Shown here: one piece after another, positions 1 through 64,000 of the stretch | How positions within the stretch are numbered: the first letter of the stretch is position 1 | Layout of the letters: each line of letters starts with the position of its first letter | Source: Collinsella sp. An2 | GTDB taxonomy: Bacteria > Actinomycetota > Coriobacteriia > Coriobacteriales > Coriobacteriaceae | NCBI RefSeq assembly: GCF_002160065.1 | Contig: NZ_NFJW01000002.1 | Span: forward strand, 186,001 to 250,000 | Direction: 5' to 3' | DNA: 64,000 nt | Notes under the pieces: model-generated | Seen by the model: only the letters and a program-made list of their open reading frames with translations | What the model was told of the DNA's origin: nothing | Databases searched by the model: none | Made by a program: the position numbers and the translations under genes

Positions 1-1
1 A

Positions 2-3000
2 AAAGACGGAGACACAATCACGCTTACTGGGAATGCGACGCTTCCTACGACGAGTTTTTCGGCGGGTAAAACGCTGGTCATCGACGGGGCCGGCTTTACG
101 ATTGACGCGGATCAAGCGTATCTGAATATTGCCGGTAATGTTACTTTCAGGAACTGTACGGTGAATTTCCACGGCGTTCCCAACGGACACTGGATGTACA
201 TCTACATGGCATCAAACGGTAGCCTGACGTTTGAAGATGCCACTGTAACCATTGACGGTTCGGAGGCCGCCGATAATACGACTGCTATGTATTTTCCGGA
301 GCCTAATACTCCGCCTGCTGACTTTGCTGCGAACAATACGACGCTTACCATTAAGAATTGCAGGGGAAATGGCATCAGCTGGGGCGGTTCGACGAGCGTG
401 CGCAGGAACACTCTGTCGTTTACGAACAGCAATGTCACCATTCAAAATTGCGCCGAAAAGAACACCAACGGCGGCGGTGGCATCATCGGTACATTTGATG
501 TCACGGTTACCGGCGGTTCTTTGAGCGTTTTGGGCAATAAGAGCTATGGTTCGAATGGCTCAAACTATACTATCTCCGGCGCCGTGGTGACTTATAACGA
601 CAACGGGACCCACGGGCTGTCTGCGACGGACCTTGTCATAAAAGATGGATCAAGGGTGTCTGCAGATAATAACGGTTACTATGGCGTTTACGCTAACGGT
701 GCGTTCCTGGTCGATGGAACCTCTTCTTTGACCGTGACGCGGAATTCGAGTCGGTATGACTGTGCCGGCCTCAAGCTCACCTCCGGTGTGACCGACGGTC
801 ACGTGGAGAAGGGTGCGACCGTCACCATCACCGACAATTACTGCAGCGGCCTTTCCAACAACGGCAAGGTCGTCTTCGACGAGGGATCGCACCTCACCAT
901 CACGGGCAACATGAACGACAAGGGCACGACGAGCAACGGCGGCGGCATCTATAACAGCGGCGCCTCGGCCAACCTCACGATTCCGTCCGATACCGTGATC
1001 TACAACAACCATGCCAAGACCGCAGGCGACGACATCTTCAACAACACGACGTCCACCATCACATTCCCCGAGGTCGGCTCCGATTGGAAGCTTGACGGCA
1101 AGGGCATCGGCGGCATCAAAGATGATTGCGAGGACGCTATCGACGGCTGGTACGATGACTCCGCAGATGCTCGCTGGGAGGCGCACGCCGCTGACTGGAG
1201 CAAGAATCACGTTGAGCTGTTTGATTCTTCTACCACGGGGGTGACCGGCCTTACGACACTTAAGGCTGCGCATGGTCTTATCCCCTTTGATCCTGGTGAG
1301 GAGAATCCCAACTGGGATAAATCCAAGTCGAAGACTGCCACTAATCTTAACCAGGACTTTGAGTCCGACGTGACGCTCTCGCTTCCTTCTGCGAATCAGG
1401 AGCTCGTCTCGGATATTGTGTTCGTTATCGATGAGTCGAGCTGCAGCGAGCCTGTGAAGGAGGAAGTCGCCTCGTTGCTGTCCAACCTCTATGGTCGCAT
1501 CGAAGACACTGACGCGACGATTAAGGTTGGAGCAGTTCAGTTCCGCGGTGAGGTGACCAAATTCCCGCTCGCTGCGTTGTCTGAAAAGACCAAGGACGAC
1601 ATTGCCGCTTTCATGGGTGATCGTCCTGACGTTGCGGGCTCAAACATGAGCGCTGGTCTTATCGCTGGCGAGAAGATGCTCGACGCTGATACCAGCGTCG
1701 ACGCAGACCGTAAGTACCTCATCCTGGTGAGCGACGGCATCACCTATATCTGGGATGACGAGAACACGGACACCCAGGAGAACTACGGAATCAACTTTGC
1801 GAATGGGGATGCGCCCAACACCCCGATGGTTGCAGGCCCCGATGGCTGGGACGTCAAGTATGGCTCCAAGAAATATCCTGACGATTGGGACGTGTGGCTC
1901 CAGAGCGTGTCGGGAAGCGTTGACGAGACGATTGCCGGCAAGAAGAGTGACTACGACCGCGATGGATCTCAGGCCGATAAGCCCTTCGTGAGCTACGACG
2001 AGAAGGATGAGTATCTTTCTACGGTTGATGTCGCGCTGTACAAGTCCTATCAGGAGTACCGTCAGATTTCCGGTAAGTACCACACCTATGCCGTGACGGC
2101 TGGTGTCGAGGGTGAGATGGCCGACTTCCCCTACGGTCCTTCCTTCATGAGGTGGCTTGCCAACGGCGAGGACGTTTCCTTCAACTCCATCGAAAAGGAC
2201 ATTTACTACTTGCTCGACAAGGGTTCCTCGGTTACCGACGTCATCGGCTACGGCCAGTATGACGACGGCAGCGCCTACGACTTTTCGTTCATCGATGACG
2301 CGGGTCGTCTGAAGCTGACCGTTGGCGATGAAACCCTGTCCGCGACGAAGCTCGACGGCAGCCTTCCTGAGAACGCTACGAGTGGCTATACCTTTGGGAA
2401 AAAGCAGGAGGACGGCAACTACGACTACGAGCTCTACTACTACGCCAAGGGCCAGGACGGTATCTCCGACGAGTGCTTCGTCTGGAAGATTAATGTTCCG
2501 GTGAGCAACTTCGCCCCCGTCCAGCTGACCTACGGTGTCAGGCTCAACGACCCGAAGACCGCCGAGGGAACTTACGGCATCTATGACGCGGACGGCGACG
2601 AGAACAACGCCAACCTGTTGACCAACGTCTCCGCGACGCTCCATCCGGTCGATACGAACGGAAATGAGGGGAATCCTGAGGAGTTCCTCAAGCCTACGGT
2701 GAGCTATAAGGTTTCAAATCCGACCCCACCGACGACGCCCGGCCAGTCTGATAAGACCACCCCGGATATTGACGTCGACAAGAAGCTGAATGGGCGCGAG
2801 CTCAAAGCCGGGGAGTTCAAATTCAAGATTGAATACACCGGCACCTCGTCCGCCGTTAAGCCTAAGGTCATTTATGGCACCAATTCGGCCGATGGCTCGG
2901 TGATATTCGATGACGGGTTCGTTTTCAATGATTCTGGCTCCTTCACTTTTACAGTCAGCGAAGTTCTACCTGCCGATGACGATCAGACTCAGGCCGGTGT

Positions 3001-3388
3001 GCAGCACGATGGCGTTACTTACGACGAAACGACTTACACCATCACGGCAAACGTTGAAGTAGAAGGTAACAAGTACGTCGTAAAGAGTTGGAGCGGTGAC
3101 ACCGACATTACGTTTACCAACGTTGCTGAATCCGACGAGCCGAGCAACCCGGGTACGGAAGAGCCGGAGAATCCCAATACTCCCTCTGAGCCGGAGACTC
3201 CAACTGGCCCTGATACGCCGACCAGCCCGGAAACGCCTGAGAACCCCGAAACCCCTACCAAGCCGGTCAAGACCGAGGAAACGCTGCCGAGCACAGGCGA
3301 CATTGCCCTCGGTGTTGTCTCGGCGGTTGCAGGCGTGGGAATCGTCTGCCTCGGCATCTCCTTCGCGCTTAAGAAGCGGAGCGAGTAG
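2..3388 (+). CDS. LPXTG-anchored surface protein, VWA and FctA-like domains (5' partial)
   Basis: The frame is open from base 2, so the start lies upstream; the GTG at 161 is internal. About 1,128 residues are visible. The N-terminal third is Thr/Asn/Gly-rich with repeating short strands, as in right-handed beta-helix adhesins. A von Willebrand A-like domain follows from about 1400 to 2230, with a MIDAS-like DESSC at 1430-1444 and a later LVSDG. An Spy0128/FctA-type pilin domain lies at about 2758-3120. A Pro/Glu/Thr spacer with PETP-like repeats comes next, then the sortase signal LPSTG at 3284-3298, a hydrophobic segment and a basic KKRSE tail. Wall anchoring by sortase is expected; the ligand is unknown. 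The fifth MIDAS position is Cys instead of Ser. The family assignment is confident, the role inferred. Confidence 0.93.
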   Translation, partial: KDGDTITLTGNATLPTTSFSAGKTLVIDGAGFTIDADQAYLNIAGNVTFRNCTVNFHGVPNGHWMYIYMASNGSLTFEDATVTIDGSEAADNTTAMYFPEPNTPPADFAANNTTLTIKNCRGNGISWGGSTSVRRNTLSFTNSNVTIQNCAEKNTNGGGGIIGTFDVTVTGGSLSVLGNKSYGSNGSNYTISGAVVTYNDNGTHGLSATDLVIKDGSRVSADNNGYYGVYANGAFLVDGTSSLTVTRNSSRYDCAGLKLTSGVTDGHVEKGATVTITDNYCSGLSNNGKVVFDEGSHLTITGNMNDKGTTSNGGGIYNSGASANLTIPSDTVIYNNHAKTAGDDIFNNTTSTITFPEVGSDWKLDGKGIGGIKDDCEDAIDGWYDDSADARWEAHAADWSKNHVELFDSSTTGVTGLTTLKAAHGLIPFDPGEENPNWDKSKSKTATNLNQDFESDVTLSLPSANQELVSDIVFVIDESSCSEPVKEEVASLLSNLYGRIEDTDATIKVGAVQFRGEVTKFPLAALSEKTKDDIAAFMGDRPDVAGSNMSAGLIAGEKMLDADTSVDADRKYLILVSDGITYIWDDENTDTQENYGINFANGDAPNTPMVAGPDGWDVKYGSKKYPDDWDVWLQSVSGSVDETIAGKKSDYDRDGSQADKPFVSYDEKDEYLSTVDVALYKSYQEYRQISGKYHTYAVTAGVEGEMADFPYGPSFMRWLANGEDVSFNSIEKDIYYLLDKGSSVTDVIGYGQYDDGSAYDFSFIDDAGRLKLTVGDETLSATKLDGSLPENATSGYTFGKKQEDGNYDYELYYYAKGQDGISDECFVWKINVPVSNFAPVQLTYGVRLNDPKTAEGTYGIYDADGDENNANLLTNVSATLHPVDTNGNEGNPEEFLKPTVSYKVSNPTPPTTPGQSDKTTPDIDVDKKLNGRELKAGEFKFKIEYTGTSSAVKPKVIYGTNSADGSVIFDDGFVFNDSGSFTFTVSEVLPADDDQTQAGVQHDGVTYDETTYTITANVEVEGNKYVVKSWSGDTDITFTNVAESDEPSNPGTEEPENPNTPSEPETPTGPDTPTSPETPENPETPTKPVKTEETLPSTGDIALGVVSAVAGVGIVCLGISFALKKRSE

Positions 3389-3739
3389 ATGGGTGCGGCC
3401 ACTCCCTCTGTTCAGGGATTCCTACCAGAGCAGATGGTTCGGTTGAACGGACGCCATGCGTTCGTCCACGAGCGCGTTCTCGCGTTCATCGTGCACGAGA
3501 CTCAGGAGCGCGGGTCGGTGACGTTTTGTAAGGGAGACCTGGCAAAGCGCCTTGGCTGTTGCGACCGCTCCGTCGATCGCGCTCTTACGCGCCTGCGCCG
3601 CGAGGGGGACATTGTGTCGACTCCGGTATACGGTGAGTCGGGCGCGCAGCTGGGGAACACGTATCGGGCCACAAAGGACGGCATTAAACATGCCGGAATC
3701 TACGAGCGCAAGATGAAGCTCGACCTTCAGCGCTCATAG
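3389..3739 (+). CDS. small winged-helix DNA-binding protein
   Basis: 116 residues starting at an ATG that directly abuts the TAG of the adhesin gene, so the two are probably co-transcribed and translationally coupled. Residues about 38-85 read as a winged helix: GSVTFCKGDLAKRLGC, then CDRSVDRALTRLRREG as recognition helix and a wing containing STPVYG. No effector domain is present. It could regulate the adhesin operon. It has no strong Shine-Dalgarno of its own, which fits coupling. The specific family is not recognised. Confidence 0.7.
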   Translation: MGAATPSVQGFLPEQMVRLNGRHAFVHERVLAFIVHETQERGSVTFCKGDLAKRLGCCDRSVDRALTRLRREGDIVSTPVYGESGAQLGNTYRATKDGIKHAGIYERKMKLDLQRS

Positions 3740-3782
3740 GCCCACAACGTGCCGAGCAAATCTACATAGGGGTAAGCCTCGA

Positions 3783-3811
3783 TGGACCCGGTCGCATAGC
3801 GGCCGGGTCCA
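3783..3811. other. perfect 9-bp hairpin downstream of the adhesin operon
   Basis: TGGACCCGG and CCGGGTCCA form a perfect 9-bp stem around an 11-base loop, 44 bases after the winged-helix stop codon. There is no T-run, so it may be a weak terminator or an mRNA-stabilising 3' end. The rest of 3740-4190 shows no convincing gene. Confidence 0.5.
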
Positions 3812-4190
3812 GTCATATGTGTGCAGCAAGTAATGCTGAGAACTGCAGGCCCTATCTAAGCAACCCGGGCAATTCGACAAGCCTCGGGTCGCATCCATGC
3901 CATCAAACCCCATGCCTATGGTGACACTGTGGAAGTATTCGAAGAAAGTTCCGCTTAAAGGAGTAGTTTCTAATACCAAGCAACGCAATGACCTGCGAAA
4001 ATTCGGCCGCGGTAAGAAACAGGGGAGATTCGAGCAAGATTCTTGTAAGAACGGGCGCAGGTTTCGGTAAGACCCACATGCGACGATGGTTTTGGCGGCT
4101 ATGGGCACCGATGCTTTGGCGCCTGAACGGCCGCAGACATGGCCAGGTGGAGGCCGAAATGTGGAGGTCATGATGGGCTGCAACGTTTTC

Positions 4191-4219
4191 TTGAGAAAGC
4201 CGGGTCAAAACGGTATAGT
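4191..4219 (+). promoter_or_regulatory. sigma-70-type promoter of the rpsF operon
   Basis: TTGAGA at 4191-4196 and TATAGT at 4214-4219 are separated by 17 bases, about 70 bases upstream of the rpsF start. It is the best promoter match in the 3740-4288 interval. Confidence 0.75.
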
Positions 4220-4235
4220 TGCTGAGTCCTTTCCT

Positions 4236-4279
4236 GCTTCAGGCGCACCTTCACGACCTGAAGCCGTATGTCCGGAGGA
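4236..4279 (+). promoter_or_regulatory. candidate S6:S18 autoregulatory leader
   Basis: GCTTCAGG (4236-4243) pairs with CCTGAAGC (4257-4264) just upstream of the rpsF ribosome-binding site. It is followed by a CCG-containing single-stranded stretch and CCGGAGGAGG. Many bacteria carry an rpsF leader hairpin with a conserved CCG that binds the S6:S18 complex. The match here is positional and by eye only. Confidence 0.4.
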
Positions 4280-4288
4280 GGTGACCAC

Positions 4289-4582
4289 ATGAAGGCCTAT
4301 GAACTGCTGTTCTTCGTCAACCCTTCCCTCGACCCCGAGACCCGTCTCGCCGTCATGAAGCGTATCGACACCACGATCGCTGAGGGCAATGGCAAGGTTG
4401 ACAACGTTGACGAGTGGGGCAAGCGCAAGCTCGCCTACGAGATCAACGGTCTCACCGAAGGTGACTACACCCTCATCAACTTCCACGCAGATCCCACCCA
4501 GATCGCCGAGCTCGATCGCGTCCTGCGCATCACCGATGCTGTGGAGCGTCACATGATCGTTCGTCGCGACGACAAGGAGTAA
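4289..4582 (+). CDS. rpsF: 30S ribosomal protein S6
   Basis: 97 residues, MKAYELLFFVNPSLD onward, normal length for S6. The ATG at 4289 was chosen over an upstream in-frame start because GGAGGAGGTGA lies 6-8 bases before it. S6 binds 16S rRNA with S18 in the platform of the small subunit. It is first gene of the rpsF-ssb-rpsR cluster and has its own promoter. The C-terminus ends RHMIVRRDDKE, as is usual. Confidence 0.97.
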   Translation: MKAYELLFFVNPSLDPETRLAVMKRIDTTIAEGNGKVDNVDEWGKRKLAYEINGLTEGDYTLINFHADPTQIAELDRVLRITDAVERHMIVRRDDKE

Positions 4583-4597
4583 TCGAACGCGTCGGAG

Positions 4598-4614
4598 GGG
4601 GCGCCCAGCGCCCC
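4598..4614 (+). other. intercistronic hairpin rpsF-ssb
   Basis: GGGGCGC and GCGCCCC form a perfect 7-bp stem with a CCA loop in the 75-base rpsF-ssb gap. A GCATGC/GCATGC repeat follows. No T-run is present. It may serve in mRNA processing or partial attenuation to set S6:SSB ratios. Confidence 0.45.
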
Positions 4615-4657
4615 GGCATGCTTATGCATGCAGTAGGTTTGAGAGGTAGTGAGCCAC

Positions 4658-5119
4658 ATGAGCATCAACCGAGTGAACATTTCGGGCAATCTCACACGCG
4701 ATCCCGAGCTGCGCATGACAAGCGGCGGCACCCAGGTGCTTTCGTTTGGCGTGGCGGTCAACGACCGTCGTCGCAACCCGCAGACGGGTGACTGGGAGGA
4801 CTATCCCAACTTCGTGGACTGCACCATGTTTGGCACCCGCGCTGAGGCCGTGAACCGCTTTCTGAGCAAGGGCTCCAAGGTCGCCATCGAGGGCAAACTT
4901 CGCTACAGCTCCTGGGAGCGCGATGGCCAGCGCCGCAGCAAGCTCGAGGTCATCGTCGATGAGATCGAGTTCATGAGCCGCGGTCAGCAGTCGTCGGATG
5001 GTGGCTATAGCCAGGCACCCGCCTCGGCCCCGCGCCAGTATGCTTCCCAGCCACAACCTGCGGCGCCCGTCCAGGCTCCGCCTGCGGTGGACGTCTACGA
5101 TGAGGACATCCCGTTCTAG
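4658..5119 (+). CDS. ssb: single-stranded DNA-binding protein
   Basis: 153 residues. The OB fold occupies residues 1-105 (MSINRVNISGNLTRDPELR, WEDYPNFVDCTMFG, LRYSSWERDGQRRSKLEV). A Gln/Ala/Pro-rich linker follows, then the acidic tip DVYDEDIPF that recruits repair partners. The ATG at 4658 is preferred over the GTG at 4649 because the GAGAGGTAG ribosome-binding site is correctly spaced only for the ATG. Its position between rpsF and rpsR is the classical arrangement. Confidence 0.97.
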   Translation: MSINRVNISGNLTRDPELRMTSGGTQVLSFGVAVNDRRRNPQTGDWEDYPNFVDCTMFGTRAEAVNRFLSKGSKVAIEGKLRYSSWERDGQRRSKLEVIVDEIEFMSRGQQSSDGGYSQAPASAPRQYASQPQPAAPVQAPPAVDVYDEDIPF

Positions 5120-5183
5120 GGACGTCAGACTTCAGTGAAGGGCGCAGCGACATGTCGCCGCGCCGCAAGAAAGGTATTTTGAC

Positions 5184-5450
5184 ATGGCTAATGATTATTC
5201 AGCACGTCAGCCGCGTCGTAAGTACTGCCAGTTCTGCAAGGAGGGCACTGAGTACATCGACTACAAGGATACTCAGCTCCTCCGTAAGTACATGACCGAC
5301 CGCGGCAAGATCAAGCCCCGTCGTGTCACTGGCGCTTGCACGCAGCACCAGCACGATATCGCGAACGCCATCAAGCGCGCTCGTGAGATGGCCCTGCTGC
5401 CGTACACCGTCCCCGTGGTTTCCTCCCGCGGCGGCCGTGACCGCGGCTAA
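5184..5450 (+). CDS. rpsR: 30S ribosomal protein S18
   Basis: 88 residues with the S18 signatures [34 protein letters not shown] and ALLPYTV. It partners S6 in the small-subunit platform. The CxxC near the N-terminus suggests a zinc-binding (C+) form of S18. The AAAGG ribosome-binding site lies 8 bases before the ATG. Third gene of the ribosomal cluster. Confidence 0.97.
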
Positions 5451-5471
5451 CAGACTGCACGCACGTTTCAG

Positions 5472-6458
5472 ATGATTCAGGGCCACCAGAACACACCGGG
5501 AACCGAGCTGGCGCCTGTGAAGCCTCCACAGGCCGGCGGCAACGCGTCGCCGCTGTGGTACGTGGGCGTCGCTCTTTCGGTCCTGGTGATCGGGTGGTAT
5601 CCGTTTCTGGGCGTCATGCTGCTTGCCGGTGTGACGCGCATCTTGGTCGATCGTTCCGGCCCGCGCGCATTTGTGGGTGCGGTGCTGGTGGCGATAGCAA
5701 CCGTCGTCATCCTTTCGGTGACGTTTGGGCTGTCGTCGGGCTTGGTGGCGGTGCCGCCGCTGCTCACCACCTTGTTGCTCGTGGCATGTATGTGCCGCGG
5801 GGCAGCAGGTGTGACGAGCGTGAGCACCGTCGTGGCGGTAGGCACGCTGGCAAGTTTGGCGATTGACGCGTTCACCTTGTCGGGACAGGGCTATTCCGTT
5901 GCCGATGTCACCTGCGGGCTCCTCATGGAGACCGTGCGGGCGTCGGCGGGAAACGGTATCGACGCCAACATGGTGGTAGCTACCGTGGAGCCCGTGGTAA
6001 CGGCCCTCTGGCCGTTGGTCTACGTTATGACGGTCATGGTGAACGTGCTGGGGGCCGGCGTGGGGGCGCTTGTTGCCGCTCCGCGCGTGAACGGCGTCCG
6101 TCACCTTCCGCAGATTGCGCGCTTCGACGCGCCGCTGTGGTCGGTCGGCGTGCTCGCCTTATCGGTTCTGGGGCTGGGAGCATCGTTTGCTGGCATTCCC
6201 TACGCAAACGTTGTGCTCACGGTCTCGGCTACGGTACTCATGAGCGTTCGCTTCATCTTTGCGGCGCAGGGGCTGGGAGTGCTCTCCGACAAGCTCTCGC
6301 GCCTTCGCATGGGATGTATGCTGCGCCCGCTGATCATCTGTTTCGCAGTCTGGGTCGAGGCGATGTCTTTTATCCTGAGCATCGTCGGTCTCATCGACGT
6401 GTGGGCCAACTTCCGCAAGCTTCCACGGGGTGGCACAGACGCAGAGACACATAGGTAA
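5472..6458 (+). CDS. DUF2232-type polytopic membrane protein (YybS-like)
   Basis: 328 residues with about eight hydrophobic segments (for example VGVALSVLVIGWYPFLGVML, AFVGAVLVAIATVVILSV, FAVWVEAMSFILSIVGLI). The rpsR-DUF2232-rplI order is common in Gram-positive bacteria, which supports the family call. The molecular function is not established. The ATG has no clear Shine-Dalgarno and lies 22 bases after rpsR, so translation may depend on reinitiation. The C-terminus is short, polar and cytoplasmic. Confidence 0.75.
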   Translation: MIQGHQNTPGTELAPVKPPQAGGNASPLWYVGVALSVLVIGWYPFLGVMLLAGVTRILVDRSGPRAFVGAVLVAIATVVILSVTFGLSSGLVAVPPLLTTLLLVACMCRGAAGVTSVSTVVAVGTLASLAIDAFTLSGQGYSVADVTCGLLMETVRASAGNGIDANMVVATVEPVVTALWPLVYVMTVMVNVLGAGVGALVAAPRVNGVRHLPQIARFDAPLWSVGVLALSVLGLGASFAGIPYANVVLTVSATVLMSVRFIFAAQGLGVLSDKLSRLRMGCMLRPLIICFAVWVEAMSFILSIVGLIDVWANFRKLPRGGTDAETHR

Positions 6459-6497
6459 TCAAAGCGCCGCACACGCGGTGCGTTCGAAGGAGATCTC

Positions 6498-7019
6498 ATG
6501 AAAGTCGTTCTTCTTGGTGAGATCAAGGGCAAGGGTGGCGAGGGTGACGTCGTCGACGTCGCTCAGGGTTACGCCGAGAACTACCTCTTCCCGAAGAAGC
6601 TCGCCGTTGCGGCTACCAAGGGCAACCTGAAGCAGCTTGAGGAGCGCCGCAACAACATCGAGAAGCGCGAGGCCGTCCGTCTGGCCGACGCCAACGCGCT
6701 CAAGGAGACCCTCGAGGGCAAGCAGGTCACCGTCGACGTCAAGGTTGGCGACGAGGGCGTTCTGTTTGGTTCGGTCACCGCTGCCATGGTCGCCGATGCG
6801 GTCAAGGAGCAGTTGGGCGTCGAGATCGACCGCAAGCGCGTCGAGCTCGGTAAGCCCATCAAGGTCGCCGGTGCCCACGAGGTTGCCATCTCGCTCTATC
6901 GCGACATCCGCACCACCGTCGTCGTGCTCGTGGGCGTGAAGCCCGAGGAGCTCGCCGCCGAGGAGGAGGCCGCTGAGCCCGAGGCCGAGGAGGCCACGAC
7001 CGAGGAGACCGCCGAGTAA
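6498..7019 (+). CDS. rplI: 50S ribosomal protein L9
   Basis: 173 residues: MKVVLLGEIKGKGGEGDVVDVAQGYAENYL is the rRNA-binding N-domain, followed by the long connecting helix and the C-domain with VTAAMVADAVKEQ. The normal L9 ends near residue 150; here about 20 extra residues form a Glu/Ala-rich acidic tail. AAGGAG lies 7 bases before the ATG. Last gene of the ribosomal cluster, followed by a strong terminator. Confidence 0.96.
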   Translation: MKVVLLGEIKGKGGEGDVVDVAQGYAENYLFPKKLAVAATKGNLKQLEERRNNIEKREAVRLADANALKETLEGKQVTVDVKVGDEGVLFGSVTAAMVADAVKEQLGVEIDRKRVELGKPIKVAGAHEVAISLYRDIRTTVVVLVGVKPEELAAEEEAAEPEAEEATTEETAE

Positions 7020-7055
7020 CTCGCGGTTCTTCCGTATCATGCCTTGTGCATATAT

Positions 7056-7086
7056 AAGCCCTGCGCTTGCAGCGTGGGGCTTTTTT
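7056..7086 (+). terminator. intrinsic terminator of the rplI operon
   Basis: AGCCCTGCGC pairs with GCGTGGGGCT around a TTGCA loop and is followed by six T residues, 37 bases after the rplI stop. Confidence 0.9.
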
Positions 7087-7222
7087 CATAGGTGCCCACG
7101 CCGTGCCAGGGCCCAAACGGTTGGAAGAACTGGTTTCTGCAAAGACGCTTCGCCCTTCATGTGCGGGTGGACCCATGGACGGCTCTTGGTATCAGTAATA
7201 GTGGGTTGCTAAAAGCTCATCA

Positions 7223-7368
7223 GAAACTCGTTTCGGTTTTATGCAGTTGTTTTCAGATTTCCCGAGTAGACCTTCCTTTCAAGCCCCCGAATCCAGGGGT
7301 TTTGTCGTCGAAATCGGGCGTCTACTCGGGAATTCCCGAACTAACTGCATAAAACCGAAACGAGTTTC
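7223..7368. repeat. 146-bp palindromic element, family A, copy 1
   Basis: The outer 26 bases (7223-7248 and 7343-7368) are perfect inverted repeats. An inner pair, CCCGAGTAGAC (7261-7271) and GTCTACTCGGG (7320-7330), continues the fold. The termini share ATGCAGTT and the GAGTAGAC core with a second element at 57837-57974. It carries no coding capacity and resembles a REP/MITE element. The flanking 7087-7222 and 7369-7640 show no gene. Confidence 0.85.
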
Positions 7369-7647
7369 TCCCGACGGCGAAGATTGAGGGAGCCGGTGCG
7401 CGATTAGACGCGTTTCAAAGTCCTATAACCTGCTTTCGGCGGCGCCCCATCAACCTTTGTTGTCCCCTTTACCGCAGCGACGCGCGCGCTGGGCGAAAGG
7501 TTGGCTTGCGCACCGACGCCAAGGGGTAGTCTCGACAGTAATGTATGAGTTTGTGCGCGCACGGCGCGGCACGCAGCTCAATGCGGAGACGGTTCTCGTC
7601 CCAAGAACACAGCGGCACGCCGTGCGCCCCAACCGAAGGAGGTTGCC

Positions 7648-9717
7648 ATGGGTGCACCCGAGACTGCCAAAGTGAGGAACGTCGTCTTGGTTGGCCAGGG
7701 AGGAGTAGGAAAGACCTCTCTGGCAGAAGCGATGTTGCATCTTTCAGGCAAAACTGCCCGCCTGGGTGGCCACGCGGGCACCAAGCCCACGCTTGACTAT
7801 GACTCCGAGGAGGTCAAGCGCGGCGTTTCTATTTCCACCTCCATCGCGCCGATTGACTGGAAAGACCACCGCATCAACGTTCTCGATGCACCGTGCTACC
7901 CCGACTTCATCGGCGATGCCTATGCAGCCATGAGCGTGTGCGAGACCGCGCTGTTTGTGGTCGACGCCGCCGATGGCCCCCAGCCCACGACCGTCAAGCT
8001 GTGGTATGCGGCAGAGGACCTGCGCCTCGCTCGCGCCGTTTTCATCAACCGCATCGACAAGGAAAACGCCGACTACGACACCACCATGGAGCTGCTGCGC
8101 GAGCGCTTTGGCATGCGTTTGGGTGCCGTGACCCTGCCGTGGGGTACGGGTGACGACTTCGAGGGTGTCATCGATATCGTGCGCATGAAGGCTCGTCACT
8201 GCGAAGGTGTGAAGCAGACCGAGTACGACATCCCCGAAGAGTATCGTGCTGCCGCCGAGGCCGCCCGCGAGACGCTCTGCGAGCTTGTTGCCGAGGCCGA
8301 TGACGACCTGATGGAAAAGTATCTCGAGGGCGAGACCCTCACGCAGGACGAGGTCGAGAACCTGCTGGGCAAGGCCATCGCGCAGCGCCTGTTCGTGCCG
8401 GTGTTCGTGGGTTCATGCACCAAGGAGCTCGGCGTGCACTCCGTCATGGACGACATCGTCACGTACTTCCCAAGCCCGACGGACTACGGCGAGATGCCGC
8501 TTGTCGATGGCGACACGCTGAAGATCTCGGCCGACGACGATCGACCCGTCGCCTTTGTGTTCAAGACCCTGAACGACCCGCAGCAGGGCCGCATCTCCTT
8601 TATCAAGGTCCTTACCGGCACGCTGACCCCGGGTATCGAGCTTGTCAACGCGCGCACCCGCAAGGGCGAGCGCCTGGCTCACCTGTACGTCATGTGCGGC
8701 CGCGAGATGACCGAGGTCGGCAAGGCCGCTGCCGGCGACATCATCGTCACCACAAAGATCGCTGCCGACACTGGTGACACCCTGTCTGTCTCCGGCAAGG
8801 TCGAGGCGGCGGCGTTCCAGTTCCCCAACTCACAGTACCGCATCGCCATCGAGGCCGAGAACCGCGGTGACGAAGAGAAACTCTACACGTTTGTCGAGCG
8901 CGCGTGCGACGCCGACCCCACCATGCATATCGACCGCGACGAGGAGACCGGCCAGACGATCATCTCCGCCGTGGGAGAGGCGCAGGTGTCGGTGCTGCTC
9001 AACCGTCTTGAAGAGCGCACGAAGGTCAAGGCCCACAGCGTGCCGATCAAGATTCCCTATCGCGAGACCATTCGCCGCGTCGCAAGCGCCCAGGGTCGCC
9101 ACAAGAAGCAGACGGGCGGCGCCGGACAGTTTGGCGACTGCTGGCTGCGCGTCGAGCCGCTGACCGACGGGACGGATTACGAGTTCGTGGACGAGGTCGT
9201 GGGCGGACACATTCCGCGCGCCCTCATCCCTGCGGTGGACAAGGGCGTCCAGGAGACCATGAAGGGCGGCGTCATCGCCGGGTTCCCGCTTACGGGCATT
9301 CGTGTCGCGGTGTACGACGGTTCGTATCATCCGGTCGACTCCAACGAGATGGCGTTCCGCACGGCCGCGCGCATCGGTCTGCAGAAGGCCTGCGCCGACG
9401 CAAGCCCCGTGGTGCTTGAGCCCATGGAGAACATCACCGTGACGATTCCGGAGAGCTACGCCGGTGCCGTCATGGGCGATGTCTCAGCGAGCCGCGGCCG
9501 CGTGACCGGCATGGACACCAACGAGCGCGGCGAGACCGTTGTCACCGCTACGGTGCCATATGCCGAGCTCACCGACTACGCCACGCGTCTGCGTTCCATC
9601 TCGCGCGGCACCGGTGACTTCACCATGGAGCCCGCGGGCTACGAGCAGGTCCCGCACGACGTGCAGGAGCGCCTGGTCAAGGAGTATCAGGAGGCTCGCG
9701 CCGCCGGTAACAAGTAG
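7648..9717 (+). CDS. elongation factor G-like translational GTPase
   Basis: 689 residues with the five-domain EF-G layout. G1 is GQGGVGKT (16-23), G3 is DAPCY (80-84) where EF-G has DTPGH, and G4 is NRID. The later domains include ENRGDEEKLY, RETIRRVASAQGRHKKQTGG and SRGRVTGMD. GQGGVGKT and Tyr after G3 point to the EF-G-like (FusA2-type) family, not canonical FusA. The Gly-to-Cys change in G3 is odd. AAGGAGG is 7 bases before the ATG. The gene stands alone. Its exact role in translation is unknown. Confidence 0.9.
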   Translation: MGAPETAKVRNVVLVGQGGVGKTSLAEAMLHLSGKTARLGGHAGTKPTLDYDSEEVKRGVSISTSIAPIDWKDHRINVLDAPCYPDFIGDAYAAMSVCETALFVVDAADGPQPTTVKLWYAAEDLRLARAVFINRIDKENADYDTTMELLRERFGMRLGAVTLPWGTGDDFEGVIDIVRMKARHCEGVKQTEYDIPEEYRAAAEAARETLCELVAEADDDLMEKYLEGETLTQDEVENLLGKAIAQRLFVPVFVGSCTKELGVHSVMDDIVTYFPSPTDYGEMPLVDGDTLKISADDDRPVAFVFKTLNDPQQGRISFIKVLTGTLTPGIELVNARTRKGERLAHLYVMCGREMTEVGKAAAGDIIVTTKIAADTGDTLSVSGKVEAAAFQFPNSQYRIAIEAENRGDEEKLYTFVERACDADPTMHIDRDEETGQTIISAVGEAQVSVLLNRLEERTKVKAHSVPIKIPYRETIRRVASAQGRHKKQTGGAGQFGDCWLRVEPLTDGTDYEFVDEVVGGHIPRALIPAVDKGVQETMKGGVIAGFPLTGIRVAVYDGSYHPVDSNEMAFRTAARIGLQKACADASPVVLEPMENITVTIPESYAGAVMGDVSASRGRVTGMDTNERGETVVTATVPYAELTDYATRLRSISRGTGDFTMEPAGYEQVPHDVQERLVKEYQEARAAGNK

Positions 9718-9814
9718 TGCATGCGTGCCGGGAGATCCAAGCCCTCGGGTTTCCGGGCATGAAGCCTGGGCATCTATATGCCTGTCACAGGGCGGGCCGC
9801 GCCCGTCCAAACCT

Positions 9815-9858
9815 TAGAAAACGGCGCTGCCGGGAAGCGACTCGCCCGGCGGCGCCGT
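9815..9858 (-). terminator. terminator downstream of the larE-like gene
   Basis: ACGGCGCTGCCGGG (9821-9834) and CCCGGCGGCGCCGT (9845-9858) form a 14-bp stem with one mismatch. On the minus strand it is followed by TTTTCT, 24 bases after the minus-strand stop codon. It may also stop plus-strand readthrough from the EF-G-like gene. Confidence 0.8.
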
Positions 9859-9881
9859 AATCATGAATGGGGCAGCTTCTG

Positions 9882-10799
9882 CTATGGCATCCCAACGGGC
9901 GACGAGCCTCCGTAGCGATAGGTCCGTGCCACGGGGTTTACGGTGCGCCGGCTAAGACGCTGCAGCTCGTGAACGATGCTCGGGGGAATGCACACGCCGT
10001 CGTCCGGTTCTTTGCGGGCGTCCATGCGCAGCTCTCGGCCCCCCGCGTCTTCGTCCGTCGTCGCCATCGTTGCAAGGCGGTCGAGGTCGTCCGGTGCGGC
10101 TTCGATGCGCACCGTATCGCCAGAAAGGCGTGCCCGCACCTGCTTGAGACCGCAGCCATGCAGATAGTCTTCGCAGGCGCGCACGGCGTCGAGCTTCTCG
10201 GCCGAGAGGGCCTCGCCGGTTGCAATGCGTGTCGCAAGGCAGGCACCTGCCGGCATATTCCATATTGGAACGCCCCATCGACGGAGCATCTCGCGCTCCT
10301 CCGCCTTGTGCCATCCGGTTTCCATGAGGGGCGACAGCACGCCAAGTTCGCGCAGCGCGCGCATGCCCGGCCGGTCGTCATATGAGTCGTCGGCGTTGCT
10401 ACCGTCGAACACAACCGAGATTCCGCGAGCCTGCGCTGCTTCCACGATGCGCGAAAATCCTGCGCGTTTGCACTGATAGCAGCGGTCGGGTGCGTTGCGA
10501 ACGATCTTGTCCTCATCGAAGGGGTCGAAAGGAATCTCGATGAGCGGCAACCCCATGACCGTCTTATCGCTGCTGGTCGGCTCGTTGTGTTCGGTGAGTT
10601 CGCGGACCGCCTGCACTTCGGGTGTGCCGGCAAAGGGATTTATGAGATGCATGAGCACCGCCGCGTGCGGAATGGCGCGAGCGCATGCGGCGGCGAGAAA
10701 CGTGCTGTCAACGCCACCGGAAAACCCAAGGGCCATAGATTCGTAGCCTTGCAGCACCTCATAGAGGCGCGCAAGTTTTTCATCGAGCTGTTCGGTCAT
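9882..10799 (-). CDS. larE: LarE-family ATP-dependent sulfur transferase, three-cysteine type
   Basis: 305 residues. The PP-loop SGGVDS is at 27-32, followed by PDRCYQCK (Cys107, Cys110), FDGSNADD and GACLATRI (Cys187). LarE adds sulfur to the nickel-pincer nucleotide precursor of lactate racemase and related enzymes. The three cysteines resemble homologues proposed to bind a [4Fe-4S] cluster and act catalytically; single-cysteine forms lose their own sulfur. The start at 10799 follows AAGGAGCATC. No larA, larB or larC is in the window. Confidence 0.88.
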   Translation of the reverse strand: MTEQLDEKLARLYEVLQGYESMALGFSGGVDSTFLAAACARAIPHAAVLMHLINPFAGTPEVQAVRELTEHNEPTSSDKTVMGLPLIEIPFDPFDEDKIVRNAPDRCYQCKRAGFSRIVEAAQARGISVVFDGSNADDSYDDRPGMRALRELGVLSPLMETGWHKAEEREMLRRWGVPIWNMPAGACLATRIATGEALSAEKLDAVRACEDYLHGCGLKQVRARLSGDTVRIEAAPDDLDRLATMATTDEDAGGRELRMDARKEPDDGVCIPPSIVHELQRLSRRTVNPVARTYRYGGSSPVGMP

Positions 10800-10924
10800 G
10801 ATGCTCCTTGGGAATAATCGTCGGCGCGAACGGCGGCGCCCGTGTTTGGGTTCGTATTCTGGCACAATATGCGGCGGAATCGTATGAAACGAGGCGGCGC
10901 GGGTCGTCGCAAGGGGAGGACGGC

Positions 10925-11575
10925 ATGGTCAAGGCGGTCATGTTCGACATGGACGGCACGCTTTTGGACACCGAACGGCTGAGCGTCGAGTCATGGAAGC
11001 AGGTGAACGACCGGCTGGGTATCTCCCTTACCGACGAGGTGGTCGAGAGCTTCATCGGTCGCACCCGCGAGGCCGTTATCGACATCATTGCCGGCGTCGT
11101 GGGCGATCACGACGAGGCGGAGCGCATCTATGCGCTGCATCGAGATATCGAGAACCAGATTGCCGAGCATGACCTTCAGCTCAAGCCCGGCGCCCGCGAG
11201 GCGCTCGATGCGCTGCGCGATGCCGGCGTCTCGGTGGGGCTTGCAACCTCTTCGCGCCTCGAGACGGCGCGTCGCAACTTTACCCGCTTTGGTCTTATGG
11301 ACCGGTTCTCGACGGTGACCTGCGGCGAGGACGTGACGCACGGCAAGCCCGACCCCGAGATGTACCTGCTTGCGGCGCAGCGCGCCGGGGTTTCGCCTGC
11401 CGAGTGCGCTGCGGTGGAGGATTCGCCCAACGGCGTTCGGTCGGCGCATGCGGCGGGCATGCATACGTTTATGGTCCCCGACCGTATTGCCCCCACGCCT
11501 GAGATCGAGACGCTCTGCGATGGCGTACTGGAAAGCCTGTTTGACCTTGTACCTGCGTTTGAGCGTCTAGGCTAG
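10925..11575 (+). CDS. HAD-family phosphatase, beta-phosphoglucomutase-like
   Basis: 216 residues. Motif I is DMDGTLLDT near the N-terminus, followed by an alpha-helical cap, motif II/III LATSSRLETARR and motif IV EDSPNGV. It belongs to the sugar-phosphatase/PGMB subfamily; the substrate cannot be read from sequence. The ATG at 10925 is preceded by AAGGGGAGGACGGC, better than the upstream in-frame start. It is divergent from the larE-like gene and convergent with the LacI gene. Confidence 0.9.
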   Translation: MVKAVMFDMDGTLLDTERLSVESWKQVNDRLGISLTDEVVESFIGRTREAVIDIIAGVVGDHDEAERIYALHRDIENQIAEHDLQLKPGAREALDALRDAGVSVGLATSSRLETARRNFTRFGLMDRFSTVTCGEDVTHGKPDPEMYLLAAQRAGVSPAECAAVEDSPNGVRSAHAAGMHTFMVPDRIAPTPEIETLCDGVLESLFDLVPAFERLG

Positions 11576-11631
11576 GGGGAGCCGTCCGGTGCGATGGTGC
11601 TCGCGCGTCGTCCGCCGCCCGGAGCACATCG

Positions 11632-11652
11632 CTCGCCGCCGCATGCGGCGAG
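11632..11652. other. GC hairpin between convergent genes
   Basis: CTCGCCGC (11632-11639) pairs with GCGGCGAG (11645-11652). It is the clearest structure in the 152-base gap between the HAD and LacI genes, which end toward each other. There is no T-run on either strand. Confidence 0.4.
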
Positions 11653-11727
11653 GAGGCGCCGCGGCGCCCAGCCACCTGTGGGTGTGGGGGTGCTGCGACA
11701 TCCAGCCGCTCGCGCCGCTCCGCGCTG

Positions 11728-12861
11728 CTACAGGTATGAGCCCAGGTTTGTCTCGGGCACTTGCGGCGAGCGATGTCCCGCCATGCATGCCATGACGCCT
11801 TCTGGGTGGGTACTCGACCGGTCGAGCAAAAAGGGCCGGACGAGCTCTACGCGCCGGGAGGGGCGCTCGTCATCCTCTGTGCTCGCAGGGCTTCGACTCC
11901 AGACGGACACCCTGCTCACCTGGTTTTCGTGCTCGGGTTCCAACTCTTCCATGAGCAGTTGGATGCCCTTTCGTCCGATCTCGTAGCCGGCGGGCGCGCA
12001 GGTGGTAAGCGTCACGCCGGTGCTCCATGCCAGCGGGTTGCCGTCGCAGCCAGCAACACAGATATCCTCGGGAACGGAGAGTCCGCATGCTCGAATGCCG
12101 GCAATCGCGCCGGTTGCGAGCACATCGGTGATGCCGATAACAAAGTCAGGACGGCTGTCCTCGTCGCGCTGGGCAAACTGCTGGCCCAGGCCAAACCCGT
12201 CCCCCGAGACGTCCCATTCGCCGGCATCGATGATCTCAAGCTGGATGTCGGGATAGGCAGCAAACACGTCGCGAATGCCGGCGACGCGCTGCGCAAGCAT
12301 GGTGTCGGACGCACACCCGATCACCGCGACATGGGACGCGCCCCGCGCCGCCGCATGCTCTGCAATCAAACGACCCTGCGCCTCGTAGTCCGCCAGCACG
12401 TAGGAGCCGTCGTCTTCGCTCGCTGCGTCCAGGTATACGACCGGAAGGGTAGGGTTGGGCAAAGGACTCCATGCTTCGCGCGAGATAGGCTGAAACAAGA
12501 GGCCTGCTATCTGCGTTCCCATGAAGTGGCGCAGCAGCTGTTCCTCAAGCGATGCGTCTCGTCCCGATACCGCAAAGATCAGGGTGTACCCGTATTTGAG
12601 GGCCTCGTTCTGCGCGCCGCTGATAATCTGCAGACAAAAGCCGTGGTTGAGCTGCGGGAGCACGAGGCCAACGATCTTGTTGTGTCCTCCGGCAAGCATA
12701 CGTGCGCTCTGGTTGGGCGTGTAACCCAACTCGCGAATGGTCTCTTCGATCAGACGGCGTGTCTCGGGGCGAACCTTTTCGGGGTGGTTGAGCGCGTTGG
12801 AGACGGTGCCCAGGCTCACGCCCGCGGCCCGTGCGACGTCGATAATCTTTACCTTTGCCAT
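11728..12861 (-). CDS. LacI-family transcriptional regulator
   Basis: 377 residues. The N-terminal helix-turn-helix (KIIDVARAAGVSLGTVSNALNHPEKV) and hinge (GYTPNQSARMLAGG) are canonical. The ligand-binding domain contains FVIGITDVLATGAIAGIRACGLSVPEDICVAG-type periplasmic-binding-protein features. The ATG at 12861 is preferred over a TTG at 12873 because GGGGAACGTC precedes it. The tail beyond the usual end (after VELVRPF) is about 25 residues. A matching palindrome at 12916-12931 suggests autoregulation. The sugar effector is unknown; glmS is divergent. Confidence 0.92.
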   Translation of the reverse strand: MAKVKIIDVARAAGVSLGTVSNALNHPEKVRPETRRLIEETIRELGYTPNQSARMLAGGHNKIVGLVLPQLNHGFCLQIISGAQNEALKYGYTLIFAVSGRDASLEEQLLRHFMGTQIAGLLFQPISREAWSPLPNPTLPVVYLDAASEDDGSYVLADYEAQGRLIAEHAAARGASHVAVIGCASDTMLAQRVAGIRDVFAAYPDIQLEIIDAGEWDVSGDGFGLGQQFAQRDEDSRPDFVIGITDVLATGAIAGIRACGLSVPEDICVAGCDGNPLAWSTGVTLTTCAPAGYEIGRKGIQLLMEELEPEHENQVSRVSVWSRSPASTEDDERPSRRVELVRPFLLDRSSTHPEGVMACMAGHRSPQVPETNLGSYL

Positions 12862-12903
12862 GACGTTCCCCAATCGTCACCCAGAAAGCAGCATATAGCG
12901 TCC

Positions 12904-12931
12904 ATCATATCAGAGATTGAAACGTTTTAAT
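12904..12931 (-). promoter_or_regulatory. LacI-type operator and -10 of the regulator gene
   Basis: A 16-bp near-perfect palindrome centred on AAACGTTT (12916-12931) has the LacI-family CG core. TATGAT on the minus strand (12904-12909) is a likely -10, so the operator would cover the -35 region and allow autorepression. Confidence 0.65.
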
Positions 12932-12969
12932 ATCGCAGTATGATGCTGTAATCCGAGATTGCAGGCATG

Positions 12970-12993
12970 CTGGTATCGTGATTTGCATACCAG
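12970..12993. other. palindrome upstream of glmS
   Basis: CTGGTAT and ATACCAG are perfect 7-bp inverted repeats 10 bases apart, about 85 bases before the glmS start. It may be an operator or leader hairpin. TAGAAT at 13020-13025 could be the glmS -10, but no good -35 is seen. Confidence 0.35.
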
Positions 12994-13076
12994 ATATCGC
13001 CAGCGACGCGCAGCTTCGGTAGAATGGCCCCTAAGTAACGCCGCCAAAGGCACCGAGAATCGAAGGAGTGTGCGGT

Positions 13077-14966
13077 ATGTGCGGAATCGTGGGCTACACC
13101 GGAAAGGACGTTGCGAAAGACATCCTGGTTACCGGGCTCAAGCGGTTGGAGTATCGCGGATACGACTCGGCAGGTGTCGCGTTGGAGCGCGCCGCTGCAG
13201 ACGGTTCGGTTACTATCGACGTCATCCGGCGCGTTGGAAAGGTCGCGGGCCTGGAATCGGAGCTTGCGCATATTGATGCAAATGCCACTTGCGGCATCGG
13301 GCATACCCGTTGGGCCACGCATGGTCGGCCGAGCGTTGCGAATGCGCATCCGCACACCAGCTGCGACGGCAAGATCGCTATCGTGCACAACGGCATCATC
13401 GAGAACTTCGCCGAGCTGCGCGAGGCTTTGACGGCGCGCGGCCACGTCTTCACAAGCGACACCGACACCGAGGTGTTTGCGCATCTCATCGAGGAGGCCT
13501 ATGAGGGCCGTCCGGCTGACCCCGCAACCGGCGCGCCGGCCACACCGGGCACGCATGACCTCATGGCGGCCGTCCGCGAGGCATGCACGCAGGTTGTGGG
13601 AGCGTATGGACTCGCTGCCGTATGCGCCGACGAGCCCGGCGTCATTGCTGTGGCGCGCAAGGACAGCCCCATCGTCATCGGCCGCGGCGAGAACGGCAGC
13701 TACGTCGCATCCGACGTCATCGCGCTCATCGACGCGACGCGCGATGTCGTGGTGCTCGAGGACGGCCAGTTCGCCAAGCTCACCCCCGAGGGCATCTTCT
13801 ATACCGACGCCGAGGGCAAGGCCATCGAGCCGGCGGTGACGCATATCGACTGGGATATCGATATGGCCGAGAAGGGCGGCTACCCCGACTTCATGCTCAA
13901 GGAGATCTGCGAGCAGCCGCGCGTGGTGCGCGACACCCTGGTGGGACGCATGACGGGCGGCGAGCTCGATATCGACGAGCTCGGCCTCACCATGGAGGAG
14001 CTCAACCTCATCGATCGCGTATATGTGATCGCGTGCGGCACAAGCTATCACGCGGGGCTCATTGCCAAGAACCTCATCGAGGCGTGGGCGCGCATCCCCT
14101 GTGAGGTCGAGGCGGCAAGCGAGTTTCGCTACCGCAACCCCATCATCACGCCGTCGACGCTTGTGGTGGCCGTAAGCCAGTCGGGCGAGACGGCCGACAC
14201 GCTGGCCGCCATTCGCGATGCCCGCATCAAGGGTGCCAAGGTCTTTGGCATCACCAATGTTGTGGGTAGCCCGGTGGCGCGCGAGAGCGATGGCGTTATC
14301 TATACGAAGGCCAACAAGGAGATCGCCGTTGCCTCGACCAAGAGCTTCATTGGACAGGTGGTGTCGCTTACGCTGCTTGCCCTGCTGCTGGCCCAGGTCA
14401 AAGGCAAGCTCACTACGGGGCAGGTGCGGATGCTCTTCCGCGAGCTTGGCGATACGGCAGGGCAGATCCAGTGGATCTTGGATACCCAGACCGACGCCAT
14501 TCACGAGGCGGCGCTCGCCTGCAAGGATGCGCACTCGGCGCTCTTCGTGGGCCGTGGCATGGGTGCGGCCATCGCACACGAGGGCGCGCTCAAGCTGAAA
14601 GAGATCAGCTACCTGCATGCCGAGGCCTATGCCGCCGGCGAGATGAAGCACGGCCCTATCGCGCTCATCGACCCCGGCTTCCCGGTGATTGCCGTGGCGA
14701 CGCGGAGCCCCGTATACGACAAGACCGTCTCGAACCTCAAAGAGTGCGAGGCGCGCGGCGCGAAGATCATCGTCGTGGCAACCGAAGGCGACGAGGAGAT
14801 CAAGCAGATCGCCGACCATGTGATCTATATCCCCGAGGTTCGCGACGCCTTTAGCCCCATCACGGCGACGGTGCCTCTGCAATTGCTTGCCCGTGAGGTT
14901 GCCCTTATGCGCGGGTGCGACGTCGACCAGCCGCGAAACCTCGCCAAGAGCGTTACCGTGGAGTAG
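13077..14966 (+). CDS. glmS: glutamine--fructose-6-phosphate aminotransferase (isomerizing)
   Basis: 629 residues, family length about 600-620. MCGIVGYTG puts Cys2 as the N-terminal nucleophile after Met removal, so the ATG at 13077 is the start and the GTG at 13068 is excluded. The glutaminase domain contains GHTRWATHGRPS. Two SIS domains follow, with CGTSYHAG, SQSGETADT, STKSFIGQ and the C-terminal QPRNLAKSVTVE. It makes glucosamine-6-phosphate for peptidoglycan and surface polysaccharide. GAAGGAG precedes the start by about 8 bases. A short insert near DPATGAPATPGTHD accounts for the extra length. Confidence 0.97.
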   Translation: MCGIVGYTGKDVAKDILVTGLKRLEYRGYDSAGVALERAAADGSVTIDVIRRVGKVAGLESELAHIDANATCGIGHTRWATHGRPSVANAHPHTSCDGKIAIVHNGIIENFAELREALTARGHVFTSDTDTEVFAHLIEEAYEGRPADPATGAPATPGTHDLMAAVREACTQVVGAYGLAAVCADEPGVIAVARKDSPIVIGRGENGSYVASDVIALIDATRDVVVLEDGQFAKLTPEGIFYTDAEGKAIEPAVTHIDWDIDMAEKGGYPDFMLKEICEQPRVVRDTLVGRMTGGELDIDELGLTMEELNLIDRVYVIACGTSYHAGLIAKNLIEAWARIPCEVEAASEFRYRNPIITPSTLVVAVSQSGETADTLAAIRDARIKGAKVFGITNVVGSPVARESDGVIYTKANKEIAVASTKSFIGQVVSLTLLALLLAQVKGKLTTGQVRMLFRELGDTAGQIQWILDTQTDAIHEAALACKDAHSALFVGRGMGAAIAHEGALKLKEISYLHAEAYAAGEMKHGPIALIDPGFPVIAVATRSPVYDKTVSNLKECEARGAKIIVVATEGDEEIKQIADHVIYIPEVRDAFSPITATVPLQLLAREVALMRGCDVDQPRNLAKSVTVE

Positions 14967-14972
14967 TGGTTC

Positions 14973-15013
14973 AAAGCCGTCCTGGACCCGTGGTGGGGCA
15001 GGGCGGCTTTTCT
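14973..15013 (+). terminator. intrinsic terminator of glmS
   Basis: AAAGCCGTCCTG pairs with CAGGGCGGCTTTT across a 14-base loop, directly downstream of the glmS stop. It ends in TTTTCT. Confidence 0.85.
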
Positions 15014-15022
15014 CTTGGGCAT

Positions 15023-15928
15023 CTATGGTCGGTCGTCCGTCGGTGGAATCCAGGCCTTCCAGATATCCACCTGGTGGCGATAGCGCTCGCCATAGATGCT
15101 GTCGCGCTGCCAAATAAGCGTGAAGTCATGGACGATGGAGAAGTCCGGCGGGGTGACATCGACCAGTCCGCCTGCGTCGAGCTCTGTGCGGACTGCTGTG
15201 CGATAGAGAAACGAGATTCCCTGGCCCGCGGCAACGCATGCCTTGATGGTCGTAATGCTGCCAAGCTCCACGACATCGGTGAAGTCTCCGAGGCCCAGGT
15301 CGCGAACGGCAAGCGCGCGTTCAAGGATCTCGCGGGTGCCCGACCCTTCTTCACGCACGATCAGGCGTTGTCCCAGCAGGTCTGTCACAGATGCAGGCGT
15401 GCCAATCGACTCCGCCGCGGCAACCGCGACATAGGGTTCGTGCGAGAGCGCGGCTCCGTCGAAGTGCGTGCGGTCATAGGGGCCTTCGACAATCGCGAAA
15501 TCAATGTCTCCCTGCTCGAGCTGGTCGATCAGCTCGTGGGTGTTGCCAACCGTCATGGCCAGGTGTGCGGCTGGCTGCTCTTGAAGCTGGCGGCTGAGAA
15601 TGCTGGGCATGACGTAGTCTGCAACGGTGCGCGTGGCTCCAAAGCGGAGCGCCGTCTCGCCGTCCGCGGCAGCAGCGCGACGCACCTCGTCGGCTATGCG
15701 GCTCGCATCGTTTTCAAGGCGGGATACCTGGCGGTAGAGCACGTCTCCCGCTGCCGTGGGAACCGTGGAGCGTCCCCGTTTTACAAAGAGCTGGGCGCCC
15801 AAGGTTCGCTCGAGGATTCGAATATGCTGGGAGACGGCGGGCTGTGAGAGATGGAGCGCCTCCGCCGCCTTGGTGAAGCCTCCTTGGCGATAGACCTCGA
15901 GAAACGTGTGCATGCGTGGATCGAGCAC
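15023..15928 (-). CDS. LysR-family transcriptional regulator
   Basis: 301 residues from the GTG at 15928 (VLDPRMHTFLEVYRQGGFTKAAEALHLSQPAVSQHIRILE). The ATG at 15913 would cut into the first helix. The effector domain starts near TALRFGATRTVADYVMP and contains IVREEGSGTREILE. It is divergent from a YeiH-type transporter, as YeiE/CysL-like LysR proteins often are. A palindrome in the shared gap is its probable target. Control of a sulfite or sulfur-compound transporter is plausible but inferred from context only. Confidence 0.9.
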   Translation of the reverse strand: MLDPRMHTFLEVYRQGGFTKAAEALHLSQPAVSQHIRILERTLGAQLFVKRGRSTVPTAAGDVLYRQVSRLENDASRIADEVRRAAAADGETALRFGATRTVADYVMPSILSRQLQEQPAAHLAMTVGNTHELIDQLEQGDIDFAIVEGPYDRTHFDGAALSHEPYVAVAAAESIGTPASVTDLLGQRLIVREEGSGTREILERALAVRDLGLGDFTDVVELGSITTIKACVAAGQGISFLYRTAVRTELDAGGLVDVTPPDFSIVHDFTLIWQRDSIYGERYRHQVDIWKAWIPPTDDRP

Positions 15929-15953
15929 GGCGCCTTCAATCAATAAGTTCAGA

Positions 15954-15991
15954 TGATATATACATAAGAATATATCATTGTACTTTATGTA
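15954..15991. promoter_or_regulatory. LysR-type operator in the divergent gap
   Basis: TGATATAT (15954-15961) and ATATATCA (15970-15977) form a perfect 8-8-8 palindrome. An overlapping pair, TACATAA (15961-15967) and TTATGTA (15985-15991), gives a second symmetric site. This AT-rich block is strikingly different from the surrounding GC-rich sequence and sits just upstream of the regulator start. Confidence 0.7.
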
Positions 15992-16071
15992 ATGAGGCAG
16001 ATAGTATGGGCGCTCAGAGTGGCTGCCGCCGCTTGTTCTTGTCGACGTCATCCCCGAAGTAAGGAGCTCCC

Positions 16072-17112
16072 GTGTCCCGTTTGCGCCGCCTCTGGAAAGG
16101 CCTTCTGTTCAGCCTAGTCATCGCTGTTCCATCCTGGCTACTCGGTAAGCAGTTCGAGGTAATCGGAGGTCCGGTCTTTGCCATTCTCATCGGCATGGTG
16201 CTGGCGCTTCTGGTGCCGGAATCCGCCGCCGCCCCGCTCCAGCCGGGCGTGAAGTTCACCTCGAAGAAGATCTTGCAGTATGCGGTCATTTTGCTGGGCT
16301 TCGGGCTTAACCTTGCGCAGATAGCGCAGGTCGGGGCCACGTCGTTGCCCATCATCGTGGCGACGATCTCCACTTCGCTCATCATCTCGTTCGTGCTGTG
16401 CCGAGCGCTCAACATTCCCGGCAAGATCTCGACGCTTGTAGGCGTTGGATCATCGATCTGCGGCGGCTCGGCCATCGCGGCAACGGCTCCTGTCATCGAC
16501 GCCGACGACGAAGAGATCGCTCAGGCCATCAGCGTCATCTTTTTGTTCAACGTGATTGCCGCCCTGGTGTTCCCCACGCTTGGCAGCCTTCTGGGGCTGT
16601 CCAACGAGGGATTCGGACTTTTCGCCGGCACGGCGGTCAACGACACATCTTCTGTGACCGCGGCAGCAGCGGCGTGGGACGGTATGCATCCGGGCGCCAA
16701 CACCCTGGACGCGGCGACCATCGTAAAGCTCACGCGCACGCTTGCCATCATTCCCATCACGCTGGTGCTGGCGGTATGGCAGCTGCGTCAGGCTCGCCGT
16801 GCCGCGGCAGCAGGGGAGGCGTCTACGTCGGAAGGCACCTTCGACCTCAAGAAGATCTTTCCGTTCTTCATCATCTTCTTTGTCCTCGCGAGCGTTATCA
16901 CAACGGTGTTCGCCCTGCCCGCCGCGGTGACGGCGCCGCTGAAGGAGCTCAGCAAGTTCTTCATCGTTATGGCGATGGCGGCCATCGGGTTCAATACGAA
17001 CATCGTGAAGTTGGTGCGCACGGGCGGCAAACCCATCCTCATGGGCTTCGTCTGCTGGGTGGGTATCGCGGTTGTGTCCCTTGCGGCCCAGCATCTGTTG
17101 GGCATTTGGTAA
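16072..17112 (+). CDS. YeiH-family putative sulfate/sulfite exporter
   Basis: 346 residues, GTG start with AAGGAGCTCCC before it. About ten transmembrane helices. Family motifs include [43 protein letters not shown] and [13 protein letters not shown] near the C-terminus. This is the UPF0324/PSE family of inner-membrane carriers. The family name assumes sulfate export, but the substrate is poorly established; gut members may move sulfite from sulfonate breakdown. It is divergent from the LysR gene. Confidence 0.9.
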
Positions 17113-17125
17113 CACGTTGCTTTGG

Positions 17126-17150
17126 GGCGCGCCCGGACTTTTGGCGCGCC
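17126..17150. terminator. GC-rich hairpin after the YeiH gene
   Basis: Two copies of the self-complementary GGCGCGCC flank CGGACTTTT, 14 bases after the stop. There is no long T-run, so termination strength is uncertain. The remaining bases to 17470 hold no gene; a GCAACC/GGTTGC stem at 17261-17286 is the only other structure noted. Confidence 0.5.
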
Positions 17151-17470
17151 TCGACCTTTCGGTACGCACGTGCGGCCGGCCGCGCCGACGCGGAAGGATT
17201 TCCTACTGCGTGGGAGCATTGGGTATACGCACTACCAAACACGTCGTTTACCTGCGGAAAGCAACCGCTGGGCGCCTTGTGGTTGCCATAACAATCAGCA
17301 AAATGCAGCCCTGTAGTTGGTAGCAGGGCACCCGGAGGTCCCGTAAGGTGATGGTGCCGGCAGAGGACCACCCAACAAGCGGCTGGGATGATGCCTCACG
17401 CGCTGTTCGCATCGTATACTTGCGAGCAGCAGGCATTTCCAGCCGTCTTGTACGACCGAAGGGCACCACG

Positions 17471-18502
17471 ATGAGTTTCCGCGATAACCTTCAGCACCTG
17501 CGCGCGTCGCGCAACATGACCCAGGAGCAACTTGCCATGTTGCTCGGCGTTTCCCGCCAGTCGGTGACAAAGTGGGAAGCCGAAAAGAGCTATCCCGAGA
17601 TGGATAAGCTGCTCAAGCTTTGTCAGATTTTTGAATGCAGCCTGGACGACCTCGTGCAGGGCGACCTTACCGGCCGCGCTCCCGTTCCCGAAGCGGCTGT
17701 TCCCGCAGGCCCGCCCACCGATGTCTGCGGCTACGACGAGCATCAGCGCCGTCTGGCCTGGCAGCTTCCCACCGGAGTGTCGATCATCTTGGCGCTTGTG
17801 GGCATCGCATTCCTTTTCGAGGGCCGTTTTCCGCTCATGGGCGGAGACGCCGACGTTCTCATGATCGCCATCATCCTTGTCGGTGTTCTTGCAGGGCTTG
17901 CTTTTGTCATTCCTGCCGGCATGGAACATTCGGCGTTCATGAGGGCTCATCCGTATATCGAGGACTTTTACACCGATGAAGACCGCGCCCTCGCTCGTCG
18001 GTCAATGGCCCGCGGCACGGTTGCCGGCATCGCATGCATCTTTGTTGGCGTCATCTGCCTCATGGTGCTTGGCGAGTCTCGCGCGACGGAGCGGGAGGGT
18101 CTTTGCCTTTTGCTGCTGTGCATCGCGCTTGGCGTGTGGCTCATCGTTCATAACGGCATGCTTCTGGGCCGTACGAACATTGCCGAATATAACAAGAGCG
18201 CGGCCGAAGAGCTTGAGATGGATGATCTGGTCAACGCCAAGCTGGACGCCGAGATCAAAGATGCCCTGATCGATCGCAAGCGGTCGAGCGACAAGCTGGG
18301 CGCCATCTGCGGATCCATCATGATTGTGGCGACCATCATCGGCTTGGTGCTGCTGTTTGCCCCCGTGCTTACGAACGCCGATCCCGACACCTTTGAACCC
18401 CTGGGAACCTCGGCTGCCTGGTTCTGGATCGTGTGGCCCATCGGCGCGCTGATCTGCGGCATCGTTGCTCTGCTGATGAATGCGTTTGGAAAGCATGAAT
18501 AA
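17471..18502 (+). CDS. XRE-family helix-turn-helix protein with membrane domain
   Basis: 343 residues. Residues 1-65 are a lambda-repressor-type HTH (NLQHLRASRNMTQEQLAMLLGVSRQSVTKWE). A Pro/Ala linker follows, then about six hydrophobic segments in three pairs (for example GVSIILALVGIAFLFEG, LMIAIILVGVLAGLAFVI and MIVATIIGLVLLFAPVL). A polar helical stretch with DDLVNAKLDAEIKDALIDRKRSSDKLG separates the later segments. Membrane-tethered XRE regulators often sense envelope stress or control nearby ABC transporters, so it may act on the next locus; this is inferred. The ATG at 17471 is preferred to upstream in-frame starts because the HTH begins there. Confidence 0.88.
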   Translation: MSFRDNLQHLRASRNMTQEQLAMLLGVSRQSVTKWEAEKSYPEMDKLLKLCQIFECSLDDLVQGDLTGRAPVPEAAVPAGPPTDVCGYDEHQRRLAWQLPTGVSIILALVGIAFLFEGRFPLMGGDADVLMIAIILVGVLAGLAFVIPAGMEHSAFMRAHPYIEDFYTDEDRALARRSMARGTVAGIACIFVGVICLMVLGESRATEREGLCLLLLCIALGVWLIVHNGMLLGRTNIAEYNKSAAEELEMDDLVNAKLDAEIKDALIDRKRSSDKLGAICGSIMIVATIIGLVLLFAPVLTNADPDTFEPLGTSAAWFWIVWPIGALICGIVALLMNAFGKHE

Positions 18503-18503
18503 C

Positions 18504-18542
18504 GCGCCTGTTGACCGCTTGAAAGACATGAGCGGCAGGCGC
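18504..18542 (+). other. hairpin after the XRE gene
   Basis: GCGCCTG (18504-18510) pairs with CAGGCGC (18536-18542), and CCGCT pairs with AGCGG inside after a TTGA bulge. It has no T-run. A second palindrome, TCACAT-N7-ATGTGA, lies at about 18614-18632 before the next gene. Confidence 0.45.
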
Positions 18543-18680
18543 ATGATGCCCGCATGCTCTTTGCTGCTCGCACCGATGCCGCTCCGTTTCATTTCACGAC
18601 CGTTCGGCGGGACTCACATCTTCTGAATGTGATGCCGGGTAGCATGGTGTATATGCCGAGCGAATCGAGGGGGTGCGACG

Positions 18681-20549
18681 ATGTGCCGCATGCGCGATGT
18701 ATTGCGCAACGTGCTGTCGCACCCTGTGTTGCTCATCACGATAATGCTTTCGGCGCTGATATACCTGCTGCCCGCGATGTCGAGTCGATATGGCGGGCTT
18801 TCTGCCGGTGCTGTTCAGCCTGCTGCGACCCTGCCGCAGGGAGTTGAACAGGGTCTAGAAGCTACGTACCGTGATTACCTTGCCAATCTCCGACTCATGC
18901 AGTCAATTGTGCGCACGCGCGGAAGCGACGCCTCTGTTGAGCGGGCGTGGAAGCATCTTTCCGAGTCGACAACCATGCTTGAGAACGCCTTGTTCGCAGA
19001 CAGTCCGTCGGAGCGTCTTAGGGCAATCGCCACATACTACGAATATCTTGCCGACCAGCAGGTAAGTGGCGCATCACGTAGCGGCCTGTTATCGAATGCC
19101 GCGTTTTTTCGTGCGGTTGCAAACCTTGAACAGCCGGTGTTTTATGACCAGGCCGGCCGTATGCCGGTGGTGGTGTATATCACTTCCAACCAGTATGCGC
19201 TTGAGCAATCGCTGGTTTGGGTTGGCGCATGGCGACCGGATGACCAGGGCCTTAACAGAACGTCGGGCTGTTTAGAGTTCTTGCTGTGGATGGTGCCGCT
19301 TGCTGTAGCGAGCGTCTTGACGGCGACTGCCTACATGGCTGCAGAGGGCGCGACCCGGTATGCAAGACGTGGCGAGCGGAGCGTCCGGGCGAGCTCCAGC
19401 TCTATACTGTCCATAGCGCCTCGCGCTGTCATCTATGGCATGTTGGCGGGGCTGCTCGCTGCCGCGGCGGTGACGGCTCCAGCGGCAGCTTACGTTTATG
19501 GTGCGCAGGGTTGGGGAGACTTGGCATATCCTGTCGTGGTCTTTCGCTCATCGGGCAACTTCGTTGTTACGACCGTCGGCATGGTGCTCATGCAGCGCAT
19601 ACTGATGCTCGCAGCGGCGTCAGCTTGCTTTGCCTCCCTCACCGTTGGGCTGCGAACTTTGTTTGGCAGTATTGTTCCGGCATGTTTCGTTTCTGCTGCG
19701 GGTTTGGTGCTGGCATCTCAGCCCAGCTGGTATTCCAGGGAAAACCCCGTTCGAGACCTGGCATCTTTGATGCCTGTGTCCTATCTCGATCCATCGCATG
19801 CTACAGGCACCCAAACCAGCATGGTGTATTTTGATGCATCGAATACGCTGCCGAGCTTGAACGTCACCACAGGGCTCATGGTGTTTCTTGCCGCGACGAT
19901 AGCGATTCCAGCTGCGGCGTTGGTTGCCAAGAGGCTGGGGCGCGTCGTAAAACGATGGAGTGCCGGCGATCTTCGCGGTCCGCAGCCATGTTGGCATCAG
20001 CCATATGCGGCGCGATGGTTCCGCCTCGCTGCGGGCCTTGTCAAGACCGTTCCTTCCCGTGCGCCGGGCGATCCGCTAGCCCATGGTCCACCGCGGTGTA
20101 CATATGGTGCGGTGCAACATGAAGCAAGCGGCACGGTCAATGTTTCCAACGACGCTGTCATTTGGTTCCTTTCATACATCTTGTCCAACACAGGGGGTAT
20201 CTTTCGATGCTTCCTGATGGTTGTTGCGCCTTTTGGGTGGGGCAGGCGCCTCATGCCGTCTCGCGCTCCGCCGAAGCAGGCGGCCGAATCGAGATGTATG
20301 AAAGGAGTTGAAAATGAAGCAATCGTTGGTCCAGCCTCGTTTGGCTATGCGATATGCTGCGTGGCTCACACGTCGCCTTCTCGGGTCATGGGCGCTGTGG
20401 GCATTGATTGGTTGCATGGGCGTCGGGCTATGCGTGCTGATTGCGCTACCGGGATATGCGTTTCCGGTGGGTTCAATGTATCGCCGGGATACTATGGAGC
20501 TCATGGCAACGGACTATGCTGGTCAGTTCGCAGACGGATGGTTCGATGA
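18681..20549 (+). CDS. ABC-2-like permease, unit 1 of a triplicated family, with anomalous tail
   Basis: 622 residues by reading frame. TM1 (LLITIMLSALIYLL) is followed by about 165 extracellular, mostly helical residues. These carry a signature with FFR at 142-144, Pro152, Tyr155 and MP at 161-162. Further TM segments and GWGDLAYPVVV (277-287) follow. The same signature occurs twice in the next gene, so the two genes hold three paralogous permease units. The fold resembles ABC-2 permeases, but the substrate is unknown. After residue about 435 the protein becomes Arg/Pro-rich and overlaps the next gene by 236 bases in another frame, so the original stop may have been lost. GAGGGGGTG precedes the ATG. 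Confidence 0.7.
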   Translation: MCRMRDVLRNVLSHPVLLITIMLSALIYLLPAMSSRYGGLSAGAVQPAATLPQGVEQGLEATYRDYLANLRLMQSIVRTRGSDASVERAWKHLSESTTMLENALFADSPSERLRAIATYYEYLADQQVSGASRSGLLSNAAFFRAVANLEQPVFYDQAGRMPVVVYITSNQYALEQSLVWVGAWRPDDQGLNRTSGCLEFLLWMVPLAVASVLTATAYMAAEGATRYARRGERSVRASSSSILSIAPRAVIYGMLAGLLAAAAVTAPAAAYVYGAQGWGDLAYPVVVFRSSGNFVVTTVGMVLMQRILMLAAASACFASLTVGLRTLFGSIVPACFVSAAGLVLASQPSWYSRENPVRDLASLMPVSYLDPSHATGTQTSMVYFDASNTLPSLNVTTGLMVFLAATIAIPAAALVAKRLGRVVKRWSAGDLRGPQPCWHQPYAARWFRLAAGLVKTVPSRAPGDPLAHGPPRCTYGAVQHEASGTVNVSNDAVIWFLSYILSNTGGIFRCFLMVVAPFGWGRRLMPSRAPPKQAAESRCMKGVENEAIVGPASFGYAICCVAHTSPSRVMGAVGIDWLHGRRAMRADCATGICVSGGFNVSPGYYGAHGNGLCWSVRRRMVR

Positions 20550-22629
20550 GCCCTCGGGAAGTCCCGCAGAAGAGCGTGCAAAAGAGGTGGCACGCCGTAA
20601 CCTTTTGGCATATCAGGACTACCAGAGCGCAACAAACGATCGAGAGCGCCTCAAGGCTGTCGTTGAGCTCATTGACGTGATGGTTGAATATCCATCACGA
20701 GATATCCCCCGCGCAATGGTGCTGGCAGAGCAAGATTTCTATAGGCGCGTGATTGCAACGGATGACCCCCGTCTCTACGAATCAACGTCGGATATGCCGG
20801 CTCTTGAGCTCCTCGCGTATCGTTGGCAAGACGTTCTGTGGGTCCCCGGCCTGAGTCCGCTTCTAGCCATGATGGAGCCAGCGGATGATGCGGGGGCGTC
20901 GTCTGCGGGCCGATTCAGTGTAGAGGCGTATGCGGTTAGCGTGTTGCCAATTGCGATGGCCGTGTTGGGAGCGTATCGCTGGAGAGCTCATCGCCGTCTG
21001 CTCGAGTACTCACCGCTTGCTCGGGGGTGGCGCTCTGCAGCAGCGGTGGTCGTGTCTGCGCTTGCCGGATGGTGCTCTCAAGGAATGACCATGCTTCCTA
21101 CAGCGCTTGTTGCCCTGGTTCGAAACGGGTTGGGGGATCCAGCATGGCCGGTGGTGGTGTGTCGCGGAGCCGAGTTTATGACATACACCGTGGGAGAGGT
21201 GCTCATGCGCTCTGCCACTCTCACGCTTCTTGTCGCGGTTGTGTTTGCGTTGTTGTTCGAGGCGTCTCTATCCGTGTTTCGCAGAATGGCCCCAGGAGTT
21301 GTCGGCATGGCAGCGCTGATGGTCTTGCCGCTCATGCCTCACTATTACGACGAGTTATCTCCGGTTGGGGGCCTCTTGGCGTGGTTGCCGTCAACCTATT
21401 TGTATATTCCTAAGTTTGCCGGCGTGTGGTCGTATCTCATCAGCATATATAGCCCGCTTACATCGGATGTGCTGCTCGACCTACCTCAGGGTGTGCTGGT
21501 ATTGAGCGCTACTGCGGGGGTACTAGCTGTAGCGGTTATGATAGCGTCGTTGCTGCGATGGGCGCTTGGCTCCCACCATCGAGGGTCGTCCGATGGTTAT
21601 GGGCGCGGCGGATCTCATGTTGCGAGAAGAGGGCGCCCAGGTGATGTGCGCGGCGATGCTTTGGGCCCACGTACATCAGACTGTGCAAGCCCACGAAGCA
21701 AAGCCGATACAAGGGCGAGCGGCTACGTCGGGTCGTTGTTAGTGCTCGCTTGGCAGTTGCGGCTGCTTTGTTCAGGAGGATTGCTTCCGGCGATAATCGT
21801 GGGTACTGCTATCGTTTTTATGGCGCCGGGCATTATCTCGTTCCGAAGTGGCATGGACTCCTACACCCCCGACGCCTATATGGCTCGCTATCGCCAGCTG
21901 TATCGCTCCCAGTCGGCGGAAGATGCCTCTTCTATAGATTCTGAAGTGCTGAAAAGGGAGTTACAACTGTTGTCCCAGGCGGCATATGCACCCGACGAGC
22001 GCTCGTTTGCCCGTGCCGCGCTTACCTATGAAACATGGCGAGCAGAAGCGATGGGGTCGGGAAACCTGCCCGATGCCCTGCCTGCCGATGAAAAGGACGC
22101 ATCGTTGCGTGTCAAGTTCTATCGCCGGTTGCTTACGCTCAATGAGCCGTACATATACCTTTCAGCGGGGGAAATGCCGCTAGCTGTCTATGTGTCGTTT
22201 CTCGTGAGGCTTGTTTCGCCGCTTGCGGCGGTTGTCCCGGCGGGAATTGCCGCTGTGGAGCTTCTGGGATACATGAAGTCGGGTCTGTTTCGCCAAGCGC
22301 CTGTTGCGCGGCTGCAGCTCGCGGTGTCAACGGGCATGGCTCTCTTTATGGCTGTAACGCTTGCTCTCGTTCTTGCGGTTGTCGTTGCGATTGCTCCGCC
22401 TTTGCTGCGGCACGGAATTGGCGAATGGGGCTATCCCTGTCTTGTCCCCATAGCTATAGGTGAAGGCGTGATGCCGGCTGGGGAGGCGTTGGGAGTTGCC
22501 GTCCTATGGGCGTTGACGGCATGTGCCGCAGTGGCGCTTCTTACAGCTGCTGGGGTGTCGCTGCTGTGCCGAGACGGTCGGGTCAATTCTTGGTATGAAA
22601 GGGGTGCCCAGCATGCTCTCCATCCATAA
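20314..22629 (+). CDS. ABC-2-like permease, fused units 2 and 3
   Basis: 771 residues, ATG preceded by AAAGGAG. Unit 2 (about 1-410) has FYR at 142-144, Pro152, Tyr155, MP at 161-162 and GLGDPAWPVVV (272-282), spaced exactly like unit 1 in the signature. Residues about 415-473 are Arg/Gly/Ser-rich, unlike a normal linker. Unit 3 runs from about 474 (LLVLAWQLRLLCSGGLLPAII) with FYRR at 602-605 and GIGEWGYP (701-708). It stops about 65 residues short of unit 2's equivalent end. The stop overlaps the ATPase start by 17 bases. The fusion may result from a frameshift. Confidence 0.7.
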   Translation: MKQSLVQPRLAMRYAAWLTRRLLGSWALWALIGCMGVGLCVLIALPGYAFPVGSMYRRDTMELMATDYAGQFADGWFDEPSGSPAEERAKEVARRNLLAYQDYQSATNDRERLKAVVELIDVMVEYPSRDIPRAMVLAEQDFYRRVIATDDPRLYESTSDMPALELLAYRWQDVLWVPGLSPLLAMMEPADDAGASSAGRFSVEAYAVSVLPIAMAVLGAYRWRAHRRLLEYSPLARGWRSAAAVVVSALAGWCSQGMTMLPTALVALVRNGLGDPAWPVVVCRGAEFMTYTVGEVLMRSATLTLLVAVVFALLFEASLSVFRRMAPGVVGMAALMVLPLMPHYYDELSPVGGLLAWLPSTYLYIPKFAGVWSYLISIYSPLTSDVLLDLPQGVLVLSATAGVLAVAVMIASLLRWALGSHHRGSSDGYGRGGSHVARRGRPGDVRGDALGPRTSDCASPRSKADTRASGYVGSLLVLAWQLRLLCSGGLLPAIIVGTAIVFMAPGIISFRSGMDSYTPDAYMARYRQLYRSQSAEDASSIDSEVLKRELQLLSQAAYAPDERSFARAALTYETWRAEAMGSGNLPDALPADEKDASLRVKFYRRLLTLNEPYIYLSAGEMPLAVYVSFLVRLVSPLAAVVPAGIAAVELLGYMKSGLFRQAPVARLQLAVSTGMALFMAVTLALVLAVVVAIAPPLLRHGIGEWGYPCLVPIAIGEGVMPAGEALGVAVLWALTACAAVALLTAAGVSLLCRDGRVNSWYERGAQHALHP

Positions 22630-23302
22630 TCTTTCGCTGTCGTATGGGTCAAGAACGTTGTTCGACGGGGTTTCAGCTGTGATCGAGCCTGGCCGTATCG
22701 TCGGCCTCGTTGCTCCCAATGGATACGGCAAGACAACCTTGCTCAAGGCGATTGCCGGTATGGGAGGCGCGCGGATGCGCGGCGTCATCGATGTCGATGA
22801 TGTTAGGCCGCGGGACGGAAGCTCATTGCGGGCTGCGGCGTTCTATGCTCCCGGCGATGCTTCGTTGCTGTATCCCAGTCTTACGGCATGGGACCATCTT
22901 CGCATGGTACAGCATCTATGGCCAACCCGGTTGAATGCTGAAGATGTCGCTCGTAAATGTGGCATCGAATCATTTGCGCGCAAGCGTGTCCGGTCTCTTT
23001 CACAAGGTATGAAGCAGCAGCTTTCTCTTGCAATTGCCTATCTTACCGACGCGCGCTATCTGCTGCTAGACGAGCCCATGAATGCTCTCGATCCTACGAA
23101 CGTTCAGCTCAACTCGCGCATTTTGCGCGGTCTGGCGCGCCGTGGAAAGGGAATCGTCATGAGCTCACACATTCTGGATAACGTCGACCAGATAAGTGAC
23201 GAGGTGCTCTTCATTTACAACCAGCGTATTGTCTCGGGTGATTTGATACCTGGCGAACGTGCAGCCGATCGATATCGCCGGCTCTACTCAACGGGAGAAT
23301 AA
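22613..23302 (+). CDS. ABC transporter ATP-binding protein of the triple-permease locus
   Basis: 229 residues. Walker A is APNGYGKTT (first Gly replaced by Ala), the signature is LSQGMKQQLSLA, Walker B is RYLLLDEPMNALDP and the H-loop is MSSHILDN, so it should hydrolyse ATP. It energises the permease units upstream. The ATG at 22613 follows AAAGGGGTG and overlaps the permease stop, which indicates coupling. Its short length suits CcmA/NatA-type exporters without a regulatory C-domain. Confidence 0.9.
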   Translation: MLSIHNLSLSYGSRTLFDGVSAVIEPGRIVGLVAPNGYGKTTLLKAIAGMGGARMRGVIDVDDVRPRDGSSLRAAAFYAPGDASLLYPSLTAWDHLRMVQHLWPTRLNAEDVARKCGIESFARKRVRSLSQGMKQQLSLAIAYLTDARYLLLDEPMNALDPTNVQLNSRILRGLARRGKGIVMSSHILDNVDQISDEVLFIYNQRIVSGDLIPGERAADRYRRLYSTGE

Positions 23303-23529
23303 GAGGGACTTGTATGTGATGGTGACAAAGCGATTTGCACGTTATGCCCGAAGAGGGTCGGTTTTATACAGTATGGGTTACATATCATGCATGGTTTCCC
23401 GCCCACCTGCGATGCTGCACCGCCTACCTAAATGACGGCATGGAACGCTGCCGGCACGGGTTTACTAAAACTATCTGGTATATACAGGCCGGCGCCGCGG
23501 CATGGGGCGCCCGTAGCGAGGAGGTAATC

Positions 23530-23835
23530 ATGGGACTCAAAGCCGAGGGGGCACTTGATTTCGATTTCGAGGGGTTCCTGGGGTACCTGCGCTCCAAGAC
23601 TCGCGTATTCATGGACGTTGATGGTGGCGAATACTACGTCACCCATACCGACGGGTACTGGCGCGTACAGGATTGCTCCAAGCTGAACGACAAGGGCCGC
23701 TTTACCGATTGCTCCGAGCTCGTGACCACCATGCCCGAGCTTGTCGAACTGCCGTGGCACAACGGCAAGAGCATCCATGATCTGTTCCCCGATGCGACGT
23801 TCTATGAGTCTGTCCAGGAAGGATGGTCGCTCTAG
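23530..23835 (+). CDS. small acidic protein, unknown
   Basis: 101 residues, MGLKAEGALDFDFEGFLGYL onward. The start is set by GAGGAGGT five bases upstream; the longer upstream frame has no support. It is soluble, acidic and rich in Asp, Gly and aromatic residues, with DVDGGEYYVTHTDGYWRVQDC and a C-terminal PDATFYESVQEGWSL. There is no signal peptide or membrane segment. Not recognised. A terminator follows. The 227 bases before it, after the ATPase gene, show no other gene. Confidence 0.65.
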   Translation: MGLKAEGALDFDFEGFLGYLRSKTRVFMDVDGGEYYVTHTDGYWRVQDCSKLNDKGRFTDCSELVTTMPELVELPWHNGKSIHDLFPDATFYESVQEGWSL

Positions 23836-23884
23836 GTCCGCATGTCTACAGGGAAGCGATTCAAAGCTGTCTGCTCTCCTTTCT

Positions 23885-23920
23885 AAACCGCCGGCGCCTC
23901 CCCCAGGTGTCGGCGGTTTT
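23885..23920 (+). terminator. intrinsic terminator after the small orphan gene
   Basis: AACCGCCGGCGCC and GGTGTCGGCGGTT form the stem with a TCCCCCA loop, followed by TTTT. Confidence 0.8.
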
Positions 23921-23923
23921 CAT

Positions 23924-23995
23924 GTCGTACCAACATCTCCTGTCGTACCGATGCCCCCTGTCGTATCGCCATCTCCAGTCGCGCCGCTGGTTGTC
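23924..23995. repeat. four imperfect 18-bp tandem repeats
   Basis: Four units begin GTCGTACC, GTCGTACC, GTCGTATC and GTCGCGCC at 18-base intervals. In one frame they would read as VVPxxP hexapeptides, but no credible gene covers them. They lie between a terminator and the MarR promoter. Confidence 0.65.
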
Positions 23996-24029
23996 TCCCC
24001 GTACCGCGGCGAATCTACGCTCCCGTTTG

Positions 24030-24058
24030 TTGACTGTAATCCGAAATCGGACTACCAT
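24030..24058 (+). promoter_or_regulatory. MarR gene promoter with embedded operator
   Basis: TTGACT (24030-24035) and TACCAT (24053-24058) are 17 bases apart. The spacer is a 20-bp palindrome (24036-24055), with GTAATCCGA facing TCGGACTAC, imperfect at one pair. Binding there would block RNA polymerase, so autorepression by the MarR protein is likely. Confidence 0.7.
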
Positions 24059-24102
24059 CGGGACCGTGGGTACATGCGGTAATAAGGCGGGAAGGAGGCC
24101 CC

Positions 24103-24756
24103 GTGGGAGACGCACGCATCGAAGAGGACGAGCTCAACGAGCGGAGCGAGCAAGACACCCAGGCATCCTCCCGGTTGCAGCGGGATGCATCCACGGCGCA
24201 GACCGCTGCGCATGATGCTGCACAAACCGATGCCGGCCCGCGTGAGCTGGACTACCTCTACAGCGAGATTGAACGGCTCTATCACGTGTTTGCCCATGGC
24301 TGTGGCGTTTCGGACTGCGCCTACTGGATGCTCTACGACCTTCAGGTAGGTGGAGGATCGCTTCCGGTTACGACGCTCACCACATCGTGGGCGTACAGCA
24401 AGCAGACCATCAATTCGGCGCTCAAGACGCTTGAAGCGCGTGGCTTGGTCACGCTCGACTTCGTGGAAGGCAGTCGCAAAAGCAAGGTCGCGACTTTTAC
24501 CGACGCGGGGCGTCTTTTTGCCCAAGAGCGCATCATTCCCGCCGTCGAGGCCGAGGACCGTGCGTTCGCAACGCTTTCTATCCAGGAGCGCAAGACGCTT
24601 GTCCGCCTGGTCAAACGCTACGTCGACGCCCTTGATGTCGAAATCGGCGCGGCGTCTGAACGCATCGCCCATGCCGATGAACAGCGCAAGGCTGACGTCG
24701 TGAAGGCTTCTCGGGGTCTGTGGCCCGAGGGGCGAACCTGTGGCGCTGAATCATAG
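24103..24756 (+). CDS. MarR-family transcriptional regulator
   Basis: 217 residues, GTG start preceded by GGAAGGAGG. A disordered N-terminus of about 45 residues precedes the winged helix (SLPVTTLTTSWAYSKQTINSALKTLEARGLVTLDFVEGSRKSKVATFTDAG). The dimerisation helices follow. It lies 106 bases before an ABC exporter pair and most likely represses it in response to an exported compound. Confidence 0.88.
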   Translation: MGDARIEEDELNERSEQDTQASSRLQRDASTAQTAAHDAAQTDAGPRELDYLYSEIERLYHVFAHGCGVSDCAYWMLYDLQVGGGSLPVTTLTTSWAYSKQTINSALKTLEARGLVTLDFVEGSRKSKVATFTDAGRLFAQERIIPAVEAEDRAFATLSIQERKTLVRLVKRYVDALDVEIGAASERIAHADEQRKADVVKASRGLWPEGRTCGAES

Positions 24757-24862
24757 CGCCGTCCCTTGCCAGCGTGTCCCTTCGCCGGACCGCGTGCCTT
24801 ATCGTCCCCACACGACGCTTCGTCCCATCGTTCTCGACAACCGTTGAAGGAGTATCCGCCGT

Positions 24863-26698
24863 ATGAGAACGCTGCTGCGCTTCCTCAAGCCTTATCGTCT
24901 TCAGACCGCCATCGTACTCGGATCGCTCGCGGTGAATCTGGCGGGCGTGCTGCTTGTGCCCACGATTCTGGCCAATATGATCAACATCGGCATTTCAACC
25001 GGCAACTTCGATTACATCGTCACCCAAGGCATGTTCATGCTCGTTGCCGCCTTCGTGTCGGGTGCCGGAGCGTTCGCATGCAATTACTTCTGCGCGGATC
25101 TTTCCACAAAGGTGGGGCGCGACATCCGTAACGCGGTCTATGATGCCTCGCTGGCGTTTTCAGGTGGCGACTTCGAGCAGTTTGGAACCGGGTCCATGAT
25201 CACACGCACGCTCGGCGACGTGAACGTTATCCAGCAGGCCATAACCATGACCATACAGATGATGCTTCCCGTTCCGTTTGCGGCGGTGATCGGTATCGTG
25301 CTTGCCTGTTCCATCGACATGCAGATGGGTATCATGCTGGCGTGCTTTGTGGGCGTGGTTGCGATAATCGCCGTGGCGAGCGTGGGCAAGGCTGCGAAGA
25401 TCTTCCAGAAGCTGCAGCAGTTCATCGACCGCATGAACGTGCGCTTGCGCGAGAGCATCACGGGCGTGCGTGTGATCCGCGCGTTTGGCAAGGAGGAGAT
25501 GGAGCGTCAGAGCCTCGACGAGGCGTTCAGCTCGTATGCCACCAATGCCATCCGGGTGAACTGGATTTTTGCGACGTTCGACTGCTCGTCTTTCTTCATT
25601 ATGAACATCGCCGAAGTCGCGACCATTTGGCTGGGAGGAAATCGCGTGGGCGCCCACGCCATGGAGATCGCTTCGATTTCGGCCTGCGTCGAGTATGCGA
25701 TGCTCATCCTCTTCTTCATCATGATGGCGCAGATTAGTGCGCTTATGCTGCCCCGCGCGCTTGTGTGCCTGGAGCGCTGCCGCCGGGTGATCGACCACGA
25801 GCCGTCGATTGCCGACGGTCCCGCTGACCAGCTGGCGATCTCCGATGGCGGTGCTGCTGCGCAGAACGCCGAGGCGCCCGTCGTCGCTCACTTTGGCAAC
25901 GCGTCCTTCCGCTTTGCCGACGCCGACGAGGACACGCTGCACCATATCAACTTCATGTGCCGTCGCGGCACGACCACGGCTATCATCGGGCCAACGGGTT
26001 CGGGCAAGTCGACCATCGCAAAGATGCTGCTACGCTTCCACGACGTCACCGATGGCAGCGTGCGGTTGTGCGGCGTGGACGTACGAGACCTCACGCAGGA
26101 GGCGCTGCGCGACCATATCTCCTATGTTCCGCAGAAGGCGTGGCTCTTTAGCGGTACTATCGCCGACAACCTGCGCTACGGTGCGCCCGATGCCACGGAC
26201 GAGGAGCTCTGGCATGCGCTCGATGTGGCGCAGTCCGGCTTTGTGCGCGAGCTTCCCGACGGCCTTGAGAGCCGGGTGGCGCAAGGCGGCACCAACTTCT
26301 CCGGCGGCCAGCGTCAGCGCCTGTCCATTGCGCGCGCCTTGGTCAAGAAGGCCGACCTCTACATCTTCGATGACTCGTTCAGCGCGCTCGACTTTAAGAC
26401 CGATGCCGCTCTGCGACATGCTCTTGCTCAGGAGGTCTCACACGCCGCGGTGCTCATCATCGCGCAGCGCATCAATACCATCCTCAACGCCGACCAGATC
26501 GTTGTGCTCAAAGACGGCTGCATCCAGGGGCTTGGAACCCACGAAGAACTCATGCGCACCTGCGAGGCGTATCGAGAGATTGCACGTTCTCAGCTTCGTG
26601 CGGACGAGCTCGAAGCGCTCATGGATGACGCCGCCGAGCCAGACGATGCGGTCGAGGTGTCCGAGAAGCCCGTTGTGGATGCGAAGGGAGGTGAGTAG
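24863..26698 (+). CDS. heterodimeric ABC exporter, degenerate-site subunit (pair 1)
   Basis: 611 residues: a six-helix type I exporter domain (1-320) then an ATPase domain. Walker A is GPTGSGKST and the signature FSGGQRQRLSIARAL is intact. Walker B ends IFDDSFSALD with Asp in place of the catalytic Glu, and the H-loop is IIAQR with Gln instead of His. This is the pattern of the non-catalytic half of TM287/288-like exporters. GAAGGAG precedes the ATG. It pairs with the next gene, two bases downstream. Confidence 0.93.
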   Translation: MRTLLRFLKPYRLQTAIVLGSLAVNLAGVLLVPTILANMINIGISTGNFDYIVTQGMFMLVAAFVSGAGAFACNYFCADLSTKVGRDIRNAVYDASLAFSGGDFEQFGTGSMITRTLGDVNVIQQAITMTIQMMLPVPFAAVIGIVLACSIDMQMGIMLACFVGVVAIIAVASVGKAAKIFQKLQQFIDRMNVRLRESITGVRVIRAFGKEEMERQSLDEAFSSYATNAIRVNWIFATFDCSSFFIMNIAEVATIWLGGNRVGAHAMEIASISACVEYAMLILFFIMMAQISALMLPRALVCLERCRRVIDHEPSIADGPADQLAISDGGAAAQNAEAPVVAHFGNASFRFADADEDTLHHINFMCRRGTTTAIIGPTGSGKSTIAKMLLRFHDVTDGSVRLCGVDVRDLTQEALRDHISYVPQKAWLFSGTIADNLRYGAPDATDEELWHALDVAQSGFVRELPDGLESRVAQGGTNFSGGQRQRLSIARALVKKADLYIFDDSFSALDFKTDAALRHALAQEVSHAAVLIIAQRINTILNADQIVVLKDGCIQGLGTHEELMRTCEAYREIARSQLRADELEALMDDAAEPDDAVEVSEKPVVDAKGGE

Positions 26699-26700
26699 CC

Positions 26701-28623
26701 GTGACGATGGAGAAGCACGATACGACCCACATGTCTGCCGAACAGCCCATAAGCGCTGCTGCCAACCAGGTTGCCGAAGGCGCGACGTCCCAGATGCTCG
26801 AGCCTGCCCGCCCCGGCGCTCCCGACCCCGAGCCCGAGCAGGAGCTCGAGGTTCCTCGCGACCCGAAGGCGACGCTGCGGCGTCTGTGGTCGGTCTCGAC
26901 GGGGGAGCACTGGCGCTTTGCGGTGGTCCTGGTCTGCATCGTTTGCTACACCGTTTCCCATATCGCCGCGCCGGCGTACAGCGCCCATGTCATCGACCTG
27001 CTGTGGGGAAACATCCAAGAGGCCTTTGCCCGGGGCGAGTCGTTTAGCATCGGCTGGGACACCGGCGGTCGCGAGCTGCTCATCTTCGTGGGTATCTGGA
27101 CGCTCGCATGGGCGTTCTACACCATTCAGAACTTCACGATGGCAAGCTTTGCGGAGCGCCTGAACCTCAAGCTGCGCCGCCTTATCGCCGAGAAGCTCAA
27201 TCGCCTTCCGCTCAAGTTCTACGACGCCCATAAACCGGGCGACGTCATGAGCCGCGCCACCAACGACCTCGACAAGGTGTCGGAGGTGCTGCAGCGAGGT
27301 CTGCTCTCCATGCTCATTGCCGTGGGGTCGGTTATCGGAGCGGCCATTATGATGGTTCGTCTGAATCTGGTGCTGGCGCTTGTGTTCTTCGTCTTCGCGG
27401 CCATCTCGGTTGTTATGACGCGTCTGGTGGCCAAAAAGACGCTCGTGCTTGCCGCCGAGCAGCAGCGTGCGGTCGGCATCTTGACCGGGCATGTCGAAGA
27501 GGCCTATTCGGGACGTATCGTCATTAAGGCGTTCAACCAGGAGCAGGCGAGCTCGCACCGCATCCACGAGGCGACTCAGCGTCTGGCAGACACCATGCGC
27601 AAGACGGACTTCGTCACGAACGTGGTTGCGCCTATGGTGCGCTGCCTGGTGCGCTTTGCCCAGGTGGTCCTGGCGCTTCTGGGCTGCGGATTCCTTATGC
27701 AGGGACAGCTTACCGTGGGTACGCTGCAGGCGTTCTTCCAGTATGTGAACACGGCAGCCGAGCCGCTGACGCAGTTCTCGCTTACCATGAACCAGCTGCA
27801 GAGCGCGCTTGCGGCGGTGGAGCGCGTGTTTGGCATCTTGGACGAGCCCGAGATCGACCCCGATCCTGCCGAGCCCGCGCAGGTGGTCCGCCCCGTTCGC
27901 GGACGTATCGCTTTCGAGCATGTGCGCTTTGGCTACGACCCCGACCGTCCTCTCATGAAGGACGTGAGCTTTGTGGCCGAGCCGGGGCAGAAGGTAGCCA
28001 TCGTAGGCGCGACCGGCGCCGGCAAGACCACCCTCATCAACCTGCTCATGCGTTTCTACGAGATCGACGGCGGTCGCATTACGCTCGACGGCGTAGACAC
28101 CCATGCGATGACCCGTGCAGACCTGCGTCGCAACTTTGGCATGGTACTGCAGGACGCCTGGCTGCGCGAGGGGACCATCGCCGAGAACATCGCGTACGGA
28201 TGCCCCGATGCCACCAAGGAAGAGATCGTGCAGGCGGCAAAGACCGCGCAGGTCGACTTCTTTGTGCGCACAATGCCGCATGGGTACGAGACGGAGCTCG
28301 CCAACGACGCCGAGAACATCAGCCAGGGGCAGCGCCAGCTTCTCACCATCGCCCGCGTGCTTTTGGCTAACCCGGCGATTCTCATTCTGGACGAGGCGAC
28401 GTCGAGCGTGGACACGCGTACAGAAAAGGCTATCGTCACGGCTATGGAGCGGCTCACGCAGGGCAGGACGAGCTTTGTAATCGCGCACCGCCTCTCGACG
28501 ATCGTGGATTCCGACCTCATCCTGGTGATGGATCACGGCACGATTATCGAGCAGGGCACCCACGAGCAGCTGCTCGCCGCGGGCGGCGTCTACGCCGATC
28601 TGTATAACTCGCAGTTTGCCTAA
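26701..28623 (+). CDS. heterodimeric ABC exporter, catalytic subunit (pair 1)
   Basis: 640 residues, GTG start (GGGAGG nine bases upstream; an ATG at 26707 is possible). An unusual Pro/Glu-rich cytoplasmic extension of about 65 residues precedes TM1. The ATPase has Walker A GATGAGKTT, Walker B LILDEATSSVD and H-loop IAHRLST, all catalytic. Its signature is ISQGQ where LSGGQ is usual, as expected opposite the degenerate site. Substrate unknown; efflux of drugs or metabolites is likely. Confidence 0.93.
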   Translation: MTMEKHDTTHMSAEQPISAAANQVAEGATSQMLEPARPGAPDPEPEQELEVPRDPKATLRRLWSVSTGEHWRFAVVLVCIVCYTVSHIAAPAYSAHVIDLLWGNIQEAFARGESFSIGWDTGGRELLIFVGIWTLAWAFYTIQNFTMASFAERLNLKLRRLIAEKLNRLPLKFYDAHKPGDVMSRATNDLDKVSEVLQRGLLSMLIAVGSVIGAAIMMVRLNLVLALVFFVFAAISVVMTRLVAKKTLVLAAEQQRAVGILTGHVEEAYSGRIVIKAFNQEQASSHRIHEATQRLADTMRKTDFVTNVVAPMVRCLVRFAQVVLALLGCGFLMQGQLTVGTLQAFFQYVNTAAEPLTQFSLTMNQLQSALAAVERVFGILDEPEIDPDPAEPAQVVRPVRGRIAFEHVRFGYDPDRPLMKDVSFVAEPGQKVAIVGATGAGKTTLINLLMRFYEIDGGRITLDGVDTHAMTRADLRRNFGMVLQDAWLREGTIAENIAYGCPDATKEEIVQAAKTAQVDFFVRTMPHGYETELANDAENISQGQRQLLTIARVLLANPAILILDEATSSVDTRTEKAIVTAMERLTQGRTSFVIAHRLSTIVDSDLILVMDHGTIIEQGTHEQLLAAGGVYADLYNSQFA

Positions 28624-28656
28624 GTTTGCCCTCGTCCTGGCGAAGGCTTCAACGAA

Positions 28657-28704
28657 GTCCTCGATTTTGCCATTTCTGGGCTTCAAAACGGCAAAATCGA
28701 GGAC
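28657..28704. repeat. palindromic element, family B, copy 1
   Basis: GTCCTCGATTTTGCC (28657-28671) and GGCAAAATCGAGGAC (28690-28704) are perfect 15-base inverted repeats. The preceding CAACGAAGTCCT is shared with the element at 62973-63028, so this is a repeated family. Confidence 0.8.
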
Positions 28705-28831
28705 CTAGATTGCGAGAAAGAGCCTGCGGCGGACGAGAAAGCGTCTGCGGGCGGACGAGAAGGGCTGGCCGCCTCTTGCCCGCCGCGTGCGACACCTCTG
28801 CCGAGCTGTCCGGTTCGCAGTCCTAACAAAT

Positions 28832-28875
28832 ACCCCCTTGACCCGATCCGTTGGAAGCGTGGGTCAAGGGGGTTT
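28832..28875. terminator. terminator between convergent genes
   Basis: ACCCCCTTGACCC pairs perfectly with GGGTCAAGGGGGT across a 16-base loop, followed by TT on the plus strand. It lies between the exporter operon and the convergent esterase gene and may serve both directions. Confidence 0.75.
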
Positions 28876-28913
28876 ACCTATAGCTAGAGTTTCATCTGCA
28901 GGGGCTGCGTCCA

Positions 28914-29798
28914 TCAGCGATTCATGGGGATGCCCTTGCCTTCGTCGGGCGGGCGGGCGCTGGTGAGCTCCGTGTAATCGACCTTGGCAGACGAGGGACG
29001 CATCTCGCCGGGCGCGAACCAGTCCAGCGCGCAGTCGATCCAGGCGTTCCAGAACGGCCATTCGTGGGCGCCGATCTCGGGTTCCCAGTACGTCACGTCA
29101 AACCCGGCGTCCTTGAGGAGGCCTACCACCTCGCGGTTGTTGTCGCACAGGTTGTCGTGCTCGCCGCAGGCCCCATAGAACTTGGGCTTGGGGAGCGTCG
29201 GGTCTTCCTTGAAGCGGTCGATCAGGGTCACGTAGTCCTTATCGGAGCCGATGACCGTATCGAGGTCACCAAAGAAGCGCTCGTAATACTTGCGCTTGCG
29301 CGGGCTATGCGACTCCACCGCCTCGAGCACGCGGTCGCGCATGAACGCGCCCGAGAGTGCCACAATCGACCCAAAGCGGTCGGGGCGCAGAAGGCCGTTG
29401 ATGAGGGCGGTGTACGCGCCGATAGAGATGCCTGCGAGGGCGGTGTCCTCGCGCTTGCGCGACAGTGGGAACAGGCGCCGCGTCACCTCGACGAGCTCTT
29501 CGCTGATGAACTTGCCGTGCCATTCGTTGATCTCGGGCTTGTTGAGGTACAGGCCGTCCTCGCCCGAAGGCATGATGACGGCGACGTCGCGCGCCTCGGC
29601 GGTTTGCACCACGTGCGTCTTGTCGATCCAGTCGTAGTCGCGGCCAAACAGGCCGTGCAGCAGGTACATCGTGCGGTAGGGACCCTGCCGACGCTTTGCC
29701 AGCTTATCGCCATCCATTTTGTCCACCGGGATGACGGCGGTGAGTATCACGTTGCGCTGAAGGTAGCGCGAATAGAAGTCGACCCGGAGCAATGCCAT
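28914..29798 (-). CDS. esterase-family alpha/beta hydrolase, paralogue 1
   Basis: 294 residues (MALLRVDFYSRYLQRNVILTAVIPVD). An esterase-D/antigen-85-like alpha/beta hydrolase: oxyanion YLLHGLFG, nucleophile elbow GISIGAY, and a C-terminal His in EIGAHEWPFWN. There is no signal peptide, so it is cytoplasmic. Esters of acylated sugars are plausible substrates (inferred). AGGAGGAACACC precedes the ATG. It is a clear paralogue of the gene immediately upstream. Confidence 0.9.
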   Translation of the reverse strand: MALLRVDFYSRYLQRNVILTAVIPVDKMDGDKLAKRRQGPYRTMYLLHGLFGRDYDWIDKTHVVQTAEARDVAVIMPSGEDGLYLNKPEINEWHGKFISEELVEVTRRLFPLSRKREDTALAGISIGAYTALINGLLRPDRFGSIVALSGAFMRDRVLEAVESHSPRKRKYYERFFGDLDTVIGSDKDYVTLIDRFKEDPTLPKPKFYGACGEHDNLCDNNREVVGLLKDAGFDVTYWEPEIGAHEWPFWNAWIDCALDWFAPGEMRPSSAKVDYTELTSARPPDEGKGIPMNR

Positions 29799-29830
29799 GG
29801 TGTTCCTCCTGACTGGCTAAACGGGTGACG

Positions 29831-29852
29831 TGCGCCTCCCGGAGGAGGCGCA
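29831..29852. other. perfect 9-bp hairpin between the esterase genes
   Basis: TGCGCCTCC and GGAGGCGCA pair around CGGA, 33 bases before the start of paralogue 1 on the minus strand. It could cover translation initiation or stabilise the upstream transcript. Confidence 0.5.
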
Positions 29853-29934
29853 GACAATCTAGTCCTATGGTACCCGAGGAAAGCCGCTCGCTAGGCTGAC
29901 TTGGATGAGCGGCGGCAGCAGTCGGCGTTCGGCG

Positions 29935-30771
29935 CTACAGGGGGAGCCAGTCAATAGCCTGCTGGAGCGCCTCGTTCCACAGATGCCAGTCGTGGCCGCC
30001 GTTCATCTCGCGATAGGTGACGTCGATGCCGGTGCCACGCATGCGATCGGCAAGGTAGCGGTTTGCGGGCGCCAGCGGGTCCTGGTTGCCGATCGCCATG
30101 AACACGCGCGGACGCGGGCGGTCGCAGTACACGATGTCCGCGGCCAGGCGTCCCGGGTCCTTGTCGCTGTCCACCACGTGGTTCAGGTCGCCGAAGGTGG
30201 ACTCAAGGAAGGGGCGGCTCAGGAAGAACAGGTCATCGGAGATGATGCGATCGAAGCCCTCGACGACCATGGCCGAGGACAGCGAGATGATGGCGCCGAA
30301 GTTCTCGCAGTAGTTAAGGCCGTTGCGCAACGCGCCGTAGGCACCCATGGAGACGCCGCCGATGAAGGTGTCCTCGCGGCGCTGGGAGAGCGGGAACATG
30401 GCACGGGCAACCTCGACGAGCTCCTGGCCTACGAAGCGTCCGTAATAGTTGTGGGTCTCGGGCTGGTCGAGGTAGAAGGCGTTATAGCCCGACGGCATGA
30501 TCACGGCGAGGTTGTGGTCCTCGGCGAGGGCGCGGATGCGCGTCTCGGAGATGAAGTCGGTGTGGTTGCCCGTGATGCCATGAAGCAGGAAGAGAGTCTT
30601 GAACGGCCCCTTGCGCACGGGGTAGGGCGCGTCCTGCGCGGACTGGTTGTTGTGACGCAGGTTATAGTCGAGCGCCATGGCGTCTCCCACGTTGTCGACG
30701 GGAAGAATGACATCGAGGGTCGTGGTGCGCATAAGAGCTGCGGAGAAGTAATCGACGGTGATGCGTGCCAA
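29935..30771 (-). CDS. esterase-family alpha/beta hydrolase, paralogue 2
   Basis: 278 residues from a TTG at 30771 (ARITVDYFSAALMRTTTLDVILPVD). AAGGAG lies six bases upstream, and the start matches the N-terminus of paralogue 1, so the longer upstream frame is rejected. LFLLHGITG, nucleophile elbow GVSMGAY and GGHDWHLWN with the catalytic His are present. Paralogue 1 lies downstream on the same strand; the pair arose by tandem duplication. Substrate unknown. Confidence 0.88.
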   Translation of the reverse strand: MARITVDYFSAALMRTTTLDVILPVDNVGDAMALDYNLRHNNQSAQDAPYPVRKGPFKTLFLLHGITGNHTDFISETRIRALAEDHNLAVIMPSGYNAFYLDQPETHNYYGRFVGQELVEVARAMFPLSQRREDTFIGGVSMGAYGALRNGLNYCENFGAIISLSSAMVVEGFDRIISDDLFFLSRPFLESTFGDLNHVVDSDKDPGRLAADIVYCDRPRPRVFMAIGNQDPLAPANRYLADRMRGTGIDVTYREMNGGHDWHLWNEALQQAIDWLPL

Positions 30772-30960
30772 GGGTTGCTCCTTTCTTGGTTGCCACCCGT
30801 GTGGGGCTGGGTGTCGAGATTCCTCTATCGTGAGGCTTCCCGTATTGTAACGTGCGCAGTCCCCGTGCGACGCTCGATGCCGTCTATGTTGCGAGAAGAG
30901 GCATCGAACCGCGCTGCTCACTCTCTGCGTGCTCCTGTTGGTTGGATTGGTTTGCCGCCT

Positions 30961-31662
30961 TTATTGGTTGGTCAGCTTTTCGACGAGCGCGGTAAGTTCG
31001 GCGACCTGCTGCTCAAGCTCCTCGATGCGACGACGGTTGCCCCTGATGCCTTCGCGGTTGATGCGCGATTGCTCTTCGACGGGGTCGGGCATGCTCGCGC
31101 GGCGACGCTGCTTATCGTAGGTGGCTTCCAGCACGCGGCAGCCGTTCCGCCGCACGATGCGTCCCGGCACGCCCACGACGGTGCAGTCCGAGGGGACGTC
31201 TTTGACCACCACGGAGTTGCCGCCGATGCGCACATGGTCGCCGATCGTGATGTTGCCCAGCACCTTTGCGCCCGACCCAACGACGACGCCGTTTCCCAGG
31301 GTGGGGTGTCGCTTGCCGCTTTCGTTGCCGGTGCCGCCCAGGGTGACGCCCTGGTAGAGCACGCAGTCGTCGCCCACGATGGTGGTCTCGCCAATGACCA
31401 CGCCCATGGCATGGTCTATGAACAGGCGGCGGCCCAGCTGCGCGGCGGGATGAATCTCGACACCGGTAAAGAACCTGGTGATCTGTGAGATGACGCGGGC
31501 GAGGCCGCGCAGCCCGTGGTTCCAGAGCCAATGTTCGGGGGTGTGCATCCATTTGGCGTGGAGTCCCGGATAAGAAAGGAAGATCACAAACCCGCTCTGT
31601 GCGGCCGGGTCGTTTTCCTTTACCGTGCGAATATCCTCTGAGATGGTGGTCACAAAGCTCAT
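30961..31662 (-). CDS. cysE: serine O-acetyltransferase
   Basis: 233 residues, the short EpsC-like type. The left-handed beta-helix hexapeptides include [59 protein letters not shown] and [10 protein letters not shown]. It acetylates serine for cysteine synthesis. The C-terminal 40 residues after RRRASMP form a predicted coiled coil ([20 protein letters not shown]), not needed for catalysis. It is divergent from ilvE with its own strong promoter. Confidence 0.94.
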
Positions 31663-31721
31663 GAACAGGGCTTCTTTCTGCGTGGAGCGTCTGGTTTGTT
31701 AAGTATAGCGAAATGCTAGGA

Positions 31722-31750
31722 ATTATACAGCGCATAGGGAGACCGTTAAA
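31722..31750 (-). promoter_or_regulatory. cysE promoter
   Basis: On the minus strand TTTAAC (31750-31745) is 17 bases from a perfect TATAAT (31727-31722). The 60-base leader before the cysE ATG shows no obvious riboswitch. Confidence 0.75.
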
Positions 31751-31877
31751 ACTTTAGTGTGGCAAAGAACATCGCCCACGTGCATGGTCGGGGGAGTACA
31801 ATCACTCGCATGCGTCTTTGTCGGCGCCGCGCGTCGGTTGCAAAGATACAGATGAACGTTATGAGGGGAGTCATTTT

Positions 31878-32924
31878 ATGGCCACGGAGAAGAAAGACAT
31901 CGACTGGGGTAGCCTCGGTTTCGCGTATCAGCCCACCGACTACAGCTATGTCTGCAACTATAAGAACGGCGCATGGGAGGAGGGCGGCCTTACGACCGAC
32001 CACACCCTTACCCTGTCCGAGTGCGCCGGCATTTTCCATTACTGCCAGGAGGTCTTCGAGGGCCTCAAGGCATACACCACCAAAAACGGTGACATCGTCT
32101 GCTTCCGTCCCGACCTTAACGCCAAGCGCATGGCCGACTCCGCGCGTCGTATCGTGATGCCTCCGTTCCCCGAGGATAAGTTCATCGAGGCCGTCAAGAT
32201 GGTCGTCAAGGCCAACGAGGCCTGGGTGCCGCCGTTCGGCTCGGGCGCTACGCTCTACGTGCGTCCGTTCATGGTGGCGACCGGCGAGGTCATCGGCGTC
32301 GCTCCTGCCGACGAGTACCAGTTCCGCATCCTCGTAACCCCGGTGGGCCCGTATTACTCGGGTGGCGTGAAGCCCGTTGCCGTCAAGGTCCCTGAGTTTG
32401 ACCGCGCTGCACCGCACGGCACGGGCAACATCAAGGCCGGCCTCAACTATGCTATGTCGCTCTACCCGAGCGTCCAGGCGCATGCCGAGGGCTTTGCCGA
32501 CAACATGTTCCTCGATCCGCAGACGCACACCTACGTGGAGGAGTCCGGCGGCGCGAACTTCCTGTTCGTCGACAAGGACGGCACGCTTGTAGTGCCGCAG
32601 TCCCACACCGACTCCATCCTGCCGTCCATCACGCGTCGTTCGCTGGTGTACGTCGCCGAGCACATGCTGGGCATGAAGGTCGTCGAGCGTCCGGTGCTCT
32701 TCTCCGAGGTGACCGACGGCGCGTTCGTCGAGTGCGGCATGTGCGGCACGGCTGCGGTCATCAGCCCGGTGGGCAAGGTCGTGAACGGCGACCAGGAGAC
32801 CGTCTTTGGCGAGAGCGGCATGGACCATGTTGGTCCCGTCATGAAGAAGCTGCGCGAGACCCTGACCGGCATCCAGGACGGCGAGGTCGAGGGCCCCGAG
32901 GGCTGGGTCGTCAAGATCGCGTAG
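31878..32924 (+). CDS. ilvE: branched-chain amino acid aminotransferase
   Basis: 348 residues, fold type IV PLP enzyme. The PLP lysine lies in GTGNIKAGLNYA, with GLKAY (FEGLKAY), LYVRPF, EESGGANFLFV and GTAAVISPVG around it. It interconverts Leu/Ile/Val and their 2-oxo acids. The ATG at 31878 follows GAGGGGAG; the upstream frame from 31818 has no support. Monocistronic, followed by a long hairpin terminator. Confidence 0.96.
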   Translation: MATEKKDIDWGSLGFAYQPTDYSYVCNYKNGAWEEGGLTTDHTLTLSECAGIFHYCQEVFEGLKAYTTKNGDIVCFRPDLNAKRMADSARRIVMPPFPEDKFIEAVKMVVKANEAWVPPFGSGATLYVRPFMVATGEVIGVAPADEYQFRILVTPVGPYYSGGVKPVAVKVPEFDRAAPHGTGNIKAGLNYAMSLYPSVQAHAEGFADNMFLDPQTHTYVEESGGANFLFVDKDGTLVVPQSHTDSILPSITRRSLVYVAEHMLGMKVVERPVLFSEVTDGAFVECGMCGTAAVISPVGKVVNGDQETVFGESGMDHVGPVMKKLRETLTGIQDGEVEGPEGWVVKIA

Positions 32925-33085
32925 CGTAACGCGTCTTCGCTTAAGGCGCGAGCGCGCCGCGCTGCAACGCGGCTCTGTGATGCCGCGGCACCGGCCGTGT
33001 GACGCGCCCGTGGACGAGCAGGGGTTTGTGCACCGACCCGCGCGCCACGTCCCGCCCGCACGTTGCACCTCGTGCTGATTCAAGG

Positions 33086-33159
33086 AGGCTCCGGATGCTT
33101 CCTGCAGGGTTGTTCGAGCGATGTGCTCGATGCCCGACAGGAAGCTCCGGAGCCTTTTT
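33086..33159 (+). terminator. long-stem terminator after ilvE
   Basis: AGGCTCCGGATGCTTCCTG pairs with CAGGAAGCTCCGGAGCCT, with one bulge. It is followed by TTTTT. The apical region contains a second small stem (GAGC/GCTC). The stem is unusually long for a terminator in this window. Confidence 0.85.
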
Positions 33160-33268
33160 GTGTTGAGATGTCGGCAGGGACGCAGGGGCGTGTGGATGCC
33201 GGGGCGGCACGCGTGCGCTGGTATAATCGACGGCTGATTAACGTGCTTCCAAGGAAGGCGAGGACCCA

Positions 33269-34438
33269 TTGGACGGCATCTCGGCAAGTATCGTGATTCC
33301 TGTCTACAACAGCGCCGCATATTTGGAGCGCTGTCTGACATCCGCGCTCAATCAGACGAGGTCCGATTTCGAGGTTATCTGCGTCGACAACGGATCTACC
33401 GACGAGTCGCCGGCAATACTGCAAAAGATAGCGCAATCGGACAGGCGAGTTCGCGTGTTTGAGGAGCGCCGGCCGGGCGTATCGTGTGCGCGCAACACGG
33501 GTATGGAGCATGCTCGGGGGGAGTACATCCTCTTTATGGACTCGGATGACGCGGTCGAGCCGACGCTGGTCGAGCGAGCGCTCGATGCTGCCCATGAGCA
33601 CGATGCCCAGCTGGTGATTTACTCGCTCGATGAGTGCTACGAGGACCCTCAAGTCTCGTTCCCCTGGGCTCGATGCCCGCACGATGAGTGCTACGAGCAT
33701 ACCTTTGCTACACGTGACCTGGACTTCCCCGCTATGTTCGCTGTTACGCCCAACGTGTGGCGCATTGCGTTTCGGGCTTCGTATCTGCGCGAGCTTGGGC
33801 TTGCGTATCCAGAGGAACTGCGCTCTTCCGAGGACCTTGTGTTCGTATATCGGGCCATGTTGCCGGCCGAGCGCGTGATCCTCATCCCCGACGTGCTGTA
33901 TCACTACCGCAAGGACAATGCAGGAAGTCTGACGCGAAACGACCGCAAGGCTGCGGGAGTCACGGCGCTACGCATGCTGTTCGACGCGTTTGCGCCGTAT
34001 CATGACGACCGCTGGTTTCAGTACCAGTTTGTGAACCTGTTGCTCGACACCTTTCAATACCAACTATGGAGCAGCGCGAATAGCGACGAGTATTTAACGC
34101 TATATAGGAGTCTCATTTCCGACTGGTGGCAATATATTGAAGTTCATGACGCGCTGATTGATCAGGCTTATCGCACTTTTTATCAACGTGCGAAGGGGGG
34201 AGATCCGCTTAATCATCTATTTGAGATCTTGATAGATTTTCGTAGAGACTTCGAATACTTCAAGGTCCAAGATGGTTTCGACAACAAGATGAGGCGTGTT
34301 GTCGAGGAGCAGGAGCGTCAGAAGAGCGACGAGCTCGCATGGATTACGTCATCGCGTTCTTGGAGATTGGCTAAAAAGCTGGCATCTCTTGCAAAGCCAG
34401 TTCACATCTTGATAGACCGTTTGAAGGGCAGGAGCTAA
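33269..34438 (+). CDS. family 2 glycosyltransferase
   Basis: 389 residues, TTG start after GGCGAGGA. The GT-A fold is clear: SIVIPVYNSAAYLERCL, VICVDNGSTDES, GVSCARNTGMEHARGEYILFMDSDD (DxD). It transfers a sugar to a surface glycan, probably with the next gene, whose ATG overlaps its stop (TAATG). The C-terminus SSRSWRLAKKLASLAKP resembles the C-terminal motif of the next protein. Confidence 0.92.
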   Translation: MDGISASIVIPVYNSAAYLERCLTSALNQTRSDFEVICVDNGSTDESPAILQKIAQSDRRVRVFEERRPGVSCARNTGMEHARGEYILFMDSDDAVEPTLVERALDAAHEHDAQLVIYSLDECYEDPQVSFPWARCPHDECYEHTFATRDLDFPAMFAVTPNVWRIAFRASYLRELGLAYPEELRSSEDLVFVYRAMLPAERVILIPDVLYHYRKDNAGSLTRNDRKAAGVTALRMLFDAFAPYHDDRWFQYQFVNLLLDTFQYQLWSSANSDEYLTLYRSLISDWWQYIEVHDALIDQAYRTFYQRAKGGDPLNHLFEILIDFRRDFEYFKVQDGFDNKMRRVVEEQERQKSDELAWITSSRSWRLAKKLASLAKPVHILIDRLKGRS

Positions 34439-36651
34439 TGTACGCTCGGATTGCTGTGATCGGTGATACGCGATTGGGGGAAGCCGGCTTCTCGTGCCGA
34501 ATCGCCGAGGCCCTGAAACGCGCCGGGCATGCCGTCACGCTCTGTTCGGCCAATGCGCCGAATGCCCCTCTGGTGATTGAGGCGTCGCAGAGGGGGTTCC
34601 GTCCTTCTATCGTGTTTGTTGAGCAGCGCATGCTGCTGTCGAATAAGCCCATATATCAGGCAGTGCAGAAGCTTGGACTGCCTACGGTGCAGTTTGGCGA
34701 CGGTGTCCATGTCGAAATGTCCGACGCCGCGGAATCATCGACGTTGGCTGGGACCTATAGGGACGATGCGTATATACAGGCCTGCTGCTCTTTACCCGAT
34801 GGTACTCGTCCTCATGCGGTGATTGTGCCGCATGGGCTCGATGACCGTGTCGAAGGTCTGCTGCGTAGGCTGGAGCGAGAGGCGTCGCTTTCCGTCGAGA
34901 GATATGCTCCACTTCGAGGCGCCGCACCCCTCGACCTGAATTTGGGCGTTGCTGCAGCCATCGGTCGGTCGGCAAAGTTGTGCTTGCTTTTCGATGGGCA
35001 GTGGCGGATGTCCGCACAAGATGTCGCCATGCGGATTTCGGAGGGCTGCGTCGTCCTCGTCGAGAGATCTCTCGCTGACACCTGGGACGGCTCATTGGGC
35101 GATGCGGTCGTGTTGTTCGATGAGGGGGATTTGGTCGAGACGGTCTCCGGGTTGCTTGCAAGCACGTCTCGATATAAGGCGTGTCTACAACGGCAACGCG
35201 TCTGGCTTGATGCATTGCCGCTCTTGGATGACGCGCTCGAAGATATGTTCGCCAATGACAGCTTGTGCAAGGCTGCCGCAACGCTTGAGCACCCGTCTCG
35301 TGATGTTGTTGTATACGGATGGCTGGGCATGCAGAATTTCGGTGACGACCTGTTGCTTCAGGTTGTTGCCGACCATGTTGAATCGCGTTTTCCGGAGGCG
35401 GTGGTTCGGGTCATCGGAGGGGATTCCGAGCGAATCAAGACGGAGTTCGGGTTCGATGCAGTTCGTGCGAACGAGCATTATCGGATGTTTAATATGGTGC
35501 GCCGCGCGAGTTGTGTGGTGTTCTGCGGTGGTCTCATTTTTGACGATCCTTTCGCATTTACTCCGGGAGACATTGAGCTGTTCGTAGAGCCGTATATGGA
35601 TCCCGCCTGCCAGGCGGGGGTCTGCCTCATGGCATGGCGATTCGGGGTCCCGGCGTTGTATCTAGGCGCGGGTCTTGGCCCCATTGCCAAGCCGGCTGCG
35701 CGCGCCGCGCTGCGCTATATCGGCCTTGCTGGAGCGCGCCTGCTGTTGCGCGACCAGGACAGCGTGAAGCTTGCGCTTGATTGCGGCTATCCGTCCGAAC
35801 AGGTTGCGGCCTATGCCGACCTGGTTTTGTCTGCACGCGACACCGTTTTGAACCGGGCATCTGATAACCTCCCTAGCGGCCTTGAGCCGGGTCGCTATTT
35901 CACCGTTGTGCTGCGCGATTGGCCGCTCAATCCTCCCGGGTTCGAGCGCGCGCTCGCAGCTGAGCTCGACCGTATCGCCAGCCAGACGGGCCTTACCATC
36001 GCATTTGTTCCGTTCGACCCCGATGATGTGCACATTCATCATCGCGTTGCCGACGCCATGCAAACCGCCCAGGTTGTTGAGGTCAAGACGCGTCTGTCGA
36101 TGCCGGATATGCTTGCGGTGGTCAAGCATTCGGCCATGGCAGTTGCCATGCGCCTTCATTGCTCGATCCTCCATCACGTGCTGGGCAAGCCTGCTATCGG
36201 TCTTGATTACAACGAAAAGGTTGGGTCTCATTTTCGCGAGATGGAACGCGGCGATTACCTGGTCTCCCTTGATGAAGTTGCCGACCGGCTTTCCGGCGCT
36301 GCACTTCGCGCGTGGAACGATCCGGAGGCAACGAAGGCCGAGATTGAAGAGGGGCTCGACGCGCTGAGGCCTAAGGTCGAGGCGGCGTTCCAGGAGCTGT
36401 TCTGTGCCATAGAGGCGCATGAGCCGGCTCCTGAAGAGCCGGAGGTGTACTATCCGAGAGCTCGGTCGCAGGCCGCCGTCGATCTGGAGGCGTCCCGCGC
36501 CCATGAGCAGGAGCTTGCGTCGCGTGTCGAGGCCCTTGAAGGGGAGCTCTCCGCCGCACGGGCGCGCATAGCCGATCTTGAGCAATCGACGAGCTATCGT
36601 TTGGGACATGCTCTGGTGAAGGTTCCGCACGCACTCTTTAAGCGTACGTAA
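34438..36651 (+). CDS. glycosyltransferase-like/polysaccharide pyruvyltransferase fusion
   Basis: 737 residues. Residues 1-270 resemble a CgeB/GT-B-like domain (IAVIGDTRLGEAGFSCRIAEAL, VPHGLDDRVEGLL, RISEGCVVLVERSL). Residues about 288-620 are a polysaccharide pyruvyltransferase (VVVYGWLGMQNFGDDLLLQ, RVIGGDSER, VFCGGLIFDD, YLGAGLGP, AMRLHCSILHHVLGKPAIGLDYNEKV). A C-terminal coiled coil ends STSYRLGHALVKVP. CsaB/WcaK-like enzymes put ketal pyruvate on wall glycans. The one-base overlap with the glycosyltransferase indicates an operon. Confidence 0.85.
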   Translation: MYARIAVIGDTRLGEAGFSCRIAEALKRAGHAVTLCSANAPNAPLVIEASQRGFRPSIVFVEQRMLLSNKPIYQAVQKLGLPTVQFGDGVHVEMSDAAESSTLAGTYRDDAYIQACCSLPDGTRPHAVIVPHGLDDRVEGLLRRLEREASLSVERYAPLRGAAPLDLNLGVAAAIGRSAKLCLLFDGQWRMSAQDVAMRISEGCVVLVERSLADTWDGSLGDAVVLFDEGDLVETVSGLLASTSRYKACLQRQRVWLDALPLLDDALEDMFANDSLCKAAATLEHPSRDVVVYGWLGMQNFGDDLLLQVVADHVESRFPEAVVRVIGGDSERIKTEFGFDAVRANEHYRMFNMVRRASCVVFCGGLIFDDPFAFTPGDIELFVEPYMDPACQAGVCLMAWRFGVPALYLGAGLGPIAKPAARAALRYIGLAGARLLLRDQDSVKLALDCGYPSEQVAAYADLVLSARDTVLNRASDNLPSGLEPGRYFTVVLRDWPLNPPGFERALAAELDRIASQTGLTIAFVPFDPDDVHIHHRVADAMQTAQVVEVKTRLSMPDMLAVVKHSAMAVAMRLHCSILHHVLGKPAIGLDYNEKVGSHFREMERGDYLVSLDEVADRLSGAALRAWNDPEATKAEIEEGLDALRPKVEAAFQELFCAIEAHEPAPEEPEVYYPRARSQAAVDLEASRAHEQELASRVEALEGELSAARARIADLEQSTSYRLGHALVKVPHALFKRT

Positions 36652-36655
36652 GAAA

Positions 36656-36677
36656 TCGGGGGCCCTGTGGCCCTCGA
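36656..36677. other. hairpin between convergent genes
   Basis: GGGGGCCC and GGCCCTC can pair around TGT just after the pyruvyltransferase stop. It has no T-run and is only a weak terminator candidate for the convergent pair. Confidence 0.35.
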
Positions 36678-36720
36678 TGCGCTTCTGGTAGCTGTTTGCC
36701 GTTCGTTCCGGCCTGGCAAG

Positions 36721-37272
36721 TTAGAACTTGACGTGTGGCGCCTCACGCGCCGCCTCGGCCGCCTCAAAGCCCGTGCGCTCCTTGAACTGGAAGATGCCGG
36801 CAAAGATGTTGCCGGGGAACGTCTGGATGGCGTTGTTGTAGTTGAGTACGCAGTCATTGTAGCTCTGACGGGCATACGAAATCTTGTTCTCGGTGTCCTC
36901 GAGCGAGGTCTGCAGCTGCATGAAGTTCGAGTTCGCCTTAAGATCGGGGTATGCCTCGGCCACGGCAAACAGCTGACGCAGCGCGCCGGTGAGCATGTTG
37001 TCCGCCGCCATCTTATCTTCCGGCGTGCTCGCGGCGTTCATGGCGTTGCGAGCCGTAACGACGGCGTCGAGGGTCGCGCGCTCGTGTGCGGCGTAGCCCT
37101 TGACGGTCTCGACCAGGTTGGGAATCAGGTCGCCTCGACGCTGCAGCTGGGTGTCGATGTTCTGCCACGCATTGTCGATGCGGTTGCGCAGCGTGACCAT
37201 GTTGTTGTACAGACCAGCAATGGCCACGATAACGATGAAGACGATGACGATGCCGACGATGATGGGAATCAT
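36721..37272 (-). CDS. lemA: LemA-family protein
   Basis: 183 residues. One N-terminal membrane segment (IPIIVGIVIVFIVIVAIAGL), then the LemA helical domain (YNNMVTLRNRIDNAWQNIDTQLQRRGDLIPNLVETVKGYAAHE, AEAYPDLKANSNFMQLQ, RQSYNDCVLNYNNAIQTFPGNI). Membrane-anchored, function unclear. The ATG at 37272 follows AAAGGAACCTCCC, better than the upstream start. Confidence 0.93.
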   Translation of the reverse strand: MIPIIVGIVIVFIVIVAIAGLYNNMVTLRNRIDNAWQNIDTQLQRRGDLIPNLVETVKGYAAHERATLDAVVTARNAMNAASTPEDKMAADNMLTGALRQLFAVAEAYPDLKANSNFMQLQTSLEDTENKISYARQSYNDCVLNYNNAIQTFPGNIFAGIFQFKERTGFEAAEAAREAPHVKF

Positions 37273-37337
37273 GGGAGGTTCCTTTCCGGTAGGTTCACAC
37301 CGCATAGGCGGGCTCGCCGCGTCCGCTATATGTCGCC

Positions 37338-37427
37338 TGGCGGAGAGAGGGGGATTCGAACCCCCGAGACGCTTGCGCGCCTAACGGTTTTCAAGACCGC
37401 CGCATTCAACCGCTCTGCCATCTCTCC
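37338..37427 (-). tRNA. tRNA-Ser (anticodon UGA)
   Basis: 90 bases with a 7-bp acceptor stem (GGAGAGA/TCTCTCC), discriminator G and encoded CCA. The anticodon loop CTTGAAA gives UGA (37391-37393). A long variable arm (GGCGCGCAAGCGTC) and GGTTCGAATCC T-loop are typical of serine tRNA. It reads UCA and neighbouring serine codons. Confidence 0.97.
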
Positions 37428-37514
37428 GTGTTTGGTAATGATAGCATCGAATCACAGCTACGGAGCGCGCGAGGACGCCTTGCGCGGCGGATGCAGACAG
37501 GAGGGCGGCTCGCC

Positions 37515-39332
37515 ATGACGGATCGGTTGGCCGGGGAACAGCCTGCTGAGAGCAGGGACCAATCCGCTGCGGACGAGCGCTTCATGCGCGAGGCCATAGC
37601 GGAAGCCCAGGCTGCCGCGTGCGAGGGAGAGGTTCCCATCGGGGCTGTTGTGGTGTGCGAGGGCAAGGTTATCGCCCGTGCGCACAACCGGCGCGAGCTG
37701 GACGAGGACCCCTCTGCCCATGCAGAATTTGCCGCGATGGTTGCCGCTGCCCGTGCCTTGGGGCGGTGGCGACTCACGGGGTGCACCGTCTACGTGACGC
37801 TCGAGCCCTGCTGTATGTGTGCGGGCCTCATGGTGAACGGACGTATCGACCGCTGTGTCTATGGCGCGGCAGATCCCAAGGGCGGGGCGCTCGGAACCCT
37901 GTATGACCTGGCCGATGACGCTCGGCTCAATCATCGCTTTACGGTTACCGCGGGAGTCCTGGAACACGAGTGTGCCGAGTTGTTGCGCGCGTTCTTCAGC
38001 TCGCTTCGTACAGGCGCTTCCGAGGCGCCTGCGGAAGAGGGCGGAGTGCGTGCCGCCTCGACCCACAGCTCCAAACAGGGATTGGCGGCGTGCCAGGCGG
38101 CAAACGCGGTGCCTGCGGCGGCCGTGCGGTCTTGCCGCCCTGCATCCCGCCGCGTTCGCCGCGTGTTATTGGCCGTCGACTCGTTTAAGGGCTCGGCGTC
38201 AAGCGCCCAGGTCGAGACCTGGCTTGCGGAAGGCATGCGGCGTGGCGATTCCGCCCTCGACGTGGTTGCCCTGCCGGTGGGGGACGGCGGCGAAGGTACC
38301 GCCGAGGCGCTTTGTGATGCGCTCGGCGCGCATCCTCGCTCCGCGCGGGCCCACGACCTCATGGGCCAGGAGATCGAAGCGTCCTATCTTGCGTTTGAAA
38401 AGGAAGCGGAGGCACCTGGCTACGCGTCGGCTGGTGCGTTTATCGAGGTCGCCTCGGTTGCGGGGCTCACGCAATCGTCCGGGTCTCCCGCTGCGGCGCT
38501 GGCCGCTTCGACCTACGGGGTGGGCGAACTTGTTCTCGACGCCGTGTCGAGGGGTGCCACGACCGTATATCTCGGCTTGGGTGGCAGCGCCACAAGTGAC
38601 GGTGGCTCGGGTATGCTCGCGGCCCTGGGCGCCCGCCTAACCGATGCAGATGGTCGGCCGATTCGCCCTGGCCTTGAAGGGTTGGCCGATGTGGCGCACA
38701 TCGAGCTTGAACCGGCGAACGAAGCGCTGCGTTCGGTGCGTCTTGTCGCGCTCTGCGACGTGACCAATCCGCTCGTGGGCCCGCGCGGCGCCGTGCGGGT
38801 CTTTGGGCCACAAAAGGGGCTCCCCACCGATGCCGTGGGCGATCTTGACCGGCATATGATTCGCTTCGGTGCGCTGCTTGACGCGTCATGTCGTGCCACT
38901 CTCAACCCACCGTTCAGGTCGCTTCCCGGGGTACCGGGGGCAGGCGCCGCCGGCGGGCTGGGTGCGGCGGTGTTGGCGCTTGGCGGAAGCGTTGTCTCGG
39001 GCGTCGATGAGGTGCTTGACCTTGTCGGCTTCGATCGAGCGCTCGCTAAGGCGGATGTCGTGGTGACCGGCGAGGGCATGCTCGACGAGCAGAGCGCATC
39101 CGGCAAGACGCCTCTGGGCGTTGCCCGCCGCGCACGAGCTGCCGGCGTTCCCGTCATTGCGGTGGTGGGCGGCCGTGAAGACCGTCTCGATGACATATAC
39201 CGGGGCGGCATCGATGTGGTGCTGCCCATCATCCGTCGACCCATGTCGCTCAGCGAGGCGCTTCAGCCGGACGAGACGCGCGAAAACGTGGTCTGCGCTG
39301 GTGAGACGGTGGCCCGGCTGTTGCGCCTGTAG
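37515..39332 (+). CDS. TadA-like adenosine deaminase fused to glycerate kinase
   Basis: 605 residues in one uninterrupted frame from an ATG after AGGAGG. Residues 18-165 are TadA: HAE at 69-71 and PCCMC at 98-102 supply zinc ligands and catalytic Glu, with VPIGAVVV before them. TadA makes inosine-34 in tRNA-Arg. A roughly 50-residue Ala/Ser/Arg linker follows. Residues 216-605 are a glycerate kinase of the GlxK/GarK family (LLAVDSFKGSASSAQV, PVGDGGEGT, LGLGGSATSDGGSGML, VTGEGMLDEQSASGKTP). Fusion of the two activities is unexpected; both halves keep key residues. Confidence 0.9.
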   Translation: MTDRLAGEQPAESRDQSAADERFMREAIAEAQAAACEGEVPIGAVVVCEGKVIARAHNRRELDEDPSAHAEFAAMVAAARALGRWRLTGCTVYVTLEPCCMCAGLMVNGRIDRCVYGAADPKGGALGTLYDLADDARLNHRFTVTAGVLEHECAELLRAFFSSLRTGASEAPAEEGGVRAASTHSSKQGLAACQAANAVPAAAVRSCRPASRRVRRVLLAVDSFKGSASSAQVETWLAEGMRRGDSALDVVALPVGDGGEGTAEALCDALGAHPRSARAHDLMGQEIEASYLAFEKEAEAPGYASAGAFIEVASVAGLTQSSGSPAAALAASTYGVGELVLDAVSRGATTVYLGLGGSATSDGGSGMLAALGARLTDADGRPIRPGLEGLADVAHIELEPANEALRSVRLVALCDVTNPLVGPRGAVRVFGPQKGLPTDAVGDLDRHMIRFGALLDASCRATLNPPFRSLPGVPGAGAAGGLGAAVLALGGSVVSGVDEVLDLVGFDRALAKADVVVTGEGMLDEQSASGKTPLGVARRARAAGVPVIAVVGGREDRLDDIYRGGIDVVLPIIRRPMSLSEALQPDETRENVVCAGETVARLLRL

Positions 39333-39351
39333 GCAGGTGCCGCCGAAGCCA

Positions 39352-39378
39352 AAACGGTCGTCGGCCAAGGAACCGTTT
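39352..39378 (+). other. hairpin after the fusion gene
   Basis: AAACGGT (39352-39358) and ACCGTTT (39372-39378) are perfect inverted repeats just downstream of the stop, without a T-run. Confidence 0.4.
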
Positions 39379-39380
39379 GG

Positions 39381-39447
39381 GTTCTGCGGCAATTTGCACG
39401 CTCAAGGCCCTGTTTTGGCCTGTTGAGCGTGTGAATTGCCACAGAAC
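39381..39447. repeat. 25-base imperfect inverted repeat
   Basis: The arms 39381-39405 and 39423-39447 match at 22 of 25 positions and begin/end GTTCTG/CAGAAC. The loop is 17 bases. It resembles the palindromic elements elsewhere in the window. Confidence 0.75.
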
Positions 39448-39452
39448 AACTT

Positions 39453-39535
39453 TCGGCTGCGTGAATCCATTGCCGTCGACCGCGTGAAACCGTCGGCTGC
39501 GCACATTTGTCACCGTCGGCCGCGTGCATCCGTCG
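39453..39535. repeat. short GC-rich direct repeats upstream of the SRP RNA
   Basis: Four copies of a degenerate unit around CGGCTGCGTG/CGACCGCGTG/CGGCTGCGCA/CGGCCGCGTG lie 19-26 bases apart, each with CCGTCG nearby. No gene covers them. Their nature is unknown. Confidence 0.5.
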
Positions 39536-39643
39536 GGCATCGAACGTGTGGATTGCCGCAATTTTGCCATGCCTTCCCGCATAGGCTCTCGACGCGCGGC
39601 GAAGAACCGGGTACCATACAGGGGTCGCCTCAGGCGACTGGTT

Positions 39644-39762
39644 ACGCCTTGTGCGTTCGATGGGTTCGGGTGACGATATGTTCCGAACCTGGTCAGGTCC
39701 GGGAGGAAGCAGCCATAAGGAGCCTCTGACGGGCACCCGGATCCATCGAGGGCACAGGGCGT
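39644..39762 (+). ncRNA. ffs: signal recognition particle RNA (small bacterial type)
   Basis: The apical domain contains GGTCAGGTCCGGGAGGAAGCAGCC-like sequence at about 39691-39714 (read in two parts: GGTCAGGTCC and GGGAGGAAGCAGCC), the Ffh-binding asymmetric loops. The ends ACGCCTTGTGC and GCACAGGGCGT pair, and GATGGG pairs near CCATC. A T-run at 39762-39766 terminates it. The size of about 119 bases fits 4.5S-like RNA without an Alu domain. Together with Ffh it targets membrane proteins. Confidence 0.95.
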
Positions 39763-39978
39763 TTTTCTATCTATTGGCCACCGTAACACCGTGGGGCCAA
39801 GGTTCAGCTGCGGGTTTACAGGCGACGCGTCCACAACAATTGCCATACCTTTACAATCGTCGCAGGTGGTCGGCGGTATTATTAACGGGCAACCGTACGT
39901 TGTCCGCTCCACGTTGCGACGCGTCTCCCCGCATGGATCTCGGGGGCATGTGCCGCACAATTTGACGAGGTCAAAGGC

Positions 39979-41802
39979 ATGTTCAAGCTTTTCAAGCGAT
40001 TCGCCGGGGCTTACCGGCGCTATTTCATCATCGGCCCTGCCAGCAAGCTGCTCGAAGTCTTTTTCGACCTGCTCACACCTCTGGTGATCGCCCGGATGAT
40101 CGATGAGGGCGTGACGTCGCGCGATGTGCCCGAGGTCGTGCGCTACGGCGTCTTGCTGCTGGTCATGGCGGTTGTTGGACTGTGCTTCACCCTCGTGTGC
40201 CAGAAGATGGCGGCGCTCGCATCGCAGGGTATGGGTACCGACATCCGCCGGGAGCTCTATCGCTCCATCAACCGGCTCTCCCATGCCGAGCTCGATCGAT
40301 TCGGAACCCCTTCGCTCATCACACGCATCACAAACGACGTCAACCAGGTGCAGCTTGCCGTCGCGCTCGGCGTGCGTCAGCTCATCCGGTGGCCGTTTTT
40401 GGCGATCGGTTCCATGGTGGCGGCGCTGCTCATCGACCTCAAGCTGGGCGTTATCTTCCTCATCTCGACGCCGCTCATCGGCATCGTGTTCTGGGTGGTC
40501 ATGGCCAAATGCGTGCCGTACTATCGCCAGATGCAGCAAAAGCTCGACCGCATTGCCCTCATCACCCGGGAAGGCCTTTCCGGCGCTCGCGTTATCCGCG
40601 CATTCGTGCGAGAGGAGCACGAGCGGGAGCGGTTTCGCGCCGCGGCCTACGACCAGGCGCAGACGGCCATCGCGGTGGGCAAGCTTTCGTCCGTGCTCAA
40701 CCCGGTCACCTTCCTGGTGATGAACCTCGGCGTGTGCGCGATCCTGTGGGCGGGCGGCATCCAGGTGAACGTAGGGGACCTCACCCAGGGCGAGGTCATG
40801 GCCTTCGTGAACTACATGACCCAGACGCTGCTTTCCATTGTCTATGTGGCCAACCTTGTGGTGGTGTTCACCAAGGCCAGCGCAAGCGCCACCCGCGTGA
40901 ACGAGGTTCTTGAGTGCGAACCCAGCGTCAGCGACGAGGGGAATGCCCCGGTCGACCTTGCGCCCGTTGCAGCCGCCTTGGAGCAGACCCGCGCAGACGG
41001 TGCCGACGCGTCTGCGATTCCCGCTCTGCGCATGAGCGGAGCCTGCTATGCGTTCGCCGGTTCCTCGACGAACGCCGTCGACCATGCCGACATCACGCTG
41101 CTGCCCGGACAGACGCTTGGCGTCATAGGCGGTACGGGTTCGGGCAAGTCCACCCTTGTGTCGCTCATTCCGCGACTTTACGACACGACGGCCGGCTCGG
41201 TGGACGTCATGGGAACCGATGTGCGCTTGTGGCCGCTGCGCCAGCTGCGCCAGGTTGTGGGCATGGTGCCGCAGAAGGCGTCGCTGGTCTCGGGCACCAT
41301 CCGCTCCAATCTGTGTTGGCGCGATGCCCAGGCGTCGGACGAAGAGCTCTGGCATGCCCTCGAGTGCGCCCAGGCTGCGGAGTTCGTTCGCAAGCTGCCC
41401 CAGGGCCTCGACAGCCCGGTCGAGGCAGGCGGCAAGAACTTCTCGGGAGGCCAGCGCCAGCGCCTGACCATCGCCCGCGCCTTGGTCGGCTCGCCCGCCC
41501 TGCTTATCCTGGACGACTCCGCCTCTGCGCTCGACTTCAAGACTGACGCAGCCCTGCGTCGGGCTATTCGCACGCTGTCGCATACCAGATCTGCTGGCCT
41601 GCCGCTCACCACGGTTATCGTGTCACAGCGCGTCTCGTCGGTGCGCGACGCCGACATCATCTGCGTGATGCGCCACGGAGAGATCGTGGGGCAGGGCACG
41701 CACGATGAGCTTCTGGCCACGTGTCCGATCTATCAGGAAATCTGCCTCTCACAGCTCAAACGTGAAGAGCTGGGGGCTGCAGGGGAAGGAGGTGCCCGAT
41801 GA
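39979..41802 (+). CDS. heterodimeric ABC exporter, degenerate-site subunit (pair 2)
   Basis: 607 residues, type I exporter. Walker A GGTGSGKST, signature FSGGQRQRLTIARAL, Walker B LILDDSASALD (Asp for Glu) and H-loop IVSQR (Gln for His). The sequence parallels the first genes of pairs 1 and 3. Its TGA overlaps the ATG of the catalytic subunit (ATGA). About 215 bases without a gene separate it from the SRP RNA. Confidence 0.93.
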   Translation: MFKLFKRFAGAYRRYFIIGPASKLLEVFFDLLTPLVIARMIDEGVTSRDVPEVVRYGVLLLVMAVVGLCFTLVCQKMAALASQGMGTDIRRELYRSINRLSHAELDRFGTPSLITRITNDVNQVQLAVALGVRQLIRWPFLAIGSMVAALLIDLKLGVIFLISTPLIGIVFWVVMAKCVPYYRQMQQKLDRIALITREGLSGARVIRAFVREEHERERFRAAAYDQAQTAIAVGKLSSVLNPVTFLVMNLGVCAILWAGGIQVNVGDLTQGEVMAFVNYMTQTLLSIVYVANLVVVFTKASASATRVNEVLECEPSVSDEGNAPVDLAPVAAALEQTRADGADASAIPALRMSGACYAFAGSSTNAVDHADITLLPGQTLGVIGGTGSGKSTLVSLIPRLYDTTAGSVDVMGTDVRLWPLRQLRQVVGMVPQKASLVSGTIRSNLCWRDAQASDEELWHALECAQAAEFVRKLPQGLDSPVEAGGKNFSGGQRQRLTIARALVGSPALLILDDSASALDFKTDAALRRAIRTLSHTRSAGLPLTTVIVSQRVSSVRDADIICVMRHGEIVGQGTHDELLATCPIYQEICLSQLKREELGAAGEGGAR

Positions 41803-43661
41803 GCAACCCGTATCAGTCGGTGGGATCTGTCGCCACGGTGGCGTCGAGCATCTCGGGCAACAACGGCCTTGACTCCATGGGAGACGGCCCCGAAGGCCGC
41901 GTGCCCCAGATGCCGACAGGCGAGGTGGCCCGCAGGCTCCTCTCCTACGTGCGCCCGCATATGGGTTCTTTTGTGGTCTCGTTCGTGTCCGCCGCCATCT
42001 CGGTGGTGCTGCAGCTCTACGTTCCCATCCTGACCGGCCAGGGAATCGACCTGATCGTCTCGGCCGGACAGGTCGATTTTGGTGCGCTCATACCGCTGCT
42101 CGAACGGTTGGCGCTCGTTATCGTGGGGGCTGCGGCCTTCCAGTGGCTGCAGGGATATTGCGTCAGCCGTCTGTCGTACGAAACGGTGCGGGACATGCGC
42201 GTCGAGGCAAACGACAAGCTGTTTCGCATGCCGCTGTCCTTCGTGGACTCGCATGCGCACGGGGATCTCATCTCGCGCGTCGTGAACGATGTCGACCAGG
42301 TGGGGGACGGCCTGCTGCAAGGCTTTACACAGCTGTTTACCGGCGTCGTCACGATTGTCGGCACGCTTGTCTTCATGCTGTCGATCTCGGTGCCCATGGC
42401 CGTGGTGGTGGTGCTTGTGACCCCGCTTTCGGTGATCGTGGCATCGCTTATCGCCAAGCTGTCCAACCATAGCTTCGCCTCCCAGCAGCGCATCCAGGGA
42501 CAGCTGGGAGGATACGTCGAGGAGCTGGTTGGCAGCCAGAAGCTCGTGGACACCTTCGCCTATGGCGACCGTGCGCAGGAGGGATTCGACAGCATCAACG
42601 GGGAGCTCTATACGGCAGGCGAGCGTGCTCAGTTCTTAAGTTCGCTGTCCAATCCTGGCACCCGCTTCGTGAACAACGTGATCTATGCCGTCGTGGCGAT
42701 CATCGGCTGCATGTGCGTTATTACCGGCGTGCCCGCGCCGCTCACCGTGGGCCAGGTCCAGACCTTTTTGTCCTATGCGAATCAATACACCAAGCCGTTC
42801 AACGAGATAACCAGCGTCATTACGCAGATCCAGACCGCGTTTGCCAGCGCGCGTCGCCTGTTTGCCCTGCTCGACGCGGCCGAGGAGGAGCCTGACCCCG
42901 CTGACGCCCACGAGCTTGCACATCCTAAGGGCGACGTGCAGATCGACCACGTCGACTTCTCGTACGTAAAGGACCGTCCGCTGCTGCAAGACATCTGCGT
43001 CCATGCCCGCCCTGGCATGAGGTTCGCGCTTGTGGGGCCAACAGGGTGCGGCAAGACGACCCTCATCAATCTGCTGCTGCGCTTCTACGATGTCGATGCG
43101 GGCGACATCCGCCTGGACGGCGAGTCCATCGCGCGTCTCACGCGGTCTAGCCTGCGCCGTGCCTTCGGTATGGTGCTCCAGGATACCTGGCTTTTCGAGG
43201 GCACGGTGCACGACAACATAGCCTACGGCCGTCCTGATGCCACGCGCGAAGAGGTCGAGGCGGCGGCGCGCCGGGCACACGCCCACGCGTTCATCGAGGC
43301 GCTGCCCAAGGGATACGACACCGTGATTCCCGAGGATGGAGGGACCTTCTCGCAGGGCCAGAAGCAGCTGCTGTGCATCGCCCGCGTCATGCTCACCAAT
43401 CCTGCGATCCTGCTGCTGGACGAAGCTACAAGCTCCATCGACACGCGTACCGAGCTGCAGGTTCAGGCGGCGTTTGACGAGATGATCGCGGGTCGCACGA
43501 GCTTCATCGTGGCACATCGCCTGTCGACGATTCGCAACGCCGACTGCATCCTGGTCATGCGCGACGGCAAGATCATCGAGCGCGGCGGACACGACGAGCT
43601 CCTTGCGCGCGGCGGCGCCTACGCCGAGCTCTACAACAGCCAGTTCGCTACGTCGGAGTGA
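41799..43661 (+). CDS. heterodimeric ABC exporter, catalytic subunit (pair 2)
   Basis: 620 residues. An N-terminal extension of about 50 residues precedes six TM helices. Walker A is GPTGCGKTT, signature FSQGQKQLLCIARVM, Walker B ILLLDEATSSID and H-loop VAHRLST. Catalytic residues are intact, and SQGQ replaces SGGQ. No dedicated regulator precedes the pair; the GntR gene downstream belongs to the next operon. Confidence 0.93.
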   Translation: MSNPYQSVGSVATVASSISGNNGLDSMGDGPEGRVPQMPTGEVARRLLSYVRPHMGSFVVSFVSAAISVVLQLYVPILTGQGIDLIVSAGQVDFGALIPLLERLALVIVGAAAFQWLQGYCVSRLSYETVRDMRVEANDKLFRMPLSFVDSHAHGDLISRVVNDVDQVGDGLLQGFTQLFTGVVTIVGTLVFMLSISVPMAVVVVLVTPLSVIVASLIAKLSNHSFASQQRIQGQLGGYVEELVGSQKLVDTFAYGDRAQEGFDSINGELYTAGERAQFLSSLSNPGTRFVNNVIYAVVAIIGCMCVITGVPAPLTVGQVQTFLSYANQYTKPFNEITSVITQIQTAFASARRLFALLDAAEEEPDPADAHELAHPKGDVQIDHVDFSYVKDRPLLQDICVHARPGMRFALVGPTGCGKTTLINLLLRFYDVDAGDIRLDGESIARLTRSSLRRAFGMVLQDTWLFEGTVHDNIAYGRPDATREEVEAAARRAHAHAFIEALPKGYDTVIPEDGGTFSQGQKQLLCIARVMLTNPAILLLDEATSSIDTRTELQVQAAFDEMIAGRTSFIVAHRLSTIRNADCILVMRDGKIIERGGHDELLARGGAYAELYNSQFATSE

Positions 43662-43709
43662 CGCGCCGCGGCTGCCGTTTACCTGTGGTCATCGATTTCA
43701 CGCAAGGGC

Positions 43710-43833
43710 CCTGCCACAGGGGGACGGGTGCGGTTGGCCATTGGGGACGGGTACGGTTGGCAAAGGGGCTGCCTGCCCCTTTGCCAACCGTACCCGTCCC
43801 CAATGGCCAACCGCACCCGTCCCCCGTGGCAGG
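43710..43833. repeat. 59-bp-stem perfect hairpin
   Basis: The arms 43710-43769 and 43775-43833 are complementary over 59 base pairs, with one bulged A and a 5-base loop (TGCCT). Each arm contains the motif CCATTGGGGACGGGTACGG. It lies between the exporter pair and the GntR promoter. It is too long and too perfect for a terminator and lacks a T-run adjacent to the stem. Confidence 0.9.
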
Positions 43834-43869
43834 CCCTGCCTCTTTTTGGACAAGGTTCCCAAAAAGTGC

Positions 43870-43920
43870 TTGCACTGTGTATAGGTGTGTATATACTGTA
43901 CTTATCGAGTATATACAGTA
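43870..43920 (+). promoter_or_regulatory. GntR operon promoter and double operator
   Basis: TTGCAC (43870-43875) and TATACT (43892-43897) are 16 bases apart. GTATATACTGTA (43889-43900) and GTATATACAGTA (43909-43920) repeat exactly 20 bases apart, two helical turns, over and after the -10. A dimeric YtrA-type GntR is the likely binder. Confidence 0.72.
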
Positions 43921-44039
43921 TGCTCGGTGCGGACACGGTCTTAGACGTCGGGCTGCGTCCGCGCTGCGCCCGGGGACGCCCAGACGCAGCAATCCCAGCA
44001 GGGGACGCCCTGTCGGGCGGCAGAAAGGACACCGGATAC

Positions 44040-44408
44040 GTGGAACTCATCATCTCCAATTCGAGCAACAAGCCCATCTACGAGCAGATCGTCGACCAAA
44101 TCAAGGGCATGGTCCTCTCGGGAGAGCTGGCCGAGGGCGAACAGCTTCCCAGCATCCGCTCCCTGGCAAACAGCCTGCGCGTAAGCGCCATCACTACGAA
44201 GCGCGCCTATGCAGACCTCGAAGCTGCGGGGTTTATCGAGACGGTCCAGGGCAAAGGCAGCTTTGTGGCGGGCGGCAACACGGAGCTTATCCGCGAGGAA
44301 CAGCTGCGCCAGGTCGAGGGGCTCATGGGCCAGGCCATCGCATCGGGTCGCGCCATGGGGCTGTCCGACGATGAGCTGGTGGAGATGTTTACGCTCGAAC
44401 TTGAGTGA
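44040..44408 (+). CDS. GntR-family regulator, YtrA type
   Basis: 122 residues, GTG start ten bases after GAAAGGA; upstream in-frame starts lie inside the operator/hairpin region and are rejected. The winged helix is PIYEQIVDQIKGMVLSGELAEGEQLPSIRSLANSLRVSAITTKRAYADLEAAGFIETVQGKGSFV. The short effector-less C-domain (about 45 residues) defines the YtrA subfamily, which controls adjacent ABC transporters. The next two genes are such a transporter. Confidence 0.93.
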   Translation: MELIISNSSNKPIYEQIVDQIKGMVLSGELAEGEQLPSIRSLANSLRVSAITTKRAYADLEAAGFIETVQGKGSFVAGGNTELIREEQLRQVEGLMGQAIASGRAMGLSDDELVEMFTLELE

Positions 44409-44468
44409 GCGGTTCTAGGTACGGTCGCCGGTCATCGGACAGGGCGACAGACACAGGAGTGACGACCA

Positions 44469-45398
44469 ATGACGATTGCAACCGACCGCGCTCAAAACGC
44501 CGCTATCGACGCGACGTCCCTCATCGAGGCGCGCGGTCTCACCAAACACTACAACGGCTTCTCGCTGCATGACGTCTCGTTCACCGTGGAGGAGGGGGAG
44601 ATTGTAGGCTTCGTCGGCAAGAACGGGGCTGGCAAATCGACCACCATCAAGGCGCTCTTGGGGCTTATCGCCCTCGACGGCGGCGCGGCAGACATCCTGG
44701 GGCATGACGCGGCGACTCTAGCGCGTCCCAGCGGGGCGGCATTGAAAGAGCGCATCGGCGTGGTGTTCGACACGGTTTCTATGCCAGGACATCTTACGGT
44801 GTCGGATGTGGCAAGCATGTATGCGCGTGCGTTTCGCACCTGGGACCAGCGCCAATTTCAGACGTATCTGGATCGCTTTGATCTGCCTGCCCGCAAGGCG
44901 ATTAAGGACCTGTCTCGCGGCATGGGCATGAAGTTGAGCCTTGCCTGCGCGCTCAGCCACGATGCATGCCTTCTTGTTCTTGACGAGGCTACGGCGGGTC
45001 TTGATCCCATGGCGCGCGACGAGGTGCTCGACCTGTTGCGCGCGTTCGTGGCCGAGCCGGGGCGCGCGGTCTTCATGTCGAGCCACATCACGACCGATCT
45101 GGACAAGATCGCCGACCGCGTCATCGGCATCGACGGTGGCCGCATCATCTTCGACCGCTACAAGGACGAGATCACCGACACGATGGGTGTCGCCCGTTGC
45201 CGCGTGGCCGAGTTCGAGGCCATCGCGGCGAGCGGCATCATCCCCGAGCACGAGCTGCGCTACCTGCGACACGACTACGGCATTGACGTGTTGGTGCCCG
45301 ACCGCTTCGCCTTCGCCGAGAACTTCCCCAACGTTCCCTGCGACCGCATGACCATCGATGACTACCTCACCCTTACGCTGAAAGGCGGTGTGCGATAG
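44469..45398 (+). CDS. ABC-2 transporter ATP-binding protein
   Basis: 309 residues. Walker A GKNGAGKST, signature LSRGMGMKLSLACAL, Walker B LLVLDEATAGLDP and H-loop MSSHITTD are intact. About 90 C-terminal residues follow the ATPase core, as in YtrB/NatA proteins. It overlaps nothing but directly abuts the permease (TAG then ATG). Under GntR control, probably exporting a peptide or lipid-active compound. Confidence 0.93.
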   Translation: MTIATDRAQNAAIDATSLIEARGLTKHYNGFSLHDVSFTVEEGEIVGFVGKNGAGKSTTIKALLGLIALDGGAADILGHDAATLARPSGAALKERIGVVFDTVSMPGHLTVSDVASMYARAFRTWDQRQFQTYLDRFDLPARKAIKDLSRGMGMKLSLACALSHDACLLVLDEATAGLDPMARDEVLDLLRAFVAEPGRAVFMSSHITTDLDKIADRVIGIDGGRIIFDRYKDEITDTMGVARCRVAEFEAIAASGIIPEHELRYLRHDYGIDVLVPDRFAFAENFPNVPCDRMTIDDYLTLTLKGGVR

Positions 45399-46136
45399 AT
45401 GAAGCGTGCATACCTGATGGAGCTTACCGTTCTTAAAAGCTATGTGCGGCAGCTCGTGGGCCTGGGGTTCTTCGTAGCGATCTGCATATGCATCGGCATG
45501 AAGAACATCGTGTCGGTGCCGGGCATTCTCACGATGATGCTGTTCATGATGAGCTCGATGTCTGCCGCGGCCTATGACGAGCAGAATAACTGGGGTCTCT
45601 TTCGACTGACGATGCCCGTGTCCCGCCGAGACGTGGTGCTTGCACGCTACGGCGTGATCCTTACGTTGGGCGTTGTCGGCATGCTGTTGGGATTCGTGGC
45701 GACCGCGCTGCTCATGGCGGTGGCGGGCGCTGTCGATCTGCCCGGAGGACTCTCTGGTATGTTGGCGTTTTCGCCCGAAAACGTCCAGGCCATGGTGTTT
45801 GCGTCCATGTTCTGCATGGTCGTGGGCGCGACTATCGCATCTATCGTGACGCCCATCTATTTCCGCCTGGGCCAGACCAAGGCGACGCAGTTCATCCCCA
45901 TGATCGTGGTCATCGTATTCATCTGCCCGTTTGTAGTGCTCGGTGGGTCCGGCATGCTCGATGCGGGGGCGGTGCATCTCGAGGGCATCATGCGCGTGCT
46001 CGCCGACACGCTGGCCCTCATCGAGACGCCTCAGGGCGTCGCGGTGTTTGCCGTGGCGGCGCTTGTCTTTACGCTGGCGGTGCTGGGAGTCTCCTCCGCC
46101 ATCTCCCTCAAGCTCTACGAACGTCGTGAGCTGTAG
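45399..46136 (+). CDS. ABC-2 transporter permease
   Basis: 245 residues with six hydrophobic segments (for example QLVGLGFFVAICICIGM, GILTMMLFMMSSMSAAAY, LGVVGMLLGFVATALLMAV). The loop QNNWGLFRLTMPVSRRDVVLARYGV is typical of ABC-2 permeases. The start codon immediately follows the ATPase stop. It is the membrane part of the GntR-controlled transporter. Confidence 0.88.
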   Translation: MKRAYLMELTVLKSYVRQLVGLGFFVAICICIGMKNIVSVPGILTMMLFMMSSMSAAAYDEQNNWGLFRLTMPVSRRDVVLARYGVILTLGVVGMLLGFVATALLMAVAGAVDLPGGLSGMLAFSPENVQAMVFASMFCMVVGATIASIVTPIYFRLGQTKATQFIPMIVVIVFICPFVVLGGSGMLDAGAVHLEGIMRVLADTLALIETPQGVAVFAVAALVFTLAVLGVSSAISLKLYERREL

Positions 46137-46346
46137 CTCGCTTGCTATGTCTTTTGCGTCGCGTGGGTATGGCCGTGCTGCGGCGACTGAGGAATGGGTA
46201 TATCGGCTGGCGACAGAATGAACGGCACGGCCGGGCGGCAGACGGGACACATCCGTTCACCGTGCGGCCGTGCACATCGGTTGAGCCAACGCCGGGGAAG
46301 CGCCGCAGCGCATGCCGGCTGGCAGGTCATAAGGAGGTCACAGCCC

Positions 46347-46892
46347 ATGAGCGTCGCAATCGTGGCAAGCAGCAAGGGTGGTAACACCAAGAAAGTGGCA
46401 GATGCGCTGACAGAAGCCCTGAAGGCAAAGGGTGTCGATGTCTCCTACAGCGGTTCGGTTCCGGTGGATGGGGCACCGGGCGCCAAAGAGGCCCGCGACG
46501 CCGTCGAGGCCGCAACAACGGTGCTCGTTGGTTTCTGGACCGATAAGGGCGATTGTGCCCCGGAGGTCGCCGAGCTGCTTTCAAAGCTTTCGGGCAAGCG
46601 TGTATTTCTCTTCGGCACCGCTGGCTTCGGCGGGAGCCCGGAGTACTTTGAACGCATCTTGGGCAACGTCCGCTCCCATCTCGCGGACAGCTCGGAGCTG
46701 GTCGGCTCGGCTATGTGCCAGGGCAAGATGGGTCCCGCGGTGCGCCATCGGTATGAGGCGATGCAGGCGGAGCACCCTGACGATGCTCGCATCCAGGCAA
46801 TGATTGATATTTTTGATGCGGCGCTCTCGCATCCGGACGCAGACGACCTTTCGAGCATTGTTCGCGCTGCCGAGGATGCGCTGGGTATCTAG
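46347..46892 (+). CDS. flavodoxin-family protein
   Basis: 181 residues. The FMN phosphate loop SSKGGNTKKVADAL, then VLVGFWTDKGDCAPEV and FLFGTAGFGGSPEYF contact the isoalloxazine in this family. The C-terminal half is helical. It resembles the flavodoxin-like proteins that partner bilirubin reductase (BilS-like) as well as other flavodoxins of uncertain role, but no reductase is adjacent. AAGGAGG precedes the ATG. The 210 bases before it hold no gene. Confidence 0.85.
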   Translation: MSVAIVASSKGGNTKKVADALTEALKAKGVDVSYSGSVPVDGAPGAKEARDAVEAATTVLVGFWTDKGDCAPEVAELLSKLSGKRVFLFGTAGFGGSPEYFERILGNVRSHLADSSELVGSAMCQGKMGPAVRHRYEAMQAEHPDDARIQAMIDIFDAALSHPDADDLSSIVRAAEDALGI

Positions 46893-47040
46893 AGGCTTCG
46901 TGTGACATGTGTGTGACATGTCGGTCGGCGTCAAGGTAAACGTTCCGTCAGCCGCGCGTGCTGCTCGGGGTCGGCGCATGCCGACTGGGCTATAGTTGTA
47001 GGCAAACGCCGCGCCTGCCGGCATGTAGTAAGAGGGGAAC

Positions 47041-47811
47041 ATGTCCCAGACACAGCTGTATACCTCTGAGCCGCTGCCGTTGCGCCGCTTGCGCAACGTG
47101 CGGGACCTGGGCGGATATCCGTATGTCGACGAGGCTGGTCATACCGGTCGTACGGCATGCGGCGTATTTCTGCGCTCCGGGGCCCTGGGTCGTGCCAGTC
47201 GCAGCGACATAGCGGCGCTGTGGGCGTATGGGCTTGCCTTGGTGATTGACGTGCGCAGTAACTTCGAACTGCGCATATGGCCCGATCCCTTTGCCGACGG
47301 CGGTGTGCCGGGCGTGGTCTACGAGCACATTCCCATGATGGATCAGCTCAATTCCAACGGTTTCCAGGGGCTGCTGCCCGAGAACATGTTCAATGTGTAT
47401 CGCGATCTTCTTGACGGCGACCCCGATGATTTCCGCGTACTGCTTGAGGCGGCCGACCAGTATGGTGCAGGAGGGTGCACGCTGTTTCACTGTCGTGCCG
47501 GCAAGGACCGCACTGGCGTCATCGCTATGCTGTTGCTGGGCTTGGCCGGTGTGGACGATGAGCACATCGTGGCCGACTATGCGGCCACACAGCAATACAT
47601 GGGCCGCGGGCTGCGCGCACAGCGCATCGCGGTGTCGGTGCTCATTCGAAAGAAGGTTCCGCGTTGCCTGTTCGAGGCCGACCCCCATGAGATGGAACGC
47701 ACGTTGGATTACCTGCATCGTACCTATGGCGGGGCCTACCGCTATCTCCGCGATGTCGCCGGTTGCTCCGAAGAGCTTCTCCGGCGAACCCAATCCCGCC
47801 TTCGCCAGTAG
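47041..47811 (+). CDS. tyrosine-protein phosphatase, LipA/Y-phosphatase3 type
   Basis: 256 residues. The P-loop FHCRAGKDRTGV (CX5R) is complete, with the N-terminal LRNVRDLGGY and FLRSGALGRAS typical of the family. It removes phosphate from tyrosine residues or phosphoinositides. It has no signal peptide. GAGGGG precedes the ATG. No kinase is adjacent. Confidence 0.92.
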   Translation: MSQTQLYTSEPLPLRRLRNVRDLGGYPYVDEAGHTGRTACGVFLRSGALGRASRSDIAALWAYGLALVIDVRSNFELRIWPDPFADGGVPGVVYEHIPMMDQLNSNGFQGLLPENMFNVYRDLLDGDPDDFRVLLEAADQYGAGGCTLFHCRAGKDRTGVIAMLLLGLAGVDDEHIVADYAATQQYMGRGLRAQRIAVSVLIRKKVPRCLFEADPHEMERTLDYLHRTYGGAYRYLRDVAGCSEELLRRTQSRLRQ

Positions 47812-47885
47812 TCGCCGCGACTTCCGACTTTCTCTCATTCGCCGGAAACGTCTCGATAGAGCCTTCTGAGACCCCGCGATTGTAT

Positions 47886-48025
47886 GTTCGCTTCGGAAAA
47901 GGGCGTCCGAAACGCGATGCGGTGAGTAGACCGATTATTTCACAGAAGAACCCGCAGGTAGAACAGGTGCTGCATGTAGGGCTACTTGGCAGGTCGCCGT
48001 TTGGACGCCCTTTTCCGAAACGAAC
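47886..48025. repeat. 140-bp palindromic element
   Basis: Arms 47886-47914 and 47998-48025 share GGAAAAGGGCGTCC and its complement and match over 27 of 28 pairs with one bulge. The interior carries GAGTAGACC, as in family A. It lies in the gap after the phosphatase gene. Confidence 0.8.
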
Positions 48026-48123
48026 GCACACAAGACGCCGTGCATGCCCGAAAAGCGCTTCTTAGCTGAGCGTCATAAACACAAAATGCCGGGCGGGGCC
48101 TCTCCCGCCACGAGCTTAACAGC

Positions 48124-48150
48124 AAAAAGCCCCCTAATGGGGACTTTTTT
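48124..48150. terminator. bidirectional terminator
   Basis: AAAAAGCCCCC and GGGGACTTTTTT form a symmetrical hairpin. It serves the minus-strand LtaS-like gene (83 bases past its stop) and could also stop plus-strand transcripts. Confidence 0.85.
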
Positions 48151-48163
48151 GCAAAGGCTCGTT

Positions 48164-48202
48164 GGAAGCGGAGATCGGAAGCGGAGATCGGAAGCGGAGA
48201 TA
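48164..48202. repeat. three tandem 13-bp repeats
   Basis: GGAAGCGGAGATC occurs three times in a row, the last with one change, between the terminator and the LtaS-like stop. No coding role. Confidence 0.85.
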
Positions 48203-48232
48203 AAAGACCTGGCTAGGGCCGATAGCTCCAAG

Positions 48233-50464
48233 TTACTTTATCTTCGTCGTGCCGGGATCCAGGTTCGGGTCAGTCTCGTTTGCCGCGCTTTGGAGCGTCT
48301 TGGTAAAGATGCCCTCGCCGTGATCGAAGAGCTTCAGGTACTGCATGTACGACAAGCGGCGTCTCGCCTCGGTAGCGTCTATGCCTGCCTGGCTCATACC
48401 GTCCGTGTTCTGGGCGGCTTCGCTCAGATGCCACGTGCCGTTGCTGTCGCAGTATCCCGTTGTGTTGATGGCGGGCAGCGCCTCGCGCAGCGAGAGCTGG
48501 GCCTTCTGGTAGTCCGTAAGCGGCGCACCGATCACGTTCATAAGCATTGTGCCCAGGTAGTTGGTAGAAAGGTCAAGCTCCTGGCTCGTCTGGTCGCTGC
48601 CGGCAACGTCGTAGTTCGCCCAGATCACATAGTCGGTCTGCCATAGGCGCTCGGTATGCGTCGCGGGGTCCTCGTTCGTGAACCACTGGTCGTTGAACTC
48701 GGAGGGGAAGTAGGGCTGGTGGTCGCCGAAGAAGACCACGACGACTTTGCGGTCGAGCTTCTTCAGCGCGCGGATAAACTGCTCGAGTGCGCGGTCGGAC
48801 TCCTGGATAAGCGACAGATACTCATTGACCTCGGCATCGTAGAGGCCGTCGATCAGATAGTCTGTGCGCTTGTTTGCCGGCAGCATGCCCGTCTCGTAGC
48901 CCGAGTGGTTCTGCATGGTCACGTCGAAGATGAACTGCGGGTCGCTGTTGTCCTCGAGCAGCTGGAGAATGCGGTCGTACGTAGCCTCGTCAGTCACCAT
49001 GCCGCGCAGCGTGTCGGCGCCATCGAAGTCATCGATGGTCAAGAACTCGTCGAAACCGAAGTCGTTGTAGACGTTCTCGCGGTTCCAGTTGGTGCCGTGG
49101 TTGGGGTGCATAGCTGTGGTCGTGTACCCAAGCTCCTTGAACTGGGCAGCCAGGTTTTCCGTCTGGGTCAGGTTATAGATGGTGTAGGGGTACACGCCCT
49201 GCCCCAGGTATGCCATGGAATTGCCGGTAAGGAATTCGAACTCGGTGTTGCAGGTGCCGCCGCCGTAGGCCGACACATACAGGCGTCCGCGCAGCAGCGC
49301 ATCAGAGATGCTCTTGAAGTACTCGGGTCCCTGGTAGTTTGCATGCAGGAACTGGTAGATGGAGAGGTCGGAGAAGGTCTCGTTCATGATGGCGATGACG
49401 GTGGGCTTCTCTTCGTCGAACTGCTCGGTTGCCTGGGCGCGCGTCTCGCTGGCGCCTTCGCCGGCGTCATAGTCGGCAGCATATTCATCAATGTAGTCCT
49501 GCGCCTCATCTGCCGAGTAACCCTTGGGCTTCGGCGGCACGATGGTCTGCGCGCTCGAGATGAAGGCGGGCAGGAATCCCTGACGATAGTAGCTCTCAAG
49601 CGGACGCCAGGTGTACACCTGGATGTTGAGCGTGTTGTAGTAGTCGATGAGCGTGACATGGCAGGTGACGCCAACCAGGCACAGCAGCCCGATGACAAGG
49701 TTGGCAACCATGCGACGACGGCTGCGGACGGGAGCGTCGGGCCGCAGTGCGCCGGCAAGCTGGAAGGCCAGCATGCCGAGGGCGGCCAGGGCCATGCCGT
49801 ACAGGTAGAAGGACGACAGCGTATAGGTGTATCCGGTGCCTGCGACAGCGGCCGCGGTGGACAGGGCAGAGAGGTCACCCGGTTGGATGGGGGTCGACTT
49901 GAAGGTGATCACAAAATACTCAGCCACGCCCAGCACATAGAGGCCCAGCCCAAGCAACGCCGGCGCGGTGCCGCGGCGCTGGCCAACAAAGAACAGCCCG
50001 GCGCATACGGCGGTGACAAGGGCGTACTCAAGCAGCAGGCAGAGGGGGTACATCCAGCTGATGTCGTGGTTGCTGGGGATCTCGAGTCCCAGTGTCATGA
50101 ATGCTCCACCCACCAGGATCAGGACGACAGTCAGGCCGAGCGGGTGAGCGAAGTGCCCCTCGGGCGACGTGAGTGCAATCAGGCGCGAGCGCACGGCGGG
50201 ACGCGCGAAGTTCGCGACGGCGCAGAGGGTGAGCACGATGTTCGCAAAGATGGCCGCCAGGGGATCCTGCTGCACCAGGCCAATGCCCGACCAAACGGCC
50301 AGGAAGAGCTGAAGAGCAACGAAGATGACGCCCCAAATCGTGCCGCTGAGATGTTGGTCTCGCTGCAGGGGGTGGGCATCCGGCGTCGTGGCGCTGCGAC
50401 GCACGACAAAGCCGAGCACGACGCTCACGACGGCAAAGATACAAGAGAAGACAGCCACGAGCAT
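48233..50464 (-). CDS. LtaS-like phosphoglycerol transferase/sulfatase-fold membrane enzyme
   Basis: 743 residues, ATG after AAAAGGAGCCTCTC. About nine hydrophobic segments occupy roughly residues 1-260. The extracytoplasmic sulfatase fold follows: MNETFSDLSIYQ, GGTCNTEFEFLTGNSMAYL (Thr nucleophile), HPNHGTNWNREN, FDVTMQNHSGYET and VVVFFGDHQPYF. LtaS-type enzymes polymerise glycerol phosphate or modify glycans. Actinobacterial homologues may act on other polymers. It has more TM helices than typical LtaS. Confidence 0.9.
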   Translation of the reverse strand: MLVAVFSCIFAVVSVVLGFVVRRSATTPDAHPLQRDQHLSGTIWGVIFVALQLFLAVWSGIGLVQQDPLAAIFANIVLTLCAVANFARPAVRSRLIALTSPEGHFAHPLGLTVVLILVGGAFMTLGLEIPSNHDISWMYPLCLLLEYALVTAVCAGLFFVGQRRGTAPALLGLGLYVLGVAEYFVITFKSTPIQPGDLSALSTAAAVAGTGYTYTLSSFYLYGMALAALGMLAFQLAGALRPDAPVRSRRRMVANLVIGLLCLVGVTCHVTLIDYYNTLNIQVYTWRPLESYYRQGFLPAFISSAQTIVPPKPKGYSADEAQDYIDEYAADYDAGEGASETRAQATEQFDEEKPTVIAIMNETFSDLSIYQFLHANYQGPEYFKSISDALLRGRLYVSAYGGGTCNTEFEFLTGNSMAYLGQGVYPYTIYNLTQTENLAAQFKELGYTTTAMHPNHGTNWNRENVYNDFGFDEFLTIDDFDGADTLRGMVTDEATYDRILQLLEDNSDPQFIFDVTMQNHSGYETGMLPANKRTDYLIDGLYDAEVNEYLSLIQESDRALEQFIRALKKLDRKVVVVFFGDHQPYFPSEFNDQWFTNEDPATHTERLWQTDYVIWANYDVAGSDQTSQELDLSTNYLGTMLMNVIGAPLTDYQKAQLSLREALPAINTTGYCDSNGTWHLSEAAQNTDGMSQAGIDATEARRRLSYMQYLKLFDHGEGIFTKTLQSAANETDPNLDPGTTKIK

Positions 50465-50818
50465 GAGAGGCTCCTTTTCCAAGAACGCGTGGCGCCATGA
50501 GGCGGGACTCCACGCGTCTATACCGAGGCCTTATGTAGGCCTGACAGACTCCTGACAAATCAACCTGTCCCATGGTAGCGCCCGTTTGTCGAGATTCTAT
50601 CGACACACTGCCGTTCCGCCGAAAGGGCATGTCCCAGGACAGGAAGCGGGCGCCGAAGATCCAACGGAGGGCGCTTGGGACGCTGGCGTCGCAGGCCACC
50701 CGGCGGACAACGTCCCGCCTTGGGCGTATGCTGGATAATGAAGGAGCCCGCGCCGCACGGCAGCGCCATTGTGTAGGCCGGCGGCGTTCGATCGTATTCC
50801 AAGCATCAAGGAGGACCA

Positions 50819-51637
50819 ATGGCAGAGACGCAAGCCCCGAGCCCCTATGCCGACAACGCCGTGCTCGACGTCATCGAGCAGCGCTCGTCGACGCGCCAGT
50901 TCAAGCAGGGGGTTCAGCCCACCGACGAGCAGCGTGCGGCCGTGCTGCATGCAGCGACCCGCGCCCCTTCGGCAGGCGCCATGATGATGTACTCGATTAT
51001 CGACGTGCGCAAGCAGGAGACGCTCGACCGTCTGTCGGTGCTCTGCGACAACCAGCCGTTCATCGCCAAGGCCCCGTGGGCGCTCGTGTTCGTCGTGGAC
51101 TATGCCAAATGGATCGACCTGTTTGAGCATGTAGGGTGTTTCACGCCCGAGTTCGTCGAGCGCACAGGCAAGGCGCCGCGCCGCTCGTCGCACATGGGCG
51201 ACTTCTCCATCGCCGCACAGGATACCGTCATCGCCGCACAGACCGCTGCCATTGCGGCAGAGGCGGTGGGTCTGGGCAGCTGCTACATCGGAGACGTTGT
51301 GGAGCAGGCCGAGCAGATGGCCGAGCTTCTCGACTTGCCCGCGCACACCATGCCGCTTTCCATGCTGGTGCTGGGTACGCCAGCAAAGGAGCGCCCGGCA
51401 ACGCCGCACCCGGTAGAGAACATCGTCATGCTCGAGCGCTATCGCCGCGCCGACGCCAAGACGCTCGATGCTCAGGTAGCCGAAATGGATGCCATGTTCC
51501 GTCCGCACGCCAAGGAGGCGGGCGAGCGCGTCGTGGATATCTACACGCGCAAGCACACGAGTACCTTCATGGCCGAGATGGATCGCTCCGTGCGTGCCTG
51601 GTTTGCCAACTGGACCGGGGAGAAGCCGCTGCGCTAG
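50819..51637 (+). CDS. nitroreductase-family flavoprotein
   Basis: 272 residues. FMN-binding RSSTRQFKQG near the N-terminus, RAPSAGAMMMYSI in the middle and GLGSCYIGDVVEQ at the C-terminal half fit the nitroreductase fold. About 70 extra residues follow, including ERVVDIYTRKHTSTFMAEMDRSVRAWF. It reduces nitro or quinone groups with NAD(P)H, substrate unknown. AAGGAGG lies five bases before the ATG. Neither neighbour appears to be in an operon with it. Confidence 0.88.
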   Translation: MAETQAPSPYADNAVLDVIEQRSSTRQFKQGVQPTDEQRAAVLHAATRAPSAGAMMMYSIIDVRKQETLDRLSVLCDNQPFIAKAPWALVFVVDYAKWIDLFEHVGCFTPEFVERTGKAPRRSSHMGDFSIAAQDTVIAAQTAAIAAEAVGLGSCYIGDVVEQAEQMAELLDLPAHTMPLSMLVLGTPAKERPATPHPVENIVMLERYRRADAKTLDAQVAEMDAMFRPHAKEAGERVVDIYTRKHTSTFMAEMDRSVRAWFANWTGEKPLR

Positions 51638-51702
51638 TCACTGCGCTAGTTACCGTGCTGGGCATCGCGTCGGTCGCCGCGCCGTGCGTGTAGCGCTCAT
51701 AC

Positions 51703-51791
51703 AAAAAGCCCGACCTCGTGCTCGGCGCAATCCCTGTTGTCGGAGCATGTGCCCTGGCGGGTAAGGAGCGACGAGCGACGGGGGTCGGGCC
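51703..51791 (-). terminator. terminator of the Kup gene
   Basis: On the minus strand GCCCGACCCCC near 51791 pairs with GAGGTCGGGC near 51709, followed by TTTTTG. A long interior separates the arms, so the structure is extended but the T-run is clear. Confidence 0.7.
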
Positions 51792-51859
51792 CAGTCCAAG
51801 CGGTGGATCGAAGATGGCCGCGCTCGTCGTGGAAGAGCGGCGCGCGCGGCCATCGGACA

Positions 51860-54010
51860 TTACGGACGGTCGTTCGGAGCGACGCGTACGAGCTTGTTGA
51901 CGGTCGTGAACTTGATGAACAGCGGCACGTACTCCACGATGATCGAGGAGTTCTCCAGGCCGTACCAACGGGCAGGTGAACCGGCGACGCTGCGGATGGC
52001 GTACTTAAGCGCGATGGCGGTACGCTCGCTGGCGTCGACATCGGATTCCTGGGCCAGCGTCTTGCGCAGCATGCAGAACTTGAACGAGCCGATGGGGCCG
52101 GGCTTCTTGTACACGGAGTACTCGTGGGTCTGAGGCGGCAGCTCGCCGGAGGCAGAAAGGTCCGTGACGACCTGGCGCAGATAGGCGTTCACACGCTGGT
52201 TGACCTTATAGCCCAGGTACAGGTGTACGCGGAAGACGTAGTCCGTGCCAAACGACTCGACCGAGTAGGCATGGGTGTACGGATCGTCCATGACCTCGAC
52301 GTTCACAAACCACCAGGCGCGGGCGCGCTTGGGGTGCTTGTCCAAGATGGAATAGAGGATGTCGCGGTCCAGGTAGTCGGTGTTGGTGTCGTTGGTCAGG
52401 TACACCAGGTTGTCGCTCACCAGGTCGTAGGTGGTGTCGTCGCGCAGGCGCTCCAGCTGCTTGAGGTAGTTGCGCAGCGGCAGCAGCGTGGCCTGACGGC
52501 GCTCGACCGCGGTGCCCGAATACCAGCTCAGCATGATGCCCATGATGAGGGCGGCAAGCAGGATGGTGAAGTAGCCGCCGTGGAAGAACTTCGTGAGCGA
52601 AGAGCCGAAGAAAAAGCCTTCGAGCGCGACGAAGAACACCAGGAAAATCCAGGGGAACAGCGTGAGCTTTCGCACCTTACGCAGGTAGACAAACAAAAGC
52701 GTCGTCGTCGAGAGCATGGTGATGGTGATGGCCAGGCCGTAGGCGCTTTCCATGCGCGCGGAGGACTGGAACAGCAGGACAACGATCACGCAGCCTATCC
52801 ACATGACGTAGTTCACCATGGGAATGTAGAGCTGGCCCTTGGTCTCGGCAGGATAGAAGATCTGCATGTGCGGCATGAGGTCCAGACGGCTTGCCTCGGA
52901 CACCAGCGAGAAGGCGCCGGTGATGAGCGCCTGCGATGCGATGATGGCCGCAAGCACGGAGAAGACGACGCCGAAGGGACGGATGATGTCGGGAAGCATC
53001 TGGAAGAAGGGGTTCATGTCCTCGATGCCGGCGAGATTCGCGTTGCCGGCATTTGCCAGCAGCCAGGCGCCCTGTCCGAGGTAGCTCAGGATGAGGCACA
53101 CCTTGACGAACGGCCAGGTCGCATAGATGTTGCCCTTGCCAACATGGCCCATGTCCGAATAGAGCGCCTCGGCGCCGGTCGTCGCCAGAAAGCAGCTGCC
53201 CAGGATCATGATGCCGGCGTGATTGTGCGAGCTAAACAGGAACTGCAGGCCGTAGATCGGGTTGATGGCCAGCAGCACGCGCGGGTCGGTTAGCGTGAAG
53301 ACGAGGCCGGTGATGCCCAAAAACAGGAACCATCCCAGCATGACGGGGCCAAAGGCGCGTCCGATTTTGCTCGTTCCGGCTCGCTGCACCAAGAACAGGA
53401 TGCATACGATGATGAGCGTGATGATGACGACGTTCATCTGGTTGTCGCCGATGAGCGCGTGCGTCTCGGGGATGGTGCGCAGGCCTTCGACGCCGGTGGT
53501 GATGGTCACCGCGGGCGTGAGGACGCCGTCGGCAAGAAGCGCCGAGCCGCCCAGCATGGCCGGGATGATGAGCCATTTGCCAAAACGTCGCACGATGCTG
53601 TACAGGGCGAAGATGCCGCCCTCGCCGTGGTTGTCGGCTTTGAGCGAGATCAGCACATACTTCACCGTGGTGAGCAGCGTGACGGTCCAGATGACGAGGG
53701 AGAGCGCGCCGAGCACGAACTCCTCCGAGATGTTCATGATGCCGCCCTGCCCGGCAAGGAGGGCCTTGGTGACGTACATGGGCGAGGTTCCGATGTCGCC
53801 GTATACCACGCCGATGGTTACCAGCATCGCAGCGATGCTTACCGGAATGGCAGCCCCTTCACGATGCGCACCCTTGGGAGCCTTGGGCTCCGGGGCGGGT
53901 TTCTGCTTGGTCGCGCGCTTCAGACTTAGTGTTCCGGTTCCTCCCGGTGAAGCGACTCCGTCGGTGGCGTCCTCTTTGCGCCCTGACTCAATATCTGGTT
54001 GTAGTGACAT
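51860..54010 (-). CDS. kup: potassium transporter Kup/Trk-type
   Basis: 716 residues from an ATG after GAGGAGC. The first 60 residues are a basic, Pro/Lys-rich cytoplasmic tail. Then IGVVYGDIGTSPMYV, the Kup signature, starts about twelve TM helices. HGEGGIFALYS, LADGVLTPAVTI and GAEALYSDMGHVG follow. The cytoplasmic C-domain (about 200 residues) is complete. H+-coupled K+ uptake is expected. No riboswitch fits the 102-base gap upstream. Confidence 0.95.
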   Translation of the reverse strand: MSLQPDIESGRKEDATDGVASPGGTGTLSLKRATKQKPAPEPKAPKGAHREGAAIPVSIAAMLVTIGVVYGDIGTSPMYVTKALLAGQGGIMNISEEFVLGALSLVIWTVTLLTTVKYVLISLKADNHGEGGIFALYSIVRRFGKWLIIPAMLGGSALLADGVLTPAVTITTGVEGLRTIPETHALIGDNQMNVVIITLIIVCILFLVQRAGTSKIGRAFGPVMLGWFLFLGITGLVFTLTDPRVLLAINPIYGLQFLFSSHNHAGIMILGSCFLATTGAEALYSDMGHVGKGNIYATWPFVKVCLILSYLGQGAWLLANAGNANLAGIEDMNPFFQMLPDIIRPFGVVFSVLAAIIASQALITGAFSLVSEASRLDLMPHMQIFYPAETKGQLYIPMVNYVMWIGCVIVVLLFQSSARMESAYGLAITITMLSTTTLLFVYLRKVRKLTLFPWIFLVFFVALEGFFFGSSLTKFFHGGYFTILLAALIMGIMLSWYSGTAVERRQATLLPLRNYLKQLERLRDDTTYDLVSDNLVYLTNDTNTDYLDRDILYSILDKHPKRARAWWFVNVEVMDDPYTHAYSVESFGTDYVFRVHLYLGYKVNQRVNAYLRQVVTDLSASGELPPQTHEYSVYKKPGPIGSFKFCMLRKTLAQESDVDASERTAIALKYAIRSVAGSPARWYGLENSSIIVEYVPLFIKFTTVNKLVRVAPNDRP

Positions 54011-54112
54011 GGGTACGTGCTCCTCAGCATATTCGGGTGCTCGCAACCTATTCGAGCAGCTCAAACATCTGCACAGCAGAGGGTGCGTGCATTAGCAGAC
54101 CATTATAGCGAC

Positions 54113-56689
54113 TCAGTACATGCGACGCACGAGATAGCAGCGATGTATGCGCGGGTTGCGGGCGAAGTCCTCGGGTATGGTCTGCGCCGAGATGTCCTCA
54201 AGCTTCACGCCGGATGCCATGAGCTCGTCCACGCGGGGCTTGAAGGAGCGCAGGTTGCACGAGAAGATCGCTTCACCGTCTGGGGTGAGCAGGTCCGCCA
54301 CGCCGCGCAACAGCTCCACGTGGTCGCGCTGGACATCGAAGGAGCGTCGTCCCATCTTGGCGGAGTTGGAGAACGTGGGCGGGTCGCAGAAGATGAGGTC
54401 CCAGCGGTTGGCCGTGCGGCGCATATCGCGGATCCAGCCGAGTACGTCGGCGCGCACATAATGGTGCTCGGGCCCGGTGAAGCCGTTGATGGCCATGTTG
54501 CGCTCTGCCCAGTCGAGATAGGTGTTGGAAAGGTCCACGGTCACCGTCTCTTCGACGCCGGCGTCGGCGGCGTAGCAGGTGGCCGTGCCCGTGTAAGCAA
54601 AGAGGTTCAAGAACCAGCGCTTGCCGCGCGCGTGTTCGCGCACCATGCCGCGCGTGACGCGGTGGTCCAAAAAGATGCCGGTGTCCAGGTAGTCATCGAA
54701 ATTCACAGCGAAGGTAAGCCCACCTTCCTCGATGAGCGGAAGCTTGCGGTCGCGTGGCGCGCCGTGGCCCGAGCCCTGGCCGGAGCCGCCAGTCCGCTTC
54801 CGGGCATACTGTGAGCCGCCGCGCGAGCGCATGCGGGCCTTTGCGTACACGTGGCGCGGGTCCACGTCCAACACGTGCGGGGCAATGGCGAGGATGTCGA
54901 GCATACGCGCCTGGGCAAGGGCGGGGTCGATAGTCTTTGGCGCGGCGTATTCCGCTATGACGAGCCAGCGTCCCGGTGTCGCGGCGCTGCCCTCGTAGAG
55001 GTCGATTGCCGCCGCGTAGTCGGGAAGATCTGCGTCGTAGACGCGGTAGCAGGTGACGCCCGTGCGCTTGGCCCAGCGGCGGCGCAGGCGGGCGACTTTC
55101 TTGAGACGGTGGGCAAACTGCTCCGATTCGGGCACGAGCACGGGGATGGGCTTGCCGTCTCCGAGGTCCACCGTTGCGGTTGCGGCGGGGGCGTCTGCGG
55201 CGGCGGAGGTACTTGCAGCAGTGGAGGCTCCTGCGGCGACTGCGTTCTGGCGGGCGTTCGCATCGCCGGACGAGGCCGTGCGACCGCGGCGGCGCGGGCT
55301 CCTCTGAGCGGAGGCGCCGGATGCGTCGCCAAGGGTGCCTGCCTCCGTGCCTGTCCCGGCGTCTGTCGCGCTCGCGGCGCTAGCCTGGACACCGTCGTTG
55401 GCTTCGGCTGCAGCGGAGCCGGTCGCGGTCGCTCCAGGATAGCGTCGTATGGTCGCCGCCTCGTTGTTGGGGCGCACCGAGAGCGTCTTGTTTGGCGCGG
55501 TGCCCAGGGCCCGGTCCATCGTGTTGTCATACGCGAGCACGGCTGCAGGGAAGGTGTTCAGCGGCGCATGGCGGCGCAGGTCGCGCATGAGCGTCACGAT
55601 GGCGGGGGCGAGCGTGATGGGAAGCTCGGTCGTGTCGGCAAGCAGGCCGCCCCGGGGCGCGACGTTCGAGACATGTTCGCTCGGCTTGGAATTGCTTGTT
55701 GCGCTGTGCGTCGCGTTTCCGCAGACGCCTGCAAGCGAGGCTTCGAAGGAGGCCGTTGTCGGCTCTACCGGGGCAATCAGGGTATCAATGCCCGACAGGT
55801 GCCACAGTCGCTGTGCAAAGGAGCGCGACTGTGGATCGGCATCGGTTGCAATGATGGAAGCGTGCCCGATTGCCTCGCAGCGGCCCGAGCCAAGCGTTGC
55901 GCGCTCATCCGCAGCGCGGCGTTCGGCTTCCCATGCCTGTTCGTCGTGCGCTCCCCAGCCCATAAAGCCCCAGCGTCGGCGGTCGAGGCCAGGGGCGCGA
56001 TCGAGCAGTTGGAGCGCGGCTTCCAGCTCGACGCCGCCGCCCGCACAGCAGGCGTCGACAAGGATGGGCGGTTGTGCCGCCTGTCCAGCATGAAACGCGC
56101 GGCAAGCCGCCGGCCAGTCCGTCTGGGCCAGCAAGAGCGCGGCGTAGTCGGGGCGAAGCACGTGGGCCTCGTGGCCGGTGGCATGGCGTGTCGCCGCGCG
56201 CGGCATACGCCTGAACAGCGGTTCTCCGGAGAGGTCGAGCGCAAGCGTTGCGCGGTGCCCGCGAAGCGAGAGCATGACGTGCGCGTCGGGGCGGTCGGTG
56301 TCCACGGAGGGGCGAATGCCTGCGACGTCCATAACGTGGTCGCAGATAGCGTCCTTGACGCGGAGCGCAGCAAAGCGCCCGTCGCGCAGCTTCTCGTTCG
56401 AGCCGTTCGTGCTCACTGCGATGGTAGCCCCCAGTCGCAAGATGGCTTCCCACGGCAGTGCGCGCGCGGACGCGTACAGGGCGTCGGCGTCGGGACAGTC
56501 GAAGCGGTCCAGGACAAGCAGGATGCGGCTGGCCAAGTGTGACCACAGGCAGGCGCGGTAGGCCTCCGCCGGCCCTCCCTCAAACGTCACGCGGCCTTGC
56601 AGCTTGCGGACGCGGGGCAGACCGAGTGCGCGGAGCTCGTTGGCAAGTGCCTCTTCGAAGCCGGCGGGACAGCTCGCATACAGTTCCAT
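54113..56689 (-). CDS. rlmKL: RlmKL-type 23S rRNA methyltransferase, RlmL half degenerate
   Basis: 858 residues (E. coli RlmKL is about 700). A THUMP-type N-terminus (MELYASCPAGFEEALANEL) precedes the RlmL-like domain, in which SAM motif I reads DACCAGGG (212-219) and the catalytic NPPYG position reads NVAPRG (342-347). A roughly 110-residue Ala/Thr/Ser/Gly-rich insert follows. The RlmK half is intact: LNLFAYTGTATCYAADAGV, TVDLSNTYLDWAERNM, FCDPPTFSNSAKMG and FSCNLRSF. RlmK makes m7G2069 and RlmL m2G2445 (E. coli numbering). Here only the RlmK activity seems secure. Confidence 0.88.
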   Translation of the reverse strand: MELYASCPAGFEEALANELRALGLPRVRKLQGRVTFEGGPAEAYRACLWSHLASRILLVLDRFDCPDADALYASARALPWEAILRLGATIAVSTNGSNEKLRDGRFAALRVKDAICDHVMDVAGIRPSVDTDRPDAHVMLSLRGHRATLALDLSGEPLFRRMPRAATRHATGHEAHVLRPDYAALLLAQTDWPAACRAFHAGQAAQPPILVDACCAGGGVELEAALQLLDRAPGLDRRRWGFMGWGAHDEQAWEAERRAADERATLGSGRCEAIGHASIIATDADPQSRSFAQRLWHLSGIDTLIAPVEPTTASFEASLAGVCGNATHSATSNSKPSEHVSNVAPRGGLLADTTELPITLAPAIVTLMRDLRRHAPLNTFPAAVLAYDNTMDRALGTAPNKTLSVRPNNEAATIRRYPGATATGSAAAEANDGVQASAASATDAGTGTEAGTLGDASGASAQRSPRRRGRTASSGDANARQNAVAAGASTAASTSAAADAPAATATVDLGDGKPIPVLVPESEQFAHRLKKVARLRRRWAKRTGVTCYRVYDADLPDYAAAIDLYEGSAATPGRWLVIAEYAAPKTIDPALAQARMLDILAIAPHVLDVDPRHVYAKARMRSRGGSQYARKRTGGSGQGSGHGAPRDRKLPLIEEGGLTFAVNFDDYLDTGIFLDHRVTRGMVREHARGKRWFLNLFAYTGTATCYAADAGVEETVTVDLSNTYLDWAERNMAINGFTGPEHHYVRADVLGWIRDMRRTANRWDLIFCDPPTFSNSAKMGRRSFDVQRDHVELLRGVADLLTPDGEAIFSCNLRSFKPRVDELMASGVKLEDISAQTIPEDFARNPRIHRCYLVRRMY

Positions 56690-56769
56690 GGCAGACCTCT
56701 CGTTTGCGTGGCCGGACCGAGCTGCCGCACGTCGTGCGCAGGCGAGGCCGGACGGTTTTGGGCGCGCCC

Positions 56770-56798
56770 ATTATATGTGCTCGCACTCGATGACATGT
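56770..56798 (-). promoter_or_regulatory. candidate rlmKL promoter
   Basis: A perfect TATAAT on the minus strand (56775-56770) lies about 80 bases before the rlmKL start. The -35 region is weak. Confidence 0.45.
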
Positions 56799-56810
56799 CG
56801 GTTGCGTGCG

Positions 56811-56840
56811 TTGGGGTTCGCCCGGGTCAACTGGTATTAT
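56811..56840 (+). promoter_or_regulatory. candidate promoter of the Cof-type HAD gene
   Basis: TTGGGG (56811-56816) and TATTAT (56835-56840) are 18 bases apart, about 40 bases before the ATG. Confidence 0.45.
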
Positions 56841-56877
56841 CGGTACCATTGTATCGATGTAAGAGGGGGCTAGGTTT

Positions 56878-57705
56878 ATGGATGCCATCGAACAAGACGT
56901 GCCGGCGGTACTGTTCTTCGATGTCGACGGGACCATTATCTGGCATCCGGTCGGCACCAGCACCGACGACACGGTAGCCCACGCGGTTCCGACTCCCGCG
57001 GTGACGGAGGCATTTCATCGTCTCCGCGACCGCGGGCATTTGGCGTTCATCTGCACCGGTCGCCCTCTTTGCCTGGCGTCCCAGGCACTGCTTGACCTTC
57101 GCCCGGCCGGGCTGGTGACCTCCGCGGGCGCCTGCCTTGTCATAGACGGCAAGGTGGTGGCGGAAGAGCCTATTCCCTTGGAGATCTTTGAGGATGCGGT
57201 AAGGCGCCTTGTGGACGCGGGCGTCGAGGTGCTGCTCGAGGGCACAGAAGGCTGCGTCGGCCTTATCCCTGGCGGAGGAACCTACGAGGGCATTCCAGGA
57301 GTTCCCACCGCTCACAGCCTCGATGATGTGCGCCGGCTTTCCAACATGCGTTTCTGCAAGTTCTCCTATCAGGACAGCCAGTTGCCCGCCCTACAGACCG
57401 TCAAGGATGTCCTGTCCCGCCATTTCGCCTTCTTCGATCTGGGCTTAGGGGTAGGGGAGGCCTGCCGCATCGGGCAGGACAAGGCCACGGGCGTCCGTCG
57501 CGTGCTTGAGTATCTGGGGCGCGACGAGCGCAGGACCTTCGGCTTTGGCGACTCTGAGAACGATCTGCCCATGCTGCGTTCTGTGGAGACGCCCGTCGCT
57601 ATGGGCAATGCGCTGCCTAGTGTGAAGGCCATGGCGTCGTATGTGACGACACCGGTCGAAGAGGACGGTGTTCCCGCGGCGCTTGCCCATTTCGGCCTGA
57701 TCTAG
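56878..57705 (+). CDS. Cof-type HAD hydrolase
   Basis: 275 residues. Motif I is FFDVDGTI, motif II CTGR, with Lys in GQDKATGVRRVL and motif IV GFGDSENDLPML, as in Cof/SPP-type sugar or flavin-nucleotide phosphatases. The C2 cap domain lies between about 85 and 195. Cytoplasmic; substrate unknown. GAGGGGG precedes the ATG. It is divergent from rlmKL. Confidence 0.92.
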   Translation: MDAIEQDVPAVLFFDVDGTIIWHPVGTSTDDTVAHAVPTPAVTEAFHRLRDRGHLAFICTGRPLCLASQALLDLRPAGLVTSAGACLVIDGKVVAEEPIPLEIFEDAVRRLVDAGVEVLLEGTEGCVGLIPGGGTYEGIPGVPTAHSLDDVRRLSNMRFCKFSYQDSQLPALQTVKDVLSRHFAFFDLGLGVGEACRIGQDKATGVRRVLEYLGRDERRTFGFGDSENDLPMLRSVETPVAMGNALPSVKAMASYVTTPVEEDGVPAALAHFGLI

Positions 57706-57836
57706 TCGAGGTCGCCCCTCTGCGTAGCTGACGTATCGCCCTCCGAGCAGCCGCCGGCGGCCCCGGTGGCGCCTAATTGCCCTCTTCCGGCGACGGCAAT
57801 CCGTAAAAAGGGCGCCGCCGGGAGGAGGCTCGGCGA

Positions 57837-57974
57837 CTCGATTCGGTTTTATGCAGTTATTTCGGGAATCTCTGAGTAGACGTTCATTTTTATCAACAAA
57901 ACCGCAGGTCGCGTGAGGCCAAACTCGGGGTCTACTCGGCAAGTCACAAACTAACTGCATAAAAACGAATCGAG
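57837..57974. repeat. 138-bp palindromic element, family A, copy 2
   Basis: The outer 23 bases (57837-57859 and 57952-57974) match with one mismatch. GAGTAGAC and GTCTACTC lie inside, as in copy 1 at 7223-7368; the middle differs. No gene occupies 57706-58315. Confidence 0.85.
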
Positions 57975-58090
57975 TTTTTCTTGGCTGGTGGTTTGCTCGT
58001 CGAGCGCCCCCAGGAACCCGTGTTTCTGCGCCAGGCGCGTGGCGCCGGCTGCCTCGCGTTTGCTCCTATGCCGGCATGGCGGTCATCCGT

Positions 58091-58137
58091 AAAAACTGAG
58101 CGTCGACGGCTGCATATTTCGCCGAGGCTCAGTTTTT
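58091..58137. terminator. palindrome resembling a bidirectional terminator
   Basis: AAAAACTGAGC (58091-58101) and GCTCAGTTTTT (58127-58137) are perfect inverted repeats with an inner GGC/GCC pair. CTGAGCGTCG recurs at about 58168. It could stop transcription from either side or be another repeat family. Confidence 0.6.
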
Positions 58138-58233
58138 CTTCAGAATCAGGGCAGATTCCGGGGAATTACTGAGCGTCGGTGAATCGTGTGCCCGAACCCC
58201 TTGCAGTCGGCTCGAGCTACAGGATCGGGCTAC

Positions 58234-58266
58234 AAAAAGAGGGGGCAGGCTGTGCCTGTCCCCTCT
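58234..58266 (-). terminator. terminator of the third exporter operon
   Basis: On the minus strand AGAGGGGACAGGC pairs with GCCTGCCCCCTCT around a three-base loop and is followed by TTTTTG, 50 bases after the operon's last stop. Confidence 0.88.
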
Positions 58267-58315
58267 CGCGTCGGTGAGCGGATGTCGCCGACGGTGGTGC
58301 GTGCAACGAGCAGCG

Positions 58316-60325
58316 CTACTCCAGCTCGAACGCTCCGGTGTAGAGCTGGTAGTAGGTGCCGCGCTTCGCAATGAGCTCGTCGTGGCTGCCGCGCTCGATG
58401 ATGCGGCCGTGATCGAGCACGATAATCGCATCGGAGTTGCGGACAGTCGACAGGCGGTGCGCGATCACGAACGTGGTGCGGCCGTTCATGAGGGCGTCCA
58501 TGCCCTTCTGAACAATGGCCTCGGTCCGCGTGTCGATCGACGAGGTCGCCTCGTCCAGGATCATGACCGGCGGGTCGGCGACTGCGGCGCGCGAGATCGA
58601 GAGCAGCTGACGCTGGCCCTGGCTCAGGTTGGAGCCGTTGTCGGTGAGCATCGTCTGGTAGCCCTCGGGCAGGCGCTGGATGAAGCTGTGCGCGCCAGCG
58701 AGCTTGGCCGCGGCGATGCACTCCTCGTCGGTGGCGTCGAGCCTGCCGTAGCGGATGTTGTCCATGACGGTGCCCGTGAACAGGTTCACTTCCTGCAGCA
58801 CCATGCCGAGGGAGCGACGCAGGTCGCTCTTCTTGATCTTGTTGATGTTGATGCCGTCGTAGCGGATCTTGCCGTCGGCGATGTCATAGAACCGGTTGAT
58901 GAGGTTCGTGATCGTCGTCTTGCCGGCGCCCGTCGCGCCCACGAAGGCAATCTTCTGGCCGGGCTTCGCCCAAACCGAGATGTCATGAAGCACGGTGTGG
59001 CCCGGCTTGTAGCCAAAGTCAACGTCGTTCAGGCGCACGTCGCCCTTAAGAGGCACAAGCTCGACGGTGCCGTCGTGATGCGGGTGCTTCCAGGCCCAAT
59101 TGCCGGTGCGCTCTTCGCACTCCTCGATAGCGTCGCGCCCGTTGTTGCGCACGTTCACCAGCGTCACGTAGCCCTCATCCTTCTCGGGCTCCTCATCCAT
59201 GAGCTCGAAGATGCGCTCAGCACCGGCGAGTCCCATGACCACGGCGTTGATCTGCTGCGAGATCTGGCCGATCTGGCCGGCAAACTGCTTGGTCATGTTC
59301 AGGAACGGCACGGTCACGGCAATGGAGAACGCCAGGCCCGAGATCGAGAGGTTCGGCACGTTGGCCTCAATGAAGATGCCGCCCACGAGCGCCACGATGA
59401 CGTACATGAGGTTGCCGAGGTTCATGAGGATCGGGCCGAGCGTGTTGGTGTACATGTTGGCGTCGCGCGAGGCGCGGAAGAGCTCCTCGTTGCGCACGTC
59501 GAAGTCCTCCTGAGCGGCCTGCTCATGGCAGAAGACCTTTACGACCTTCTCGCCGTTCATGATTTCCTCGACGTGACCCTCGACGATGCCGATCTGCTTC
59601 TGCTGCGCCACGAAGTTGCGCGCGGAGCGCGATCCCAGCACCTTGGTCATGTAGGCCATGAACAGCACGCCCGCGACGACCACGATGGCGAGCCACACGC
59701 TGTAGTACACCATGACGCACACCACGGAGATGCAGGTCACCACGGTAAGCGTGATGTTGGGCAGCGACTGGCCGATCATCTGGCGCAGGGCGTCGATGTC
59801 GTTGGTGTAGTGCGACATGATGTCGCCGTGCTGGTGCGTGTCGAAGAAGCGGATGGGCAGGTCCTGCATGTGGTCGAAGAGCTTCTCGCGGAACTTCTCG
59901 AGCGAGCCCTGCGTGATGACCGCCATGGTGCGGGTGTAGGTGAAGTTGAGGACGAGCGACACCGCATAGATGCAGAGCAGCGTGATGATGAGCGGCTCGA
60001 TGCGCTGCGCGGCGGAAGCCCAGTCGCCGGACTCCCACGTGTCGGTCACGACCTCCAGCGTACGCTGCATGAAGGTCGCAGGCAGCGACGACAGGATGGC
60101 CGAGACCACGATGCAAACGAGCACCATGGGAAGCAGGCGCGGATAGAACGAGAAGAGCGTCTTGATAAGGCGTCCGAGCGTCTTGCCGCGCGCTCCGCCC
60201 TTCTTGGGTGCAGGCGGCGTCTGGCGCTTGGCCACGTTCTGGCGCTCGTCTTCGGGCTTCTCGGCCTTGGGGGTGTTGACGCCCAGGGTGTTCTTGAAGG
60301 CTTCAGATGCGGAGTTGTTACTCAT
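58316..60325 (-). CDS. heterodimeric ABC exporter, catalytic subunit (pair 3)
   Basis: 669 residues. The ATG at 60325 has GGAGG nine bases upstream; the GTG at 60334 overlaps it. A basic cytoplasmic N-terminus of about 70 residues precedes TM1. Walker A GATGAGKTT, signature LSQGQRQLLSISRAA, Walker B MILDEATSSID and H-loop IAHRLST. It overlaps the upstream subunit by eight bases. An insert (about residues 370-410, DEGYVTLVNVRNNGRDAIEE) precedes the ATPase domain. Confidence 0.93.
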   Translation of the reverse strand: MSNNSASEAFKNTLGVNTPKAEKPEDERQNVAKRQTPPAPKKGGARGKTLGRLIKTLFSFYPRLLPMVLVCIVVSAILSSLPATFMQRTLEVVTDTWESGDWASAAQRIEPLIITLLCIYAVSLVLNFTYTRTMAVITQGSLEKFREKLFDHMQDLPIRFFDTHQHGDIMSHYTNDIDALRQMIGQSLPNITLTVVTCISVVCVMVYYSVWLAIVVVAGVLFMAYMTKVLGSRSARNFVAQQKQIGIVEGHVEEIMNGEKVVKVFCHEQAAQEDFDVRNEELFRASRDANMYTNTLGPILMNLGNLMYVIVALVGGIFIEANVPNLSISGLAFSIAVTVPFLNMTKQFAGQIGQISQQINAVVMGLAGAERIFELMDEEPEKDEGYVTLVNVRNNGRDAIEECEERTGNWAWKHPHHDGTVELVPLKGDVRLNDVDFGYKPGHTVLHDISVWAKPGQKIAFVGATGAGKTTITNLINRFYDIADGKIRYDGININKIKKSDLRRSLGMVLQEVNLFTGTVMDNIRYGRLDATDEECIAAAKLAGAHSFIQRLPEGYQTMLTDNGSNLSQGQRQLLSISRAAVADPPVMILDEATSSIDTRTEAIVQKGMDALMNGRTTFVIAHRLSTVRNSDAIIVLDHGRIIERGSHDELIAKRGTYYQLYTGAFELE

Positions 60326-62126
60326 GGTCGGCACCTCCCTTCACGGTCGAATCTTCCAAAGCGGTCTCCTCGGCAGACGCCGTCGCGACGTCCTCCTCGG
60401 AGGTGCGGTTCTGCTGCTCGTAGGTCTCGCGGTAGAAGTCGCAGTTCTTCATGAGCTCGTCGTGCGTACCCAGGCCCACGACGTGCCCGCTGTCGAGCAC
60501 CAGGATGCGGTCGGCGTGTTCCACGGAGCTCGTGCGCTGCGCGATGATGATCTTGGTGGTATCGGGCAGGTAGCTCGCCAGGCCTTCACGGATGAGCGCG
60601 TCGGTCTTGGTGTCCACGGCGCTCGTGGAGTCGTCGAGGATCAGGACCTTCGGGTGCTTGAGGAGCGCTCGCGCGATGCACAGACGCTGCTTCTGGCCGC
60701 CCGAGACGTTGGTGCCGCCCTGCTCGATGTAGTAGTCGTACTTGCCGGGCAGGCCCTGGATGAACTCATCGGCCTGGGCGAGCCTGCACACCTCGACGAT
60801 CTCGTCATAGGTCGCGTTCGGGTCGCCCCAGCGCAGGTTCTCCTTGATGGTGCCCGAGAACAGCACGTTCTTCTGCAGCACGACAGCCACGTTGTTGCGC
60901 AGGAAGTCCAGGTCGTAGTCGCGCACGTCGACGCCGCCGACCTTGACTGCGCCCTCCGTCACGTCGTACAGGCGGCTGATGAGGTTCACGAGCGAGGTCT
61001 TGGCCGAACCGGTGCCGCCCATGATGCCGAGCGTCTCGCCGCTCTTGATGTGCAGGTCGACGTCGGCGAGCGCACGATGCTCGGCCTTCTCGGAGTACTT
61101 GAACGTGACGTGGTCGAAGTCGATCGAGCCGTCCTTCATCTCGGTGATGGGATGCTCGGGGTTCTCGATGGTGGGCTCGGTCTCGATGACCTCCACGATA
61201 CGCTCGGCGGACTCCTGAGCCATGGTGATCATGGCGAAGACCATCGACACCATCATGAGGGCCATGAGGATCATGAAGCCATAGGTGGTGAGTGCCGAGA
61301 GCTGGCCCACGTTGAAGACCTCGCCGCGGCTCGAGATGATGATGTAGCTGCCGAACTGCAGTACCACGACGAACACCGTGTACACGGCGAGGTTCATCAT
61401 GGGCGTGTTCAGCGCAAGGATCTTCTCGGCGCGGGTGAAGTCGCGGCAGACGTCCTGGGCAGCAACGCCGAACTTCTTTTTCTCGTAGTCCTGGCGCACG
61501 TAGCTCTTGACGTCGCGCATGCCGGTGACGTTCTCCTCGACGGACTCGTTGAGCGCGTCGTACTTATGGAACACGGAGCGGAAGATCGGGTGCACGGTGC
61601 GCACGACCTTGAACAGGCCGAAGCCCAGGAACGGCACGATGATCACGAAGACAAGCGCCATGGGGCCGGCCATGATGAAGGCCATGATGATGCCGCAGAT
61701 GAGCAGCATCGGGCAGCGGACGGCGGTGCGGATGATCATCATGTAGGCGAGCTGGACGTTCGTGATGTCCGTGGTGAGGCGGGTCACCAACGAGCTCGAC
61801 GAGAACTGGTCGATGTTGGCAAAGCTGAAGCGCTGAATGGCGGCAAAGACGTCGTGGCGCAGGTTCTTGGCGAAGCCGCACGAGGCGATCGAGCATTCGA
61901 CGCCGGCGCCGATGCCGAAGGCGAGCGAGGCCAGGGCCATGCCGATGAGCACACCCGCATAGGGGAGCATCTCGTTGAGGGTGGCGCCCGCCTGGATGGC
62001 GTTGATAAGCTGCGCGGTCACGAAGGGAATCGCCACCTCCATGACGACCTCGCCCAGCACGATGATCGGCGTCGCGAGGGCCGCGCGCTTATACTCCCTG
62101 ATGCTCTGCATAAGGGTGTTGATCAT
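60318..62126 (-). CDS. heterodimeric ABC exporter, degenerate-site subunit (pair 3)
   Basis: 602 residues, ATG after GGGAGGAAC, four-base overlap with the MarR stop. Walker A GGTGSAKTS has Ala where the third Gly of GxGK is usual. Signature VSGGQKQRLCIARAL is intact, Walker B LILDDSTSAVD has Asp for Glu, and H-loop IIAQR has Gln for His. This is the degenerate half. Confidence 0.93.
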   Translation of the reverse strand: MINTLMQSIREYKRAALATPIIVLGEVVMEVAIPFVTAQLINAIQAGATLNEMLPYAGVLIGMALASLAFGIGAGVECSIASCGFAKNLRHDVFAAIQRFSFANIDQFSSSSLVTRLTTDITNVQLAYMMIIRTAVRCPMLLICGIIMAFIMAGPMALVFVIIVPFLGFGLFKVVRTVHPIFRSVFHKYDALNESVEENVTGMRDVKSYVRQDYEKKKFGVAAQDVCRDFTRAEKILALNTPMMNLAVYTVFVVVLQFGSYIIISSRGEVFNVGQLSALTTYGFMILMALMMVSMVFAMITMAQESAERIVEVIETEPTIENPEHPITEMKDGSIDFDHVTFKYSEKAEHRALADVDLHIKSGETLGIMGGTGSAKTSLVNLISRLYDVTEGAVKVGGVDVRDYDLDFLRNNVAVVLQKNVLFSGTIKENLRWGDPNATYDEIVEVCRLAQADEFIQGLPGKYDYYIEQGGTNVSGGQKQRLCIARALLKHPKVLILDDSTSAVDTKTDALIREGLASYLPDTTKIIIAQRTSSVEHADRILVLDSGHVVGLGTHDELMKNCDFYRETYEQQNRTSEEDVATASAEETALEDSTVKGGADHE

Positions 62127-62623
62127 GCAAGTTCCTCCCATCTGGTTCGAATCTTCTCAAGCATTTCTGCAAGCTGTTCCTGCTCTTCGACGGTCAGGCA
62201 GTCAAAGGCCCGGCGACGAAACAGGATGCGCTCTTCCTGATCGCGGGCCGCCTCGGCGATGCCCTTCTCGGTGAGGCGAATGGTGAGTTGCCTGCGGTCT
62301 TCGGGGTTGCGCGTACGCTCGATGAGGCCGGCGGTCTCGATTTTCGCCAGCACCTCCGAAAGCGATCCGGGCTTGAGTTCGAAAAACGACCCCAGCTCCT
62401 GCTGCGACATCTGCCCGCCGTGCTTGGCGATCAGGCAGATGATGGGCGCCTTTCCAGACCGGCCGCCGCCATGGAAGTGCATGAAGTGTCCGCAGTATCC
62501 AAGGCCGGCGAGCAGCCGGCGCGCCAACGCATCTTCGGGGCTGTCCGAGGCGTTGGCGCCGGTCGTGGCGGCAGACCCGTTCGGCAGCGTTTCGGACGAT
62601 TCATCCCCGATGATTGTGCACAT
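62123..62623 (-). CDS. MarR-family regulator of exporter pair 3
   Basis: 166 residues from an ATG after AGAGAGGAGACAGC; the longer upstream frame is rejected. The winged helix contains MSQQELGSFFELKPGSLSEVLAKIETAGLIERTRNPEDRRQLTIRLTEKG. Overlap with the exporter gene makes it first in the operon, so it probably represses itself and the exporter. Confidence 0.92.
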   Translation of the reverse strand: MCTIIGDESSETLPNGSAATTGANASDSPEDALARRLLAGLGYCGHFMHFHGGGRSGKAPIICLIAKHGGQMSQQELGSFFELKPGSLSEVLAKIETAGLIERTRNPEDRRQLTIRLTEKGIAEAARDQEERILFRRRAFDCLTVEEQEQLAEMLEKIRTRWEELA

Positions 62624-62667
62624 GCTGTCTCCTCTCTGATGCTCGTATTGTTTCTTTCGACCAGAGA

Positions 62668-62695
62668 AGATTACTACTGAAGCGCATATAGTCAA
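62668..62695 (-). promoter_or_regulatory. candidate promoter of the MarR-exporter operon
   Basis: On the minus strand TTGACT (62695-62690) and TAATCT (62673-62668) are 16 bases apart, 45 bases before the MarR ATG. The -10 match is moderate. Confidence 0.5.
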
Positions 62696-62821
62696 GGTAC
62701 CGAATTATTCGGCAGAAAAATATATTGATGCGTCATCTTTCGGCGGGCGATGCATCGGGATGCCGCGGAGAGGCGGCTCGCGGTGTGGACAGGCGGAAAT
62801 GACCCGTGGCGTCGCATCCAA

Positions 62822-62956
62822 CGAGTCGCGTTCAACGAAGCGCGCTCGATGAAGCACATCCACCGCGCCGAACCCAACGAGGCGCACCCAACGCAGCACG
62901 TCTAACGCGCCGTGCCGGCCGCGCCGAGCCCAAAGCAGCACGTCTAACGCGCGCCT
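62822..62956. repeat. degenerate tandem CGAR-type repeats
   Basis: GAAGCGCGCTC, GAAGCACATC, GAGGCGCACCC, GCAGCACGTC and CAGCACGTC recur among CCAACG/CTAACGCGC words, giving a loosely periodic stretch. No gene is credible in 62696-62972. Confidence 0.4.
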
Positions 62957-62972
62957 GCCGCGCCGCGCCCAA

Positions 62973-63028
62973 CGAAGTCCTTGATTTGGACGTTTTCACG
63001 CTCAAAAACGGACAAATCAAGGACTTCG
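62973..63028. repeat. palindromic element, family B, copy 2
   Basis: Arms 62973-62996 and 63005-63028 match at 22 of 24 positions and share CAACGAAGTCCT with copy 1 at 28657. The inner bases differ. Confidence 0.8.
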
Positions 63029-63125
63029 ATGGCAACGGAGAAGCTCACTTGGAAGATTTTCGCCGAAAGATTGAGGCGGCCCGCATATCGCTTGGGGTGA
63101 TGCGGGCCGTTGTCCGCCGCCGTGC

Positions 63126-63575
63126 TCAGTCCAGCTTTTCCAACAGCGCCTGACAGCCTTCGAATACGTCGCGCCAAGTGGCGTCGAAGTTGCCGGTATA
63201 CCAGGGGTCGGCGACGTCGTTTGGCCGATCTGTCCAGTCAAGCAGGCGGCTCACTTTGCCCTCGGGGTCTTGCCTCAGGATGCGCATGAGATTGCGGCGA
63301 TTCTCGCCATCCATATAGATGATGTGGTCCCAGCGCTCGTATTCGTCGTGCGTGATTTGCCGTGCGCGGTGCGGGACGACGGGGATTCCCTCCTCGGCAA
63401 GCTTTGCAACCGTGCCGGGATGCGGCGGGTTGCCGAGTTCTTCGCGACTGGTCGCGGCGGAATCGATGACAAACTCATGCTCGCGTCCTGCGCGGCGCAC
63501 AAGCTCGGTCATGACGGATTCGGCCATGGTGGAACGACAGATGTTGCCGTGACAAATAAAGAGAATGCGGTGCAT
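63126..63575 (-). CDS. low-molecular-weight protein tyrosine phosphatase
   Basis: 149 residues, ATG after AAAGGCATC. The P-loop ICHGNICRST (C-x5-R with the Ser/Thr) is at the N-terminus, and DPWYTG provides the general-acid Asp near the C-terminus. It dephosphorylates tyrosine on proteins. The upstream open frame (to 63779) is spurious. Neighbours offer no clue to the partner. Confidence 0.94.
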   Translation of the reverse strand: MHRILFICHGNICRSTMAESVMTELVRRAGREHEFVIDSAATSREELGNPPHPGTVAKLAEEGIPVVPHRARQITHDEYERWDHIIYMDGENRRNLMRILRQDPEGKVSRLLDWTDRPNDVADPWYTGNFDATWRDVFEGCQALLEKLD

Positions 63576-63633
63576 GAGGATGCCTTTCGCTCGATGGGCC
63601 ACTATCGTCCCGCGAGGCAGCCGCGCCGTCAAT

Positions 63634-63662
63634 CTGTCATTGGGGACGGGTTCATTTGACAG
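63634..63662. repeat. 29-base CTGTCA...TGACAG element with the GGGGACGGG motif
   Basis: CTGTCA and TGACAG flank TTGGGGACGGGTTCATT. The core CATTGGGGACGGGT matches each arm of the 59-bp hairpin at 43710. Probably a single half-copy of the same repeat. Confidence 0.6.
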
Positions 63663-63978
63663 ATGCAGAGGCGTCGACCATTTATGTTGCTCGTGCGCGA
63701 GGCCGGGCAACATGCTCCGGGGTTGAAGAAACTGCGACCGGAAAGAACCCTTGCGGCTCGACGGCCATCGGTTCCACACCTAAGGCGTGGTAATCGTTTC
63801 CCGCGTGTTTCTTACGCTCGTTTTTCAGCTTGACGGTAGCATCCGACACCCTGGCGCGGTATGCTGCGCAATTGTGTGCGTAACTTTCTCGCATTAAGTT
63901 GCAAGGGGGAGGGGAATGGGTCCCCTCCGGTTGCGTCACACGGAAGGGGTATTGAACAAAAAACCGGAAGGAACCATC

Positions 63979-64000
63979 ATGACCAAGCAAACCTCTGCGA
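63979..64000 (+). CDS. start of an unidentified gene (3' truncated)
   Basis: An ATG after GGAAGGAACC begins MTKQTSA and runs off the window. Only seven residues are visible, so no function can be given. 63780-63978 otherwise holds no gene. The GGGGA/TCCCC stem at about 63907-63928 may be a leader hairpin. Confidence 0.5.

Follow-up and report, generated by a model that had tools for sequence, protein, structure and literature searches.

An ABC transporter is held to need a pair of membrane halves, and the structural types now in use rest on that premise. Type V transporters are defined by a 6+6 arrangement of transmembrane (TM) helices (PMC8386196), and in their structures a cytoplasmic coupling helix touches the ATPase while re-entrant helices follow TM5 (PMC11971408; PMC8386196). 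In TarGH, a member of this type, TM5 and the subsequent re-entrant helices shape the extracellular side (PMC11971408). Four TM helices suffice for an ABC membrane half in the type VII transporter MacB (PMC8386196). Layouts with two permeases are already known, among them one in which a single ATPase serves a fused 12-TM protein; LugGH of Staphylococcus lugdunensis, which provides resistance to lugdunin, has this latter composition (PMC7927808). The cassette described here carries three homologous permease units (U1, U2, and U3) with six, six, and four TM helices, respectively, as judged by model and alignment, and thus departs from the 6+6 pattern that defines type V. A limited literature search returned no description of a 6+6+4 ABC system.

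We analyzed a 64,000-nucleotide stretch of the Collinsella sp. An2 genome (the window; the features of the cassette lie on its forward strand). The ABC exporter cassette consists of three genes, encoding a permease (gene 1), a fused permease (gene 2), and an ATPase. Gene 1 (18681–20549) encodes U1, with six TM helices within residues 1–430, and a long cytoplasmic tail. Gene 2 (20314–22629) encodes two fused units: U2 (20314–21594), a complete six-TM permease according to model and profile alignment, and U3 (21712–22629), which is truncated to TM1, an extracellular domain, TM2, TM3, a hairpin, and TM4. The start of gene 2 should be placed at ATG 20314, which lies behind a good Shine–Dalgarno sequence (GAAAGGAG), rather than at TTG 20308, two codons upstream. 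Because it meets no stop codon, the gene 1 open reading frame extends 236 nt inside gene 2 in Collinsella sp. An2. The preliminary description had spoken of permease units in two reading frames; there are indeed two permease genes, but they are merely adjacent, with the gene 1 frame overrunning gene 2.

The ATPase, of the ABC-2 exporter type (22613–23302), starts within the end of gene 2, as had been noted. Its Walker A (APNGYGKTT), signature (LSQGMKQQ), Walker B (LLLDEP), and H-loop (SSH) are all intact in an alignment of seven systems. It matches PF00005 at 2e-21, and its best NCBIfam match is the lantibiotic-protection model TIGR03740 (1.8e-34), with a score of 119.4 bits that falls below the cut-off of 309.75.

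The last conserved feature of gene 1 is the tail motif PGDPLAHGPP (residues 462–471; 20064–20093), which sits about 30 residues past TM6 of U1 and is kept, as GD[PH]LAHGPP, in eight of nine three-unit systems. Its codons differ at third positions, so selection acts on it as protein; the preservation of GDPLAHGPP in its own frame with synonymous codon changes also rules out a frameshift in gene 1. An Rfam scan of the tail-motif region for conserved RNA gave no credible match. Only C. tanakaei (G016) deviates among the nine: in place of the motif, its gene 1 (L036 7265–9532) has, following U1, additional hydrophobic sequence amounting to some six helices. This added sequence shows marginal similarity to the permease family (E about 0.001) and is possibly a degenerate fourth unit.

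A shared signature, F[FY]R-x7-P-x2-Y-x5-MP, had been reported three times in the two permease genes, and we find it at residue 142 of gene 1 (FFR...P..Y.....MP in U1; 19104–19166) and, counting from ATG 20314, at residues 142 (U2; 20737–20799) and 602 (U3, residues 602–622; 22117–22179) of gene 2. The U1 and U2 copies fall at matching residue numbers, both spanning 142–162, and the signature was absent from all 20,000 shuffles. The second signature, G-x-G-[DE]-x-x-[YW]-P, likewise occurs once per unit as stated earlier: GWGDLAYP in U1 (residues 277–284; 19509–19532), GLGDPAWP in U2 (272–279; 21127–21150), and GIGEWGYP in U3 (701–708; 22414–22437). The structural models place the first signature where the extracellular domain ends, ahead of TM2, and the second in a predicted extracellular β-hairpin between TM3 and TM4. 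When loosened, both mark the whole permease family and not only the three-unit cassette.

Homology among the three units, which the preliminary description had asserted, was borne out by single-sequence BLAST (U1–U2 E 3e-14, U1–U3 3e-6, U2–U3 3e-5) and by hhalign comparison of profiles from the three-unit systems (U1–U2 100%, E 4e-39; U1–U3 99.0%; U2–U3 99.5%). A family profile made without U1 and U3, whose members are U2, single and fused permeases, and one double-type unit, detects U1 at 5e-39 and U3 at 3e-30. The locus had been called a triplicated, partly fused set; three homologous units are present and two are fused, but U3 is truncated, and in two-unit relatives the part most like U1 and U2 is the first half, and the part most like U3 the second.

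The AlphaFold2 model of gene 2 (mean pLDDT 75.8) places in U2, in order, TM1, an external four-helix bundle, TM2, TM3, the hairpin, TM4, TM5, a loop, and TM6, and in U3 the corresponding parts up to TM4, where the protein ends. The extracellular helical insert that had been described as a potential substrate-binding or immunity domain is present in every unit of the models. A helix is predicted ahead of TM1 in both proteins (residues 2–12 in gene 1, 2–23 in gene 2), and the TM5–TM6 loop modeled for both U1 and U2 contains short helices of low pLDDT. The seven best PDB matches of the gene 2 model in Foldseek are all chains of ABCG25, ABCG5/8, or NosFY/NosDFY (probability 0.72–0.97), at E values of 0.17–0.54 that are not significant; the gene 1 model is poor (pLDDT 56.6) and gave no Foldseek match. 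Fold and weak profile evidence point to membership of the family in the ABC-2/type V class.

The units are unequal in a consistent way. We distinguished nine three-unit systems, from Enorma, Collinsella, Coprousia, and Olsenella, and in all nine U3 is without TM5, the second extracellular loop, and TM6, ending at position 258–286 of the family profile, which is 384 positions long. Every unit of the doubles, like U1 and U2, reaches position 358–383; both units are thus complete in the two-unit systems of the same family, and the B (second) unit is full length where a separate U1 gene is absent (doubles in G020, G060, and the C. aerofaciens group). Gene 1 accompanies the truncated U3 in every one of the nine. 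Truncation as a gene-calling artefact was ruled out: the ATPase start overlies the gene 2 end, so that nothing is hidden downstream of U3 in the window, and the arrangement recurs in nine systems.

The coupling helix of ABCG-type structures is located in the TM2–TM3 loop, and by analogy this cytoplasmic loop may couple the present units to the ATPase. We defined a coupling motif in it as [LIFM]x4P, represented in the window by LLEYSP in U2 (residues 229–234; 20998–21015) and LFRQAP in U3 (residues 658–663; 22285–22302). The motif is found in U2 and U3 of all nine systems, in all six units of doubles, and in 21 of 28 single and fused permeases (the strict form is missing in the other seven), and in none of the nine U1s. 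From the alignments, the defects of U1 and U3 appear complementary, with U1 having lost the coupling motif and U3 the segment from TM5 to TM6. U1 may instead couple through the tail motif of gene 1. All nine U1s form one clade, as do all nine U3s, so truncation and motif loss may each have been a single event; the correlation across nine systems, with an N of about 1, reflects retention rather than repeated origin.

In comparisons of close pairs, most parts of the units and the ATPase either have a dN/dS far under 1 or differ too little for a judgement; the exceptions are the U3 TM helices in the pair G026–G005 (between 0.57 and about 1) and a few stretches that are short or saturated. For the U3 extracellular domain, the two informative pairs gave 0.11 (G026–G005) and 0.25, and in the pair G080–L062 the U3 TM helices are almost as constrained as this domain. 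Few parts of gene 2 are as well preserved as the TM5–TM6 loop of U2 (89–91% identity in the same two informative pairs). The U3 extracellular domain is under purifying selection in the close pairs compared, and U3 is retained rather than decaying. Arms-race divergence of the extracellular domain was not seen; in close pairs the domain is no less conserved than the TM helices.

Neither permease of the window matches any Pfam or NCBIfam model at E ≤ 10, and neither collection has a curated model for the family. Among 14 family members compared with curated models, we found one weak match to GldF and one to ABC2_membrane_3 (PF12698), the latter from a relative that scores 19.9 bits (E 4e-4), below the cut-off of 31.6, while the window units do not match; profile searches of PDB sequences retrieved no permease. 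The family occurs as a single permease with a separate ATPase, as a permease–ATPase fusion, as a fused double with an ATPase, and in the three-unit form. In a 296-genome sample of the phylum, all convincing matches are in Coriobacteriales; two further matches (E 7e-4) are short and doubtful. Recurrence in other Coriobacteriia, which had been put forward as a check, was seen: the three-unit form is present in Enorma, Candidatus Coprousia, Olsenella, and several Collinsella, contigs having been scanned with the ATPase as query. Elsewhere in the family, two adjoining permease–ATPase fusions (L177 99–2252 and 1291–4251) are probably a heterodimeric half-transporter pair, and the fused doubles L038 5320–7929 and L039 8680–11304 share the final residues SCVIRI behind an Arg-rich stretch.

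In the tree, U1, U2, and U3 each form one clade (100/99 or better), and the first halves of doubles stand beside U1 (89/81). The highest profile scores of U1 and U2 are to first halves (DA_G060, 142.0 bits, and DA_G020, 159.0 bits, respectively), and that of U3 is to a second half (DB_G020, 97.7 bits). As the simplest history we infer an ancestor with a two-unit fused permease (A–B) and an ATPase, in which the A unit would have been duplicated, one copy becoming the separate gene for U1 and the fused copy becoming U2; the B unit would then have lost its last two helices to become U3.

In Collinsella sp. An2, Enorma phocaeensis (G002), and C. tanakaei (G016), the cassette has an XRE regulator on one side and, on the other, the gene 23530, which encodes 101 residues; these two genes adjoin without it in G006, G014, G003, and G008. 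The gap (window 18502–23530; L162, L163, and L166) is a variable site that is empty in several relatives, holds the cassette in three, bears a scar in G001, and contains a CydDC-like ABC pair in G029. In G001, of the same genus, an ATPase relic of 37 residues (78% identical) sits directly behind the XRE gene as a deletion scar. Collinsella An268 retains only ATPase residues 40–225, the permease genes having been lost; there an upstream frame now enters the remaining ATPase segment (L075 7257–8576). The cassette has therefore been lost at least twice. In Olsenella and the Coprousia group it stands in two other contexts, and it is a self-contained module found at three unrelated chromosomal sites.

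The 23530 gene had been suggested as a conserved partner, a suggestion that does not hold, because 54 of 70 related genomes have it as a core gene and most of these are without an adjoining three-unit system. Its product (23530–23835) belongs to the Coriobacteriales core, has no Pfam family, and is 94% identical in the sister species; a conserved stretch (GGGTTTACTAAAA) lies upstream of the gene. The XRE regulator and the MarR–ABC–ABC genes were likewise rejected as partners; together with 23530 they make up a conserved block that is also found where the cassette is missing. The two ABC-exporter genes near most systems were also rejected, belonging to the ancestral block in Enorma and C. tanakaei and being other pairs elsewhere; the Collinsella sp. 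An2 genome has 17 ABC_membrane matches. Compared with G002, the flanking genes are 69–94% identical, the ATPase 62%, and the permeases 33–34%, a difference that suggests allele replacement. Identities also suggest replacement by transfer between Enorma and Olsenella, but an Enorma sister grouping is not rejected by AU tests (p 0.06, 0.14, and 0.39). No match indicated carriage of the cassette by a plasmid or phage, and an anti-phage defence search returned only generic ATPase and HTH matches. The flanks in the three contexts resemble housekeeping genes, ABC exporters, and regulators, and we saw no substrate or biosynthetic gene among them.

The explanation that we tentatively place ahead of the others, with somewhat less than even confidence, is a single pump in which U2 forms one half and U1 and U3 jointly form the other. 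The complex would contain two ATPases, one gene 2 protein, and one gene 1 protein. An ATPase dimer would dock on U2 and U3 by way of their coupling loops, and U1, without a recognizable coupling loop, would make good what U3 is missing, namely TM5, the extracellular loop, and TM6, such that U1 and U3 together make the second half beside the complete half, U2. The three extracellular helical domains would build a vestibule above the exit. The broader proposition, that two complementary partial permeases, each encoded by a different gene, combine into the second membrane half of a 6+6+4 transporter outside the type I–VII scheme, we regard as rather unlikely. As for its role, our guess is that the pump would extrude, or protect from, hydrophobic peptides or similar membrane-active compounds; we favor this because the ATPase is near TIGR03740, the module stands alone and is gained and lost, and no biosynthetic neighbors are visible.

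Alternatively, the two complete units, U1 and U2, could form a normal 6+6 type V transporter, with U3 tethered as an accessory for the sake of its extracellular domain. We consider this a serious possibility, if on balance an improbable one: both units have six TM helices and a conserved TM5–TM6 loop, and in the G026–G005 pair the U3 domain is constrained while its TM helices drift, but the coupling motif is missing from every U1 and kept in every U3, and the G080–L062 pair does not repeat the drift. It is also conceivable, and in our view distinctly unlikely, that gene 2 and the ATPase make a transporter with a shortened second half, gene 1 being a regulator, a sensor, or a second transporter that shares the ATPase. 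Two-unit relatives do occur without gene 1, the U1 gene bears its own conserved tail motif, and MacB makes a membrane half from four TM helices (PMC8386196). Against this, none of the nine systems with a truncated U3 is without gene 1, and U3 lacks TM5 and the re-entrant region that shape the extracellular side of TarGH (PMC11971408). Last, the cassette might be a degrading duplicate in which U3 and U1 erode, as its deletion in G001 and Collinsella An268 could suggest; this is very improbable and is largely refuted by purifying selection on most parts in close pairs and by frames that are open in nine systems.

The coexistence of single, double, and three-unit forms, with reciprocal losses in the three-unit form, offers a natural test that separates the parts for ATP coupling from the parts for the path. 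A further consequence would be the definition of an exporter family, so far without annotation, in Coriobacteriales of the gut, among them Collinsella aerofaciens, a species common in humans. Among known systems, LugGH is like the two-unit members of the family by layout, and differs from the three-unit cassette in that a third permease is absent and that it sits in a biosynthetic cluster (PMC7927808). LanFEG transporters (EpiFEG, GdmFEG, and NisFEG) share the ABC-2 type layout, and TIGR03740 is the model nearest to the window ATPase; they differ in having two separate permeases encoded beside lantibiotic genes, and the window ATPase scores below their threshold. To our knowledge, LanFEG permeases are without extracellular helical inserts. 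Type V transporters (ABCG2, ABCG5/8, TarGH, Wzm, and NosFY) resemble the cassette in the six TM helices of U1 and U2 and the cytoplasmic TM2–TM3 loop, and may do so in a predicted N-terminal interface helix and the TM5–TM6 extracellular loop; they provide its best PDB fold matches, at E values that are not significant. The cassette is unlike them in its 6+6+4 composition and in the large helical domain between TM1 and TM2.

Follow-up and report, generated by a model that had tools for sequence, protein, structure and literature searches.

The fused methyltransferase RlmKL encoded in the window (the whole stretch of 64,000 nucleotides of Collinsella sp. An2 DNA analysed here) joins an RlmK half with intact motifs to an RlmL half with broken catalytic motifs. 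RlmL forms m2G2445 and RlmK forms m7G2069 in 23S rRNA. Loss of RlmL catalytic activity in the window protein is well supported by its sequence. The RlmL half, a pseudo-methyltransferase that has lost motif IV, is probably retained as an rRNA-binding/assembly module for RlmK.

The gene is an open reading frame of 858 codons on the minus strand (Table 1). Its product matched the NCBIfam RlmKL equivalog PRK11783.1 with 629 bits (cut-off 466) and, in the PDB, 3v8v (9.4e-124) as well as the E. coli RlmKL structure 3v97; both the full-length equivalog score and the fold are those of the RlmKL fusion. PF22020, THUMP and the RlmK domains scored well above their own Pfam cut-offs. PF01170 (UPF0020), on the RlmL methyltransferase domain, reached 18.9 bits, under its cut-off of 22.3. 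The window RlmL has the ferredoxin-like and THUMP domains and lacks a PF01170 match above cut-off, NPPY and a regular motif I. Since PRK11783.1 passes the window protein as bifunctional, RlmL activity is over-called by the equivalog name. An artefact or frameshift was ruled out: the frame is open, the changes are common to independent assemblies of relatives, and a search of the own genome returned a 100% match to the gene.

An earlier note on this DNA had proposed that the RlmL half is inactive and the RlmK half intact. The sequences strongly support this proposal, which holds in three families of the order: f1, the window's own family (Coriobacteriaceae), f2, presumably Atopobiaceae-like, and f3, presumably Eggerthellaceae-like. 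Across Coriobacteriia, where the note had called for an alignment of RlmKL, NPPY is missing in most genomes of all three. DACCAGGG, as it had pointed out, occupies the motif I position, where NPPY-bearing relatives have DPMCGSGT or a near variant. Its reading of NVAPRG as the replacement of NPPYG has to be corrected. NPPY falls in one column block for 43 of 44 NPPY-bearing relatives in the N-half alignment, where the window protein has D352-T353-T354-E355, and NVAPRG lies in the preceding variable loop. The placement of DTTE fits the predicted model, in which the strand 347-352 ends at D352. NPPY was also looked for elsewhere in the domain, as the note had suggested; it does not occur anywhere in the 858 residues, and the RlmL-inactive reading stands. 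A displaced NPPY was ruled out more widely, as PPY, PPF and PPW are absent from the first 430 residues of 135 proteins classed as dead (L half present, no NPPY or NPPF in the protein); a single PPH, in L113, is in the wrong place. Both FLNLFAYTG and DPPTFSNS are present in the RlmK domain, the latter normal as had been claimed. The RlmK half is expected to be active, and m2G2445 is expected to be absent.

Table 1. Features of the window rlmKL gene and its product
Feature	Positions	Strand	Evidence
rlmKL, RlmL half degenerate, RlmK half intact	54113..56689	-	ORF; PRK11783.1; 3v8v
RlmL N-terminal ferredoxin-like domain, residues 2-57, kept	56519..56686	-	PF22020 72.3 bits; pLDDT ~98
THUMP RNA-binding domain, residues 67-152, kept	56234..56491	-	PF02926 61.7 bits
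Degenerate RlmL methyltransferase domain, residues ~166-420	55430..56194	-	PF01170 below cut-off; fold match Z 33-34 (residues 1-429)
Motif I position, DACCAGGG, residues 212-219	56033..56056	-	Alignment with NPPY-bearing relatives
Conserved insert RAPG..R..WGF..W..HD..W..R, residues 231-263, kept	55901..55999	-	Live-conserved residues 91-94% retained across f1-f3
Motif IV position, D352-T353-T354-E355 in place of NPPY	55625..55636	-	Alignment
NVAPRG, residues 342-347, variable loop, not motif IV	55649..55666	-	Alignment
Ala/Thr-rich linker between the halves, residues ~421-510, predicted disordered	55160..55429	-	pLDDT <50 at 433-497; dN/dS 0.57
RlmK half, residues 511-858, motifs intact	54116..55159	-	PF10672 69.7 bits; aligned to 3v8v residues 389-700
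RlmK motif DPPTFSNS, residues 769-776	54362..54385	-	Sequence

Two further suggestions of the note fared less well. The Ala/Thr-rich insert that it had called unusual is real, but its length is within the range of the family: the linker measures 30-103 residues in 34 f1 proteins, compared with group medians of 22-27 for f2, f3 and most others. As it is predicted to be disordered and varies in length in f1, the linker appears ordinary and needs no special explanation. Methylation of G2445 by another enzyme, the option left open by the note, found no support in the window genome. No second RlmL or RlmKL was found by searches of that genome. The THUMP proteins over cut-off are this RlmKL and ThiI only, and PF01170/UPF0020 gave two matches over cut-off, to an RlmD-like enzyme and to PrmC. 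The two substrate positions, which we take to be 2445 and 2069 by E. coli numbering, are both still G in the 23S rRNA of the genome (GGGGATAACAGGCT and GACCCCGTGAACC).

To describe the spread of the loss, loci were tallied for 166 genomes drawn from two homologue searches; loci were examined for 130 of the 170 genomes matched by the first. A further 29 loci (28 from Coriobacteriia, one from a planctomycete) were read outside this tally, and L169-L178 and L251-L280 are table rows only, their sequences lying outside the analysis. In f1, f2 and f3 together, the K-bearing gene has no NPPY in 102 of 116 genomes; in 11 the locus is without an RlmL half (a contig end in two cases), and three are intact. 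By family, 34 of 40 f1 genomes are dead and six are without the L half, including L063 and L071, which are tallied as absent and sit at contig ends. The K-bearing copy is dead in all 43 f2 genomes, four of which have a second copy. The f3 genomes comprise 25 dead, five with stand-alone RlmK and three intact among 33. L073 was classed as dead despite a run of N within its L half. Outside the three families, 44 of the 50 genomes examined in the class have an intact RlmKL: f26 (3/3) and f29 (1/1) are dead, and in the remaining families 44 of 46 are intact, with two, L199 and L212, cut off at contig ends. In nine genomes (four f1, five f3) RlmK stands alone and the upstream DNA examined contains no L half; the L half can thus be dispensed with in places. 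The titles and abstract openings searched, mostly outside the subscription literature, contain no description of RlmL loss in Coriobacteriales, and the accessible parts of PMC10415138 and PMC9957541 contain nothing on motif IV variants.

Some loci also depart from the usual pattern in RlmK. Five f3 genomes (G004, G162, G179, G185, G189) gave no RlmKL match at E 1e-30, and RlmK may be lost there too. L213 (G277) has an L half without NPPY and the RlmK motif GPPTFSNS, its first Asp also being changed. In most f2 K-bearing copies (f2 loci among L075-L120) this motif reads DVPTFSNS.

The RlmK tree unites the f1 and f2 enzymes in one starred group and places those of f3 outside it; this and all other trees are quick trees with SH-aLRT support only. 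An AU test on the RlmK portion rejected a single clade uniting every f1-f3 enzyme whose L half is dead or missing (p-AU 0.00012; 43 chosen rows, a quick tree, and a tested group named after an earlier tree had been seen). The rejection supports at least two independent losses of RlmL, to which f26 and f29 would add more. One loss of motif IV would fall in the line shared by f1 and f2 and a separate one in f3.

The dead L halves were compared with 40 live enzymes at 81 positions of at least 90% identity among the latter (live-conserved positions), using de-duplicated representatives (18 f1, 27 f2 and 18 f3) for these and the rate figures. In dead f1, f2 and f3 enzymes, respectively, live-conserved residues are kept at 83, 84 and 85% in the ferredoxin-like and THUMP domains and at 91, 94 and 94% in the insert that follows motif I. 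The corresponding values are 44, 30 and 60% at motif I, the first Asp of which is kept in f1, and 6, 1 and 24% at motif IV. The L core of dead enzymes evolves 2 to 3 times faster. Relative to RlmK, and from pairs that share sequences and hence are non-independent, the rate of the C-terminal L core is 4.71 (f1 and f2) and 3.82 (f3) versus 1.76 in live enzymes, that of the N-terminal L core 1.91 and 2.19 versus 0.84, and that of the ferredoxin-like and THUMP domains 1.58 and 1.62 versus 1.08. For Collinsella, an f1 genus represented by 46 sequences, dN/dS pooled from 43 pairs rises along the L half from 0.25 through 0.35 to 0.45, compared with 0.21 for RlmK and 0.57 for the linker. Values below 1, together with the kept residues, indicate that the L half is constrained, and least so where catalysis happens. 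The predicted fold of the window RlmKL is confident (mean pLDDT 87.9).

The changed residues are themselves partly conserved. The first motif IV position is Asp in 40 of 45 f1 and f2 representatives, and motif IV reads DLSW in 18 of 27 f2 representatives. Other THUMP m2G enzymes may have DLPF or NLPY at motif IV, a comparison given no weight here. R179, D181 and Y182 are present at 95-100% in f1 and f2, at positions where live enzymes mostly have K, T and L; R179-P-D181-Y182 (window 56144-56155) is a signature of f1 and f2 dead L halves not seen in live ones. The conserved Asp/DLSW and these three residues keep an altered activity among the readings to be weighed.

A mirror-image arrangement was found in f2. 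Four genomes (G158, G180, G192 and G265) carry a second RlmKL, copy B, in which motif I and NPPYG are intact and the RlmK motifs are broken. Copy-B genes (L181, L182, L184, L185, L219-L230, L238-L249) occur in the f2 genera g35, g41, g152 and g153. When the copy-B L half was searched against 140 genomes of the f2 family, 38 matched at E <1e-90 (genera g35, g41, g151, g152 and g153); the next-best matches, at 1e-78 and weaker, are in the copy-A range. Among 27 distinct copy-B genes read (29 rows with two re-reads), NPPYG is kept in all 27 and the RlmK motifs are broken in 26; in one, from G311 (g151), both halves are intact. All 11 copy-A genes read alongside have the RlmK motifs and lack NPPY. 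A copy-A search of 14 genomes found both genes in 11 and copy B only in G311, G353 and G316, whose assemblies are 83-89% complete. Both halves of the copy-B protein L181 fold confidently in prediction (mean pLDDT 91.4).

The copy-B L halves and the G311 gene form one group (99, starred), and the RlmK half of that gene (L250) sits among f3 enzymes, not those of f2 (95, starred). Placing f2, with the intact G311 gene included, in one clade was also rejected by an AU test (p 0.011, for 43 chosen rows, a quick tree and a post-hoc group). The G311 gene is possibly a transfer intermediate or a misbinned contig. Most simply, an f3-like donor would have passed a bifunctional RlmKL to one f2 sublineage, and copies A and B would then have decayed reciprocally. 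Copy A would methylate G2069 and carry a dead RlmL, and copy B would methylate G2445 and carry a dead RlmK; each would keep its dead half because both halves are needed to grip helix 74.

At the level of sequence and prediction, the loss of motif IV, the retained fold and non-catalytic residues, purifying selection, at least two losses and the mirror-image f2 paralogs are established. By analogy, the kept L half would have a role in RNA binding or assembly. Its ancestor would have methylated G2445 of 23S rRNA. The ferredoxin-like, THUMP and insert surface would still bind, and perhaps open, the helix that holds G2069 and G2445, and this binding would help the intact RlmK reach its target and aid 50S assembly without methylation. 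Retention of surface binding would then account for the L half being kept in most lineages. According to the accessible part of PMC11194073, E. coli RlmL N309A makes no m2G2445 and yet stimulates 50S assembly like active RlmL, an effect observed in a strain lacking ten enzymes; RlmK is reported there to work alone in E. coli. N309 is presumably the Asn of NPPY. The natural dead L halves, with binding features kept and catalysis gone, fit this result. Besides the restriction of the assembly effect to that strain and the reported independence of RlmK in E. coli, two findings count against the proposed role, namely the absence of the L half in the nine stand-alone RlmK genomes and the conserved Asp/DLSW at motif IV, which is unexpected under plain loss of function.

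The same nine genomes, together with the faster evolution of the L core, would agree with passive decay, in which a useless L half is carried along by fusion to an indispensable RlmK and is heading for deletion. Such decay is unlikely, since the open frame is maintained in 102 genomes of three families, dN/dS along the L half is 0.25-0.45, the insert retains 91-94% and the ferredoxin-like/THUMP part 83-85% of live-conserved residues, and the predicted fold is confident. It is very unlikely that the L half is an altered enzyme still acting on G2445 or a different base with its atypical motif IV, DLSW in f2 and DTTE in the window protein. Both motif IV prolines are gone and the fourth residue in the window is non-aromatic; N309A alone kills m2G2445 in E. 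coli (PMC11194073, accessible part); the L core is relaxed alike in f1, f2 and f3; and some f2 genomes have gained a further gene whose RlmL motifs are intact. These points are set against the conserved Asp, DLSW and R179/D181/Y182 residues and the first Asp of motif I retained in f1, all of which speak for an altered enzyme.

An unrelated enzyme could instead still make m2G2445 in the window organism, which would explain the dead L half. G2445 is indeed unchanged, and searches detect only recognisable relatives. This explanation is nevertheless very unlikely, as the window genome has no further THUMP/UPF0020 candidate and the gain of intact RlmL motifs by part of f2 would have been needless if a substitute existed there. 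The wider proposal, that the RlmL half was repurposed more than once as an rRNA-binding/assembly module in three families and that an acquired pair in f2 decayed reciprocally with its dead halves kept, is tentative, though a serious candidate. If true, it would be a natural separation of binding from catalysis in a fused rRNA modification enzyme.

It has long been asked why rRNA modification enzymes persist although the marks they make appear dispensable. Evolution apparently ran the dead-RlmL experiment on more than one occasion across whole families, in one case in mirror image, which makes the question of a retained dead enzyme directly testable in Coriobacteriales. Among known systems, E. 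coli RlmKL (YcbY; 3v8v, 3v97) resembles the window protein in fusion order, domains and intact RlmK motifs, and in fold (Z 37 over 661-662 residues); the window protein differs in having DTTE for NPPY, a changed motif I and a longer linker. The stand-alone RlmL-like proteins 3ldu, 3ldg and 3k0b share the L-half fold (Z 33-34), but they lack the fusion to RlmK seen in the window protein, whose L half matches PF01170 below cut-off. The closest functional parallel is E. coli RlmL(N309A), for which the accessible part of PMC11194073 describes a change of Asn-309 that abolishes m2G2445; in the window protein the aligned NPPY is gone. That change was engineered, whereas the loss seen in the window is natural and common to whole families.
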